Part shown: positions 1-50,981 of the stretch, one piece after another
Layout: each line of letters opens with the position of its first letter
Position numbering within the stretch: the first letter of the stretch is position 1
Program-made: the position numbers and the translations under genes
Assembly (NCBI GenBank): GCA_027624955.1
Contig: JAQBTG010000029.1
Coordinates: 1 to 50,981, forward strand
Source: Pseudomonadota bacterium
GTDB taxonomy: Bacteria; Pseudomonadota; Alphaproteobacteria; UBA828
DNA length: 50,981 bases
Direction of reading: 5' to 3'
Notes under the pieces: generated by a model
The model's database searches: none
Told to the model about the DNA's origin: nothing
What the model saw: only the letters and a program-made list of their open reading frames with translations

Positions 1-60
1 ACGATGAGACAGAAACCCTCCCTTATGCAATCCGACTAGTTTGTTCCATAGGCGCTGACG

Positions 61-987
61 TCAGACAGTGCGCGGGCTGCCAAACCAAGTCTCGCTGGAT
101 TTGTTGCCGAACCGGAATCTCAAGTCCTTGCCGATGAGGGCAATCAGAACCGGCAAATTCTCCGTGATCAGACGGAGCTGACGCTCACTGTCTCGGGCCA
201 CCTTTTCGGCGAGCGCCTGCTCACCCATCCGGCGCTCGAGCGCTTGGTTGGCTTCGCGTAACTCGGCAGTACGCTCAACAACGAGCGCATCAGAAGTCTC
301 CCGTGCCATCGCCACGCGATGAAATAGATCGGCATTCTCAAACCTGAGCCGCACCGAGTTAAACATCGACAAATACACATTGCGCCCGAAATACATCAGC
401 ATCGCCGCAAACAGCAGGACCATGCCGCCCATAACAATATAGGGCTGCTCTCCGATCACGAAAAATGCCGCCGCGCTCATCATGATCGCCGGCACGCAAA
501 ACCCATAAAATGCGGGCAGACAAAACGTCAGCCCCGCCATTGCACCAGCGCTCATGCCGCCTATGACGAAGGCCATAAATACCTGATGAATAATTGAATC
601 CGATGCGAGGATGATAAATACCTCGCCCGATCCCCAGGCCACGCCCGCCAGTGTGATGACAGCTGTCGCCGTACGCCTCAGCCTTGCCGCCTCTTTATCC
701 GTTAAATCTTTGTTACGCGGGCGAAGCGCTAATAACGAAAGCCGCAAAACCGAAAAGCAAACCAGGAAACCGCTCCAGGCGAGAAGCGGCACATGGGGGA
801 CGGAACTCCATACGACGCCAGCAACAAGGGCCGCATTAAGCGCGCTTACAAGGAGCGCCGCATAAATTTGCTTGTAAAATGTGCGATAAAGCTCCGCGTT
901 ACAGCGCAACGACAGATCCTGATCCGCCTGTTCTGCAAGGGCGAACCTGCTGTCCTCGCGAAGAGAGTTTTGATTGGCGGCGTTCAT
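61..987 (-). CDS. Membrane sensor protein with coiled coil and truncated PAS domain
   Basis: The protein has 308 residues. Residues about 40-205 hold five or six hydrophobic segments, like the multi-pass input domains in front of histidine kinases and diguanylate cyclases. A charged coiled coil follows (about 215-262), then the start of a PAS domain (about 266 on, with ENLPVLIALIGKDLRFRFGN). The PAS domain stops after about 40 residues at a TGA, and no kinase, GGDEF or other output domain follows. Neither of the other two reading frames continues it, because both reach a stop before the window edge. The TGA frame stays open to the edge, but its residues do not look like PAS. I infer a truncated or decayed sensor whose output is lost. 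What it senses cannot be told. Confidence 0.7.
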   Translation of the reverse strand: MNAANQNSLREDSRFALAEQADQDLSLRCNAELYRTFYKQIYAALLVSALNAALVAGVVWSSVPHVPLLAWSGFLVCFSVLRLSLLALRPRNKDLTDKEAARLRRTATAVITLAGVAWGSGEVFIILASDSIIHQVFMAFVIGGMSAGAMAGLTFCLPAFYGFCVPAIMMSAAAFFVIGEQPYIVMGGMVLLFAAMLMYFGRNVYLSMFNSVRLRFENADLFHRVAMARETSDALVVERTAELREANQALERRMGEQALAEKVARDSERQLRLITENLPVLIALIGKDLRFRFGNKSSETWFGSPRTV

Positions 988-1109
988 CTAAATCCGTCTC
1001 GACCAGACTTTTCTCTATAGAATAATGTTAAATCATCTTAGCCAATTTCGTACCGTGAAACTAACCTGGTGAGCGCGGCGCGAATATGTCAATCGGGACA
1101 GGAACTTAA

Positions 1110-1955
1110 ATGATGAAGATCTATGACGACCATTTTGAATCTGAGTATAATCTACGAGCGCGCCACCCCGATTTCGAGACATATCTTAAGCGCTGGCAGA
1201 GCGAAAGCGAGCACGCCTGCAGCACTTTGCCCTGCAATCTCGATCAACGATATGGTGACGGGCCCAATATGTCGCTCGACGTATTTCCACAGCCCGGTGC
1301 ATCCCATCCGATATTGCTGTTCATTCACGGCGGATATTGGCGCTCCCTGGACAAAGAATCATTTGCCTACCCGGCGATCGGTCTCAGCGAAGCGGGCGTC
1401 GTCTATATATCGATCAATTACGCGCTGGCGCCGACCGTCACACTCGATGAGATCACTGAGCAATGCCGCCAGGCGGTTACCTGGGTGCACCGAAACGCCG
1501 AGACCTTTGGCGGCGACCCCAACCGCATCCATATCAGTGGTCACTCCGCCGGCGGGCATCTGACGGCGATGATGCTGTCGACGGATTGGGCACAACGAGG
1601 TGAAGCGGAAATCAAGCTGGCCGGTGGAATTGCCATTAGCGGCCTGTTCGACCTCGTCCCGATCCTAGATACGAGCATCAATGACGAGGTCCAGCTCGAT
1701 ACGACCTCAGCGCAGCGCAATAGCCCGTCGGAGTTCCTGCCGTCGAACGGAGCGCCCTTTATCGCCGCTGTCGGGGCGAATGAAACGGATGAATTCCTAC
1801 GCCAGTCCCGCGATTATGCCGCAGCGTGGAATGAACATAGTGGCGATGGACAGTATTTGCCGCTGGCAGGGTTTCATCATTTCGACGTGGTGTGCGAACT
1901 GGGCAGGGCGGGCAGCGAACTGAACGACGCTGTTCTGGCACAAATCGGCGCCTAG
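1110..1955 (+). CDS. Alpha/beta hydrolase, arylformamidase/esterase-like
   Basis: This 281-residue soluble enzyme has the alpha/beta hydrolase fold of the hormone-sensitive-lipase and kynurenine-formamidase type. The oxyanion-hole motif HGGYW lies near residue 72, the nucleophile elbow is GHSAGGH near 145, an Asp lies in the GANETDEF segment, and the catalytic His is in GFHHFD near the C-terminus. It starts at the first of two tandem ATGs, about 7 nt after AGGA. The gene stands alone between a divergent sensor gene and a convergent iron-binding protein gene. It is clearly paralogous to the hydrolase at 4387-5268, sharing the same N-terminal pattern, HGGYW and SAGGH. The substrate is unknown; an N-formyl aromatic amide or a small ester would fit the family. 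Confidence 0.82.
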   Translation: MMKIYDDHFESEYNLRARHPDFETYLKRWQSESEHACSTLPCNLDQRYGDGPNMSLDVFPQPGASHPILLFIHGGYWRSLDKESFAYPAIGLSEAGVVYISINYALAPTVTLDEITEQCRQAVTWVHRNAETFGGDPNRIHISGHSAGGHLTAMMLSTDWAQRGEAEIKLAGGIAISGLFDLVPILDTSINDEVQLDTTSAQRNSPSEFLPSNGAPFIAAVGANETDEFLRQSRDYAAAWNEHSGDGQYLPLAGFHHFDVVCELGRAGSELNDAVLAQIGA

Positions 1956-1964
1956 CCTATATTG

Positions 1965-3074
1965 CTATGGCCAGCCGACACGGTCCGCGATACGAACGGC
2001 CTCGGCGTTGTATTTTCCGAGCAAGGACAAATCCAAATCATCGGCTTTGAAGGCACCCCAGGAAGCAACCAGCGGAGCCGCGGCGAGACCATCGCGAATC
2101 GGGTACTCATAGACCGACTTGGCATATAGTTCTTGCGCCTCATCACCGACCAGAAATTCGATTAATTTTACGGCGTTCGTCAGGTTCTTGGCACTGGCCG
2201 TAACCGCCGCCCCGCTCACATTGACATGCGTGCCGACGCCGTCCTGGTTTGGCCAAATGATGGCGACGGCCGCCGCGACAGCCTGGTCCTCCGCATTCTC
2301 TGAACTTGCCAATTGCGCCAGATAATATGTGTTGGCTAAAGCGATGTCACATTCGCCCGAAGCCACTGCGCGAATTTGATCGCGATCTCCGCCGCCCGGT
2401 TTTCGTGCAAAATTTGACACCAGGGCCTCGGCCCAACTTTCCGCCGCGGCAATACCATGATGGGCGATCATCGAAGCAATATGAGATTGATTGTAGATGC
2501 TGCTCGAGGAGCGGACGCAAATTCGGTCGCGCCATTTTTCGTTGGTGAGCCCCTCATAATCTTTCAACTCCTGCGGATCCACACGACCAATTGCGTAAAT
2601 AATCGGCCGAGCGCGGAGCGACAGGGCATACCAATATCCGTTGGGCTCTCGGTATTGGGCAGGAATGAGCGTATCCAATATATCCGAGTGTACGGACTGC
2701 AGCACATCAGCCTCGAGAGCACGGTACAGCCGACCGGCATCGGCCGTGAGCAGCACATCGGCTGGGCTGTTTTGGCCTTCGCTCTTCAAGCGTTCCAGGA
2801 GCACATCCTCTTTGCCGCTGACCAGCCTGACCTCAATCCCGGTCGCCTCGGTAAACCTGTCCAATAACGGACGTATCAAAACTTCCTGCCGGTACGAATA
2901 TATATTTACAACGTTTTGGTCGGCCGCCCGCAGTGGCGGGCTTAGGCATACCAACAGCGCTATCAAGGCGGCAATACCAGCGAAAATCGACGGTCCGGAC
3001 AATATGCCGCCTCTTTTGATTGGCTTGTTCCCACCGGGTAAGTATTTGAGACTACACACAATTAAGTAATTCAT
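1965..3074 (-). CDS. Periplasmic ferric-iron ABC transporter substrate-binding protein (FbpA/FutA type)
   Basis: The protein has 369 residues. After a basic start, a hydrophobic stretch (about residues 30-48) ending in PLRAADQ looks like a Sec signal peptide, so the protein should be periplasmic. The mature part opens with VVNIYSYRQEVLIRPLLDRF, the usual start of FbpA/FutA iron-binding proteins. ADVLLTADAGRL and the ANTYYLA segment also fit the family and include candidate Tyr ligands for Fe(III). No permease or ATPase gene lies beside it, so its membrane partners must be elsewhere. A near-consensus Fur box lies 97 nt upstream of the chosen start, so repression by iron is likely. The start could also be a little further in, since the first 25 residues are long for a signal peptide. 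Confidence 0.87.
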   Translation of the reverse strand: MNYLIVCSLKYLPGGNKPIKRGGILSGPSIFAGIAALIALLVCLSPPLRAADQNVVNIYSYRQEVLIRPLLDRFTEATGIEVRLVSGKEDVLLERLKSEGQNSPADVLLTADAGRLYRALEADVLQSVHSDILDTLIPAQYREPNGYWYALSLRARPIIYAIGRVDPQELKDYEGLTNEKWRDRICVRSSSSIYNQSHIASMIAHHGIAAAESWAEALVSNFARKPGGGDRDQIRAVASGECDIALANTYYLAQLASSENAEDQAVAAAVAIIWPNQDGVGTHVNVSGAAVTASAKNLTNAVKLIEFLVGDEAQELYAKSVYEYPIRDGLAAAPLVASWGAFKADDLDLSLLGKYNAEAVRIADRVGWP

Positions 3075-3170
3075 CTCGTGATCTTCACTTTCTCAATTTT
3101 GCTCTGACACTGACGACGATCAGCCGCCCAACTGCCTTTCATTTAACTCACTCAAAATACGAGTTCAAGT

Positions 3171-3189
3171 GATAATGATAATTATTCTC
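3171..3189. promoter_or_regulatory. Fur box
   Basis: GATAATGATAATTATTCTC matches the classical 19-bp Fur consensus GATAATGATAATCATTATC at 17 of 19 positions. It lies 97 nt upstream of the ferric-iron-binding protein gene. The site strongly suggests iron-dependent repression by a Fur-family regulator. In some alphaproteobacteria the same kind of site is read by the manganese regulator Mur. Confidence 0.85.
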
Positions 3190-3376
3190 AACAAAACGCA
3201 AATCAGTTGGGGTGTCGCCATTCTGGTGGGGCCACCAATTTGGAACCCGTTTCCGGCGATGACACGGCTATATCTGATGAAACGGCTTGATCAATTAATT
3301 CCGCGCCGCCCGTAGAAATTCATACAGGACCGAGGACGCAAGCCACTATGGATCGCCCAACCCGGCACGTTCACTC

Positions 3377-3412
3377 AAATGAAATATGATGCCTAAATGA
3401 AATATGGCGCCG
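3377..3412. repeat. Two tandem 18-bp units
   Basis: AAATGAAATATG occurs at 3377-3388 and again at 3395-3406, giving a period of 18 bp, with partly similar trailing bases. It lies just beyond the stop codon of the last gene of the corrinoid operon. No function is evident. Confidence 0.5.
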
Positions 3413-3428
3413 ACAAAGGGTTCCCGGA

Positions 3429-4385
3429 TTAATCCGAACGCACGATCTGATTGTGCAGTTCTCCGATGCTCTCGACGCGGCACACAACTTGATCACCGGC
3501 CTGCAAATATCCAGAAGCGCGCACCAGATCGGGCCGCTCGTAAGGCCGCCCACCAAGCTCCGGGTCCGCTGCCCAGGCCGTACCGCCCGGCGTGCCGGTC
3601 GAAATCACCCATCCGGGCTGCAAGGTCAAGAATGTCGAGAAAAAATGGATCAGTTCGGCCACGCCCCATATCATTTTCGCGGTCGAGTTATTTTGTCTTA
3701 GCTCGCCGTTCACCAAAGTAGAGAGCGCCAAATTTTGCGGATCTGAAATCTCATCGGCTGTGACAATCACCGGACCAAGCGGCGCACAGGTGTCAAAATT
3801 CTTGCCCGGCCCGAGGGCGTAATGACAGCTTCCATCGGGACGCATCTTCACCTGGCGGTCGCGGGCTGTGACGTCGTTCATAATCGTGTAGCCAAAAATA
3901 TGCTCCGCCGCTTTCGCCTCGGCGATATGCCGGCCGGCCTTGCCAATCACGATTGCGAGCTCGGTTTCGTAATCGAGTTTTTGCGTCACCGCAGTATCCC
4001 ACACAATATTGTCACCTGGTCCGATCACGCCGGTAGCAGGAATCTTGATAAAAAATTCGGGTTCCTTCGCGGTAACCTCCGGTTTTTCTTCGCGGTGGTC
4101 CCAATAATTCTCACCGCTGCACAGAATGATGCCGGGAAGTATTGGCGCCAGAAGCCGGGTTTTGCCGAGCGGCATACGATCACCAGTCGTCTGCGCGATC
4201 TTCTGTAATAACTTTCCGGCGGCCGGCCCGGCTTCGATCAAACCGGTCATATCGGAAAACCACTTGTAGGCATCCGCCGGCATATTGCCCATAACTTCAG
4301 CCGCATCGAGAATATCGATCAGGTCCTCGCCCGCCACCATGGCGAGGCGGGCCTCCCCTGCCCGTTCGTAACGTGCCAATCTCAT
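3429..4385 (-). CDS. Fumarylacetoacetate hydrolase family protein
   Basis: This 318-residue protein has the FAH C-terminal fold from about residue 95 on. Metal-ligand signatures are visible: DYETELAIVIGK supplies the acidic ligands and NDVTARDRQ supplies the Asp. The GTPGGTAW motif near the end of the domain is also typical. FAH-family enzymes act on 2-oxo acids or beta-diketones (hydrolysis, isomerisation, decarboxylation, hydratase chemistry). It starts 1 nt after the stop of the alpha/beta hydrolase gene, so it is the last gene of the long corrinoid operon. Context suggests it processes the carbon skeleton left after demethylation; this is inference, and the true substrate is unknown. Confidence 0.85.
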   Translation of the reverse strand: MRLARYERAGEARLAMVAGEDLIDILDAAEVMGNMPADAYKWFSDMTGLIEAGPAAGKLLQKIAQTTGDRMPLGKTRLLAPILPGIILCSGENYWDHREEKPEVTAKEPEFFIKIPATGVIGPGDNIVWDTAVTQKLDYETELAIVIGKAGRHIAEAKAAEHIFGYTIMNDVTARDRQVKMRPDGSCHYALGPGKNFDTCAPLGPVIVTADEISDPQNLALSTLVNGELRQNNSTAKMIWGVAELIHFFSTFLTLQPGWVISTGTPGGTAWAADPELGGRPYERPDLVRASGYLQAGDQVVCRVESIGELHNQIVRSD

Positions 4386-4386
4386 C

Positions 4387-5268
4387 TTACTGTCCGTCTT
4401 CCAATTTCATTTGCCGTAGCAACGCATGAGTCAAGGTGCTGTGCGGATCTTTCAATTGATGGGCCATGGTGAAGTGATTGTGACCCGGCAATCTCACATG
4501 TTCGTAGGGATAACTGAGCGCCCGCCAAGCTTTTTCCATCGCCTTTGCCTGGCGCGCATATTCGTCTGATTCGATATCGCCGGATACCACCATGAGCGGC
4601 AGAGAGACCGGATAAATCTGATGAAGCGGAGCGTTGCGCAGAGCAACATCTTCATCCATTCCGACTTTATCGTTGAGATAGCAAAGGCGGATGGGCTCCA
4701 TATCATAAATTCCAGAAATAGAAGCGCCGCCTTTCACCAGCCCGGCAGGCAGTCCGTCCCCGAATGCCGGCCAATCAGTAGCCATAAGCATCAGCGAAAG
4801 ATGCCCTCCGGCCGACTGACCGACGGTGTAGATGCGATCCCGGTCAACCCCGAACTCGCCGGCGTTGCGCCATAACCATGCAACGGCTGCGCGGTTCTGG
4901 CGCACAATCTCGTCCATGCCGTAGTCCGGCGCGAGGCCGTAATTAATGACTACAGTGGTTACGCCGTTGGGGCGCAATCCTTCGGCAACGAAGCTATCGT
5001 GATCTTTGTCGAGCGAATACCAATAGCCACCATGCACCATGACCTGGACCGGCGCGTTGTCTTCCGCGGCCGGAAATATATCGAGCGTCTCACAGGGCAA
5101 ATCGCCATACGAAACATCTAAATGTGCTGGCAAGTTTTGTCGCGTGGTCTCGCTCCATGCGGCCCAATCGTCGAAATAGCCGGCGAACTCTGGATACCGC
5201 ACCCGATTGTTATATTGTGCGTCCAATTCCTCCTGGCTGTAATCGCGGTAGATAATTTTCTTGCTCAA
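4387..5268 (-). CDS. Alpha/beta hydrolase, arylformamidase/esterase-like (paralogue)
   Basis: This 293-residue enzyme has the oxyanion motif HGGYW near residue 79, the nucleophile elbow GQSAGGH near 150, an Asp in SGDIESDEY and the catalytic His in GHNHFTM. The start is a TTG that overlaps the stop of the upstream methyltransferase in TTGA, with GGGAG about 7 nt before it, so the two genes are translationally coupled. It is a paralogue of the gene at 1110-1955. Placed between a methyl-transfer module and an FAH-family enzyme, it may hydrolyse an ester or amide of the methylated substrate before or after demethylation. The substrate is not known. Confidence 0.82.
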   Translation of the reverse strand: MSKKIIYRDYSQEELDAQYNNRVRYPEFAGYFDDWAAWSETTRQNLPAHLDVSYGDLPCETLDIFPAAEDNAPVQVMVHGGYWYSLDKDHDSFVAEGLRPNGVTTVVINYGLAPDYGMDEIVRQNRAAVAWLWRNAGEFGVDRDRIYTVGQSAGGHLSLMLMATDWPAFGDGLPAGLVKGGASISGIYDMEPIRLCYLNDKVGMDEDVALRNAPLHQIYPVSLPLMVVSGDIESDEYARQAKAMEKAWRALSYPYEHVRLPGHNHFTMAHQLKDPHSTLTHALLRQMKLEDGQ

Positions 5269-6317
5269 CTTGCTGCTCCCGCTTTCATTTCGCCTTTCCG
5301 CCAGGCGCGAATGTATTTTTTACAATGTTCGTCCTTGCCGAGCAGCATGTCTTCGGCCAGGCGATAACCCAGCGATTCCCGATCCATGGCGAAGATTTCG
5401 TTCGGCGAGGAAAGTACAGGGTCGATGATGCCGCCATCGGCGCCGGCGGCCACTGCCAAAATTACGAACGTATCATTGACCACCTTGCGACCCGGAATGC
5501 CGAACGACACATTGCTCATGCCGCCTGTAATATGAATTTCAGGACCATATTTGGCCCGCAGTTCACGAATGGCATCGAGACAATGCAGGCCGAACTCCTT
5601 ATCAACAGAAATCGGAAAGACTAGTGGGTCGATATGAATGTCACCACGTGCGATGCCCTTGTCCAGCGCTGCGTCAACCATGCGAGACGCATTGGCGACG
5701 CGCTCCGCAGTGTTCGAGGGCATGCCTCTCTCGCCGGCTGCTGTGACGACAACTTGGGCATTATGGGTGACGGCTAAATCAAGCGCCTCAAGTCGCTCCA
5801 GGGAGGCGGAATTGAGCATGGGGCGACCACCAATATTTTGACACGCCTCTAAGCCAACCCGAATTGTATCTGCGTTTGATGAATCAATAGACAAAGGCAG
5901 ATTGCTCATTGTCTGCACAGTGCCGACGAGCCATTGCATTGCGGCCTTCTGTTCGTTCGGTTTGAGCGAATATTCATCGACGTTGATGTCAAGGAATGCA
6001 GCGCCGGCCTGCTCCTGGTGATGCGCCAATGCGCGCAAATAGGCGAGGCCGCTCTCCGCTTCCTCACCCTTGTCCGACATCGCGGCGGCGAGAGCGATTT
6101 TCACATGCTTAACCCGGCCCTCGTCATAATCCTGAGTGCTTTTGACTGAATCGGGAATAGATAATTGCCGAGACGTACCATCCGCGGCCTCATAAAGAAT
6201 GGCTACCTGACCGTCCTCCATGGCAATTCGTTTGCCCTTGCGCAGCAATACCCGCGTGGTGTGGATATTCTCGCCAACGGCTATATAATTTCCGGGATTG
6301 TTTTGGATAGAATCCAC
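5265..6317 (-). CDS. Pterin-binding corrinoid methyltransferase (methyltransferase II, to tetrahydrofolate)
   Basis: The protein has 350 residues and the dihydropteroate-synthase-like TIM barrel of methyltetrahydrofolate:corrinoid methyltransferases (AcsE, the MetH pterin domain, MT II of O-demethylases). Typical segments are GENIHTTR at the N-terminus, AAFLDINVDEY, PLSIDSSNAD, GRPMLNSAS and HITGGMSNVSFGIPGR. In the operon it should take the methyl group from the corrinoid protein at 8326-9075 and give it to tetrahydrofolate, feeding C1 metabolism. It starts with GTG, with AGGGAA about 7 nt upstream, 16 nt after the activator gene. It is not a folate-biosynthesis DHPS: it is too long and its neighbours are wrong. 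Confidence 0.88.
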   Translation of the reverse strand: MDSIQNNPGNYIAVGENIHTTRVLLRKGKRIAMEDGQVAILYEAADGTSRQLSIPDSVKSTQDYDEGRVKHVKIALAAAMSDKGEEAESGLAYLRALAHHQEQAGAAFLDINVDEYSLKPNEQKAAMQWLVGTVQTMSNLPLSIDSSNADTIRVGLEACQNIGGRPMLNSASLERLEALDLAVTHNAQVVVTAAGERGMPSNTAERVANASRMVDAALDKGIARGDIHIDPLVFPISVDKEFGLHCLDAIRELRAKYGPEIHITGGMSNVSFGIPGRKVVNDTFVILAVAAGADGGIIDPVLSSPNEIFAMDRESLGYRLAEDMLLGKDEHCKKYIRAWRKGEMKAGAAS

Positions 6318-6333
6318 GCTGTTTTCCCTATTG

Positions 6334-7977
6334 TTATTGGTTCAGCCGCTTCGGCATCGGCTTAAACTGGCAGCCATCGACAAAAAGCTCAAAGAAATCG
6401 TCGCTTGTTTCTAGTTCGACATGCTCGATTTGTAGAACCAGTTGTTCGAGTGCCTGCCTTTTCTTGCGCGATACAAGAACGTCACGCGCCCCGCTGAGAG
6501 ATGTATTGCCGGCACGTACAACCCGCGTTTCGGAAACCGGCGCCAACAATCCAATCTCAACGGCGCTGGCAACGTCGACATGGTGAGCAAAACCGCCGGC
6601 GAGATAAAGCTTGTCTATGTCCTCCGGATTGATACCGAGCGTTCGCAAAACAATCAATTGGCCGCAGTAATTCGCCGCCTTGGCTTGGCCCAAATTGCTT
6701 GCGTCTTCCTTCGAAAAGCTGATGCCGTATTCCGGAAATAGCACAAGCTCGAATTGCCGTTTATCGGCAGTGAAAACACCCTTGGCAGTTAGCATGTCAT
6801 GGCGCCGAAGCTCCGCCAAAAGATCTATCAAGCCGGAACCACAGAGACCGACCGGCGCAATGTCACCGATGGTTTCGTAGTTCATTCCGCCGCCATTCGC
6901 ATCTATGCGAAATTTTTCGATAGCGCCGTCATAAGCCGGCATGCCGTATTTCACCAGCCCGCCCTCAAAAGCCGGACCGGCAGGGCATGATGCCACCATC
7001 ATGCGGCCGCGGTGGCGGACGAATACTTCCGTGTTGGTGCCCATATCCACAAGCATGATGGATTCAGCGCCCTCGGCGGTGATATCCAGCGCCGCGAGAC
7101 CCGCAGCGAGATCACCGCCGACATGGCAAGACACAAGCGGCATGCCGTATACAGGCGCGCGCGGATTGGCCAACAAGCCAAGCTTGCGCGCACGCTCTGT
7201 CAACGCCGTGCCGGATCTCCTGCCGGCCGAAAACTCATGCTCGACAAGAGATTTATAAGGTCTTTGTCCAATCGATTGGACATCGAGTTTAAACAAAATA
7301 TCGCGCATTGTCGTGTTGGCAGCAACGACGACCTCGTAAATCTCGTGACGCGAGAATTTGAGTGCGCTGCAGAAATCCATGATTTCGCGATTAATTGCGG
7401 CGACGACGGATTGTTGCAGTTCGCCATTTCCGGCGGCACCGTCATAGGAAATGCGGTTCATCACATCGCTGCCGCCAAAGCGCTGCGGATTCTCAAAGCT
7501 GCAGCTGCGCACCCCTTCCCCAGTCCGTAAATCGACCAGTTCCATGGCAACCGTTGTAGTACCGAGGTCAATCGCGAGGCCAAATTGATGGCCGCGATCG
7601 GTGCCCAGTTCTTCGTCGTCGTAATATACCTTGCCACTATCGACCCGCACGGGGGTATCAAGAACCAACCCGCTCTTGGGCGGATTGGAAGTAAGAATGC
7701 GAGGGCGGCGGCGCAGCGCGGCGAACTCGATATCGCACTCGTCCGAGATCACTGTGGCCTGACAGGCAAGGCGAAAATCGCCCCGCAGGAAGGATTCTGC
7801 TTCACTCGGACTTGAGAGTGCCGCCATGCCGCGGCGGATTTCGACTACGCATTCGTGGCAGCGGCCATTGCGCTGGCAGGAGGTTGGCACTTCGACGGAA
7901 AGCTCATCCGCATATTCGAATATCGTCTTGCCGGTGACGATTTTGCGCACAGCGCGATCGTGGGTGACGGTGCTCAA
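6334..7977 (-). CDS. Reductive activator of corrinoid protein (RACo-like), 2Fe-2S plus ASKHA
   Basis: This 547-residue protein starts with a plant-type ferredoxin domain whose cluster ligands follow C-x5-C-x2-C (SCQRNGRCHEC) with a fourth Cys in RLACQAT. From about residue 130 it has the actin-like ATPase part of RACo proteins, with LAIDLGTTTVAMELVD, LVDMGTNTEVF and VGLCGSGLIDLLAEL. RACo enzymes use ATP and low-potential electrons to reduce inactive Co(II) corrinoid back to Co(I). Its partner should be the corrinoid protein two genes upstream. The start is TTG, overlapping the stop of the small Cys-rich gene by 3 nt. The family is best known from anaerobes, so its presence here is notable. 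Confidence 0.92.
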   Translation of the reverse strand: MSTVTHDRAVRKIVTGKTIFEYADELSVEVPTSCQRNGRCHECVVEIRRGMAALSSPSEAESFLRGDFRLACQATVISDECDIEFAALRRRPRILTSNPPKSGLVLDTPVRVDSGKVYYDDEELGTDRGHQFGLAIDLGTTTVAMELVDLRTGEGVRSCSFENPQRFGGSDVMNRISYDGAAGNGELQQSVVAAINREIMDFCSALKFSRHEIYEVVVAANTTMRDILFKLDVQSIGQRPYKSLVEHEFSAGRRSGTALTERARKLGLLANPRAPVYGMPLVSCHVGGDLAAGLAALDITAEGAESIMLVDMGTNTEVFVRHRGRMMVASCPAGPAFEGGLVKYGMPAYDGAIEKFRIDANGGGMNYETIGDIAPVGLCGSGLIDLLAELRRHDMLTAKGVFTADKRQFELVLFPEYGISFSKEDASNLGQAKAANYCGQLIVLRTLGINPEDIDKLYLAGGFAHHVDVASAVEIGLLAPVSETRVVRAGNTSLSGARDVLVSRKKRQALEQLVLQIEHVELETSDDFFELFVDGCQFKPMPKRLNQ

Positions 7978-8309
7978 TCCGCCTTCTTTCGCCGGGACTC
8001 ACTTCTCCGCTGGGCCGCGCCCTCACGAATTTCTCTGACTTTCTTCTTCGCTCTTCCGTGCGCCAAGGGTTGGGATTCCCAGGCACTACGATAATCGAAA
8101 ACTCCGTCATGACCGCATGGGTGCCGTTCGCCCTCAGCCGCCGGTGGTTTTTGGTTGCGGCAGCGAAACTCCGCTGTACAGAGGTCATGGCGATCACGGT
8201 AGGGACAGCGGGTCTGCGAAACGGTTTCCGCGTGCGATACCATCTCCGAAAACATTTCTGATATCCGCGCCATGCGCTTTTGAATTTCTTTGGGATCAAT
8301 CTTAGACAT
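7974..8309 (-). CDS. Small four-cysteine protein of the corrinoid operon
   Basis: This 111-residue protein is unrecognised. It starts at an internal ATG at 8309 (MSKIDPKEIQKRM), 16 nt after the corrinoid gene, rather than at the upstream ATG of the same frame, which would run back into that gene. An amphipathic helix (1-30) is followed by four cysteines spaced C35-x8-C44-x5-C50-x14-C65 with nearby His (H41, H63, H67), as in a zinc or Fe-S site. The C-terminal third is strongly basic. Its stop overlaps the TTG start of the activator gene, so it is translated with RACo. I infer an accessory metal or redox factor of the demethylase. Nothing in the sequence gives its function. Confidence 0.72.
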   Translation of the reverse strand: MSKIDPKEIQKRMARISEMFSEMVSHAETVSQTRCPYRDRHDLCTAEFRCRNQKPPAAEGERHPCGHDGVFDYRSAWESQPLAHGRAKKKVREIREGAAQRRSESRRKKAD

Positions 8310-8325
8310 GTGGCCCTGCGTCTCT

Positions 8326-9075
8326 CTAGAGTGCTTGCGCGGCCAATTTCTTTGCCAGGCTGACGCAGGAAAGCGCATCCTTGCCGTAACCGTCGGCGCC
8401 CATATCGTCCGCGAATTCTTGGGTGACGGGCGCGCCGCCCACCATGACCCACACATCGTCACGCACATCCGCATCGATCAGCGCTTCGATTGTCTTGCCC
8501 ATGTTGGGCATGGTGGTCGTCAACAAGGCCGACATCCCGAGAATGGTAGCTTTATGCTCTTCAATGGCGTCGATAAATTCATCCTCGGAAGTATCTACGC
8601 CCAAATCCACAACTTCGAAGCCCGAACCGCGCAACATCATGATACAGAGATTTTTTCCGATATCATGTAAATCTCCTTTGACCGTACCCATAAGTACTTT
8701 AGCGATCGGTTTCACACCGGATTCAGAAAGGATGGGCTCGATATACTTCATGCCGGCCTTCATGGCGCGCGCGCAGGCCAAAACCTCCGGTACAAAAATC
8801 ATGGCTTCGCGAAATTTGATACCGACGATTCCCATGCCGGCGATCAGGCCATCATCCATGACCTCCAACGCCTCAACACCGTCTTCGAGCGCCTGCTGAG
8901 TGAGACGGTCGACTTCACCGTCTTCCCCCTCAATCAGCGCTGCGGCGATGGCTTGCATGGCCGGCCGAACACGGGCAAACAATTCGATATTGCGCTCAAT
9001 CTCCTCCGGCCGTTCGAGATACTCCTCGATCTCCTGGCGGATGAATTCATTTTCGATATCGGAAAGCTCTGCCAT
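8326..9075 (-). CDS. Cobalamin-binding corrinoid protein (MtaC/MtbC-like)
   Basis: The protein has 249 residues. The N-terminal helical cap (about 30-115) resembles the B12-binding domain 2 of MetH. The Rossmann part carries the base-off/His-on signature DLHDIG with ligand H137, then MSALLTTTMPNM and MVGGAPV, matching the DxHxxG-SxL-GG pattern. It carries the methyl group on cobalt between the UroD-type methyltransferase upstream and the pterin-binding methyltransferase downstream. The start is ATG with AGGAAG 5 nt before it. Neighbours make this the carrier of a complete demethylase rather than a stand-alone B12 photoreceptor or mutase. Confidence 0.93.
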   Translation of the reverse strand: MAELSDIENEFIRQEIEEYLERPEEIERNIELFARVRPAMQAIAAALIEGEDGEVDRLTQQALEDGVEALEVMDDGLIAGMGIVGIKFREAMIFVPEVLACARAMKAGMKYIEPILSESGVKPIAKVLMGTVKGDLHDIGKNLCIMMLRGSGFEVVDLGVDTSEDEFIDAIEEHKATILGMSALLTTTMPNMGKTIEALIDADVRDDVWVMVGGAPVTQEFADDMGADGYGKDALSCVSLAKKLAAQAL

Positions 9076-9122
9076 CGTCTTCCTGTCCGTTCGAATTAAG
9101 TTTTTAGGGGAGCTCGCCCGAC

Positions 9123-10178
9123 TTAATGCACGTGAGCACGTTCATCATGCCACTGACGAACGGTCTTTGGAATTTCCATCAGATTTTCGATGCGCGTCTG
9201 CAGCGGGATAGCACATTCCGGCCCAATCAGTTGCACACCAGCTTCGAGGTTGGCGATGACTTCCTTACGAACATCCTCCGGATTTTTGGAGAATAGGGTT
9301 TCGGGATTGTTGATGTTGCCGACCAGGGAAATGCGGTCGCCGACGATCTCCATAGACTCGGCAGGTTCATTTTTTGAATCGAAGTGAAAAGCCGCCATGC
9401 CGGTGCGGGCGATATAATCCATGCGGTCCACAGTTCGGCCGCAGATATGAAGGATCAGCGGCACCGGTATCGTTTCGACGAACTCGGCGTGCATGTCCAT
9501 AAGAAAGCGTTTGTAATATTCGCCACTCACCAGATCACCGGTGGCATGGTCAGGCACGGTTAACGCATCGGCACCGGCTTCGATTTGCGCCAAACCGAAC
9601 TGCACGGTCGCTTCTTTCATGCGCTCCAGGCACTCCATCGTCCGGCCCGGATCGTCGAGCGACATCAACAAGAACGGCTCGACGCCAAAACAGTGATATC
9701 CCAGAGTCCACGGCCCCATGGTCTTGCCGATGATTGCCACATCATCGCCCAAATCCTTGCGGAGGAGACGGATGGCATCAAGCACGCACACCATGTCTGG
9801 GTGAGTCAGAAAATCATTGGGAATGCGGATATCATCGAGGTCTTTCCAGATTGGCTCATTCATGCGCACGGTCGGCCAATTGTCTTTTTGCTCCCATTGC
9901 ATGGAGCAGCCTAGTGCGGAGGATTCCTGTACAATTGAGAATACCGGCATGACGCTGTCAAAGCCGAGCTCGGTGTAACTTGTCGCCGCGAGGCGCGCCA
10001 TGGCCGCAGGGTCGCGATTGGCGTGCGGAAAAGGCGCGTCCACTAAATCCATTAATTCCACCGTCGCAACGGAAGTGGGATTGCACACCGGGGTCCGGTC
10101 GACCGGCTCACGGCGGAGCGCCGCCAGCACGCGTTGACGGCTGGTCATCTCCTTAACAGGCGCGGACTGATTTACCAT
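9123..10178 (-). CDS. Uroporphyrinogen decarboxylase-family methyltransferase (methyltransferase I)
   Basis: This 351-residue protein has the UroD fold used by MtaA, MtbA, CmuA and the MT I of O-demethylases. It starts at ATG 10178 (MVNQSAPVKEMTSRQRV) with GAGGAAA just upstream; the longer frame to 10448 runs into the neighbour and is not coding-like. Zinc-ligand candidates appear as the H-x-C of PLILHICGRT and a late Cys in GPECAIPLQT, as in MtaA. True heme UroD lacks this zinc pattern. Next to a corrinoid protein it most likely demethylates the substrate onto cobalt. The methyl donor (methoxy aromatic, methylamine, methyl halide or thiol) cannot be read from the sequence. Confidence 0.88.
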   Translation of the reverse strand: MVNQSAPVKEMTSRQRVLAALRREPVDRTPVCNPTSVATVELMDLVDAPFPHANRDPAAMARLAATSYTELGFDSVMPVFSIVQESSALGCSMQWEQKDNWPTVRMNEPIWKDLDDIRIPNDFLTHPDMVCVLDAIRLLRKDLGDDVAIIGKTMGPWTLGYHCFGVEPFLLMSLDDPGRTMECLERMKEATVQFGLAQIEAGADALTVPDHATGDLVSGEYYKRFLMDMHAEFVETIPVPLILHICGRTVDRMDYIARTGMAAFHFDSKNEPAESMEIVGDRISLVGNINNPETLFSKNPEDVRKEVIANLEAGVQLIGPECAIPLQTRIENLMEIPKTVRQWHDERAHVH

Positions 10179-10188
10179 GATTTCCTCG

Positions 10189-10857
10189 CTAAACTGTATG
10201 CGCGCTGGGCGCCGCAAGAATGCCCACAGCTGCCGCAGCATCTTCTTCGCGCAGCACAGCGCGAACGTTGGGCGCGCGAACAAGCAACATACCGACCAGC
10301 GCATCATGGGCCACGCCACAGCCAAAGCTAGCTTCATCGTCAGCACTAGACTCAGCCATTTCTCCCAACTTGCACAAGCCTCCAACAATCGCCAGCACGC
10401 GCCGCCGGATATTATCGGCGCCGCTCTCAGCCGAGACGCGATAGACACCGCCGCCGAGGGATTGCACAGTCATTTCGCATGCCGCTTTCTTATCGTAAAC
10501 CGCCAGCGGTCGCAGTTCAGGCAGAGCCTCGCCGGGAAGTTTGCTGGCTTCGATGAAGAGCCGCTTGCAAGCCACGCGGTGAGGATCTCCGCACGCGAAA
10601 CGCAGGCGTCCTCCGGGCGTCGACGTGACGCCACCCAACACTTCCATGGCCCGCATGACGAATTGAATACGCTCCGCCGTTCCATCCTTGCGGGCGTAGC
10701 TGTGCACCAGATATTCCGGCACCCCGTCCGCCGCTGGTTGCTCGTACAGCCCTAGCGTGATGTCATGGAAATGTTTGTCCATCGACACCAGCTCGATACG
10801 GTTGCCAAGTTCGGCGATGTCCGCCATGTCGTTAGTTTCCCAAGCTCGAAAATGCAC
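10189..10857 (-). CDS. Unknown protein of the corrinoid operon
   Basis: This 222-residue protein is not recognised. It is soluble, with no signal peptide or membrane segment, and has mixed alpha/beta character. Segments worth noting are RIQFVMRAMEVLGG, LRFACGDPHRVACKRLF (two Cys) and a GGGVYRVSAES stretch. It ends 10 nt before the methyltransferase I gene, so it is the first larger gene of the operon. The start may be ATG 10857 or ATG 10827 (MADIAELGN); neither has a strong ribosome-binding site. Position suggests a role tied to the methyl donor or to methyltransferase I, which is inference only. Confidence 0.7.
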   Translation of the reverse strand: MHFRAWETNDMADIAELGNRIELVSMDKHFHDITLGLYEQPAADGVPEYLVHSYARKDGTAERIQFVMRAMEVLGGVTSTPGGRLRFACGDPHRVACKRLFIEASKLPGEALPELRPLAVYDKKAACEMTVQSLGGGVYRVSAESGADNIRRRVLAIVGGLCKLGEMAESSADDEASFGCGVAHDALVGMLLVRAPNVRAVLREEDAAAAVGILAAPSAHTV

Positions 10858-10867
10858 TTACTAATTA

Positions 10868-10972
10868 TCATCTCATCACATCTTGCGCACGGTAAAATTC
10901 CTCCCGGTCCGGCGTGCCGGGTTCAACAGTGTCAGGTCGCGGTTGAGTTGCGGTGATCTTTTCGGGCATCAT
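10868..10972 (-). CDS. Possible 34-residue leader peptide of the corrinoid operon
   Basis: A short ORF starts at tandem ATGs (10972 and 10969) with CGGAG a few nt upstream and ends 10 nt before the 10857 start of the next gene. The peptide (MMPEKITATQPRPDTVEPGT and onward) is rich in Pro, Thr, Glu and Arg and has no membrane segment. It could be the true first cistron or a regulatory leader peptide. Support is only the ribosome-binding site and the operon-like spacing. Confidence 0.35.
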   Translation of the reverse strand: MMPEKITATQPRPDTVEPGTPDREEFYRAQDVMR

Positions 10973-11104
10973 TGGCTCCGCACATACAGTAATATGGCGA
11001 ATGAAAAAGGCACGGCGCCGGCGATCCGGAAAATTTTGAAAACTGCGCGCCGCGAAAAATTCGCGGCGCGTCATTGGGGCTGCTAGGCAGCCCGGGGGTA
11101 TTTC

Positions 11105-11953
11105 ATGTTCACACATCACACCGCGGAGATCGGCGATGTCCGGCTACATTATGTAACGGCTGGGAATGGCCCTCAGGCGATTTGCCTTCTTCATGGCTGG
11201 CCGCAGACCTGGTGGGAGTGGCGCCGGGTTATGCCTGCGCTAGCCGAGCATTTTACCGTCGTCGCGCCCGACATGCGCGGGCTTGGCGATTCATCTTGCC
11301 CCGTGGGCGGCTATGATAAGCGCAACGTCGCCAACGATATTTGGCGGCTCATGCATGAGACCCTCGGCCATCAAAGTTTCTTTTTAGCTGGCCATGATTG
11401 GGGCGGGCCGGTGGCTTATGCTCTAGCGCACGCCCATGGCGAAGCGGTGACGCGCCTTGCCATACTCGATGTGGTGGTGCCGTTTGGTAGCGCCGACGCG
11501 TTAACCTGGGGCGGCAAGCGTTGGCATCACGGATTTCATTGGGTTCAAGACCTTCCCGAGGCGTTGGTGGCAGGACGCGAGCGGATGTATCTCTCGTGGT
11601 TTTACAGCAATCTCGCCTACAATCCTGCTGCGATCACGCCGCAGGATATCGACGAATATGTTCGCGCCTATTCGCAGCCCGGCGTATTGCGCGCCGGCTT
11701 CGAATTTTACCGCGCCACACCAACCGACCTTGCGCACAACAACGAAAACAAAAAAACACCGCTTGCCATGCCGGTTCTGGCGCTTGGCGGCAGCGGCGGC
11801 AAGGGCCGCGGCCTGCAAGTGCTCGAAAATATGCGCGAGCTGGCAAGCGACGTGCGCGGCGGTGAAATCGCCGAGTGCGGTCATTGGCTACCGGAAGAAC
11901 AGCCCGAAACGGTGGCGCGTGAACTTTTGGCATTTTTCAGCGAGGGTACCTAA
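11105..11953 (+). CDS. Alpha/beta hydrolase, epoxide hydrolase/haloacetate dehalogenase type
   Basis: The protein has 282 residues. HGWPQTWWEW supplies the oxyanion hole, DMRGLGDS is the family motif after strand 4, and GHDWGGPVA is the nucleophile elbow with an Asp nucleophile, which marks the epoxide hydrolase/dehalogenase branch rather than serine esterases. The catalytic His is in AECGHWLPEEQP. Such enzymes open epoxides or cleave C-halogen bonds through an alkyl-enzyme ester. The gene is divergent from the corrinoid operon, so the two may share control, but no link in function is shown. A cap-domain Tyr pair that would favour epoxides is possible but not certain. Confidence 0.87.
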   Translation: MFTHHTAEIGDVRLHYVTAGNGPQAICLLHGWPQTWWEWRRVMPALAEHFTVVAPDMRGLGDSSCPVGGYDKRNVANDIWRLMHETLGHQSFFLAGHDWGGPVAYALAHAHGEAVTRLAILDVVVPFGSADALTWGGKRWHHGFHWVQDLPEALVAGRERMYLSWFYSNLAYNPAAITPQDIDEYVRAYSQPGVLRAGFEFYRATPTDLAHNNENKKTPLAMPVLALGGSGGKGRGLQVLENMRELASDVRGGEIAECGHWLPEEQPETVARELLAFFSEGT

Positions 11954-12024
11954 GTCCCTTTGCGTGCCTTGTGCGTGCCTTGCTAAAACCTCGCGGCATT
12001 GGGGAACAGGAATCTAGATTCGCA

Positions 12025-12738
12025 CTAGCGCAAAGTTTCCTCGTCGCCGGTCGACAGCGCGTCTGTCATCTCTGACAGACGATCTTTGTCATAGATATGA
12101 AGCGTATGCCCTTTGCGTTCGGCGATATTTTCCAGTTTCAGGTCACCGATCACGCGCGACACTGTCTCTCGGGTGGTGCCGGCACGGCGTGCTAAATCGC
12201 GCTGTACCGGCATTGGGCGAACTAGACATCGCCCGGTTTTCTCGTCTTCCTCGGACAGGCGCAGCAATTCCACATAGACCCGCTGCACAGCACGGAGCGT
12301 ACTCAAATCCATGATGCGATCGTCAACAGTACGGACAATGTGCGACATGCGGCGCAATACCTGCATCGCCGCAGAGGGGTTGCGAATTAGAATATCCAAG
12401 AACAAATCAGGCGGCACGACCAAAACCAGGCTGTCTTCGACGGCGACGATATTGGCCGAACGGTGCATACCGTCTATCGCCGACATCTCGCCGAAATAGC
12501 CGCCCTGCGAGACATGTCCGAAGGCGACTTCCTGTCCGGACATGGCAAAATTGATAACTTCAACACGGCCTTCAACGACGAGAAAAACTTCCCGCGACGT
12601 GCTGTCGCGGTCAAGAATTTGTTGGCCGCTGGCAAAGCGCCGCCATCTGCCGCGCTTCTCAAGCGCCGCAATCGCCTCTTCGCTCAAATTGTGCAGCAGT
12701 CGCACATTTGACAAGTTGCCGGTTGGCTCTGGGCTCAC
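12025..12738 (-). CDS. Crp/Fnr-family transcriptional regulator
   Basis: This 237-residue protein has an N-terminal cyclic-nucleotide-binding fold (about 15-135). Its phosphate-binding cassette region reads GGYFGEMSAIDGMHRSANIVA, which is one residue set away from the canonical RxS of cAMP receptors. The C-terminal winged helix (about 150-215) has the recognition region AGTTRETVSRVIGDL. There are no N-terminal cysteines, so it is not an oxygen-sensing FNR. The start is GTG with AAGG about 8 nt before it. It stands alone, and its targets and ligand are unknown. Confidence 0.92.
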   Translation of the reverse strand: MSPEPTGNLSNVRLLHNLSEEAIAALEKRGRWRRFASGQQILDRDSTSREVFLVVEGRVEVINFAMSGQEVAFGHVSQGGYFGEMSAIDGMHRSANIVAVEDSLVLVVPPDLFLDILIRNPSAAMQVLRRMSHIVRTVDDRIMDLSTLRAVQRVYVELLRLSEEDEKTGRCLVRPMPVQRDLARRAGTTRETVSRVIGDLKLENIAERKGHTLHIYDKDRLSEMTDALSTGDEETLR

Positions 12739-13004
12739 GCCAATTGCCTTTCAATTTTCGCGAAGCGCCAGCGCTTCTCCTGCGACCGGCATGATACATT
12801 CTGAATCATCGCGGCATGCAGGCTATCTCCACCGGCGCTACACCCTATTGCACGCAAGACTACCACAATCGGCAGAACCGGTGCGAAAGCCACGCTAACA
12901 ACCTGGTTTCATATCGATGTCAATGATGGAACGGAAATCGGCCGTTGTGTCCGCTTTCTGATGCTTCGACGGCATGATCCGCAAGGCACACAGCAAGACG
13001 CACT

Positions 13005-13970
13005 CTAGCCGGAGCGCAACGGTGCGTTGCAGGGGTTCTCAGGCGGCTCACCGGCCAGAACGCGAACCACTTCCTCGGCGGCGCGGCGGCGCAGCTCAGC
13101 TAGAGACGCGTCGGACGAAAACGCCACATGGGGCGTCGCCACAACATCGGCGCGCGCGACCAACTCGGCTGGCGGATCGGGTTCGCCTTCCACGACGTCT
13201 AACGCCGCGGCGGCAAGCGGCCCGTGATCCAGCGCTTCGATCAGCGCGGCGGAATCGACTACGGGCCCCCTGCTCACGTTCACCAACAACGAACCTGGGC
13301 GCATGCGGGCGAGAAAAGCTGCATTTACCAAATGCTCGGTATCGGGCGTTAACGGCAAATGCACCAGGATGACATCAGACTGTGCCAACAGTTCGTCCAC
13401 ATCCACCAATCGCGCATTTTTGATATTCGGCGGCGGCGCGATATCAGTGGCGAGAACCGTCAGGCCAATTCCTGTCAATTTGCGTGCGCTCGCCTGTCCA
13501 ATGCGGCCATAACCCAAGATGCCCGCCGTCAAATTGGCGGCACGGCGCAACTGCGCAGCGGCCGGATTCCAGCGCCCTGCCTTTATTTCCCGGTCCAACG
13601 GTACCACGCCCCTGAGCCACCCCATGATCAAGGCTACGGCATGGTCTGAAACTTCCTCGACGCAATAGTCAGGCACATTTGCGACCCAGGCTGCTCTCTC
13701 CGTTGCCGCCGCGACCGCAATATTGTCGAGCCCAACACCGATGCGCTGTACGATGGCAAGTTTGGTGGGCGATGCGATGGTGGCCGCTGAAACCTCCGCC
13801 CAGCACGTCATTATCGCTTCGGGATCATGCTCCGCCACTAACGCCTCGACGCGATCGGGCGGCAGGGCTTCCGAAGGGCCGGCTACCAGGACATGGCCGG
13901 CGCCCTCAATCACGGCGCGCTCGATCTCCACATCAGGCCAGGCAAAATCGGTTTGAAGAACGATGGCCAT
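13005..13970 (-). CDS. D-isomer-specific 2-hydroxyacid dehydrogenase
   Basis: The protein has 321 residues, the usual family length. The NAD-binding motif is GILGYGRIGQASARKL near residue 150. The catalytic Arg is in LLVNVSRGPVVDS, the Glu in DVVEGEPDPP and the His in ATPHVAFSSDAS, so the active-site triad is complete. It reduces a 2-oxo acid or oxidises a D-2-hydroxy acid with NAD(H). The exact substrate (glycerate, phosphoglycerate, formate-like) is not fixed by these motifs. It starts at ATG with GGGAG upstream. A lone gene, divergent from the amidohydrolase at 14145. Confidence 0.9.
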   Translation of the reverse strand: MAIVLQTDFAWPDVEIERAVIEGAGHVLVAGPSEALPPDRVEALVAEHDPEAIMTCWAEVSAATIASPTKLAIVQRIGVGLDNIAVAAATERAAWVANVPDYCVEEVSDHAVALIMGWLRGVVPLDREIKAGRWNPAAAQLRRAANLTAGILGYGRIGQASARKLTGIGLTVLATDIAPPPNIKNARLVDVDELLAQSDVILVHLPLTPDTEHLVNAAFLARMRPGSLLVNVSRGPVVDSAALIEALDHGPLAAAALDVVEGEPDPPAELVARADVVATPHVAFSSDASLAELRRRAAEEVVRVLAGEPPENPCNAPLRSG

Positions 13971-14144
13971 CGGTATTTTCTCCCGCTTTTAGGACGTGAT
14001 CCCGCACTTTAACACCGGCTAGCGGATTAGAGCTCGAAGCTTCGTGCATTAGCGGGAAAAAGGACCTATTCTGTGTCTAAATTCGGAGACCTCGGCGCCC
14101 GTCCGGGCGGGCGTGAAATTGGGTAGTTCAACAGGAGAGAAACA

Positions 14145-15443
14145 ATGGGTCAGACATTATTCACCAATGTGAAAATTTTTGACGGCAACAGCAAGCGCAG
14201 CTATGCCGGCGAAGTACTGTTGCAGGGAAATTTGGTCAAAGAAGTTGCTAAGGGACCCCGCAAAATTAAGGCCAATGGTGCCGAAGTCATAGACGCCGCC
14301 GGTGCCACTCTTATGCCGGGCCTGGTGGAATCGCATTCGCATGTTTGCTACACCAACTCCAGCTCTCTGTCGGATATCGGCCGTGTGCCGGTGGAAGAGC
14401 ATATGGTGATCGCCCTCGAGAATGCGCGGCTCATGCTGGAGCATGGTTTCACCAGCCTGTTTTCCGCCGCCGGCGTGGGCTCGTCCAAGCTTCGTCTTGA
14501 GCCTGTTTTACGGAATGTCATCAATGCCGGACGTTTTCCTGGCCCGCGCATTAAGGCGGCCTCGCCCGAGATCACATCGACCGGCGGCCTTGGTGACGAG
14601 CGGCAGTTTCACATGTATCACGAATCCGTCGGATATATCGCCGACGGCGCGGATGAAGTGCGGCGCGCTTGCCGCGTCTGCGTACGCGAGGGCGTCGATG
14701 TCCTCAAAATCAATATTTCGGGCGACGAATTCGCCCATCAGGGACAGTCCGAGAAATTGACCTATAATGACGCGGAAGTGGCCGCAGCGGTTGAGGTTGG
14801 GCGTGAAGCCGGTGTTGATATCGCCTGCCACGCGCGCGCTGATCGGGCCGTGCGCATGGCGCTCAAGCACGGCATCAACGTCATTTATCATGCCGACTTC
14901 GCGACCAATAAGACCATCGACCTGCTGGAAGCGAAGAAAAAAGACATCTTCCTCGCCCCAGCGGCTGGCGCGATCTACGCCACCGCCTATGAAGCAAGCG
15001 ACTGGGGCATTACCAAGGAAGTGGCCGAGTCGATGAACCTCTATCGTAAGATGGAGAATACGGCGCGGGTTTATCAAGAAGTGCGTAAACGTGGCATTCG
15101 TGCCTTGCCGGGCGGCGATTACGGCTTTGCCTGGACGCCAATCGGCGCCAACGCGCGCGATCTGGAGCATTTCGTCAATCTGTTCGGTTATTCGCCTGCC
15201 GAGGCCCTGACTGCCGCGACTAAATGGGGCGGCGAATTGATGGGAATGAATTTGGGCCAGATCAAGGAAGGGTTTTTAGCCGACCTACTGTTGGTCAACG
15301 GCGATCCGACCCAAGATGTTTCGATCTTGCAAGATCGCGATAATCTAATCGCGATCATGAAAGACGGCAGCTTCCATAAGGCACCTGACGCCGATGTCCT
15401 CGCGGCGCGTCGCCAAATCTCGGCACCGGCGGCAGCTGAATAA
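14145..15443 (+). CDS. Metal-dependent amidohydrolase (imidazolonepropionase-like)
   Basis: This 432-residue enzyme has the amidohydrolase TIM barrel between two beta-sandwich parts. Metal-site signatures in order are the H-x-H of ESHSHVCY, the Lys region of VDVLKINIS, the His of IACHARAD, the His of VIYHADF and the Asp of LPGGDYGF. Members near this group hydrolyse cyclic amides or dipeptides such as Xaa-Pro. It starts at ATG with AGGAGA 7 nt upstream and is followed about 45 nt later by a strong intrinsic terminator, so it is probably monocistronic. There is no signal peptide, so it should be cytoplasmic. Confidence 0.87.
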   Translation: MGQTLFTNVKIFDGNSKRSYAGEVLLQGNLVKEVAKGPRKIKANGAEVIDAAGATLMPGLVESHSHVCYTNSSSLSDIGRVPVEEHMVIALENARLMLEHGFTSLFSAAGVGSSKLRLEPVLRNVINAGRFPGPRIKAASPEITSTGGLGDERQFHMYHESVGYIADGADEVRRACRVCVREGVDVLKINISGDEFAHQGQSEKLTYNDAEVAAAVEVGREAGVDIACHARADRAVRMALKHGINVIYHADFATNKTIDLLEAKKKDIFLAPAAGAIYATAYEASDWGITKEVAESMNLYRKMENTARVYQEVRKRGIRALPGGDYGFAWTPIGANARDLEHFVNLFGYSPAEALTAATKWGGELMGMNLGQIKEGFLADLLLVNGDPTQDVSILQDRDNLIAIMKDGSFHKAPDADVLAARRQISAPAAAE

Positions 15444-15490
15444 AGTAAGACTGCTCTATTGATGCACGCCTTCATGTAGTTGGCGTTAAC

Positions 15491-15524
15491 AGCCCTTCCT
15501 CCGCATTGGAGGGAGGGCTTTTTC
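15491..15524 (+). terminator. Rho-independent terminator of the amidohydrolase gene
   Basis: AGCCCTTCCTCC and GGAGGGAGGGCT form a 12-bp stem with one G-T wobble and the loop GCATT, followed by a run of T. It ends transcription about 50-80 nt after the amidohydrolase stop, before the convergent dnaE2 gene. Confidence 0.92.
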
Positions 15525-15641
15525 TTGACGCGAACTGTTCGCGGTTTGTCTGCACAATGCCGAACATGGCTGCAAGCATTGCATGGAGCATTGCGTCACG
15601 CCGCGCACGAAGCTTGGGCCAATTTCTCGGCGCGACGCCAC

Positions 15642-18600
15642 TCAATGGAAATTGCGGGACGCGATGGTGACCTTCGCGGTGGGGCCCGGCGGCTCAGTCT
15701 CCCGGCCCAAATCCACTAATCCATCGAGATGCTGGGAATAATCCTCCAAATGTCTGGCGATGATGTGAATGACCAGCCCTTCGCGCTGTAGACGGCCCGT
15801 GCAAATCAGCAGCCGCGCACCCACTGCTGTGCGACGGAAGCGCTCAAAAACATCTGCCCAGATGATCAAATTAGCGATGCCGGTCTCGTCTTCCAGAGTC
15901 ATGAAGATCACACCCTTAGCGGTGCCCGGGCGCTGACGCGATAGCACCAGCCCGGCAACCGTGACCTGGCGCTCGGGCTTCAGGCTGGCAAGCCGGGTGC
16001 ACGGCGCGACGCCACGCGCTTCCAATTCCGGGCGCAATAAGTGCAAGGGATGGCAGCGTAGCGACATGCGCAGCGTGGCGTAATCCTCCACCACCTGTTC
16101 GCCCATGCTCATGGCTGGCAACCGGATGATGGATTCGCGCCTTTCCGGATGCACGCTCTCGCCATCTTCGTCCAGCGCGGCAAAGAGCGGCAGCGGCGTA
16201 TCGTCAAGGGCGCGAATGTCCCAAGCGGCCTGGCGCCGCGAAAGGCCCATGGAGCGGTAAGCGTCAGCGCGAGCGAGCCTTTCTAGAACCGCTTTGGAGA
16301 GGCCCGCGCGGCGGCGCAATTCAGCGATACTTCGGTAGCCACCGTCGCGCGCTGCAACGATGCAGGCTGCGGCCGTCTCGGGAAAGCCCTTGATCTCGCG
16401 AAAGCCGAGGCGCAGGGCGCGGCCCTTGTGGCTCTTGGATGCCGGCTCCAGAGTGCAATCCCATGTGCTTGCATTGACATCGACATCCCGCACCTCGACG
16501 CCATGCGCGCGCGCGTCACGCACCAATTGTGCCGGGGCGTAGAAGCCCATCGGCTGGCTATTGAGGATGGGGGCGGCGAAGACCGCCGGATAATGGCATT
16601 TCAACCAAGCCGAGACATAGACCAGGAGAGCGAAGGAGGCGGCGTGCGATTCTGGGAAGCCATAATCTCCGAAGCCCTCAATTTGGCTGAAGCAACGCTT
16701 GGAAAATTCTTCTTCATAGCCTCGCGCCACCATGCCGTTGATCATCTTGTCGCGGAAGGTATGCACCAAGCCGGTGCGGCGGAAGGTCGCCATGGCGCGG
16801 CGCAGCTTGTCCGCCTCCTCCGGCGTAAAGCCGGCAGCGACAATGGCGATCTTCATGGCCTGTTCTTGAAAGAGCGGCACGCCGAGCGTCTTGCCGAGGA
16901 CCTGCTCCAGCTCGATCGAAGGAAAGATCGCCTGTTCCTCACCGCTTCTGCGGCGCAAATAAGGATGCACCATGTCACCCTGGATCGGTCCTGGGCGCAC
17001 GATGGCGACCTCAATGACGAGGTCGTAAAAGACGCGTGGCTTGAGGCGCGGCAGCATGGACATCTGAGCCCGGCTCTCAACCTGAAAAACGCCGACGGTA
17101 TCGGCCTTGCACAGCATGTCGTAGACCGCTGGATCCTCGGCCGGCACCTCGGCAAGGTCGAGCGCAAGATCATGTTCCCGCGCCAGCAGATCGAGGCCCT
17201 TGCGGATGCAGCTCAACATACCAAGGCCGAGCACATCTATTTTGAGAATGCCGAGCGCATCGAGATCGTCTTTATCCCATTCGATATTGGTGCGCTCCGC
17301 CATGGCCGCATTCATCACCGGTACGATTTCCGACAGCGGTCCACGGGTGATGACGAAGCCGCCGACATGCTGCGATAAATGGCGCGGGAAGCCGATCAGC
17401 TCGCGGGTCAGATGCAAGGCGAGAGCAAGGCGATGGTCCGCCGGGTCGAGGCCAGCCTCGCGCACCTGGGCTTCCGTATTGTCGTCCTTTGTGTTGCTGG
17501 CCCGCCCCCAACGCCACAGCGCGCTGGAGAGCGCGCCTACAACATCACCCGAAAGGCCGAGCGCCTTACCGACTTCACGTATGGCGCTGCGCCCGCGATA
17601 ACTAATCACCGTCGCCGCGATGCCGGCGCGCGCGCGGCCATATTTTTTGTAGATATATTGAATCACCTCTTCGCGCCGTTCATGCTCGAAATCGACATCG
17701 ATATCTGGCGGCTCATCACGCGCGGCGCTGACGAAGCGCTCGAACAGCAAATCCATGCGGTTGGGATCGACCGCCGTGATGTTAAGGCAATAACACACCG
17801 CGGAATTGGCCGCCGAACCGCGTCCCTGGCAGAGAATGCCGCGCGCGCGCGCGAAACGGACGATATCGTGAACGGTAAGAAAATAGGGTGCGTAGCCGAG
17901 CGAGCCGATCAACGTCAGTTCATGGGTGATCTGCGCCCGCACCTTGGCCGGCACGCCATCCGGCCAACGCGCCGCGGCGCCAAGCCATGAGAGATGTGCC
18001 AATTCCTCCTGCGCCGTGCGCCCGTCGGGCACCGGCTCGGCCGGATATTCATAGCGCAGTTCGTCCAGATTAAAGCGACAGGCGTCGGCGATCTCTACAC
18101 TGCGTGCGATGGCGTGTGTATGGCGCGAAAATAGACGCGCCATCTCGGCACCGCCTTTCAGATGGCGCTCGGCATTGGCGTGCAGGCGCCAGCCCGCATT
18201 GTCGATGCTGCAATGCGCCCGGATGCAGGTGAGCACATCCTGCAGCGCGCGGCGGGAAGGCGTATGCGCATAGACATCGTTGGTGGCGACGAGCGGCGTA
18301 CCGCAGCGCCCGGCAATGGCCTCAAGACGCAGCAGACGGCGCGCATCATCGCCCCGGTAGAGATGGTGCGCGGCAAGATAACAGGTGGCAGATGCTGCAC
18401 CGGCGGCGGCGGCAAATTCTTCAAGCATGGCAGCAAAGGCCGCTTCCGCCTGAGCTTCATCAGCCCCCGTCATATGCGCCGCCTCGTTCGCCACAGGCGG
18501 CGGCAGAGCGATCAAAATTTGCCCGCGCGCATGGTGTAAGACATCCTCCTGAGTGATCCAGCATTGGCCTTTCGGAGCGCGCCGCTTGCCGAGAGTAAGA

Positions 18601-18938
18601 AGGCCGGAAAGACGGCCATAAGCGGCGCGGTCGGTGGGGAGGCAGAGGAAACTCGCCCCTGAATGCTCGTCCTCCATCGTCAGCTCCGCCGTGAGGTCGA
18701 GGCGCGCACCCGGAATGAGGCGGACGCCATTCTCCCGCACAGCATCCTTTTCCCGCGTGGTGGCGATCTCGCGCGCAGCCACATGCGCGCGCACCACGCC
18801 GGCCAGCGTGTTGCGGTCGGTCAGCGCGATGGCCGTATGGCCGAGTTCCGCCGCTCGAGCGACAAGCTCCGAAGGGTGCGAAGCGCCACGTAAAAAACTG
18901 TAATTACTCGTCACCTGCAATTCGGCATAAGCACTCAT
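15642..18938 (-). CDS. dnaE2: Error-prone DNA polymerase III alpha subunit (DnaE2/ImuC)
   Basis: This 1098-residue protein is a C-family polymerase. It has an N-terminal PHP domain (opening with YAELQVTSNYSFLRGASHP), the palm with GRGSAANSAVCY and PPDIDVDFEHERREEVI (the catalytic Asp pair), and a C-terminal OB fold. The length and LRGASHPSEL start match DnaE2 rather than the longer replicative DnaE1. It is the polymerase of the ImuA-ImuB-DnaE2 mutasome, which performs error-prone translesion synthesis after DNA damage. I chose ATG 18938 because it follows the imuB stop by only 5 nt; the ATG at 18968 would overlap imuB. Confidence 0.95.
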   Translation of the reverse strand: MSAYAELQVTSNYSFLRGASHPSELVARAAELGHTAIALTDRNTLAGVVRAHVAAREIATTREKDAVRENGVRLIPGARLDLTAELTMEDEHSGASFLCLPTDRAAYGRLSGLLTLGKRRAPKGQCWITQEDVLHHARGQILIALPPPVANEAAHMTGADEAQAEAAFAAMLEEFAAAAGAASATCYLAAHHLYRGDDARRLLRLEAIAGRCGTPLVATNDVYAHTPSRRALQDVLTCIRAHCSIDNAGWRLHANAERHLKGGAEMARLFSRHTHAIARSVEIADACRFNLDELRYEYPAEPVPDGRTAQEELAHLSWLGAAARWPDGVPAKVRAQITHELTLIGSLGYAPYFLTVHDIVRFARARGILCQGRGSAANSAVCYCLNITAVDPNRMDLLFERFVSAARDEPPDIDVDFEHERREEVIQYIYKKYGRARAGIAATVISYRGRSAIREVGKALGLSGDVVGALSSALWRWGRASNTKDDNTEAQVREAGLDPADHRLALALHLTRELIGFPRHLSQHVGGFVITRGPLSEIVPVMNAAMAERTNIEWDKDDLDALGILKIDVLGLGMLSCIRKGLDLLAREHDLALDLAEVPAEDPAVYDMLCKADTVGVFQVESRAQMSMLPRLKPRVFYDLVIEVAIVRPGPIQGDMVHPYLRRRSGEEQAIFPSIELEQVLGKTLGVPLFQEQAMKIAIVAAGFTPEEADKLRRAMATFRRTGLVHTFRDKMINGMVARGYEEEFSKRCFSQIEGFGDYGFPESHAASFALLVYVSAWLKCHYPAVFAAPILNSQPMGFYAPAQLVRDARAHGVEVRDVDVNASTWDCTLEPASKSHKGRALRLGFREIKGFPETAAACIVAARDGGYRSIAELRRRAGLSKAVLERLARADAYRSMGLSRRQAAWDIRALDDTPLPLFAALDEDGESVHPERRESIIRLPAMSMGEQVVEDYATLRMSLRCHPLHLLRPELEARGVAPCTRLASLKPERQVTVAGLVLSRQRPGTAKGVIFMTLEDETGIANLIIWADVFERFRRTAVGARLLICTGRLQREGLVIHIIARHLEDYSQHLDGLVDLGRETEPPGPTAKVTIASRNFH

Positions 18939-18943
18939 ACGCG

Positions 18944-20830
18944 TCACCCGAACAGGCCATGCAGCCACCAGCCAGGAGCCATACCGGCGCGGTAGGGAGC
19001 GTCGCGGTAGAGCCAGAAGCGCCGCCCCTGGTCATCCTCGACGCGGTAATAATCGCGAATTGAATCCGCCTCGCCGCCGAGTGGCGCAGCGCCTTCCGCG
19101 TGCCACCATTCGGAGGCGATACGCTCCGGCCCCTCGGCCTTGACCACATGGTGAACCATGCGCCGCCAGCGGAATATCACCGGCGGCGCGTCGGGCAGCA
19201 TGGCCACCGCCTCAACCGCCTCGGGCCGCGGCAGGAGACAGAGCGGACGCTGCCGGCCGGCCGGCCAATGCGACGCTTGCGCGAGCAGCTCATGCGATGT
19301 GGACGGTTTGGCCCGCTGCTCCAGCGTGGGCGCCGCCGCGACGCCGGACACCACCGCGCGCTCAGGCATATGGCTAGGGAAAAGCGCCAGGCGGCGTACA
19401 TTGTCCAGCCCTAACCGCCCGCCCAGGCGGTCGATCAGGCGTGCCACTTCGTTATCGCCGTCTTCCTGCGCGAAGAGACTCTGCGCTTCGGCGCCAGTCA
19501 CGGGAGAAGGCGTGGCGGGAGAAGGCGTGGCGGGAAATTGCGGGTCGAGCGCGAGCTGAGCCGGGGCAAGCGCTTGGCACAGGCTTGCCGCAAGGGCCAT
19601 GCTGTCAAAACCAAAGCCGGCATCCAGCGCATCCAGCGGCTCGGCCAGCAGACGTATCAGATGAGACGGCTCGCGCACCGGGGCGCTGGTAGCGACCTCG
19701 ATGCGCTCCACCTTGCCGTCGCCGCGATAGAGGGCGAGCTCCAGCCGCCGCGCGCCCAACGCGTCCGCTTCCAATACATCCGCCAATTCATCCAGCAGGC
19801 GGCGCACTGTGGCGGCGATGGCCTCGCGGCTGGAGATCGGCTCGGCGAAATCCTGCCGTACGCGGTGCGGCACGACCGGGCGGCGTGGCGACAGCGGCTC
19901 GTCCTCGCGCCCCAACGCCTGATCCAACCGGTGCATCACGCCCTCACCGGAGCGCCGCGCCAGGGCACCGCGCGGAATGCCGTACAGGTCACCAATAGCG
20001 CGGAAGCCGAGACGCTCCAGACCCTCCACTTCAGCCTGGGCAAGCCTGAGGCTTTTGAGCGGCAACTTGGCCAGAGCGGCACGCGTTCTACCCGGCGCAA
20101 CCACACACATATGCTTTGCAAGCTCCTCCTGCTTCGCCTCTCCAAGGCGCTCATCTTTTTGGCGCGCACTGATGTGGCGCATGGCGCCATGGTGCGTATT
20201 TGATTGACGCGCACCGACATGGCGCATGGCGCCATGGTGCATATCTGAGTGACGCGCACCGACATGGCGCATGGCGCCATGGTGCGCGATGGCCCAGGCC
20301 GCGCCGGGGGTATCAGCCAACGCCGCGCGCGCGGCGAAGCCGAAACGCGCCAGACGGCGCGCCACATCGTTCAACAAGGCTACCTCGCCGCCGAACAGAT
20401 GGGCGCAGCCGGTGATGTCGAGCCACAAACCGTGACTGGCACCGAGCACGGCATCCGGGCCGGCCGCATCCAATGCCACCCACGGTGTCCAGCGGCCGCA
20501 CCAATCACCCAGCGCCGCGAGCGCTTCCATATCCGCGCCGCCCTCGGCCGGCACGGCGCGCAAATCCGGCAGGCGCGCCCGGGCGTCAGTCAGGGGCAAG
20601 CCCGGAACGATGCCCGCCGCCGCTTCCGCCGCCCGGTTCGCCGCCGCCACACGCATGACCGAGCCGCCGCCATCGCGCGCACCCAGCGGGCCGCGCGCGG
20701 CGCCAAAACTGCCGCCCCCAAGACCGCCGTCACAAACCGTGACCAGCGGCTCAGATCGCCAGGCTGGTTGCCGCCTGCTCAACCGATCGGTCGCAAAGCG
20801 GGGCAGCCACAGTAAAATTACCCGTCTCAT
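18944..20830 (-). CDS. imuB: ImuB, inactive Y-family polymerase homologue of the SOS mutasome
   Basis: This 628-residue protein starts at ATG 20830 (MRRVILLWLPRFATDRL), the typical ImuB opening; the longer frame to 21112 lies inside imuA and is a shadow. ImuB resembles DinB-type polymerases but lacks catalytic acidic residues, and bridges DnaE2 to the beta clamp. It overlaps the end of imuA by 80 nt. Odd: residues about 182-222 are an insertion made of 15-residue tandem repeats (HHGAMRHVGAR core, about 2.7 copies), placed just before the VVAPGRTRAALAKLPL segment that in relatives follows almost directly. The insertion keeps frame, so the protein may still work. Confidence 0.93.
   Translation of the reverse strand: MRRVILLWLPRFATDRLSRRQPAWRSEPLVTVCDGGLGGGSFGAARGPLGARDGGGSVMRVAAANRAAEAAAGIVPGLPLTDARARLPDLRAVPAEGGADMEALAALGDWCGRWTPWVALDAAGPDAVLGASHGLWLDITGCAHLFGGEVALLNDVARRLARFGFAARAALADTPGAAWAIAHHGAMRHVGARHSDMHHGAMRHVGARQSNTHHGAMRHISARQKDERLGEAKQEELAKHMCVVAPGRTRAALAKLPLKSLRLAQAEVEGLERLGFRAIGDLYGIPRGALARRSGEGVMHRLDQALGREDEPLSPRRPVVPHRVRQDFAEPISSREAIAATVRRLLDELADVLEADALGARRLELALYRGDGKVERIEVATSAPVREPSHLIRLLAEPLDALDAGFGFDSMALAASLCQALAPAQLALDPQFPATPSPATPSPVTGAEAQSLFAQEDGDNEVARLIDRLGGRLGLDNVRRLALFPSHMPERAVVSGVAAAPTLEQRAKPSTSHELLAQASHWPAGRQRPLCLLPRPEAVEAVAMLPDAPPVIFRWRRMVHHVVKAEGPERIASEWWHAEGAAPLGGEADSIRDYYRVEDDQGRRFWLYRDAPYRAGMAPGWWLHGLFG
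20164..20286. repeat. 45-bp in-frame tandem repeat inside imuB
   Basis: Units start at 20164, 20209 and 20254, exactly 45 bp apart, with about 2.7 copies. Each contains GGCGCATGGCGCCATGGTGC, which includes the palindrome ATGGCGCCAT. The unit encodes a 15-residue His/Arg/Met-rich repeat. The copies are nearly identical, so the expansion is probably recent. Confidence 0.9.
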
Positions 20831-21662
20831 GATGCCATTCCACAAGCCATTCCCGGGATGCGGCAGCGCGGCAGCGGCGTAACTCGGCATGCCAACGCAA
20901 CCGTCCCGGACCAAGCCAACGCTGCGCTGCCGGTACCGTCTCCAGGCCCGGAACCGGGCCGCTCGGCGCCGCGCGCACGTGCCACCGGGAAAGTGCCGCG
21001 CTCGGCTCCTCGGCATTCCCTGGCGTGGTATTAGAGTGCCCGCCCTCCGGCGGGGCGTTACTAAGTTGCCCGCCTTCCGGCGGGACTCGGCGCAACAGAA
21101 AACACCCGACACCGCTTTTCTCCGCCGCGAGTTGCAGGCGCCGGCTGGCGGTTAGCCCGACCGCCGCATCTTCTACCTCACCCACCACAGCCAAAAGGCG
21201 CGGGCAAGAAAGCCCCTCGCGCATGGCCCAGAGCACGTCTCGGCCTTGCTTCGCGCCGAGCAAAATCAGGCGCGACGGATCGAGGCCGAACGCCGCAAGA
21301 CCCGGCGCATAAATATCGCCGCTCTCATATGATGCGCCGCGGCGCCGGCACCACAGCACCACGCCCGGCGCGCGAGCGGCAAGACGGGCCAATAAGGCGC
21401 TGACAAAGCCGAGCGCCGCAGCATCGCGTGGCGGGCCCGAAATTTCATGCAGCGCACCCGGCGCCAAGCCGCGCCAGGGCAAAGCATCGTCGATCTCCGG
21501 CGCGCCGAACGGCAGCGCGCCCAAACCGGCGCGCTGTCCCGCTACCTGCTCGCAACCCGCCCGCTCCAGGGCATCAATGCGACGGCGCAATTCCGCCACC
21601 CTGACGGAAGCTTGCGGCGCAGCAGACCCGGAAACGGCGCTGGAGGGAACGGCGCGAAGCAT
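20751..21662 (-). CDS. imuA: ImuA, RecA-like SOS mutagenesis protein
   Basis: This 303-residue protein has the RecA/SulA-like fold of ImuA, with GLAPGALHEISGPP as the start of the nucleotide-binding-like part and CPRLLAVVGEVEDAAVGLTASRRLQLAA as a typical central helix region. ImuA helps the ImuB-DnaE2 complex at damaged forks. It is the first gene of the imuA-imuB-dnaE2 operon, 64 nt behind a LexA box. Residues near 193-206 are low-complexity (PPEGG twice) and are encoded by two palindromic elements (21039-21084), an insertion-like stretch before the C-terminal part. Confidence 0.92.
   Translation of the reverse strand: MLRAVPSSAVSGSAAPQASVRVAELRRRIDALERAGCEQVAGQRAGLGALPFGAPEIDDALPWRGLAPGALHEISGPPRDAAALGFVSALLARLAARAPGVVLWCRRRGASYESGDIYAPGLAAFGLDPSRLILLGAKQGRDVLWAMREGLSCPRLLAVVGEVEDAAVGLTASRRLQLAAEKSGVGCFLLRRVPPEGGQLSNAPPEGGHSNTTPGNAEEPSAALSRWHVRAAPSGPVPGLETVPAAQRWLGPGRLRWHAELRRCRAAASREWLVEWHHETGNFTVAAPLCDRSVEQAATSLAI
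21039..21084. repeat. Two 30-bp-spaced palindromes inside imuA
   Basis: CCCGCC-CTCC-GGCGGG (21039-21054) and CCCGCC-TTCC-GGCGGG (21069-21084) are two almost identical 6-bp-stem hairpins, 30 bp apart, within the imuA coding sequence. They resemble small dispersed palindromic elements inserted in frame. I do not see other copies in the window. Confidence 0.7.
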
Positions 21663-21725
21663 AAAAGACAGCCTTTTCTTGGCCGGACGAAGCCGGTGGG
21701 CACAGAGTTTTACTTATTCACTTGT

Positions 21726-21740
21726 GTTCTCTTTTTGTTC
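21726..21740. promoter_or_regulatory. LexA (SOS) box of the imuA-imuB-dnaE2 operon
   Basis: GTTCTCTTTTTGTTC is a perfect GTTC-N7-GTTC direct repeat, the LexA operator of alphaproteobacteria. It lies 64 nt upstream of the imuA start. It predicts damage-induced expression of the whole mutasome operon and is one of the better clues to the taxonomy of the window. Confidence 0.92.
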
Positions 21741-21878
21741 TATCAGAACGGAACGCCCTGTCAAGAATGCAGAACCGGATCGGGTTGCAAAACCTCCATC
21801 AGGAACGCCTACGTTCTATGCCATCCGCACGGTGTCAGCGTCATGCGCGACGCATGGTGCTAAGGCACGGATGTCGGC

Positions 21879-22007
21879 ATGCATTTGCAGGAATTGGCGG
21901 AACGCGTTCTCGAGGAAATAGAGGAAATCCGCGCGGCAAAAAAATTCTATGCCCTACCCGACGCAGCGCCACCGGAAAAACAGCGCGGGACTGAAAGTCC
22001 GAAATAG
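21879..22007 (+). CDS. Possible 42-residue acidic helical small protein
   Basis: A short ORF (MHLQELAERVLEEIEEIRAA and onward) encodes a predicted amphipathic, Glu-rich helix followed by a Pro-rich tail. It lies in the gap between imuA and the 85-residue gene. The heptad-like Leu/Ile/Val pattern looks protein-like, but there is no strong ribosome-binding site. Function unknown. Confidence 0.4.
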   Translation: MHLQELAERVLEEIEEIRAAKKFYALPDAAPPEKQRGTESPK

Positions 22008-22041
22008 GAAATGCAATGCGTAGCCGGCCGGCGACGGCGCT

Positions 22042-22299
22042 TTACTCTTTGACGCGCGGTAGATCGATAACCCGGGCCGTATCTTTTTTTACATCGAATC
22101 TAAAGCCCTTACGGACCCCGACATTACGCAGGATGACTTCGATAGCGGTGACGTCAAAAGGATCGAGATTTAGCGCTTCAGAATATTTGGTGTTGAGGCT
22201 GTGCAGCATTTCCAACTCGTTTGGCAGAAGTTCGTCCTCGATCTCCGCCGCGCGACCCAGCATCGCCTTGAACTCGGCATAGGCTGCTAGCTTGACCAT
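22042..22299 (-). CDS. Small hypothetical protein, SDR operon partner
   Basis: This 85-residue protein is unrecognised. It is soluble and acidic in its first half (AAEIEDELLPNELEMLHSLN) and ends in a basic beta-rich part (RKGFRFDVKKDTARVIDLP). AGGAG sits 8 nt before the ATG, and the gene begins 11 nt after the SDR stop, so both are probably one operon. Function cannot be inferred. Confidence 0.75.
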   Translation of the reverse strand: MVKLAAYAEFKAMLGRAAEIEDELLPNELEMLHSLNTKYSEALNLDPFDVTAIEVILRNVGVRKGFRFDVKKDTARVIDLPRVKE

Positions 22300-22310
22300 A
22301 TCTATTACTC

Positions 22311-23087
22311 CTACGCTGCGGTATAGCCGCCGTCGATGGCAAGCTCGCTACCGGTGACGAAACTGCTCTCGTCGGAAGCCAGGTAAAGCACGCCGGCGGC
22401 AATTTCCTCGGGCTCGCCGATGCGCCCTATGGGGTGCAATTTTCCAAGCTCCGCAAGACCGGTCGAAATATCGCCATAATCGCGCCGGCACGTATCCTCG
22501 ACCATCGCCGTACGAATATAGCCGGGGTGAATGGAATTGACGCGGATGCCGCTGCCGTTGCGTCCGCATTCGAGCGCCACAGCTTTGGTAAACAACCGCA
22601 CCGCGCCCTTCGACGCGCAATAGGCGGAAAGCTTCTCCTGCCCGGTCAGGCCGAGAATCGAGGAAATGTTAACGATCGAGCCGCCGCCAGTGCGGCGCAT
22701 TGCCGCCACGGCGTGCTTGGTGCCGAGAAAGACACCGTCGATATTAACCGCCATCACGGCGCGCCAATCAGCGAAAGACATTTCGTCGACGCTTTCAATA
22801 ATGGCTATACCAGCATTGTTGACGAGAATATCGAGGCGGCCGAATTCGGTTTCAATAGCGCCGATGGCGGCCTGCCAGGAAGCCTCTTCGGTCACATCGA
22901 GATTGACAAACAACGCGTCGCCGCCCGCGTCCTGAATCCCGGCGACAACGGCGCCACCGCGTTCTTCGTCGACATCAGCTACCGCGACACGCGCGCCTTC
23001 GGCCGACAGCCGTTCAGCGATCGATCGACCGATGCCCGTCGCGGCCCCGCTCACCAAGGCCATTTTTCCGGCCACTCGTCCTGCCAA
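22311..23087 (-). CDS. Short-chain dehydrogenase/reductase
   Basis: This 258-residue NAD(P)-dependent oxidoreductase has the cofactor motif GAATGIG near the N-terminus, NNAGIA in the middle, and the catalytic Ser-Tyr-Lys set in SSILGLTGQEKLSAYCASKG. An Asp at the end of strand 2 (VAVADVDEERG) favours NAD(H). I chose TTG 23087 (MAGRVAGKMALVSGAAT) because GGGAGGA lies about 7 nt before it; the frame's TTG at 23105 would put this ribosome-binding site inside the gene. It is divergent from the MBL hydrolase gene, with only about 35 nt between starts. Substrate unknown. Confidence 0.9.
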   Translation of the reverse strand: MAGRVAGKMALVSGAATGIGRSIAERLSAEGARVAVADVDEERGGAVVAGIQDAGGDALFVNLDVTEEASWQAAIGAIETEFGRLDILVNNAGIAIIESVDEMSFADWRAVMAVNIDGVFLGTKHAVAAMRRTGGGSIVNISSILGLTGQEKLSAYCASKGAVRLFTKAVALECGRNGSGIRVNSIHPGYIRTAMVEDTCRRDYGDISTGLAELGKLHPIGRIGEPEEIAAGVLYLASDESSFVTGSELAIDGGYTAA

Positions 23088-23123
23088 TTTATCGTCCTCC
23101 CACAATCATGTTAGGTTTCCGTC

Positions 23124-23870
23124 ATGAAAATGCCCGTCGCCGATAGCTGGTTCGAAACACGTTCCTATGATGATGATATTACACTGATCTTCGAACCCCA
23201 TGTCATACCAGATATCCGCTGCAATATGTGGCATGTGCGCGGCCGCGACCGAGATCTGCTGTTTGATTCAGGAATGGGTGTCGTCAGCCTAAAGTGCCAC
23301 GTAGCCCTGGTGACGGAAAAGCCAATTCTCTGCGTCGCCAGCCACAGCCATTTTGATCATGTCGGTGGCCATTACGAATTCGACACCCGGCTCATACATG
23401 CGGCGGAAGCGGATACTCTAACCACTCCCGACCGGCGCAATACAGTGATCGAGGATTATGTCACAGCAGAAACTTTTACCGCGGCGCCGTTTGCTGGATT
23501 TGACGCCGACGCATACACCATCCGCGCCGCGCCGCCGACCCGCCTCGTGGCCGACGGCGATGTCCTCGATCTCGGCGACCGGTACTTCGAAGTGCTGCAT
23601 CTTCCTGGCCATTCGCCGGGATGCATCGCCTTGTGGGAAACCGCAACAGGGACGCTTCTTTCGGGAGACGTGATCTATGACGGGCTGCTCTACGACACGC
23701 TCTATCATTCAGTGACGGAGGATTATGTTGCCAGCATGGAACGCCTCAGCGCATACAAAGTAGAGACTGTGCATGGCGGCCATTGGGAAAGCTTCGGGCG
23801 CCGGCGCTTCGGCGAATTGATTGATGAATATTTACAAGGGGCACGGAAACCCGGCTGCCCGACTGAATGA
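23124..23870 (+). CDS. MBL-fold metallohydrolase
   Basis: This 248-residue protein has the metallo-beta-lactamase fold. The zinc signature SHSHFDHVGGH lies near residue 72, LPGHSPGCIALW and LLSGDVIYDGL supply the third His and bridging Asp, and GGHWESFG supplies the last His. It is divergent from the SDR gene, so the two may share a promoter region. Family members hydrolyse thioesters, lactones or phosphodiesters; the substrate here is unknown. Confidence 0.88.
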   Translation: MKMPVADSWFETRSYDDDITLIFEPHVIPDIRCNMWHVRGRDRDLLFDSGMGVVSLKCHVALVTEKPILCVASHSHFDHVGGHYEFDTRLIHAAEADTLTTPDRRNTVIEDYVTAETFTAAPFAGFDADAYTIRAAPPTRLVADGDVLDLGDRYFEVLHLPGHSPGCIALWETATGTLLSGDVIYDGLLYDTLYHSVTEDYVASMERLSAYKVETVHGGHWESFGRRRFGELIDEYLQGARKPGCPTE

Positions 23871-24016
23871 TGGTGATGTTTTGAAGCTCATTACTGCGGC
23901 TTACGCCAACCCTACTCGCCAGAAGCAAGGGGCCAGAATATGATCTTGGAAATATTTCCCGGGCGATTCTTAGGAAGATGATTTGAAGATGTTAACCATG
24001 CGCCAGAAACTGTGAC

Positions 24017-24667
24017 ATGACTGAAATAAATATTCTTCTGAACGGCTTTAGAAAATTTCGCGAGCTGTATTACGGGAAGTCACCAAGCCTCTATCGCGAC
24101 CTGATTCGTCACGGGCAGAAGCCGCGCTTCGCGGTGTTGGCATGTTCGGATTCAAGGGTCGACCCAGCGATCGTTCTTCAGACGAAACCGGGCGACATCT
24201 TCGCCGTGCGCAATGTTGCTGCGTTAGTACCACCGTACGAAGAAGATGGGCTCTACCACAGCACCAGTGCGGCGTTGGAATTTGCGGTCAGAGGACTGCA
24301 TGTCGAGCATATAATCATAATCGGTCATGCCCATTGCGGCGGCGTCGCCTCCATGATTCGCAAGCAACAGGGTGGCGAAGAATTGGTCTATGACGGTGGA
24401 ACATTCATCGGTGCGTGGACTGACTTGCTGCGCGGTGCTTATGAACGCGCCCTCACAAGCAACCCGGAATTGAAAGGCGATGCCCTGTTAAGCGCCGCGG
24501 AACGTCAGGCGGTGCGCCTCTCCCTCGACAATCTGTCAACATTTCCATTTATCCGAGAAGCGGTGGACGCCGGCGAATTAAGCCTGCAAGGCTGGTATCT
24601 CAACATCTTTGATGGCGCCTTGGAAATTTGGGATCCAGACAGCGAACGCTTCAACCAGGTCGACTAG
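24017..24667 (+). CDS. Beta-class carbonic anhydrase
   Basis: The protein has 216 residues, the usual length. The zinc ligands and dyad are visible: ACSDSRVDP supplies the Cys and the Asp-Arg pair, and IGHAHCGGV supplies His and Cys. It interconverts CO2 and bicarbonate in the cytoplasm. There is no signal peptide. It stands alone and converges on the amino-acid permease gene. Confidence 0.95.
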   Translation: MTEINILLNGFRKFRELYYGKSPSLYRDLIRHGQKPRFAVLACSDSRVDPAIVLQTKPGDIFAVRNVAALVPPYEEDGLYHSTSAALEFAVRGLHVEHIIIIGHAHCGGVASMIRKQQGGEELVYDGGTFIGAWTDLLRGAYERALTSNPELKGDALLSAAERQAVRLSLDNLSTFPFIREAVDAGELSLQGWYLNIFDGALEIWDPDSERFNQVD

Positions 24668-24767
24668 GGCCACCGACCTCAGGGCAATACTTAACTCTCG
24701 TCCGACGGCTGACACCCGTCCGGGAAATTGCGCCGCTCAGAGGCGACTTAATCGCCGCGCACGCCAC

Positions 24768-25988
24768 CTACCCGATCAAACCGAAGACCAAAAATGCCAG
24801 GCTGAGCACAAAGCCCAGTATCGGAATGATTAGCGGGTAATAAACGCTGTGTGCCGGTTTGCCGTCACGCAAGCGGATGCGGATGAGCGCGGCATTGACG
24901 ATGGTAAAAATGGCGAGGGTAATTGACGCAGTGGCCTCGGCCAGCCCCGCCAAGCGGAACCACAGCGCCAGGATCAGTACCAAGCCGACCACCAGCGCGG
25001 TGGCGACAAGCGGTGTGCGGGTGAGCGGATTCACGCGCCCCAAAATGGCGGGAAGCAGCCCTTGATCGCTCAAACCGTAGAGCACCCGAGAAGCCATGAT
25101 GACCTGCACCAGCGCGCCGTTCAAAATGGCGACGATGCCAATCAGGCCGAGAAATTGGCCCGAGCCACCGCTGCCACGCTCATAGACCAGTACCAGTGGC
25201 GCCTCGTGGGCGGCCAGTTCCTGCGCCGGTACGGTTAATATCGATACGATGCTGATGGTCATGTACAAGAGCGTGGTGACGACAAGAGTGACGATAATGG
25301 CGAGTGGCAAGATGCGTGATGCGTTGCGGGTTTCCTCCGCCACATTGACCATATCCTCGAAGCCGATGAAGGCGTAGAAGGCGAGTACTGCGCCGGCCAG
25401 GGTGGCGCTCCAGGCCACACCGCCCGCGCCAGGTAACATGTCGGGCAATGCAGCTGGGAGATGCACGAGATTGTCGCCGCCAACCCAGACTACGAGCGCC
25501 AGACCGCCGACCTCGACCACTGTCAATATTCCGGCCACGATGACCGATTGCGCAATGCCCCAGGCGGCGAGCAGCCCGATCAAAAGAACGATCACGGCGA
25601 TGGCGGCGACGCGTGGTAGCGAGATAAATTCGTGCAAATAGCCGACGAACGCATTGGATATGGCGGCCGAGGACACGACGCCGGCAAACACCACCATCAG
25701 GCCTATAGCAGCGGAAAGCGTTTGAATGCCGGCGGCCTCCTGTACGTAATAGGCCTCGCCCGCGCTCTTCGGAAAGCGCGCCGAAAGCTCGGCGAAACTG
25801 AATGCCGTGAAGCCGGCGATGACCGCGGCAATTAGGAAGGAAAACGGAGAAGCCATGCCCGCCACGCCGGCAACCTCGCCGATCAGCGCATAGATCCCTG
25901 CTCCGATCGTGGTGCCCAGGCCGTAGAGCACCAACAAAGGAAGCGACAGGCTGCGCTTCAGGGTGACAGGGGATTGGCTATTTGCCAC
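24768..25988 (-). CDS. APC-family amino-acid permease
   Basis: This 406-residue protein is almost entirely membrane-embedded, with about 11-12 hydrophobic segments. The N-terminal GTTIGAGIYALIGEVAG in TM1 and the GFEDMVNVAEETRNASRILP segment after TM6 are classic APC features. It likely imports an amino acid or amine by proton symport. It starts with GTG, 35 nt after the HpaB-family gene, and is probably the last gene of a four-gene minus-strand run. The partner genes point to an amino-acid-related or aromatic substrate, but none is fixed. Confidence 0.9.
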   Translation of the reverse strand: MANSQSPVTLKRSLSLPLLVLYGLGTTIGAGIYALIGEVAGVAGMASPFSFLIAAVIAGFTAFSFAELSARFPKSAGEAYYVQEAAGIQTLSAAIGLMVVFAGVVSSAAISNAFVGYLHEFISLPRVAAIAVIVLLIGLLAAWGIAQSVIVAGILTVVEVGGLALVVWVGGDNLVHLPAALPDMLPGAGGVAWSATLAGAVLAFYAFIGFEDMVNVAEETRNASRILPLAIIVTLVVTTLLYMTISIVSILTVPAQELAAHEAPLVLVYERGSGGSGQFLGLIGIVAILNGALVQVIMASRVLYGLSDQGLLPAILGRVNPLTRTPLVATALVVGLVLILALWFRLAGLAEATASITLAIFTIVNAALIRIRLRDGKPAHSVYYPLIIPILGFVLSLAFLVFGLIG

Positions 25989-26022
25989 GATTCCGGAATT
26001 CTCATCTCTATCACTTTTCGTT

Positions 26023-27552
26023 TTACTCGGACGGCTCCGCTTCCGGCGGCTGGCAGCCGTCGACGCAGCAGCGACCGGGCTGGTCGTCTGTTTGCTCGCC
26101 CGTTACCTTTTCAGCAAGCAGGCCACGATCCAACAAGCCTTCGACCAGCGCGACCTTATCTTCCAACGGATAACTGCGGTAAATCTCCATACTTGTCGCC
26201 GCCGGCGAGCCACCGCCATGCAGGCTGATCAGCGAATACCAGCCCGCCGTGTCGGACGCAGTGATGTCGCCGAGAAAGCGCGCCACTTCGCGCCGACGTT
26301 CGGGTGGGATGTCATCCCTGCCCTGCCATAGTTCTTCCAGATGTGCCGCAGTCGCCGGGTTGTGGTCCTCGTCCGGCCCCGGCAGAGCGACGATCAGGCC
26401 GCCTGAAAGGTCATGGGCAATGCGCTGCATATCGTAAATTTGCGTCGACAAGAGCAGCTTGCCGACATTGGCAAAGATGCGCTCAGGCTCGGCGCAACCT
26501 GAAGCGTCAGGAACCCCATAGGTGGAACTGGCGACGCCACAGGCGAAGAAGCCCTCGACAATCTTAATCAACTCGACCATGCGCTCACGGAGATAGTTGT
26601 TGCCCCCTGCATCGAGCCCGTTGGCTTCGGCCATCATCGACGCCGCACCAATCAGGAGATCGCCGAAGCCGGCGCGCGCGCCAATGCAGCTATGGCGATG
26701 ATGACAAGCATAAGCACGCGTTAGAAACTGTGCCTGTTGCCATTCGCCAGCCATAAACACGTTTTGCCAAGGCACGAATACGTCCTCAAACACGCAGACG
26801 CCGGTCGCTTGGCCGTAGCGCCCGCTAAAGATAGCGGTGTCTTCACCAGGCCGGCCGGCCGGCCGGGTGATCACGGTTAGACCGGCGGCATCGATGGGCA
26901 CGGCGCAGCAGACGGCAAACTCGGCGTCTTCCTCAACCATATTGCGCCCAGGCATGACCAGCAGTTCGTGCATATAGGGAGCGCCAGTGACGATTGCTTT
27001 GGTGCCCGAGATGACGATGCCGTCGGCGCGGCGTTCACGGATATGCACATAAGCATTGCTGTTGGTTTGCTCGTGCGGACGTTTGGAACGGTCGCCCTTG
27101 GCATCGGTCATGGCGACGCCGAGAGTTAGATCTTCGGCTTGAACGCGGTGCAGATAGGCGCCAAAGCGCTGGTGCAGATCGCCCCCCATCTCCGCATCCA
27201 TGAGGTGCGTCACTTGGTGAATGGCGTTGAGCGCATCCTGGCTGAGATAGCGTTGGGCGCAGCCCACCCGCTGGCATACCAGGCGCACTGCTTCGAGCTT
27301 ATCCAAAAGATCGCGCGACGAGCGGTTGATGTGAAGAAAGCGGTTTACGGTGGCGCCGCTTGATTGCTCTTCCGCCACCATCAACGGCCGATGGCGGTCG
27401 AGCTTGGCGAAATCATAAGTAACGCCAACAGCCGCGACTCCCGGCGCGAGGCGTGGCTCATCGGCGACCGCATCAACCCGCGCGCCGTCGAGATAGACCG
27501 TCGGGCTATAGCGGCGCAAAGACTCCCGATATTCGTCGCCGCTCATCAACAT
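26023..27552 (-). CDS. HpaB-family flavoprotein (4-hydroxyphenylacetate 3-hydroxylase / 4-hydroxybutanoyl-CoA dehydratase family)
   Basis: The protein has 509 residues. The HpaB/acyl-CoA-dehydrogenase-like fold is shown by DALNAIHQVTHLMDAE, YVHIRERRADGIVISGTKAIVTGAP and VFEDVFVPWQNVFMAGEW. The family includes FADH2-dependent phenol hydroxylases and [4Fe-4S] dehydratases. C93 and C98 (CQRVGC) together with HHRHSCIGARAGFGDLLIG recall the Fe-S ligand regions of the dehydratase branch, but I cannot align them well enough to decide. Odd: the C-terminus is a tail with a CCVDGC cluster, not part of the usual fold. The start is ATG with GAGGGG upstream, directly after the PrcB-like stop. Confidence 0.85.
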   Translation of the reverse strand: MLMSGDEYRESLRRYSPTVYLDGARVDAVADEPRLAPGVAAVGVTYDFAKLDRHRPLMVAEEQSSGATVNRFLHINRSSRDLLDKLEAVRLVCQRVGCAQRYLSQDALNAIHQVTHLMDAEMGGDLHQRFGAYLHRVQAEDLTLGVAMTDAKGDRSKRPHEQTNSNAYVHIRERRADGIVISGTKAIVTGAPYMHELLVMPGRNMVEEDAEFAVCCAVPIDAAGLTVITRPAGRPGEDTAIFSGRYGQATGVCVFEDVFVPWQNVFMAGEWQQAQFLTRAYACHHRHSCIGARAGFGDLLIGAASMMAEANGLDAGGNNYLRERMVELIKIVEGFFACGVASSTYGVPDASGCAEPERIFANVGKLLLSTQIYDMQRIAHDLSGGLIVALPGPDEDHNPATAAHLEELWQGRDDIPPERRREVARFLGDITASDTAGWYSLISLHGGGSPAATSMEIYRSYPLEDKVALVEGLLDRGLLAEKVTGEQTDDQPGRCCVDGCQPPEAEPSE

Positions 27553-28104
27553 TTAGGACCCCTCGCTACTCTGCCCGGGCGCCTCCGGGCAGATCGGTTT
27601 GTTAAGAAACTGCGTGATGCTCTCAGCACGCCGGCGCTCGCCAGACGGTATATATAAGCATTCGCCGGATGCGGCGCCATTGAATCCTGTGAGAAACAAG
27701 ACAGGCTGGGCGTTCATCGGAAGCAGAAAGATGCGGTACGGAGTGGTCAGGACTTGCGGCACGAAGGCATCCGGCGCGGGCGCCAATTCGCGCACCCTGA
27801 AAAGCTGCGCCATGTCCGTTTGGCCTGCGGGATCGATGGCAAGATCATAGCCACCGGTTCTACGCGAGCCGAGAAATACAGCAATGGCCAAGTGGAGCGC
27901 CGCGTCAAAGGATTGCGGCGGCGGTTGGCCCAATTGGGCCCAAATTTGCGACCAGGAATTTGCGTCGCGAATTACTTGCGCTGAAAAATTTTGATATGGG
28001 GAAAAAGCGCCCGACCATTCCGATTGCTCGGGATTTCCACCCGAAACCGCAGCCCGCACCGGCAATAATAAAAGAACGCAAACTAGAACCGCAGCAACTT
28101 TCAT
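27553..28104 (-). CDS. Secreted PrcB-like domain protein
   Basis: This 183-residue protein has a signal peptide (MKVAAVLVCVLLLLPVRAAVS), so it is exported. The mature part carries the motif FLGSRRTGGYDLAI, typical of the PrcB C-terminal domain found in protease-complex and other extracytoplasmic proteins. Its start overlaps the stop of the N-formylglutamate amidohydrolase gene by 4 nt, and its stop abuts the HpaB gene. Role unknown. Confidence 0.75.
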   Translation of the reverse strand: MKVAAVLVCVLLLLPVRAAVSGGNPEQSEWSGAFSPYQNFSAQVIRDANSWSQIWAQLGQPPPQSFDAALHLAIAVFLGSRRTGGYDLAIDPAGQTDMAQLFRVRELAPAPDAFVPQVLTTPYRIFLLPMNAQPVLFLTGFNGAASGECLYIPSGERRRAESITQFLNKPICPEAPGQSSEGS

Positions 28105-28865
28105 AATTGCGGCCTGACAACGTCGAATTCGCGGGTAAACAATTCCGCCAAGCGCTCCGCCCAGGCCTCTGCCCCGGCGCTTCCGGCAATTAGGTCCTGG
28201 CGAATCTCGATAATGAGATGACGCAATTTGCGCGGCTCCAACACGTCCGCCACCGTATATCCTGGCGTCTCAAGTGCCGAATAGGGCTGGTTATCGCCCA
28301 CGCACAAGGATTTGTCTCGCGCCAGCGCTGCGATCAAACGCTCCGCATTGGCCGCGTCTTGGCGCCATAGCACGCCAATATGCCAAGGCCTCGCTACTCC
28401 GGCAAATACCGGCGTGCAGCTATGCATAGCGATGACAAAGGGATCGTTCAGCATGGCCAACCGGCGCGACAGCTCGCGATGATAGGGGTGATAGGCGATA
28501 TCGGCACGACGCGCCGCCTCCGCCGCCAGCACCGCGCGATTGGCTGGCACGACGACCCCGTCACTCTCCTCCGGGATCGAGTTGGGTGTGCCGAGCGCGC
28601 GATTACAATCAATAAAGAGGCGCGAATACCGGGTCAGAAGCGCCGGCGCGCCCAACAGCCAGGCGAGGCGCCGGGTAACCGCGGCGGCGCCGATGTCCCA
28701 AGCGATGTGTTGCTCAATCCGTTCCGGCGAAAGGCCGAGCCCATCCCAGCCAGCGGGCAATGCGTTGCTCGCATGATCGCACAGCAACAGAAGATTGGAA
28801 TTGTGCGAACCTTCTATGGCTTCAAACGCAGTTTCTTGCGGCTTTGGCGCCGTTGCATCATGCAT
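28101..28865 (-). CDS. N-formylglutamate amidohydrolase family protein
   Basis: This 254-residue enzyme has the N-formylglutamate amidohydrolase fold: LLLCDHASNALP near the N-terminus, HIAWDIGAAAVTRRLA, YSRLFIDCNRALG, IAYHPYH and VIAMHSCTPVF, with the His/Glu zinc-type residues of the family. It starts at ATG 28865 with GAGGG upstream; the longer frame to 28922 lacks this support. The last step of one histidine-degradation route uses this family, but no other hut genes are nearby, so it may cut another N-formyl or N-acyl amino acid. Confidence 0.88.
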   Translation of the reverse strand: MHDATAPKPQETAFEAIEGSHNSNLLLLCDHASNALPAGWDGLGLSPERIEQHIAWDIGAAAVTRRLAWLLGAPALLTRYSRLFIDCNRALGTPNSIPEESDGVVVPANRAVLAAEAARRADIAYHPYHRELSRRLAMLNDPFVIAMHSCTPVFAGVARPWHIGVLWRQDAANAERLIAALARDKSLCVGDNQPYSALETPGYTVADVLEPRKLRHLIIEIRQDLIAGSAGAEAWAERLAELFTREFDVVRPQL

Positions 28866-29049
28866 TTTCGACCCTCGTTGCGTTCGAATAAGAAGGATTG
28901 TCCACCACCCCAAGACTGGCAAGCAAAAGCGATAGGCGGTTTGAGAAATTCCGCCGCTTGAAGCGAAGCCCGGCCCCCTTTAACCTCTTGCTCAGAATAT
29001 TCCAAAGGTGCCGCGCCTGGCATCTTCACACGGGTTAGGGAGAATAATA

Positions 29050-30066
29050 ATGCCTCAAGGGTCGATTTCCTCCAGCGACGACGCGGTTGGCGTCGGCGTC
29101 GTCAATTATCAAGTTCCGGTGGTCGAGACCAAGGCGGAGGTGCTCGATAATTGCAAGCGTATCGCTGGCTTTGTCGAAGGCATGAAACGCGGCTATCCCG
29201 GCCTCGATCTGATTGTCTTTCCGGAATATTCGACGCAGGGCTTCCATCCGGTCAAATGGTCCGACCTGACCACCACGATCGGCGGTGACGAGGTACAGAT
29301 ATTCTCCGAGGCCTGCAAGAAGGCCGGCGTGTTTGGCATTTTTTCGCTGACCGGTGAGGAACATCCGGACGGCCTCAACCCCTACAACACGCTGATCATG
29401 ATCAACGATCAGGGCGAAGTCTGCATGACCTACCGCAAGATTTTCCCGTGGTGCCCGCAAGAGCCGTGGACGGCCGGTCACGAGACCTCCGTGGCTGAGG
29501 GCCCCAAAGGTCTGATGATTGGCGGCACGATCTGTTATGACTGCAACATGCCCGAAATCGTGCGCGACACGGTTATGAAAGGCGCCGAACTTGTGGTGCG
29601 TATCCAGGGCTATATGTATCCCTCTAAGGAGCAGCAGCGCATGATCGCGCAGGTGCGAGCGTGGGAAAACTTAGCCTATGTCGCGGTCGCCAACATGGCC
29701 GGACGCGATCTGGTCTATTCCTATTTTGGCCACTCCAACATTGTCGACTTTGACGGCAGCGTGCTGGCCGAATGCGGCACCGGCCCCGACGAAGCGACCT
29801 ACGCAACGCTTTCGCTCACGACAATCCGCGATGCGCGGCGCAACTGGACGGCCGAAAATCACCTCTACAACATCGTCCACCGAGGTTTCACGTCAGAGCC
29901 AGGCGGCCACGCCACCAACCCCTTCAGCTTTTACGATAAATGGGTGAACGACCCAGAGGGGCTGCGCGACGAGGTCGAGTATATGACGCGCGACCATGAC
30001 AACCCGGACAAAGCGACAACGCCAAAACTAAAAGCGCCGCCCTCACGCGCAAAGTTGGCCAACTAA
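29050..30066 (+). CDS. amiE: Aliphatic amidase (AmiE-type nitrilase superfamily)
   Basis: This 338-residue enzyme is of the usual AmiE length. The catalytic Glu-Lys-Cys triad is visible as E59 (VFPEYSTQG), K130 (YRKIFPWCP) and C162 (GTICYDCN), almost at AmiE's own positions. The opening GSISSSDDAVGVGVVNYQVP and the SYFGHSNIVDFDG segment match AmiE; the WTAENHLYNIVHRGF part also recalls formamidase AmiF, so the preferred amide is not certain. It releases ammonia from short amides. ATG 29050 follows AGGGAG at a good distance. It is followed by a lipoyl-like gene and an AAA ATPase gene. Confidence 0.92.
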   Translation: MPQGSISSSDDAVGVGVVNYQVPVVETKAEVLDNCKRIAGFVEGMKRGYPGLDLIVFPEYSTQGFHPVKWSDLTTTIGGDEVQIFSEACKKAGVFGIFSLTGEEHPDGLNPYNTLIMINDQGEVCMTYRKIFPWCPQEPWTAGHETSVAEGPKGLMIGGTICYDCNMPEIVRDTVMKGAELVVRIQGYMYPSKEQQRMIAQVRAWENLAYVAVANMAGRDLVYSYFGHSNIVDFDGSVLAECGTGPDEATYATLSLTTIRDARRNWTAENHLYNIVHRGFTSEPGGHATNPFSFYDKWVNDPEGLRDEVEYMTRDHDNPDKATTPKLKAPPSRAKLAN

Positions 30067-30083
30067 AACATAGGCAGGGGGAA

Positions 30084-30407
30084 ATGAGACCGCCCGCGAT
30101 CAAACCGCGGACGGCCCCTCTCCCCTTCTTGGACGGAGCGATGCAGGTGAGAGCGGCAGCGGATAACGAAATCATCGGTATCGACGCCACTTGTTCCTCC
30201 GTGAATGCCTATGACCTTGTCGTAACCGATATCATGGTGGCGGTAGGCGAAGTCGTCGAGGCGGAACAGATCTTGATGATTCTCGAATATTACAAAGTCG
30301 TCACGGAAGTAACGTCGCCTAGCCCGGGAATTGTTGTGGCAATTCATTGTCAATTGAGTGACGAAGTTCAGGTGGGCGAACGGCTCATCGACGTCCGTCC
30401 GAACTGA
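30084..30407 (+). CDS. Small biotinyl/lipoyl-domain-like protein
   Basis: This 107-residue protein is built around a biotinyl/lipoyl hammerhead: DIMVAVGEVVEAEQILMIL, then EYYKVVTEVTSPSPG, then VQVGERLIDVRPN. The loop Lys that is normally biotinylated or lipoylated is present (K71), but in EYYK instead of EAMK or ESDK. The start may be ATG 30084 or ATG 30141 (MQVRAAADN), both with GGAG- or GGGG-type sites close upstream. It sits 17 nt after the amidase gene and just before the AAA ATPase gene. Whether it is modified, and by what, is unknown. Confidence 0.72.
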   Translation: MRPPAIKPRTAPLPFLDGAMQVRAAADNEIIGIDATCSSVNAYDLVVTDIMVAVGEVVEAEQILMILEYYKVVTEVTSPSPGIVVAIHCQLSDEVQVGERLIDVRPN

Positions 30408-30420
30408 TCGATTATCCGGC

Positions 30421-31662
30421 ATGAATCGCCAAGGTCCAGACGCCCTGCAACGCGCCATCGACCGCATGTTGACAGAGGCCAATACGCGCATGGCCGTAGG
30501 CAAGAGCGAGGAAGCCTCGCGCTCCTACCACAAGGCGGCGCAATTTGCCGAACAGATGATCGAAATATTGGAAGATGCCGGCGCCCGCAGTTCCATGAGC
30601 CTGCGCGCGGTGGAATACAAGCAACGTGCCCGCGCGCTTACGTCCAATCGCGGCATGGATGCGGGACGGATCAGGCCGGTCGAAAACCACGAAGCGGACG
30701 AGGTCGCCTATTCCGACGAAGAGGCCGATGCACTCGAGCAGCAAATCTTGCTGCTCATCGACGACAGCCCAAATCATGTCGATTGGGAAACCATCGGCGG
30801 TCTGGACGCATTAAAGAAAGAGCTGAAGTTCCACTATGGCCTGGCCATGGCGAAGGTGCCGGAAGGGATTAAGGTCGAAGGCTGGAATAACATCATGTTT
30901 TACGGCCCCCCTGGCACCGGCAAGACGCTGCTTGCATGCGCCGTTGCCAACAAACTGAGCGCCACTTTCTTCAACGTCAAGGCGAGCCAGATCGTCAGCA
31001 AATGGGTCGGTGAATCGGGAAGATTGATCAGCACTCTTTATCGCGTCGCGCGTAAATTCACGCGAGACGGGCGACCATCAATCATCTTCATCGACGAGTT
31101 CGACGCGCTGTGCAGGAGCCGCGGCGGCGAAGGCCAACTCTATCACCAGCAGATGCTGGCCGCTATTCTCTCGGAAATCGACGGTTTCGCGCAAAAGGGA
31201 AAACGTGATTTGGTGATGACCATCGGCGCAACCAACCGCCCCTGGGATTTAGACTCCGCCGTGCTCTCACGCTTCGAACGTCGCATTCTCATCGACCTGC
31301 CGAACGCAGAAGCCCGCGCTGACATATTCCGCATTCATCTGGAGGGTAAGGGCATTCCGGTCGATCATCGCTCGCTCTCTTACGCGCGCCTCGCTGCCGA
31401 CACCGGGCGCCTTACCGGACGTGAGATTGCACGTTTGTGCAAGGAGGTGACGGCGAGCATGCTCGGAGAAATGAACCCTGACATTCCAGCCCTGGTTGAT
31501 GCCGGCCTGAAGCGCATTCAGGACTATGAAATCAAAGTGCGCGCCCTCAAGCAGGGAGATTTCACCACGCCGTTGGAACGCTTGGTGGCCGACACGAGTG
31601 AGGCTGACGAAATTCATTTTGCTGAATGGGGCAAGAGCTTAGGCAGGGACAAGCATTCCTGA
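30421..31662 (+). CDS. Vps4/katanin-like AAA ATPase with MIT-like N-terminus
   Basis: The protein has 413 residues. Residues 1-75 form three helices (ALQRAIDRMLTEANTRMAVG, SEEASRSYHKAAQFAEQMIEIL, and a third) like a MIT domain. The AAA module follows VDWETIGGLDALK: Walker A GPPGTGKT near 162, pore loop VSKWVGES, Walker B SIIFIDEFD near 221, sensor 1 IGATN and the arginine-finger region LSRFERR. This is the meiotic-clade layout of Vps4 and katanin. In the Pseudomonas amidase operon the AAA protein AmiB sits beside AmiE, so an amidase-linked chaperone is plausible. ATG 30421 lacks a clear ribosome-binding site; the upstream start at 30358 overlaps the lipoyl-like gene. Confidence 0.85.
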   Translation: MNRQGPDALQRAIDRMLTEANTRMAVGKSEEASRSYHKAAQFAEQMIEILEDAGARSSMSLRAVEYKQRARALTSNRGMDAGRIRPVENHEADEVAYSDEEADALEQQILLLIDDSPNHVDWETIGGLDALKKELKFHYGLAMAKVPEGIKVEGWNNIMFYGPPGTGKTLLACAVANKLSATFFNVKASQIVSKWVGESGRLISTLYRVARKFTRDGRPSIIFIDEFDALCRSRGGEGQLYHQQMLAAILSEIDGFAQKGKRDLVMTIGATNRPWDLDSAVLSRFERRILIDLPNAEARADIFRIHLEGKGIPVDHRSLSYARLAADTGRLTGREIARLCKEVTASMLGEMNPDIPALVDAGLKRIQDYEIKVRALKQGDFTTPLERLVADTSEADEIHFAEWGKSLGRDKHS

Positions 31663-31697
31663 ATGCTCCGAATTTCCTTGCCGGCCGAGAACTTAAT

Positions 31698-32381
31698 TCA
31701 GACATCACGCCCACCAAGGGCATGGGTAAAGCGGTAAGTGAATCCGCCGAGCGCCATTCCGACAAACGGCCCGACCACATAAATCCAGTAATGGCTGAAA
31801 TCACCCATGGCGGCATAGGGGCCGAAGGCGCGGGCCGGGTTCATCGCGGCGCCGGCCACGGCGCCAAATAGCATGACCTCGATTCCGACCACGGCGCCCA
31901 CGGCGACTCCGGCGAAGGGGCCGTGTGCCCGCTTGTCCAATCCAACGCCGGCAACAACCCACATCAGCAGGAAGGACAAAAACAACTCTATCAGGAGCGC
32001 CGTAACCGGAGATATTCCGAGTTCGATATTCGGCGAATTGGCGCCCATGCCGTTGTAGTCGCCGATGGCCCAGAGCAGACACATGCCGGCTACCAGCGAG
32101 CCGGCCATTTGAGCAATGACATAGCCAGCCAACAAGCGGCGATCCAAATGGCCGATCAGAACCGCGGTAAGCGAGAGCGCCGGATTTACATGGGCGCCTG
32201 AAATGTGGCCAAAAGCGTAGATCACGACGGTGATAACCAGGCCGGAGATGAGCCCAGAGCCAATCATACCGAGACCCCCGCCCACCAAGCCGTCGACTAC
32301 CAGCGCGCCAGCCGCGAAGAAGACTAGGCTGAAGGTGCCGATGAACTCACAGCAGTATTTTCGCCAATCATCCCGCGTCAT
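31698..32381 (-). CDS. Aquaporin/aquaglyceroporin (MIP family)
   Basis: The protein has 227 residues and six membrane spans. Both NPA boxes are present, as ISGAHVNPALSL and AMNPARAFGP. It forms a channel for water or small neutral solutes. The gene is convergent with the amidase/AAA genes. I chose ATG 32381 (MTRDDWRKYCCEFIG), which starts just before TM1; the TTG start at 32429 has no ribosome-binding site. Some amidase operons carry an amide channel (AmiS in Pseudomonas, a different family), so amide transport is possible but not shown. Confidence 0.88.
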   Translation of the reverse strand: MTRDDWRKYCCEFIGTFSLVFFAAGALVVDGLVGGGLGMIGSGLISGLVITVVIYAFGHISGAHVNPALSLTAVLIGHLDRRLLAGYVIAQMAGSLVAGMCLLWAIGDYNGMGANSPNIELGISPVTALLIELFLSFLLMWVVAGVGLDKRAHGPFAGVAVGAVVGIEVMLFGAVAGAAMNPARAFGPYAAMGDFSHYWIYVVGPFVGMALGGFTYRFTHALGGRDV

Positions 32382-32502
32382 AGTCAGAAAATTTGCCGTG
32401 TTTTGTTGGACGAGCCAATTGCTGCGCAAGTGAGAATGATCTTACGCGACGCCATGAATAAGTCTCGTTTGCCTGTGGGTAAAAGTTTTCAAACGTGCCG
32501 AA

Positions 32503-33291
32503 TCATAGCGTCAGCTCACCTTCAAGGAAACGCACACATTGCCCTGAAATGGTGACGCGCGCGCCGCGATCCTCGCAGACCATGACACCACCGCGCGCCG
32601 ACAATTGCCGCACATTGAGGCGCTTCTTACCCAATCGCGCCGCCCAATAGGGAACAAGCTCGGTTTGCACATTGCCGGTAACTGGGTCCTCAGGCACGGC
32701 ATTTTTGGGTGCGAAAAAGCGAAGTACGTAGTCGGTCCCAGCATCGCCGCCCGGTGCCGTCGCCACCACGCCGCGGCGGTCGAGCCGGTTAAAATGATCA
32801 AGATTGGGCGCAAGCGCGGCGACTTCGGCCGCACTTTCATAGACCGCGATGTAATCGTCCCCCGCTAACACTTCTGCTGGCGTCGCGCCAAGACCCGCCA
32901 GCAGATTTTCGGGAGCTGCATGCACCGCAGCCGGACGTGAGGGAAAATCCATCATAAGGCTATTGCCGTCACGCGATACGATAAGGGTGCCGCTTTTTGT
33001 CTCAAACGAGACCGCTGTAGCACTGGGCTCTATATCAGTGAGCACAACTTCGCCCGCAGCCAGTGTGGCATGCCCGCACAGACCGACCTCCACATTGGGT
33101 GTGAACCAGCGCAGCTCATATCCGCCCCCATCCGAAGCGACAAAAAATGCCGTTTCCGACAAATTGTTCTCCGCCGCAATCGCTTGCATCAGACCAACGT
33201 CCAGCCACTCCTTCAGCGGACAGACGGCTGCCGGGTTGCCGCTCAACACCTTGTCGGTAAACGTATCGATCTGAATCATTCGCAGTTTCAA
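32503..33291 (-). CDS. PhzF-family isomerase
   Basis: This 262-residue protein has the PhzF double-domain fold. IDTFTDKVLSGNPAAVC opens it, NLSETAFFV supplies the catalytic Glu, LRWFTPNVEVGLCGHATLA is the central signature, and FFAPKNAVPEDPVTGN opens the second half. The start is TTG with AGAGGAG 7 nt upstream, better supported than ATG 33279. The family includes the phenazine enzyme PhzF, but most members have unknown isomerase roles. Divergent from selA. Confidence 0.9.
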   Translation of the reverse strand: MKLRMIQIDTFTDKVLSGNPAAVCPLKEWLDVGLMQAIAAENNLSETAFFVASDGGGYELRWFTPNVEVGLCGHATLAAGEVVLTDIEPSATAVSFETKSGTLIVSRDGNSLMMDFPSRPAAVHAAPENLLAGLGATPAEVLAGDDYIAVYESAAEVAALAPNLDHFNRLDRRGVVATAPGGDAGTDYVLRFFAPKNAVPEDPVTGNVQTELVPYWAARLGKKRLNVRQLSARGGVMVCEDRGARVTISGQCVRFLEGELTL

Positions 33292-33408
33292 AATCTGGCT
33301 CCTCTGGCTGGATCGTTCCGCCGATCATAGCGGCCGACAGCTATTCGGGATAGGCGCTTAGGCCAAAATAACATTTCCCGCGGGTCGGCAAGCGACTACC
33401 CTAGCGCC

Positions 33409-34845
33409 ATGCGAAAATCAGCGACGACGCCCGCTTCCACAATGCCCTTGCTCGAGCGGCTGCCTTCGGTCGAACGGCTGGTGGCGGATACCGCGATGAT
33501 CTGCGTTCGTGAATCCTATGGCCGGCCTTTTGTCACCGCTGCCGCACGCGAAACCTTAGCGAATGCGCGGGCGCAGCTTCTGGCAGGAAACAGTCCGAGT
33601 GTGGAGGTCAAGGCTCTGGCCGGCCTGACAATCACACGAATCGAAGAGATGACCGCGGCCTCGCTGACACCTGTGTTTAATCTTACCGGTACGGTGCTGC
33701 ACACAAATTTGGGGCGCGCGCCCTTGCCGCCAGAAGCCGTGGCCGCGATGGCGGCGGTTGCGACCCAGGCCAGCAATCTCGAATATGACGTTGCCACGGG
33801 GAAGCGCGGCGAACGGGACGATCATGTGGCTGACTGGCTCTGCCGCCTAACCGGAGCGGAAGCGGCTCTGGTGGTAAACAACAACGCCGCGGCCGTGCTC
33901 CTGCTTCTGAACAGTTTGGCGAACCGTAAGAGGGTGGCCGTATCGCGCGGCGAATTGATTGAGATCGGCGGTGCATTCCGGCTGCCTGATATCATGGCGC
34001 GCGCCGGCTGCAAGCTGATTGAAGTTGGTACAACCAATCGCACACATGGGCGCGACTATGTCGCCGCTCTGGACGATGGCGCGGCATTAATTTTGAAGGT
34101 TCATCCGAGCAATTACGAAGTGCGCGGCTTCACTGCGGAAGTTCAAACGGCGGAGCTGGCCCAACTGGCGCATGCCGCTGGAAAACCGCTTGCCGTCGAT
34201 CTCGGCTCGGGTTCGCTTGTCGACCTGAGCCGCTATGGACTGCCGCCTGAACCGACGGTGGCCGAGACCCTGAACGCCGGAGCCGATCTGGTTACTTTCT
34301 CAGGCGACAAGCTGTTGGGTGGGCCGCAGGCCGGGATCATCGTCGGCAAAACGGAACTTATCGCGCGTCTGCGGCGCAATCCAATGAAGCGCGCGCTACG
34401 CCTCGACAAGATCACGCTGGCGGCGCTCGGCGCGGTGCTCCGGCTTTATGCCAATCCAGAGAAATTACCATCGCAGCTGCCGACGCTTCGCCTGTTGACG
34501 CGTGACAAAGACGACATCCGCGCGCTGGCAGAGCGGCTGCTGCCGGTCCTAGCCCGGCGCTTGAAGGGCGTGGCGGACGTTGAGGTGGCGGATTGTATGA
34601 GCCAAATCGGTTCAGGCGCGCTACCCGTCGAAACCCTGCCGAGTGCTGCTCTCGCAATCAATCCGATTGCCGCCAAACGTAAGCGCGGCGGCACGTTGGA
34701 GCGCATAGCCTCAGCTTTTCGGGCGCTGCCCGTGCCAGTAATTGGGCGGGTGCAAAGTGGCGTCTTCGTTCTTGACTTGCGTTGTCTAGAAAACGAAGAC
34801 GGCTTTCGCGCCCAACTTGAGCTGCTGGACATTTCCGACGCGTGA
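33409..34845 (+). CDS. selA: SelA, L-seryl-tRNA(Sec) selenium transferase
   Basis: This 478-residue PLP enzyme converts seryl-tRNA(Sec) to selenocysteinyl-tRNA(Sec) using selenophosphate. The PLP Lys is in FSGDKLLGGPQAG (K301), and TVLHTNLGRAPLP, NLEYD and EIGGAFRLPDIM are SelA signatures. The N-terminal domain that binds tRNA-Sec is present (LERLPSVERLVA). It opens the Sec island, with selB overlapping or closely following its stop. Confidence 0.97.
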   Translation: MRKSATTPASTMPLLERLPSVERLVADTAMICVRESYGRPFVTAAARETLANARAQLLAGNSPSVEVKALAGLTITRIEEMTAASLTPVFNLTGTVLHTNLGRAPLPPEAVAAMAAVATQASNLEYDVATGKRGERDDHVADWLCRLTGAEAALVVNNNAAAVLLLLNSLANRKRVAVSRGELIEIGGAFRLPDIMARAGCKLIEVGTTNRTHGRDYVAALDDGAALILKVHPSNYEVRGFTAEVQTAELAQLAHAAGKPLAVDLGSGSLVDLSRYGLPPEPTVAETLNAGADLVTFSGDKLLGGPQAGIIVGKTELIARLRRNPMKRALRLDKITLAALGAVLRLYANPEKLPSQLPTLRLLTRDKDDIRALAERLLPVLARRLKGVADVEVADCMSQIGSGALPVETLPSAALAINPIAAKRKRGGTLERIASAFRALPVPVIGRVQSGVFVLDLRCLENEDGFRAQLELLDISDA

Positions 34846-34858
34846 TGGCCGTCACCGC

Positions 34859-36790
34859 GTGATTATTGCCACCGCAGGCCATGTCGATCACGGCAAGACC
34901 AAGCTGGTCGAAGCGCTGAGCGGCGTCAATACCGACCGCTTACCGGAGGAAAAACTGCGCGGCCTCACCATCGACCTCGGTTTCGCCTATGTACCGGTCG
35001 CCGGTGGCGGGATATTGGGCTTTGTCGACGTACCCGGGCACGAAAAATTTATCCGCAACATGGTGGCTGGTGTCAGCGCCATCGACTACGCGCTGCTGGT
35101 GATCGCCGCAGATGACGCACCGATGCCGCAAACCGTTGAGCATTTGGCGATATTGGACCTGCTCGGCGTCACCGCAGGGGCGGTGGCAATTACCAAGACG
35201 GACGCAGTCGCGGATGGCCGGGTCGATGAAGTAAAGCAGGCGGTGCGCAAGATCATGCGTGGAAGCGGGCTTGAACAGGCGGAGATATTTCCCCTCTCTG
35301 CTCTCTCGGGCGAAGGCGTGCCAGCGCTCAAGTCACATCTCGAAAATGCGGCGCGGGCATTTTCCGCGGCGCCGCCCCAGGGCCGCTTTCGCCTCGCCAT
35401 CGATCGTATGTTTAACCTGACCGGCGCCGGCCTGGTGGTCACGGGTAGCGTCTATTCCGGGCGCGTGGCAGTGGGCGAAAAATTGCTGCTCTCTCCGTCC
35501 GGTGCCGAAGTGCGGGTGCGGGCGCTGCACGTTCATGATCGCCCTGCGGAGGAAGCGCGCCAGGGCGAGCGGGCGGCACTAAATCTGGCCGGGCCGGGTG
35601 CGCGCCGCAGTGATATTAGGCGCGGCGATTGGTTGTTGCATCCGGCAGCTCATGCGCCGACCCGGCGCATCGACGCCGAACTTCACGTCCTCCCCAGCGA
35701 AGCCAAACCGTTTAAGCATGAAACGCCGGCGCATTTGCATCTGGGCGCCCTGGAGACACCGTGCCGCGTCGCCGTCCTGAATGGCCGCGAGATCGCGCCG
35801 GGAGAGAGCGGCCTGGTACAAATCGTCACTGAGCGCTTGATCACGGCGCATACGCGGGATCGGTTGATCCTGCGCGACCAATCGGCGCGCCGCACGCTGG
35901 CGGGCGGGCGGATTGTCGACCCGAATGGGCCTGAGCGTGGCCGCGCCCGCGCGCCCCGCTTGGCGCAACTCGTTGCGATGGCTGAAAACAATCCGGCGAC
36001 GGCGCTGGCGGCGTTGCTACCGCTTTCGCCTGGCGGTCTCGACCTCAACCGTTTCGCCGTGGCGCGCAATCTTGATGCCGACGAAAGCACGACCTTGTTC
36101 GCGGCGGCAGAAATGGTCACGGCGGGCGGCACCACCGCACTGGTGGGCATGTCGCTAGAACATTGGCAGAGCCTAAACCGCCACATCATCACGGAATTGA
36201 AAAGCTGGCACCAACAGTCGGCTGAAACGCTCGGCCTCAACGAATTCGAATTGCGCCGTCTTTTCACTGAACGGCCGCTGATGCAGCTTTTCAATGCCGC
36301 CATCATCCAATTGATCGAAGCTGGCGAGGTGAAGCGTGCCGGCACCATCCTGCATCTGCCTGACCACAAGGCCAAACTGGCGGCGGGTGAACAAACTGTC
36401 TGGCTGCAAATTTTACCGCTCTTAGAATCTGGCGGATTGCGCCCGCCGGTGGTGTGGCAAATAGCCTCTGAGCTTGATTTGCCAGCGGATGAGACCGAAC
36501 GCGTTCTGAAACGCGCCGCCGCGCTGGGGTTCAGTATTCAGGTGGCAAAGAATCGATTCTTGTTGCCCGCTGCAGTGCGGCGGCTCGCCGAATTCGCCGA
36601 GGAATTGGCCGGCGAAAGTGAAGAAGGCCTCTTTCTCGCCGCCCAATATCGCGACCGATCTGGCATCGGGCGAAACTTAACGATTGAGCTCTTGGAATAT
36701 TTTGACCGCGCTGGTTTTACCCGGCGCACCGGCGCCGCTCGGCGCACTCTCTGCCCGGCGTCCGCTTTGTTTAGTGCGGGGCCCACTTGA
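34859..36790 (+). CDS. selB: SelB, selenocysteine-specific elongation factor
   Basis: This 643-residue translation GTPase delivers Sec-tRNA to in-frame UGA codons. It starts at GTG 34859 (VIIATAGHVDHGKT), 13 nt after the selA stop; a longer TTG start would overlap selA and is less likely. GTPase motifs are GHVDHGKT, DVPGHE and TKTD. EF-Tu-like domains 2 and 3 follow, then a C-terminal half of winged-helix repeats (about 370-643) that in this family binds the SECIS hairpin. It lies directly upstream of the tRNA-Sec gene. Confidence 0.96.
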   Translation: MIIATAGHVDHGKTKLVEALSGVNTDRLPEEKLRGLTIDLGFAYVPVAGGGILGFVDVPGHEKFIRNMVAGVSAIDYALLVIAADDAPMPQTVEHLAILDLLGVTAGAVAITKTDAVADGRVDEVKQAVRKIMRGSGLEQAEIFPLSALSGEGVPALKSHLENAARAFSAAPPQGRFRLAIDRMFNLTGAGLVVTGSVYSGRVAVGEKLLLSPSGAEVRVRALHVHDRPAEEARQGERAALNLAGPGARRSDIRRGDWLLHPAAHAPTRRIDAELHVLPSEAKPFKHETPAHLHLGALETPCRVAVLNGREIAPGESGLVQIVTERLITAHTRDRLILRDQSARRTLAGGRIVDPNGPERGRARAPRLAQLVAMAENNPATALAALLPLSPGGLDLNRFAVARNLDADESTTLFAAAEMVTAGGTTALVGMSLEHWQSLNRHIITELKSWHQQSAETLGLNEFELRRLFTERPLMQLFNAAIIQLIEAGEVKRAGTILHLPDHKAKLAAGEQTVWLQILPLLESGGLRPPVVWQIASELDLPADETERVLKRAAALGFSIQVAKNRFLLPAAVRRLAEFAEELAGESEEGLFLAAQYRDRSGIGRNLTIELLEYFDRAGFTRRTGAARRTLCPASALFSAGPT

Positions 36791-36833
36791 TTGCGCTTGG
36801 CAGCCTCCTTAGCATTTGCGCAATGCGAATCCT

Positions 36834-36929
36834 GGAGGAGGATCGCACCCCGGTGGGGCGCTCGGACTTCAAATCCGGTGAGGCGCGTGCGACGTGCCTG
36901 GTGGGTTCGACTCCCACCCTCTTCCGCCA
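36834..36929 (+). tRNA. selC: tRNA-Sec (anticodon TCA)
   Basis: The gene folds as a selenocysteine tRNA. The acceptor stem has 8 bp (GGAGGAGG with CCTCTTCC, one G-T wobble), then a D arm with extended stem, an anticodon stem TCGGA/TCCGG with loop CTTCAAA and anticodon TCA at 36869-36871, a 7-bp long variable arm (AGGCGCG with CGTGCCT), and a T stem GTGGG/CCCAC. The 8+5 acceptor-T pattern is typical of bacterial tRNA-Sec. CCA is encoded. It reads the UGA codons of the two selenoproteins downstream. Confidence 0.98.
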
Positions 36930-37028
36930 TTTCCGCCCGAGACGAAGAAACCAGCGGCGCGCCTTGATGTTTGGCGCGTGCACGCAAAATGTATAGGATT
37001 GCGCGGTGAAGTTCGAAGGAACAGTTAT

Positions 37029-37805
37029 ATGAGCGAAATTCCAACCGTCGATGCCGTGGCCTTGCGCGAAGAGGTCAAGGATAAGTACCGGGTGGTGGCT
37101 ATCGAGCCCGGAGGAACCTATCATTTCCATACCGGACGGCCGCTCGCCAAGCGGCTCGGTTATGACAATGCGGTGGTCGATCCCCTGCCTGATGCGGCAG
37201 TCGAATCGTTCGCCGGTGTCGGCAACCCCTTCGAACTGAGGACCCTGGAGACAGGCGAGAACGTTGTCGATGTCGGCTCGGGTGCCGGTTTCGATTCCTT
37301 CATTGCCGCTTCCCAGGTGGGACCCAGCGGTCAGGTGGTCGGCATCGATATGACCGAAGAGATGCTGGCCAAATCACGCGCCACGGCAAAGGCGATGGGT
37401 GCCGCCAATGTCGAGTTCCGCGAAGGGTTGGCCGAGAGCATGCCGGTCGAAGATGGCTGGGCAGATGTTGTCATCTCCAATGGCGTGATCAACCTCTGCG
37501 CAGATAAAAAGCGAATTTTCGAAGAGATCATGCGGGTGTTGCGCCCTGGCGGCACACTACAATTCGCCGATATCGCCAATGGCAAGTCCGTGCCTGCGTC
37601 GGCCATGGCCAACATCGACCTGTGGACATCTTGAATAGCTGGGGGCCTGCCGTGCGCAGGCTGGCGCAAGATGATGAAAGATATCGGCTTCGCAGATGTA
37701 GAAATCGGCCTGCCGGTCGATACTTTTTGCGATGCCCGCGGCGAGAACAACGCGCGCGCTTTCGAGGTCTTCGGCTACGCGTTTCGCGCGGTGAAGCCGG
37801 CTTAG
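37029..37805 (+). CDS. Selenoprotein: ArsM-like SAM methyltransferase with in-frame UGA
   Basis: The 258-residue protein is interrupted by TGA at 37632-37634 (residue 202), and the frame continues intact to TAG at 37803. The motif I VDVGSGAGFDSFIA and the rest look like arsenite methyltransferases; NIDLWTS-U-IAGGLPCAGW follows, and the readthrough part (EIGLPVDTF..., ARAFEVFGYAF) continues the same domain. The Sec corresponds, by position, to the third conserved As(III)-binding Cys of ArsM-type enzymes (inference). Start ATG 37029 has AAGGAA upstream. A hairpin just after the TGA is a candidate SECIS. It lies between tRNA-Sec and selD. Acting on arsenic is possible but unproven. Confidence 0.93.
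37645..37661 (+). promoter_or_regulatory. Candidate bacterial SECIS hairpin, methyltransferase
   Basis: GCCTGC (37645-37650) pairs fully with GCAGGC (37656-37661) around the loop CGTGC. The loop lies 17-21 nt after the TGA, a normal bacterial SECIS distance, and contains GTG as in the second candidate. SelB would bind it to deliver Sec-tRNA. Confidence 0.75.
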
Positions 37806-37832
37806 GCACACTTTCAATATCAGGAGCCGGTT

Positions 37833-38897
37833 ATGGCGGATGAAAACAGTTTTCGCCTAACAACACTTTCCCATGGCGGTGGCTGCGGCTGCAAAATTGC
37901 GCCGGCGGTGCTCAGCGAAATTCTCAAGGGACTGCCGCGACCTTTCGCCGACCCGGCTCTGCTGGTAGGCAATGATTCGAGTGACGATGCGGCCGTCTAT
38001 CGTATTAACGATGAACAGGCGGTGGTGGCGACCACCGATTTTTTCATGCCCATCGTCGACGATCCCTTCGACTTTGGCCGCATCGCGGCAACCAACGCGC
38101 TCTCCGATTTATACGCTACAGGGGCAAGACCGATTTTGGCACTCGCTATCGTCGGCATGCCTATCGACAAACTGCCGGTAGCGGTGATCCGGAAAATCCT
38201 TGCGGGCGGGGCTGCCGCCTGCGAAGAGGCCGGCGTCGCCATCGCCGGCGGCCATTCAATCGATTCACCGGAGCCGATCTACGGTTTGGCCGCCATCGGC
38301 CTGGTCGCGCCCGAGCGCATCAAGCGCAACGATACGGCAGAAGCAGGCGACGTGCTGATCCTCGGCAAGCCGCTCGGAATTGGCATCTTGAGCGGTGCGC
38401 TCCAGCGCGGCGAACTCGAGCAATCGGGCTACCGCGAAATGCTAGAGACCACGACCCAGCTTAACAAGGTAGGCATGGCTTTGGCCGAGCAATCAGCCGT
38501 GCATGCGATGACCGATGTCACCGGCTTTGGCCTTTTGGGGCATCTTCTGGAAATGTGCCGGGGCGCAAGCCTTGGCGCAGAGGTGGCGCTAGAAGCGTTG
38601 CCGATTCTGCCCACCGCACGCGCCCTAGCCATGGCCGGTGCGAGTACCGGCGCAGCAACCCGCAACTGGCAAAGCTATGGCGATGAGGTGCGGCTGCCGG
38701 CAGATATCGCCGCGTGGCAGCAAAGCATTCTGTGCGATCCGCAAACCAGCGGCGGGCTGTTGATTGCCTGTGCACCTCATGCGGCGGATTCCGTGCTCGA
38801 CATGTTTCATGAGAGCGGATTTGCGGCCGCCACGAGGGTCGGTGGTATGTTGGCCGGCAAGGCGGAAGTCAGGGTATTAGCCGGCGACGAGACATAA
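37833..38897 (+). CDS. selD: SelD, selenide water dikinase (selenophosphate synthetase)
   Basis: The protein has 354 residues. SHGGGCGCKIAP near the N-terminus carries the catalytic Cys (a Cys form, not Sec) and Lys; GNDSSDDAAVYRINDEQAVVATTDFF and the TDVTGFGLLGHLLEM and DPQTSGGLLIAC motifs are SelD hallmarks. It makes selenophosphate from selenide and ATP, the Se donor used by SelA. AGGAG lies 7 nt before the ATG. It follows the methyltransferase gene by 27 nt. Confidence 0.97.
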   Translation: MADENSFRLTTLSHGGGCGCKIAPAVLSEILKGLPRPFADPALLVGNDSSDDAAVYRINDEQAVVATTDFFMPIVDDPFDFGRIAATNALSDLYATGARPILALAIVGMPIDKLPVAVIRKILAGGAAACEEAGVAIAGGHSIDSPEPIYGLAAIGLVAPERIKRNDTAEAGDVLILGKPLGIGILSGALQRGELEQSGYREMLETTTQLNKVGMALAEQSAVHAMTDVTGFGLLGHLLEMCRGASLGAEVALEALPILPTARALAMAGASTGAATRNWQSYGDEVRLPADIAAWQQSILCDPQTSGGLLIACAPHAADSVLDMFHESGFAAATRVGGMLAGKAEVRVLAGDET

Positions 38898-38913
38898 CAA
38901 AGAAGGAGTTCGT

Positions 38914-40140
38914 ATGACCCGCTTGGAAGACGTTGACGCGTTCATGCGCGCGGAATTAATCGAACTGGAATGCCCAAAATTTGACCGTGACCCGTGGGTG
39001 GCGGCGCCAGAGCTGTCAAAATGCCGGGTGGCAGTGATCTCCACGGCGGGGCTGCAACGGCGCGGCGACCGGCCCTTTGAGTTTGGAGCGGCCGATTACC
39101 GGGTTATCCTCGGCGAGACGGCGGCGGAAGATTTGGTCATGAGCCATGTTTCAACAAATTTCGACCGCGCTGGATATCAGCAAGATATGAATGTCTGCTT
39201 CCCGATTGACCGGCTCAATGAGTTGGCCGATGAAGGCGTAATCGCCTCGGTGGCGAAATACCACTACGCGTTCTTGGGTTCGACGGCACCGGAGGAGATG
39301 GAGGCGCCGACGCGGCAACTGGCTGGACTGTTGAAAGCGGACGACGTCAACGCGGTTGTGCTTGTCCCTGTCTGACCCTTTTGCACGCGCGCCGTGGGCG
39401 GGTTGGCACATTATTTGGAACAAGACGGGCTGGCGACAACGCAGATCAGTTTGATACGCCTGCATAGTGAGAAGACCCGCCCGCCGCGCGCGTTATGGGT
39501 GCCATTCGAGCTTGGACGTCCTTTCGGCCCGCCTAATGACGCGCCGTTTCAGCGCCGCGTACTGTTGGCTGCGCTCGAATTACTGCAAGCTGATGAAGGC
39601 CCAGTGCTAGTCGATTATCCGGAAGAGGCGCCGAAAACGACGGAAGCGGAGATGGAAGGCTGGGTTTGCCCTATTAACCTCTCTCCTGCTCCGCCAAGCC
39701 AAGACGGAGACACACCTCGCCACGAATTCGAAAGCGAAATGAAGAATCTATGGCCGTGGTACGAACTCGCGATGGAAAGCCGCGGCCGTTCCAACATCGG
39801 CGCCAGTGGTTTAACTCTTGAAAAGGCGCGCGATGTGGTGCTGTCCTTCGTTCATGGTGAACACGCAGAGATTCCGGTGCCCGGCGTCTCCACATCTGAA
39901 GGGTTGCGCCTGGCGGTCGACGACCTCAAGGCGTTCTATATCGACGCGGCCACCGCCCAGCCGGGCAACGCTTCAGGCCGCAATGTCCAAGACTGGTTTT
40001 GGCGCGAGACAGTGTTCGCGAACCAGCTTCAAGGATTGCGGAAAAGATTGATGGCAAGCTCGGATGAGGACCTAGCGCTGATCGGGGAATGGTTTCTCGT
40101 TCCATCCTCACATTGGCTGGAAGAAAGTTACTACAAATAG
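38914..40140 (+). CDS. Selenoprotein: GrdB-family (glycine/sarcosine/betaine reductase component B-like) with in-frame UGA
   Basis: The 408-residue protein is read through TGA at 39373-39375 (U154) to TAG at 40138-40140. The first half (VAVISTAGLQRRGDRPFEFG, VMSHVSTNFDRAGYQQDMNV, PIDRLNELADEG) is the GrdB/PrdB fold, and DVNAVVLVPV-U-PFC gives the U-x-x-C redox pair (U154/C157) seen in that family. Downstream the frame continues with VGGLAHYLEQDGL and a 240-residue C-terminal part. AAGGAG precedes the ATG. The chemistry in aerobic proteobacteria is unknown; the family is best known for reductive C-N cleavage in clostridia. Confidence 0.92.
39390..39400 (+). promoter_or_regulatory. Candidate bacterial SECIS hairpin, GrdB-like selenoprotein
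   Basis: CGCC (39390-39393) pairs with GGCG (39397-39400) around a GTG loop, with a mismatch and further partial pairing outward. The loop lies 19-21 nt after the TGA. The stem is shorter than in the methyltransferase gene, so it is less certain, but distance and loop agree. Confidence 0.5.
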
Positions 40141-40145
40141 ATGTT

Positions 40146-40158
40146 ATATGTTACATAT
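40146..40158. promoter_or_regulatory. AT-rich promoter region with 13-bp palindrome
   Basis: The 61-bp gap between the GrdB-like gene and the oxygenase gene is strikingly AT-rich in a GC-rich window. It contains the perfect palindrome ATATG-TTA-CATAT, a good shape for a regulator site. It may hold a promoter of its own for the oxygenase gene. Confidence 0.45.
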
Positions 40159-40201
40159 CATATAGTTAAACTAAGTTATTAATATATTACGAGAAGTAAA
40201 T

Positions 40202-40774
40202 ATGCAGTGGATCAAAGGCTATAAAATGGAGCAACCGGCTATTTGCGAGCGGTTGATCAAGGGCTTCGAGATTGCCAAGGAATTAGGCTTTGCCCATGCC
40301 GGAGTGAGCGCCAAGGGAGTCGACAAGGCGTGGAAAGATTCGGAAGACGTCAGCCTTAACTGCCTGCCGATCGAAATCTACACGGAGACCGTGCGCGCCT
40401 ACCGCGAACATGTGATGGCAAGCATAAGGCTTTATATGAAAGAGTTTCCAGTGCTCGCCGCAAGCGGCGCCAAAGTCGGCTTTCTTGAGCCGCCGCAAAT
40501 CCAGCATTACGAACCGGGCGGGGCTTTTTTCGGTGAACATTATGAATCGAGCGGGCTCGATATCGCCCATCGGGTGCTCGCTTTCATGACTAACCTCAAT
40601 ACGGTCAAACAAGGCGGCGGCACGGAATTCGTTTATCAGGATTACATCAGTCCAGCCAAAAAGGGCGTCACCAACATCTGGCCTGCCGGCTTCACCCACA
40701 CCCATCGCGGCATTCCCGCTCCGAAAGAGCATAAATACATCATCACCGGCTGGCTTAGTTATATGGGAATATGA
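40202..40774 (+). CDS. 2-Oxoglutarate/Fe(II)-dependent dioxygenase-like protein
   Basis: This 190-residue protein has the double-stranded beta-helix core of prolyl-4-hydroxylase-type enzymes: HYEPGGAFFGEHYES (H113-x-E115), RVLAFMTNLNTVKQGGGTEFVYQ, and PAGFTHTHRGIPAPKEHKYIITGWLSY with the distal His and the Lys that holds 2-oxoglutarate (K178). The proximal pair is H-x-E, not the usual H-x-D; a few family members use Glu. It starts at ATG with GAGAAG upstream and follows the GrdB-like selenoprotein gene. Hydroxylating a peptide or free amino acid would fit the family; no target is visible. Confidence 0.85.
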   Translation: MQWIKGYKMEQPAICERLIKGFEIAKELGFAHAGVSAKGVDKAWKDSEDVSLNCLPIEIYTETVRAYREHVMASIRLYMKEFPVLAASGAKVGFLEPPQIQHYEPGGAFFGEHYESSGLDIAHRVLAFMTNLNTVKQGGGTEFVYQDYISPAKKGVTNIWPAGFTHTHRGIPAPKEHKYIITGWLSYMGI

Positions 40775-40925
40775 AGCGGACGCCGGGGGATTTCAGAAGA
40801 GCGGAATACGCCGCTTCTTGGCCTGAGTCGCTGGCTTTTGAATGGGACAGGCGGATCGTTTGAGCAAGGTTTAACGCAGAGCCGGGCAGCATTTTCAATG
40901 ATTCGCGGCAACAAATCCGCAGCGT

Positions 40926-41174
40926 TCATCCTCCGCCGATACGCGGCAGGAAATAGACTTCACTGTCAGGCGAAATGGCTTCCAGGAAGGGGTCCTGGTA
41001 AATTTGGCCGTCTATTGCGACAGCCATTTCGCGCTCCAATTCAGGGCCGATGCCAGGAAAGCGTTCTTCCAAAGCGGCGATGAGGCGGCGCACGTTCGCC
41101 GCCTCGATCGCGAACTCTGTTTGGCCCCCGGCATATTGGTTGCCGAGGCCAGAAGTGAGGATGATGCGTGCCAT
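40926..41174 (-). CDS. MoaD/ThiS-like sulfur carrier protein
   Basis: This protein of about 82 residues has a ubiquitin-like fold ending in the di-Gly tail RIGGG needed for thiocarboxylation. It starts at ATG 41174 (MARIILTSG) or GTG 41180. It follows the large subunit gene of a molybdenum hydroxylase and may be a MoaD for molybdopterin synthesis, or a specialised sulfur carrier for the sulfido ligand of that enzyme; only the former is established for the family. Confidence 0.8.
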   Translation of the reverse strand: MARIILTSGLGNQYAGGQTEFAIEAANVRRLIAALEERFPGIGPELEREMAVAIDGQIYQDPFLEAISPDSEVYFLPRIGGG

Positions 41175-41194
41175 CCTCACAGGCCCCTTTGCTT

Positions 41195-43474
41195 CTATGA
41201 ACCGTTGTCGAGCGCCGCCAAGATCTTGGGCGGCGACATCGGTAAGACCGTCATACGAACCCCGATGGCGCTGTCGATCGCATTGGCCACGGCCGCCATG
41301 GGCGGAATGATGGGCACTTCGCCCACACCGCGCACACCGTAGGGATGATTGGGATTGGCTACTTCGACGATCACCGTGTCGATCATCGGCAGGTCCGAGG
41401 CGACGGGAATACGATAGTCGAGGAAACCTGCGTTATCGAGCCGGCCATCCTTGTTATAAATATATTCCTCGTTCAGCGCCCAGCCGATGCCCTGCGCCGC
41501 GCCGCCTTGAATCTGGCCTTCCACATAGGCCTTGTGGATCGCCTTGCCGCAATCCTGCACGGCCGTATAGCGCAGCACCTTGACGGCGCCGGTCTCACGG
41601 TCCACCTCAACATCGCAAATATGGGTGCCGAAACCGGGCCCCGCACCCTCAGCATTAAGCGCCACATTGGCGGAAATCGGGCCGCCTGTCTTACCGGCCT
41701 GCGCAGCGATCTCACCCAACGACAGCGGCTCGAACTCACCCGCATTGGCGCCGGCGGGTTTGGCATGGCCGTCTTCCCAGACGACCGCGTCAACGCTGAT
41801 ATCCCAGATCTTGGCGGCGCGTTCACGCAAAGTCGCAGTGACCTGTTTGGAAGCTTCGATCACTGCCATGCCGGTGGCGAAAGTGACACGGCTGCCGCCG
41901 GTGAGGAATGTGTAACCGATAGAAGCCGTATCGGCGACGATAGCCCGCACATCGGCCACGTCGATGCCGAGAGTTTCCGCCGCCATGATGGCCATCGAGG
42001 CACGCGAGCCGCCAATATCGGGGCTGCCCGTGGCGAGCACTATTGTTCCGTCTTCGGCGACATTGAGGGTGGCGCAACTCTCGCCACCAATGTTGAACCA
42101 GAAGCCCGACGCGACGCCCCTGCCCTGATTCGGGCCGAGTGGCGCTGAATAGTGCGGGTGAGCCTTGGCCGCCGCTAAAGTATCAACAAAGCCGATGACG
42201 CCGAACTTCGGGCCATAGGCCGCGTTGGTGCCCTCTCTGGCGGCATTTTTCTCGCGCAGTTCCAGCGGATCAATGCCGAGTTTCTTAGAAATCTCGTCCA
42301 GCACGGACTCTACCGCATGTTCGGATATCGGCGCGCCGGGAGCACGGTAGGCGGCCACTTTGGGCCGGTTTGTCACGACGTCATAGCCCTTCACTTTAAC
42401 ATTCTCGATGTCATACGGCGCAAACGCACACATGCAACCGGGCTGAATGGGCGAGCCGGCGAAGGCGCCGGCCTGATATTTGAGGATCGCCTGGCCGGCA
42501 ACTATCTTGCCGTCTTTGGTCACGCCGACCTTGACCCAGGTCGCCGCGCCCGAAGTGGGGCCGGATGCGCGGAACACATCCTCGCGAGTCATCACGGCGC
42601 GGACTGGACGGCCCGCCTTGCGGGACAGCAGCAGCGCTACGGGTTCCAAATAGACCGTCGTCTTGCCGCCAAACCCACCGCCGATTTCAGATGCGGTAAC
42701 GCGCAGATCTGAAATGTCCATGCCGAGCAATTTGGCGCAATAGGCACGCACTGAGAAATGGCCCTGGGTGCAGCACCAAAGTTCGGCCTGGCCGTCTTCA
42801 GCGAAACTGGCAACAGCCGCGTGCGGCTCGAGATATCCCTGGTGCACCGGCGCCGTCTTGAAGCTGCGCTCAACGATGAGATCGGCTTTGGCAAAGCCCG
42901 CCTCCACGTCGCCGACGGCGATATCGATCTCTTTGAAAACATTGGAAGGCTTGTCCGGCGTCGGCGTCACACCTTGCGTGAACATGTCGTCATGCAAGAT
43001 CGGTGCGTCCGGCGCCATCGCCTCTTCCACATCAATGACGTGAGGCAGCACCTCATAATCAACCACGATCAGTTCTAGCGCGGCGTCGGCAATGGCGGCG
43101 CTTGTTGCGGCCACTGCCGCGACGGCATGACCGTCATAGAGCACTTTGCTGCCCGCCATGATGTTGTTCGAAAGATCGCGATAATTCAGCTGCAGCTCTC
43201 CCGCAGGCACCCAGTCTGAGGACATGGGATCGATATCGGCGGCGGTCATCACCGCTTTGACGCCGGGCAGTGCTTCGGCTTTAGATGTATCGATGGACTT
43301 GATGTTCGCGTGCGCGTGCGGGCTGCGCAAAACCTTAGCAACCAGCATACCCGGGAGCATGAGATCGGCGCCGAACTTGGCGCGTCCGGTTACCTTGTCG
43401 GCACCGTCAGGACGGATCGGGCTTTTGCCGACCCATTTCAGTTCCGTTTTCAGTTCCGTGGTTACGCTTGTCAT
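41195..43474 (-). CDS. Molybdenum hydroxylase large (molybdopterin) subunit, XDH/CoxL family
   Basis: This 759-residue protein is the Mo-cofactor subunit of a xanthine-dehydrogenase-type enzyme. GGGFGGKTTVY near residue 250, AYRAPGAPISEHAVE (the Arg-loop of XDH-type enzymes, not the CO-dehydrogenase AYxCSFR), and the C-terminal GVRGVGEVP with the catalytic Glu are visible. Start ATG 43474 has GAGAGGAAAT upstream and overlaps the small-subunit stop. It hydroxylates a heterocycle, aldehyde or aromatic CoA ester; the substrate is not fixed. Confidence 0.93.
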   Translation of the reverse strand: MTSVTTELKTELKWVGKSPIRPDGADKVTGRAKFGADLMLPGMLVAKVLRSPHAHANIKSIDTSKAEALPGVKAVMTAADIDPMSSDWVPAGELQLNYRDLSNNIMAGSKVLYDGHAVAAVAATSAAIADAALELIVVDYEVLPHVIDVEEAMAPDAPILHDDMFTQGVTPTPDKPSNVFKEIDIAVGDVEAGFAKADLIVERSFKTAPVHQGYLEPHAAVASFAEDGQAELWCCTQGHFSVRAYCAKLLGMDISDLRVTASEIGGGFGGKTTVYLEPVALLLSRKAGRPVRAVMTREDVFRASGPTSGAATWVKVGVTKDGKIVAGQAILKYQAGAFAGSPIQPGCMCAFAPYDIENVKVKGYDVVTNRPKVAAYRAPGAPISEHAVESVLDEISKKLGIDPLELREKNAAREGTNAAYGPKFGVIGFVDTLAAAKAHPHYSAPLGPNQGRGVASGFWFNIGGESCATLNVAEDGTIVLATGSPDIGGSRASMAIMAAETLGIDVADVRAIVADTASIGYTFLTGGSRVTFATGMAVIEASKQVTATLRERAAKIWDISVDAVVWEDGHAKPAGANAGEFEPLSLGEIAAQAGKTGGPISANVALNAEGAGPGFGTHICDVEVDRETGAVKVLRYTAVQDCGKAIHKAYVEGQIQGGAAQGIGWALNEEYIYNKDGRLDNAGFLDYRIPVASDLPMIDTVIVEVANPNHPYGVRGVGEVPIIPPMAAVANAIDSAIGVRMTVLPMSPPKILAALDNGS

Positions 43475-43953
43475 GCTTGATTTCCTCTCATATCGGCGGC
43501 GCATTCGAGCACAGCGCGAATAATTTTATCATACCCGGTGCACCGGCAAAGATTTCCGGCCAGCCAATAACGCACTTCGGTTTCGCTGGGATCGGGGTTT
43601 CTTTCCAATAGCGATTTGGCGGCAATCAAAAAGCCCGGCGTGCAAATGCCGCATTGCAGTGCCGCGCCTTCAAGAAACTTCTGCTGCAGCGGATGGAAGT
43701 TGTCACCGTCGGCCATGCCTTCGATGGTCTCGATTTCATGGCCCTCGGCTTCAGCGCCGAGTGCCAAACAAGAACAAACCAGCCGGCCGTCAAGGGTGAC
43801 ACTACAGGCGCCGCAATCGCCCGTGCCACAGCCTTCTTTGCTACCGGTGAGGCGCAATTCATCGCGCAGCACGTCGAGAAGAGTTTGCTGGGGCTCGCAC
43901 AAGAACTCGGTGGGCTCGCCGTTAATCGTGGTTGTGACATGTATTTTAGCCAT
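43471..43953 (-). CDS. Molybdenum hydroxylase small subunit, two [2Fe-2S]
   Basis: The protein has 160 residues. GCGTGDCGACSV plus a later Cys bind the plant-type cluster, and CGICTPGFLIAA with LCRCTGYDKI bind the second, helical-bundle cluster. It passes electrons from the Mo site to the FAD subunit. Its stop overlaps the start of the large subunit, and its start lies 3 nt after the FAD-subunit stop, so all three are one operon. Confidence 0.96.
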   Translation of the reverse strand: MAKIHVTTTINGEPTEFLCEPQQTLLDVLRDELRLTGSKEGCGTGDCGACSVTLDGRLVCSCLALGAEAEGHEIETIEGMADGDNFHPLQQKFLEGAALQCGICTPGFLIAAKSLLERNPDPSETEVRYWLAGNLCRCTGYDKIIRAVLECAADMRGNQA

Positions 43954-43956
43954 TGC

Positions 43957-44823
43957 TCAGCCCTCTGCGCGCTGTTGCGCAATTTTGGCGGCGCGGCGTG
44001 CTAATACCCCGGCCACCTTGGTGCGATATACGATAGTGCCGCGCTTATCATCGATAGGGCGGCATGCGGCCTGTGCTGCGGCATCGAGCTTTGCCATCGC
44101 AGCATCGTCGAGAGTGCTGCCGATCAGTGCCGCGGCGGCGTCCTCGACGACAAGCTGAGTCGCCGCGACAGCGCCGAGCGCAACGCGCGCCGCCGTACAG
44201 ACACCGGCACCGTCGAGCGTCAAGCTCACTCCGACGCCGACCACGGCGATATCCATCTCCGTGCGCGGAATGAAGCGCAAATAGGCATCGCCCGAACGCG
44301 CCGGCCGCGCCGGAAATAAGAAATCAACGATCATTTCACCGGTTTTGAGAGAGGTAACGCCGGGGCCGATGACGATATCTTCGACCCGTGCCTCACGCCG
44401 CCCATCGGGTCCGGCGATCGTGCACACGGCTTCAGCCGCGATCATCGCGGGAACGGCATCGGCTGCGGGCGATCCGTTGCATAAATTGCCGCCCATCGAC
44501 GCGCGCCCTTGAATCTGGGTGGAGCCGATCAATTCAAGCGCCTCGACCACACCGGGCCACGCGCTTTTCATGCCTTCATGCTCGCCCACTACAGCGCCCG
44601 AAACCGCGGCACCAACTCGAATACCGCCACTTTCTTCTTTTATGACAGTAGTTTCGGAAATGTTCTTCACATCAATTATCAGTGCCGGCTTGATCATTCC
44701 CATGCGCAATTGCACGAGCAGATCGGTGCCGCCCGCCAGCAATTTGGCGTTGCCGCCAGCCGCGGCCAGAAGCTTCACTGCCTCATCCACCGAGCCGGGA
44801 GATTCATATGTCAGGGCGTTCAT
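43957..44823 (-). CDS. Molybdenum hydroxylase medium (FAD) subunit
   Basis: This 288-residue protein has the CO-dehydrogenase/XDH FAD fold. LLAGGTDLLVQLRMG binds FAD, and SMGGNLCNGSPAADAVPAM is the second signature. The first gene of the three-subunit operon, with AAAGGATCGAA before the ATG. It lacks an extra Fe-S insertion of the 4-hydroxybenzoyl-CoA reductase type. Confidence 0.94.
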   Translation of the reverse strand: MNALTYESPGSVDEAVKLLAAAGGNAKLLAGGTDLLVQLRMGMIKPALIIDVKNISETTVIKEESGGIRVGAAVSGAVVGEHEGMKSAWPGVVEALELIGSTQIQGRASMGGNLCNGSPAADAVPAMIAAEAVCTIAGPDGRREARVEDIVIGPGVTSLKTGEMIVDFLFPARPARSGDAYLRFIPRTEMDIAVVGVGVSLTLDGAGVCTAARVALGAVAATQLVVEDAAAALIGSTLDDAAMAKLDAAAQAACRPIDDKRGTIVYRTKVAGVLARRAAKIAQQRAEG

Positions 44824-44986
44824 TTCGATCCTTTAATTTGTGCTAATCCTTGGTCGCAAAGCTGAACGGAAACGTCCAGCTAAAATTGCTTAAACGCGCA
44901 TGGGTAATGACTCTAGGTAGTGCGCGCGGCGGTCAACATACGCTGAATAACCCCTTCGCCTCAAGCGCGGAACGCGCACATTTTTG

Positions 44987-45661
44987 TCAGGGCGCGGAAG
45001 CTTCCAAAACAGCGTCGGAAACGAACGGGTTGCTCTGGCGTTCGGCGGCAAAATTGGACATCTGGCCATGACCGGGCACGAAGGCAGTATCGCCGCCAAG
45101 CGGCCACAATCGCGTCGTGATCGAGTGGATCAGCGCCGCGTGATTGCCGCGCGGAAAATCCGTTCGTCCGATGGAGCCCTGGAACAGCACGTCGCCGACA
45201 ATGGCGAGCTTGGCTTCCGCATGATGAAAGACAACATGGCCCGGGGTGTGGCCCGGGCAATGCAGCACAGCGAGCGTTACTTTGCCGAAAGAAACACTAT
45301 CGCCTTGATCGAGCCAGCGTGTCGGTTGAAACGGACGGGCGCCCGCAACACCCCATTGTTCGCCCTGCTCTGTCATCATGTCGATCCAAAATGAATCGTC
45401 CGGATGCGGTCCCTCGATCGGCACGTCCAACTGCGCGGCCAATTCCGCAGCGTTGCCGGAATGGTCAATATGACCATGGGTGACGAGGATTTTTTCGATC
45501 TCGACATGACGTTCAGCGGCCGCAGCCAGGATCCGGTCAAGATCGCCGCCGGGATCAACTACCGCGCCCTTCATCGTCTCGGAGCACCAGAGGACCGAAC
45601 AGTTCTGCTGAAACGGCGTCACGGGAACGATGACGGCCTGGATGGCGGGCGTGGCGCTCAC
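44987..45661 (-). CDS. MBL-fold hydrolase, glyoxalase II-like
   Basis: This 224-residue protein has the zinc signature THGHIDHSGNAAEL, then HCPGHTPGHVVFH, GDVLFQGSIGRTDFP and FVPGHG, matching the YcbL/glyoxalase II-like group of MBL proteins. It hydrolyses thioesters such as lactoylglutathione in relatives. Its GTG start overlaps the stop of the glutaredoxin-DinB gene (GTGA), so the two are coupled, which fits a thiol-linked job. Confidence 0.9.
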   Translation of the reverse strand: MSATPAIQAVIVPVTPFQQNCSVLWCSETMKGAVVDPGGDLDRILAAAAERHVEIEKILVTHGHIDHSGNAAELAAQLDVPIEGPHPDDSFWIDMMTEQGEQWGVAGARPFQPTRWLDQGDSVSFGKVTLAVLHCPGHTPGHVVFHHAEAKLAIVGDVLFQGSIGRTDFPRGNHAALIHSITTRLWPLGGDTAFVPGHGQMSNFAAERQSNPFVSDAVLEASAP

Positions 45662-46479
45662 CCGTCCGCAGTCGCCGTTGCCGCTGGTGCCGCCGGTGCC
45701 GCGTGCTCCACCTTTGTGGCCTTCATCGGAACTTCATCATCATAGACTTCGTCGGGAAGTGGCAGGCCTCCAAGCTCGGCTTCCCCCAATGGTCCGTCAG
45801 GCTCCAGCCCGGCATCCGCCACCACGGCCATGAGTTGGCGACAATGCTGGGCGGCGTGCCACGCGGTGCGCTCCATCACGCCTTGAGTAGGTTGCACGCC
45901 GTAATAGGTGTTCACCGTGCCTGGCACGATGCCTTCGCGCCACCAGGCGGCGAAATCTTTGCGCACTTCCTGGCCGAAGGCAGAGACCTTCGCCACCGTA
46001 TCCAACTCAGGCGGCGGCATCCGCTCAAAATGTTCAAAGGTGACCGCCCCGCCGCGCACCGCATCGAGGAATGCCGTAGGGATGACAAATATATGATATG
46101 CGAGATCGAGGCAGTTGCGATCGCGCCCCGGCAAATTGACCAGCAAGGTATCGGCCGGAATCTGTTTCGCGAAACGCTGCGCCGCCGCCAGGATAAGATC
46201 GATTTTCTTGTTCAATTTGGCTGGCGGCAATTGTGCGCGGGTGAGCTTGACCCCGACGAAATCGGCCAAGTCCCGGATTTCCTGGGCAAAGGCGAAGTCA
46301 TCGCCGCGGGTGATGACCGGAATCGACATCGCCCCGAGGCGGGCCAAATCCGCCATCGCAGCGTTATCCACGCGCACATTGATCGATTCAAACGGAATCC
46401 CATGCTGCTTGAGGAATTCCTTGGCCCTCAGACAAGAAGTGCAGCCCGGCTGCCAATAAACCTTGTAGGCGTGCGCCAT
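45658..46479 (-). CDS. Glutaredoxin-DinB-like fusion protein
   Basis: This 273-residue protein has two parts. The glutaredoxin fold (about 1-80) contains the redox motif CTSC (GCTSCLRAKEFLKQH) and SIPVITRGDDF. A helical DinB/YfiT-like part follows (about 90-230) with His in AYHIFVIP and in AWHAAQHCRQLM, possible metal ligands of such thiol-dependent proteins. A low-complexity Ala-rich tail ends it. The MBL hydrolase downstream overlaps it. I infer a thiol- or detoxification-related role; no substrate is known. Confidence 0.8.
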   Translation of the reverse strand: MAHAYKVYWQPGCTSCLRAKEFLKQHGIPFESINVRVDNAAMADLARLGAMSIPVITRGDDFAFAQEIRDLADFVGVKLTRAQLPPAKLNKKIDLILAAAQRFAKQIPADTLLVNLPGRDRNCLDLAYHIFVIPTAFLDAVRGGAVTFEHFERMPPPELDTVAKVSAFGQEVRKDFAAWWREGIVPGTVNTYYGVQPTQGVMERTAWHAAQHCRQLMAVVADAGLEPDGPLGEAELGGLPLPDEVYDDEVPMKATKVEHAAPAAPAATATADG

Positions 46480-46553
46480 GATGTGGCTCCGCTGTTTGAT
46501 CTATGCACGCAAGTTAGGACACCGACCTAAACCGGTCAAATTGCCAACTTTAG

Positions 46554-47582
46554 CTAATCCACTAGTTTCCACTCTCCCGCCGGCTTGATGCCCTTCGCCT
46601 GGGGGATGACCTCTTCACCGAAGCGTTGGATTTGCTCTTCTTGCTCGGCAAGACTGCCCGACGGGCACATCATCATACAGACGATCATGGAGAACCCAGC
46701 GTCGGCCATAGCTTGCAGATGCTCGAGGATCTGTTCGCTGGTGCCGGTGCAGGTGGCGCGCGGTACTTCCAGAGACTGTGGGTCATCAGCATTGGTAATA
46801 CGCGCCGAGGCGGCGGCCAACATGCGGAACTGCGTGAGGTCGCGGCCTAGAGTGTCAGCTTCGCGGCGGATCAGCTCTTGCAGCGGGTCGAAGCGGTTTG
46901 GCTCGCAATGGGTATCCAAAAAGAGCGGATAGAGGCCATCACAATGACGGATGGCGCGCCGCGCGCCAACCGGCGTATTGCCGCCGAAAACGATCGGTGG
47001 GTGCGGCTTTTGTATCGGTTTGGGGTCCATCGAGACGTCTTCGAATTTATAAAATTCGCCGTCGAATTCGACTTTTTCATCGGTCCAAGCGCGCTTATAA
47101 ATTTGTAAGCATTCGTCTGTTTGTGCGTTGCGCACGGCGTGATCCTGGCCGACGGCGGCAAATTCTTCCTGCATCCAGCCCGAGCCGACGCCAAGCATCA
47201 GACGGCCTTGCGAGAGAAGGTCGACGGTGGCGAACTGGCGCGCATCGGAGAGCGGATGGCGGTAAGGCGCGATCAACACCGACGTGCCGAGCTTGATGCG
47301 GTTGGTGCACGCAGCCACAGCGCCCATCACCACCGCCATATCGAGCATATTGTGGTGCGGTTGATAGGCGCGCTTGCCCGACACGTTGGCGGTGTGCGCG
47401 CTGCCGGACTGAATCGGCATGCAGACATGGTCGGGATACCAGACCGAATGGAAGCCGTTTTTCTCCGCCAGTTGTGCGGTGCGGACGGGACGCATTTCCT
47501 CGAAGGGCGTGTGGCCCAGATACATGTCCCTGTCGTCGCGGTAGCCCTGGCCGTGGGTATTGGCGTAAATACCGATTTCCAT
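46554..47582 (-). CDS. LLM-class (luciferase-like) oxidoreductase
   Basis: This 342-residue protein has the luciferase-like TIM barrel: AQLAEKNGFHSVWYPDHV, IKLGTSVLIAPYRHPLSDARQFATVD, GRLMLGVGSGWMQEEF and PIVFGGNTPVGARRAIRHCDG. Such enzymes use FMNH2 or F420. GAGGGGATC precedes the ATG. It stands alone. Whether the cofactor is F420 cannot be decided from the window, as no F420 genes are present. Confidence 0.9.
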   Translation of the reverse strand: MEIGIYANTHGQGYRDDRDMYLGHTPFEEMRPVRTAQLAEKNGFHSVWYPDHVCMPIQSGSAHTANVSGKRAYQPHHNMLDMAVVMGAVAACTNRIKLGTSVLIAPYRHPLSDARQFATVDLLSQGRLMLGVGSGWMQEEFAAVGQDHAVRNAQTDECLQIYKRAWTDEKVEFDGEFYKFEDVSMDPKPIQKPHPPIVFGGNTPVGARRAIRHCDGLYPLFLDTHCEPNRFDPLQELIRREADTLGRDLTQFRMLAAASARITNADDPQSLEVPRATCTGTSEQILEHLQAMADAGFSMIVCMMMCPSGSLAEQEEQIQRFGEEVIPQAKGIKPAGEWKLVD

Positions 47583-47697
47583 TTTTTGATCCCCTCAAAT
47601 TTCTAATCAGACTTATGTTTAGCAAGACATCGGCCAAAGGCAAATCGCAAAACCTGGAATTGCGGCAGACTCTAAAGGGTCGGAGGTTGGTCGCGCC

Positions 47698-48711
47698 CTA
47701 ACCGTCGAGTTTAGCGCGCACGGTGCCAACGGGAGTGCCGCGCCAATTCGTCAACGGAGTCTCCATATAGGCGGCCAGTTTCTCTTCGGCTGCGCCGCTT
47801 AACAATCCGAGATGGTTGAGTAGAGACACAATCGCCGTGTCGGCGGCGCGGGTGGCGCCGTCGCGGACCTTAAGCGCGAGGCCGAAACCGAGCGAGAACA
47901 GCGGCGCGAAGAATACGCCTTCTGCGCCGAATTTGACGTAGGCGTTGGCGCCGATGGCGGAGATGATGTCCGTGCAGGCGCGCCCGTCGCCGGCGATCAT
48001 GAAGGGCTCGGCGGTGATGGCGGCGCGGATGCGGGAAATCGCCGCCTGGCGCGCCGCCGGCTGGGCGCTGGCATCGGCGATATTGGCGGCGCCCCGCGCC
48101 AGCGCATGAAGCGGCAGGCCGATGGTCGGAATGGAGCAGCCGTCGATCGCCCAGGGCGAGCGCGCGATATCCCAACCGGTCATTTCGCGGATGGCGGCGG
48201 CCACCCGCTGTTGCACAGGATGATCGCGCGCGATGTAATTATTTGTCTCCTCACCCAACAGTTTCGCGGTCACCAGGAAGGCCGAATGTTTGCCTGAGCA
48301 CATGTTGAAAACCGGCTGGCCCGGTTCACCCTGGCGAATGCACGCCTCGGCACTCGCGGTGTGATACGGCAAGTGGCCGCCGCATTCGAGATGCGCCTCG
48401 CCAAGACCAGTCCGTGCCAGCCACTGTCGAACGGCCGCAACATGTGTAATTTGGCCATTATGCGAGGCGCAGGCGAGGGCGATTTCAGCGTTTGTCGCCG
48501 CAATTTCATCTGCGGCGCCGCTTTCCAAAAAAGGCAATGCCTGGATCGATTTCACGGCAGAGCGCGGATAAACGAAACGCTCGACATCGCCCCACGCCTC
48601 GACCAGCTTGCCCGACGCATCGACAATCGCAGCATCGACCAAATGCACGCTTTCGACGGCCGGGCCGCGGCTGCATTCGATCACCAAGCAATCATGATGT
48701 TTGGCGCTCAC
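47698..48711 (-). CDS. Asparaginase II family (Rhizobium AnsA type)
   Basis: This 337-residue protein matches the rhizobial L-asparaginase II family. RSAVKSIQALPFLESGAAD carries the Ser-x-x-Lys motif near residue 51, and CSGKHSAFLVTAKLLG and CSIPTIGLPLHALARG are further signatures. It differs from E. coli-type asparaginases. It is predicted to hydrolyse asparagine to aspartate and ammonia. It starts at GTG with GAGGTG upstream. Confidence 0.92.
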   Translation of the reverse strand: MSAKHHDCLVIECSRGPAVESVHLVDAAIVDASGKLVEAWGDVERFVYPRSAVKSIQALPFLESGAADEIAATNAEIALACASHNGQITHVAAVRQWLARTGLGEAHLECGGHLPYHTASAEACIRQGEPGQPVFNMCSGKHSAFLVTAKLLGEETNNYIARDHPVQQRVAAAIREMTGWDIARSPWAIDGCSIPTIGLPLHALARGAANIADASAQPAARQAAISRIRAAITAEPFMIAGDGRACTDIISAIGANAYVKFGAEGVFFAPLFSLGFGLALKVRDGATRAADTAIVSLLNHLGLLSGAAEEKLAAYMETPLTNWRGTPVGTVRAKLDG

Positions 48712-49180
48712 GAGTCACCTCGCCAATTGTTGTTATGGCGCTCAGATTAAAGCAAATGCGGCGCTGGCGGGCGCATAATTGCGCTGGCGCGCCTCGAACG
48801 GCAGTGTCTTTGACCTTCGACCGCTGCAGGAAGCGCCAGGTAATGTGAAGCTCAGCCGCAATAGGTGGATCTCGATGCCGAACGGCGCCAGCGTTTCCAA
48901 CTCGGAATCGCTCACCATGCGCGGTGGCGCATCGGCCACTCAAATGGAACGGTTCGACGCGAAACTGGTCGCGACCTACGTCAACTTTCCTGGGCCCAAT
49001 GATCTGTCCAGCATCGGGATAGACCGGGCTGAATCCTGGCTCTCGTTGCGCCACCTTGTACCGGCGATCGGATCGGTGTCGGAGGAGCCAAACATTGACT
49101 TTCGGACGGTTCATTATTGCCGGCACCGCCAAACAACTCGGCTTGTTTATGGCCCAACGTCCCGCGATCTGGCAGACGTT
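48712..49180. other. Gap without a convincing gene
   Basis: About 470 bp lie between the asparaginase start and the likely aldehyde dehydrogenase start. Several ORFs cover it on both strands, but none reads like a protein: they are Arg- and Ser-rich, lack ribosome-binding sites and match nothing I know. It may hold promoters for both divergent genes or the remains of a lost gene. Confidence 0.5.
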
Positions 49181-50628
49181 ATGACCGCACAAGGCGAGCC
49201 GGAACCTCTGCTGATCGGCGGCGTGGCGGCGCCAGGTCGGGGGCGCCCATTCTCGAGGCGATCAATCCGGCTGATGGAAGTGTGGCCGGGCGCTACTCCA
49301 CTGCCACGCTAGATGACGTGGCGGATGCCGTTCGCGTAGCAAATGCCGCTGCCAGCGCGCCCGAATGGCACGATCTCCTGCCCCATAACCGCGCGCGTAT
49401 TCTTCACGCGATTGCGGCACAGATTGACGACAAGCGCGACAGGCTCGCGACGCTTCAGATGCGTCAGAACGGCAAAACGATTTCCGAATGCCGCGGGCAG
49501 GCTGCGGCCTGCGCTGGCATCTTCCGCTACTACGCCGCTGTGTGCGAAACGCAGGAGAGCGACGTCACCACACCGCGCGGCCCCTATCTCTCGCTTACGG
49601 TTCAAGAACCCTATGGGGCCGTCGGCTTGATCACGCCGTGGAATTCCCCCCTGACGATGGATGCGCAAAAACTGGCGCCGGCGATTGCGGCCGGCAATGC
49701 CGTGCTGCTGAAACCGTCTGAAATCACGCCGGGCATCGGCCTCGCGCTTGGTCGGCTTTGTCAGGACGCGGGCGTGCCGCCCGGTGTGGTCAACGTGCTC
49801 TCCGGCACCGGCAGTCTTGTCGGCAATGCCATCGTCCGGCATCCGGATGTGCGCATGGTGTCCTTCACCGGCGGCACGAAAACCGGGCGCGCGATCGCAG
49901 CGGCGGCGGCCGCCAAACTGATGCCGGTGGCGCTCGAGCTTGGTGGTAAATCCCCCCATATCGTGTTTGCAGATGCTGACATCGAGGCCGCGGCGCAGGC
50001 TGTCGCCGGCGGGATCTTCGGCTCAATGGGCCAATCATGCGTCGCGGGTTCACGCCTTTTCGTCGAACAGCGCATTTATGAAGCGTTTGTCGAGCGGGTT
50101 GTCGCGCGGGCAAATGCCTATCGTATCGGTGCGCCAGACAAGGAGGCCAGCGAACTCGGCCCCCTCGCCTCGTTCCCGCATCGCGACCGGGTCGAGGCGC
50201 TCGTCCAATCCGCGCGGGACGATGGCGGGCGCATCTTATGCGGCGGCGAGCGGCCCGAGGGTTTCTCAGAGGGCGCATACTACCGGCCGACCGTGATTGA
50301 TGGGCTGGGCAACAATGCGCAAATCTGTCAGGAGGAAGTTTTCGGCCCCGTGCTGGTGGCAATGCCTTTCAATGGCGAAGACGACTTAGTCGCGCAGGCG
50401 AACGACACGGCCTATGGACTCGCTTGCGGAATCTGGAGCGCGGATTTTAAACGGGCCTGGCGCATGGCCCGGCGGATCGAATGTGGCACCACCTGGATCA
50501 ATAGCTATAAATCGCTATCGGTCGCAACGCCCTTCGGCGGGGTAAAAGAAAGCGGCATCGGCCGCGAAAAAGGCCGCCAGGGCCTCAGCCTTTATCAGCA
50601 GTCGAAATCCATCTACACGGCTCTGTAG
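49181..50628 (+). pseudogene. Aldehyde dehydrogenase, N-terminus apparently frameshifted
   Basis: From about residue 20 this is a full NAD(P)-dependent aldehyde dehydrogenase: VGLITPWNSPLTMDAQKLAP, LKPSEITPGIG, SFTGGTKTGRAI, LELGGKSPHIVFADAD with the catalytic Glu, MGQSCVAGSR with the catalytic Cys, and QEEVFGPVLV. The expected N-terminus (MTAQGEPEPLLIGGVAAPGR) lies in another frame, starting at ATG 49181. The frames must join near 49240-49250, where a single-base change in the G/C run would restore them. Either the gene is broken or the sequence has an error. Residues encoded in the main frame before that point are Arg-rich and do not look real. Confidence 0.8.
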
Positions 50629-50981
50629 GCGCGAACTCCAAAGCCCGGTTGTTATCATCGGGAAATAGCAGAAGGGTCTTGATGGCGGTTGGGGCTGGAT
50701 ACATGACTTATGTGGTGCCTCCTGATGCCGCCGCCGAGATGCCTCCTGGGCATTGCTATCGTTTTAATGCCCATCTCCCGATTCAATTTTTCGATTTATT
50801 AGCCCGCCCGTAGGCAAACCACTGAAGGTCTGCGCGGGCGATGATTTGCCCTGATATAACTCAAGCGCTGCTGAGGTCGGCCGTGGTTATACGTTTCCAG
50901 ACATTTTTTTGCCGGTTTTCGGGGCGGTGCCGCGAGTAATTATTACATATACGCATAATCATACTTGACATATATTCGTAT
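50629..50981. other. 3' end region of the window
   Basis: Apart from the small ORF at 50682-50813, I see an inverted repeat GCCCGC (50802-50807) and GCGGGC (50834-50839) and, at the very end, an AT-rich stretch with a TTGACA promoter-like hexamer. A gene may start just beyond the window. Confidence 0.5.
50682..50813 (+). CDS. Possible 43-residue small protein
   Basis: The ORF (MAVGAGYMTYVVPPDAAAEM and onward to a TAG) has AGAAGG about 6 nt before the ATG. It lies 53 nt after the aldehyde dehydrogenase stop. It ends in a hydrophobic stretch with LPIQFFDLLARP. Function unknown. Confidence 0.4.
   Translation: MAVGAGYMTYVVPPDAAAEMPPGHCYRFNAHLPIQFFDLLARP

Follow-up and report, generated by a model that had tools for sequence, protein, structure and literature searches.

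A selenocysteine-containing methyltransferase of ArsM type encoded in an alphaproteobacterial sel cluster, probably distinct from the arsenite methylase of the cell

All three arsenic-binding cysteines of CmArsM (Cys72, Cys174 and Cys224) are needed for activity on arsenite, while Cys174 and Cys224 are needed for monomethylarsenite (MMA), and a C174A variant is inactive on both substrates (PMC3877260). Selenocysteine (Sec) forms of such enzymes have been described. A Sec-containing arsenite S-adenosylmethyltransferase was reported from the marine GOS data in 2008, with eight selenoproteins and 245 Cys homologues (PMC2398784, Table 2), and a 2026 review includes the arsenite methyltransferase (NF008823, UxxG) among the experimentally verified selenoproteins (PMC13188914, Table 1); a literature search for ArsM together with selenoprotein found nothing under those names. 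Furthermore, NCBIfam holds three fusion or double selenoprotein families with Sec in a UxxG motif, namely ArsM_AhpD_UU (NF041537), ArsM_DUF2284_UU (NF041536) and MTase_UXPK_star (NF047649). With the UxxG-bearing Sec form of arsenite methyltransferase already recognised as a selenoprotein family, the novelty of the gene described here is smaller than first appears. The present analysis adds the outline of a branch that is Sec-only, single-domain and devoid of the arsenite site, with a conserved SECIS-like hairpin and a Cys157 signature that sets it apart from the Cys relatives sampled.

The window analysed is the 50,981-nt contig JAQBTG010000029.1 (GCA_027624955.1) of a marine Pseudomonadota bacterium (Alphaproteobacteria, UBA828), and the features given below are all on its forward strand. 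NCBIfam, ARAGORN and Rfam analyses showed the gene order selA-selB-selC-methyltransferase-selD, with a full Sec insertion set flanking the methyltransferase gene. These include selenocysteine synthase (selA, 33409-34845; TIGR00474), the Sec-specific elongation factor (selB, 34817-36790; TIGR00475), whose start codon is uncertain as the profile matches from residue 15 onward, and the Cys form of selenophosphate synthetase (selD, 37833-38897; TIGR00476), all above the curated cut-offs, as well as a tRNA-Sec (selC, 36834-36929) with anticodon UCA, detected by ARAGORN and matched by Rfam RF01852 at 73.5 bits. The ORF of the ArsM-like SAM-dependent methyltransferase (37029-37805; 258 aa, Sec at residue 202) starts 99 nt 3' of the tRNA-Sec and ends 27 nt 5' of selD, which bears out its placement between these two genes in a preliminary description of this DNA. 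A PrdB/GrdB-like ORF (38914-40140; 408 aa) forms the second selenoprotein gene of the cluster. Its in-frame UGA (39373-39375) falls in the motif UPFC (UxxC) and is likewise TGA in three relatives (loci L009-L011); the ORF has a long C-terminal extension and its PrdB match is weak (E 5e-26, below the cut-off). The cluster is followed on its 3' side by a 2OG-Fe(II) oxygenase-like gene (40202-40774), which is kept adjacent in L009-L011; L010 has a related second ORF as well. No match to the SelW and UGSC families was found in the genome, the UGSC control being uninformative.

The methyltransferase ORF begins with the ATG at 37029, contains a single in-frame TGA (37632-37634, codon 202) and continues over 56 sense codons to the TAG at 37803-37805, as had been described from the sequence. 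A homologue scan of 84,980 species genomes yielded 80 loci. Codon 202 is TGA in 30/30 clade members covering the position (45-86 % identity), among them all close relatives (65-86 %), a SAR324 protein (51 %) and a Nitrospinota protein (45 %), and the hosts of the Sec clade comprise Alphaproteobacteria, Actinomycetota, a Pseudomonadales MAG, SAR324 and Nitrospinota. Alignment of the readthrough protein with its ArsM relatives, the check that had been proposed, showed Cys (TGC or TGT) at this position in 56/56 Cys-form ArsM-type relatives of the tree; homologues ending at residue 201 were not encountered, nor was a loss of Cys/Sec conservation. The sole exception among the other ArsM-type proteins is a Thermodesulfovibrionales protein (L083) with TGA at the codon-202 position. 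In a maximum-likelihood tree of 85 rows, of which the bootstrap is not fully settled, the 28 Sec rows form one clade (support 97/87) and L083 stands apart within the canonical ArsM group, so that the Sec/Cys state at position 202 changed at least twice. The L083 gene (L083:3884-4663) encodes a canonical ArsM (331 bits, over the cut-off) that keeps the Cys72 and Cys174 positions. Its Cys224 position reads TGA, followed by a hairpin, and represents an independent Sec/Cys change. SelB was found over the cut-off in 21/26 host genomes. The other five are the Cys-form Cyclobacterium, L011, in which SelB is broken across contigs, and the possibly incomplete genomes of L012, L019 and L038. In one alphaproteobacterial locus (L033:4568-5780) the Sec methyltransferase gene is interrupted near codons 188-189 by a probable insertion of approximately 1.2 kb that carries another ORF.

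The protein is under equal selection before and after the UGA (pN/pS of 0.27 upstream and 0.28 downstream). Synonymous change falls from approximately 0.67 to 0.37 in codons 203-213, where it is slower than anywhere else in the gene; the ten six-codon windows with the least synonymous change all start within codons 201-211. This dip falls exactly over a SECIS-like hairpin (37644-37662), which starts 9 nt after the UGA and consists of a 7-bp stem (37644-37650/37656-37662) and the loop CGUGC (37651-37655), with the first loop G 18 nt after the UGA. The perfect 6-bp hairpin noticed earlier (GCCUGC-CGUGC-GCAGGC, 37645-37661) is thus present and is extended by one G-U pair. Across 27 sequences the stem is 95.8 % paired, with three covarying pairs changed on both sides, including a G-C to U-A change at one pair in six sequences, and the SAR324 stem is kept with other bases. 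None of 500 shuffles was as well paired, a control that can be inflated by the relatedness of the sequences; slid partners, for which relatedness is retained, were 17-45 % paired, still far below the observed value. Since the folding energy of the hairpin in this one sequence is ordinary (z = -0.69), the case for it rests on the comparative evidence. An Rfam search of the cluster gave no SECIS family match, only the tRNA-Sec and chance matches. In the Sec form of Pseudonocardia asaccharolytica (L032, 69 % identity) the predicted hairpin (L032:3079-3129) has the loop CCCGU, with no G at the first two places. Cys209, a possible additional conserved thiol, was rejected because its codon falls within the hairpin and the residue is missing from L021, L032 and L035.

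The clade-wide TGA, the equal pN/pS, the synonymous dip over the hairpin and the covariation together indicate that the recoding is more than chance. A true stop at the TGA, a sequencing error or gene decay, with the downstream frame as leftover homology, would agree with a plain ORF list, which ends the gene at the TGA, and with the ordinary hairpin energy. Such readings are extremely improbable given the shared TGA at this codon in independent genomes, the purifying selection downstream, which is the same as upstream, and the covarying hairpin. Still more remote is the reading of TGA as tryptophan (code 4), for which nothing speaks beyond the open frame: relatives show Cys and never Trp at codon 202, and the gene lies within a complete set of Sec insertion genes. 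The proposal that the methyltransferase is a selenoprotein has therefore held, with the presence of Cys in the relatives as further backing. Decoding of UGA codon 202 as Sec by the neighbouring SelA/SelB/tRNA-Sec/SelD system is solidly supported by these comparisons, from which we infer incorporation in the cell.

On the basis of Pfam and NCBIfam, the protein is a class I methyltransferase of ArsM type, with scores that stay short of the cut-offs for the specific ArsM models. Its AF2 model (pLDDT 95) best matches CmArsM and CrArsM in the PDB (Z 25.0-26.4, 2.4-2.6 Å over 214-222 residues), and the profile matches, the CmArsM alignment and the model concur in an ArsM fold with a SAM-binding core, so that the earlier designation as ArsM-like is upheld by both sequence and predicted fold. 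The best NCBIfam profile match is the ArsM/AhpD fusion selenoprotein. The N-terminal methyltransferase parts of NF041537, NF041536 and NF047649 match with E values of 1e-60 to 1e-68, but the scores (229, 211 and 205 against cut-offs of 510, 575 and 460, respectively) are far lower than these models demand, and the present protein has a single domain with one Sec, lacking the fusion partner and second Sec of these families. With the arsenite methyltransferase selenoprotein (NF008823/PRK11873) it shares the ArsM type with Sec, a motif (UIAG) that fits UxxG and the reports from marine metagenomes; it differs in that the Sec clade falls below the cut-off (218.3 bits for this protein, cut-off 263) and is without two of the three arsenic cysteines. 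Similarly, the predicted fold is that of CmArsM (4fr0, 6cx6) and CrArsM (5evj) and the alignment runs through the catalytic Cys position, but the protein comprises 258 rather than approximately 380 residues, with Sec202 in place of Cys224, Val64 (codon 37218-37220) in place of Cys72 and Gly152 (codon 37482-37484) in place of Cys174. This alignment places Sec202 where ArsM has its catalytic, metalloid-binding Cys224, in agreement with the suggestion that Sec replaces the third arsenic-binding Cys.

The further suggestion that this is an arsenic enzyme in which one ligand has been swapped, a true ArsM arsenite methyltransferase merely with Sec for the third Cys, did not fare as well. It draws on the Sec at the Cys224 position, on the ArsM proteins being the closest solved structures and on the Sec-ArsM proteins already known. 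However, the equivalents of Cys72 and Cys174 are absent throughout the Sec clade, the C174A variant of CmArsM is inactive on both inorganic arsenite and MMA (PMC3877260), and the arsenite methyltransferase cut-off is not reached. Furthermore, the same genome encodes a separate, canonical three-Cys ArsM (G000:C1, approximately 151.8 kb) adjoining an ArsR-family gene. From a partial sequence this ArsM scores 293 bits against the NF008823 cut-off of 263, and its presence makes it unlikely that the Sec enzyme serves as arsenite methylase. Considering the lost ligands, the inactive C174A variant and this paralogue, we regard the arsenite reading as improbable; the Sec enzyme is probably not the arsenite methylase of the cell, and the loss of the two residues points to a substrate other than arsenite.

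A second thiol appears to accompany the Sec. Cys157 (codon 37497-37499) lies five residues after the position of the lost Cys174 and is present in 25/25 Sec-clade rows and 0/12 others of the alignment, as well as in none of the Cys-form rows of the wider codon comparison. The nearest Cys-form relatives, from haloarchaea, Chelatococcus and Cyclobacterium (L102-L105, L037), share the HFxxGR N-terminal motif and likewise lack Cys72 and Cys174, but have Cys at 202 and Val or Ser at 157. Thus the loss of the arsenite site reaches beyond the Sec clade, while Cys157 goes with Sec, and Sec202 and Cys157 probably constitute a working pair.

The best explanation, to which we assign a probability of roughly 0.75, is an ArsM-fold Sec202 methyltransferase with hairpin-guided decoding that acts on a soft substrate and is probably not the arsenite methylase. 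UGA codon 202 would be read as Sec through SelA, SelB, tRNA-Sec and SelD, guided by the conserved hairpin just downstream. The soft substrate would then be held or attacked by Sec202, which Cys157 probably assists as partner or second ligand, and would be methylated from SAM; candidates are a two-coordinate organo-metalloid or metal (e.g. a monomethylated arsenical) and species with a thiol or selenol group. As arsenite methylase, the canonical three-Cys ArsM encoded elsewhere in the genome would be a better candidate. More tentatively, and with somewhat less than even confidence, the protein may represent a Sec-obligate lineage within the ArsM superfamily, one in which the three-thiol arsenite site has given way to a new two-ligand Sec202/Cys157 centre for a different soft substrate.

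Redox- or selenium-handling methylation linked to thiol peroxidases, for example of selenide, methylselenol or thiols, would be consistent with several neighbourhood features, but is rather doubtful. On haloarchaeal plasmids (positions approximately 3.3-7 kb of L102, L103 and L105) OsmC adjoins the Cys-form relative, with MarR nearby and a carboxymuconolactone decarboxylase (CMD) gene in one. Together with the ArsM/AhpD fusion selenoprotein, these neighbours suggest a redox-linked role for the Sec methyltransferase, although the hints are thin, and within its own genus the gene directly adjoins selD. The sel linkage is, however, mainly confined to the genus or family of the present organism (L009-L011, L090-L094), with SelA-SelB 5' of the gene in L039 and sel genes 3' of it in L030, and the neighbours elsewhere in the Sec clade vary from locus to locus. 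Operon logic thus gives no substrate. Methylation of sulfide in the manner of MddH was also rejected, as no link to the ArsM-like Sec methyltransferase family was found in the MddM/MddH paper.

For the soft-substrate methyltransferase favoured here, plain ORF calling shortens the enzyme by 56 residues and drops the catalytic residue, and the label 'arsenite methyltransferase' is likely wrong for this Sec branch. Should the Sec202/Cys157 centre indeed serve another substrate, this selenoenzyme would methylate by a chemistry so far undescribed. Found widely in marine Rhodospirillales-type MAGs, the branch is Sec-only in the sample and has a matched set of residue changes, and may thus offer a clean way to test what a methyltransferase gains from Sec.
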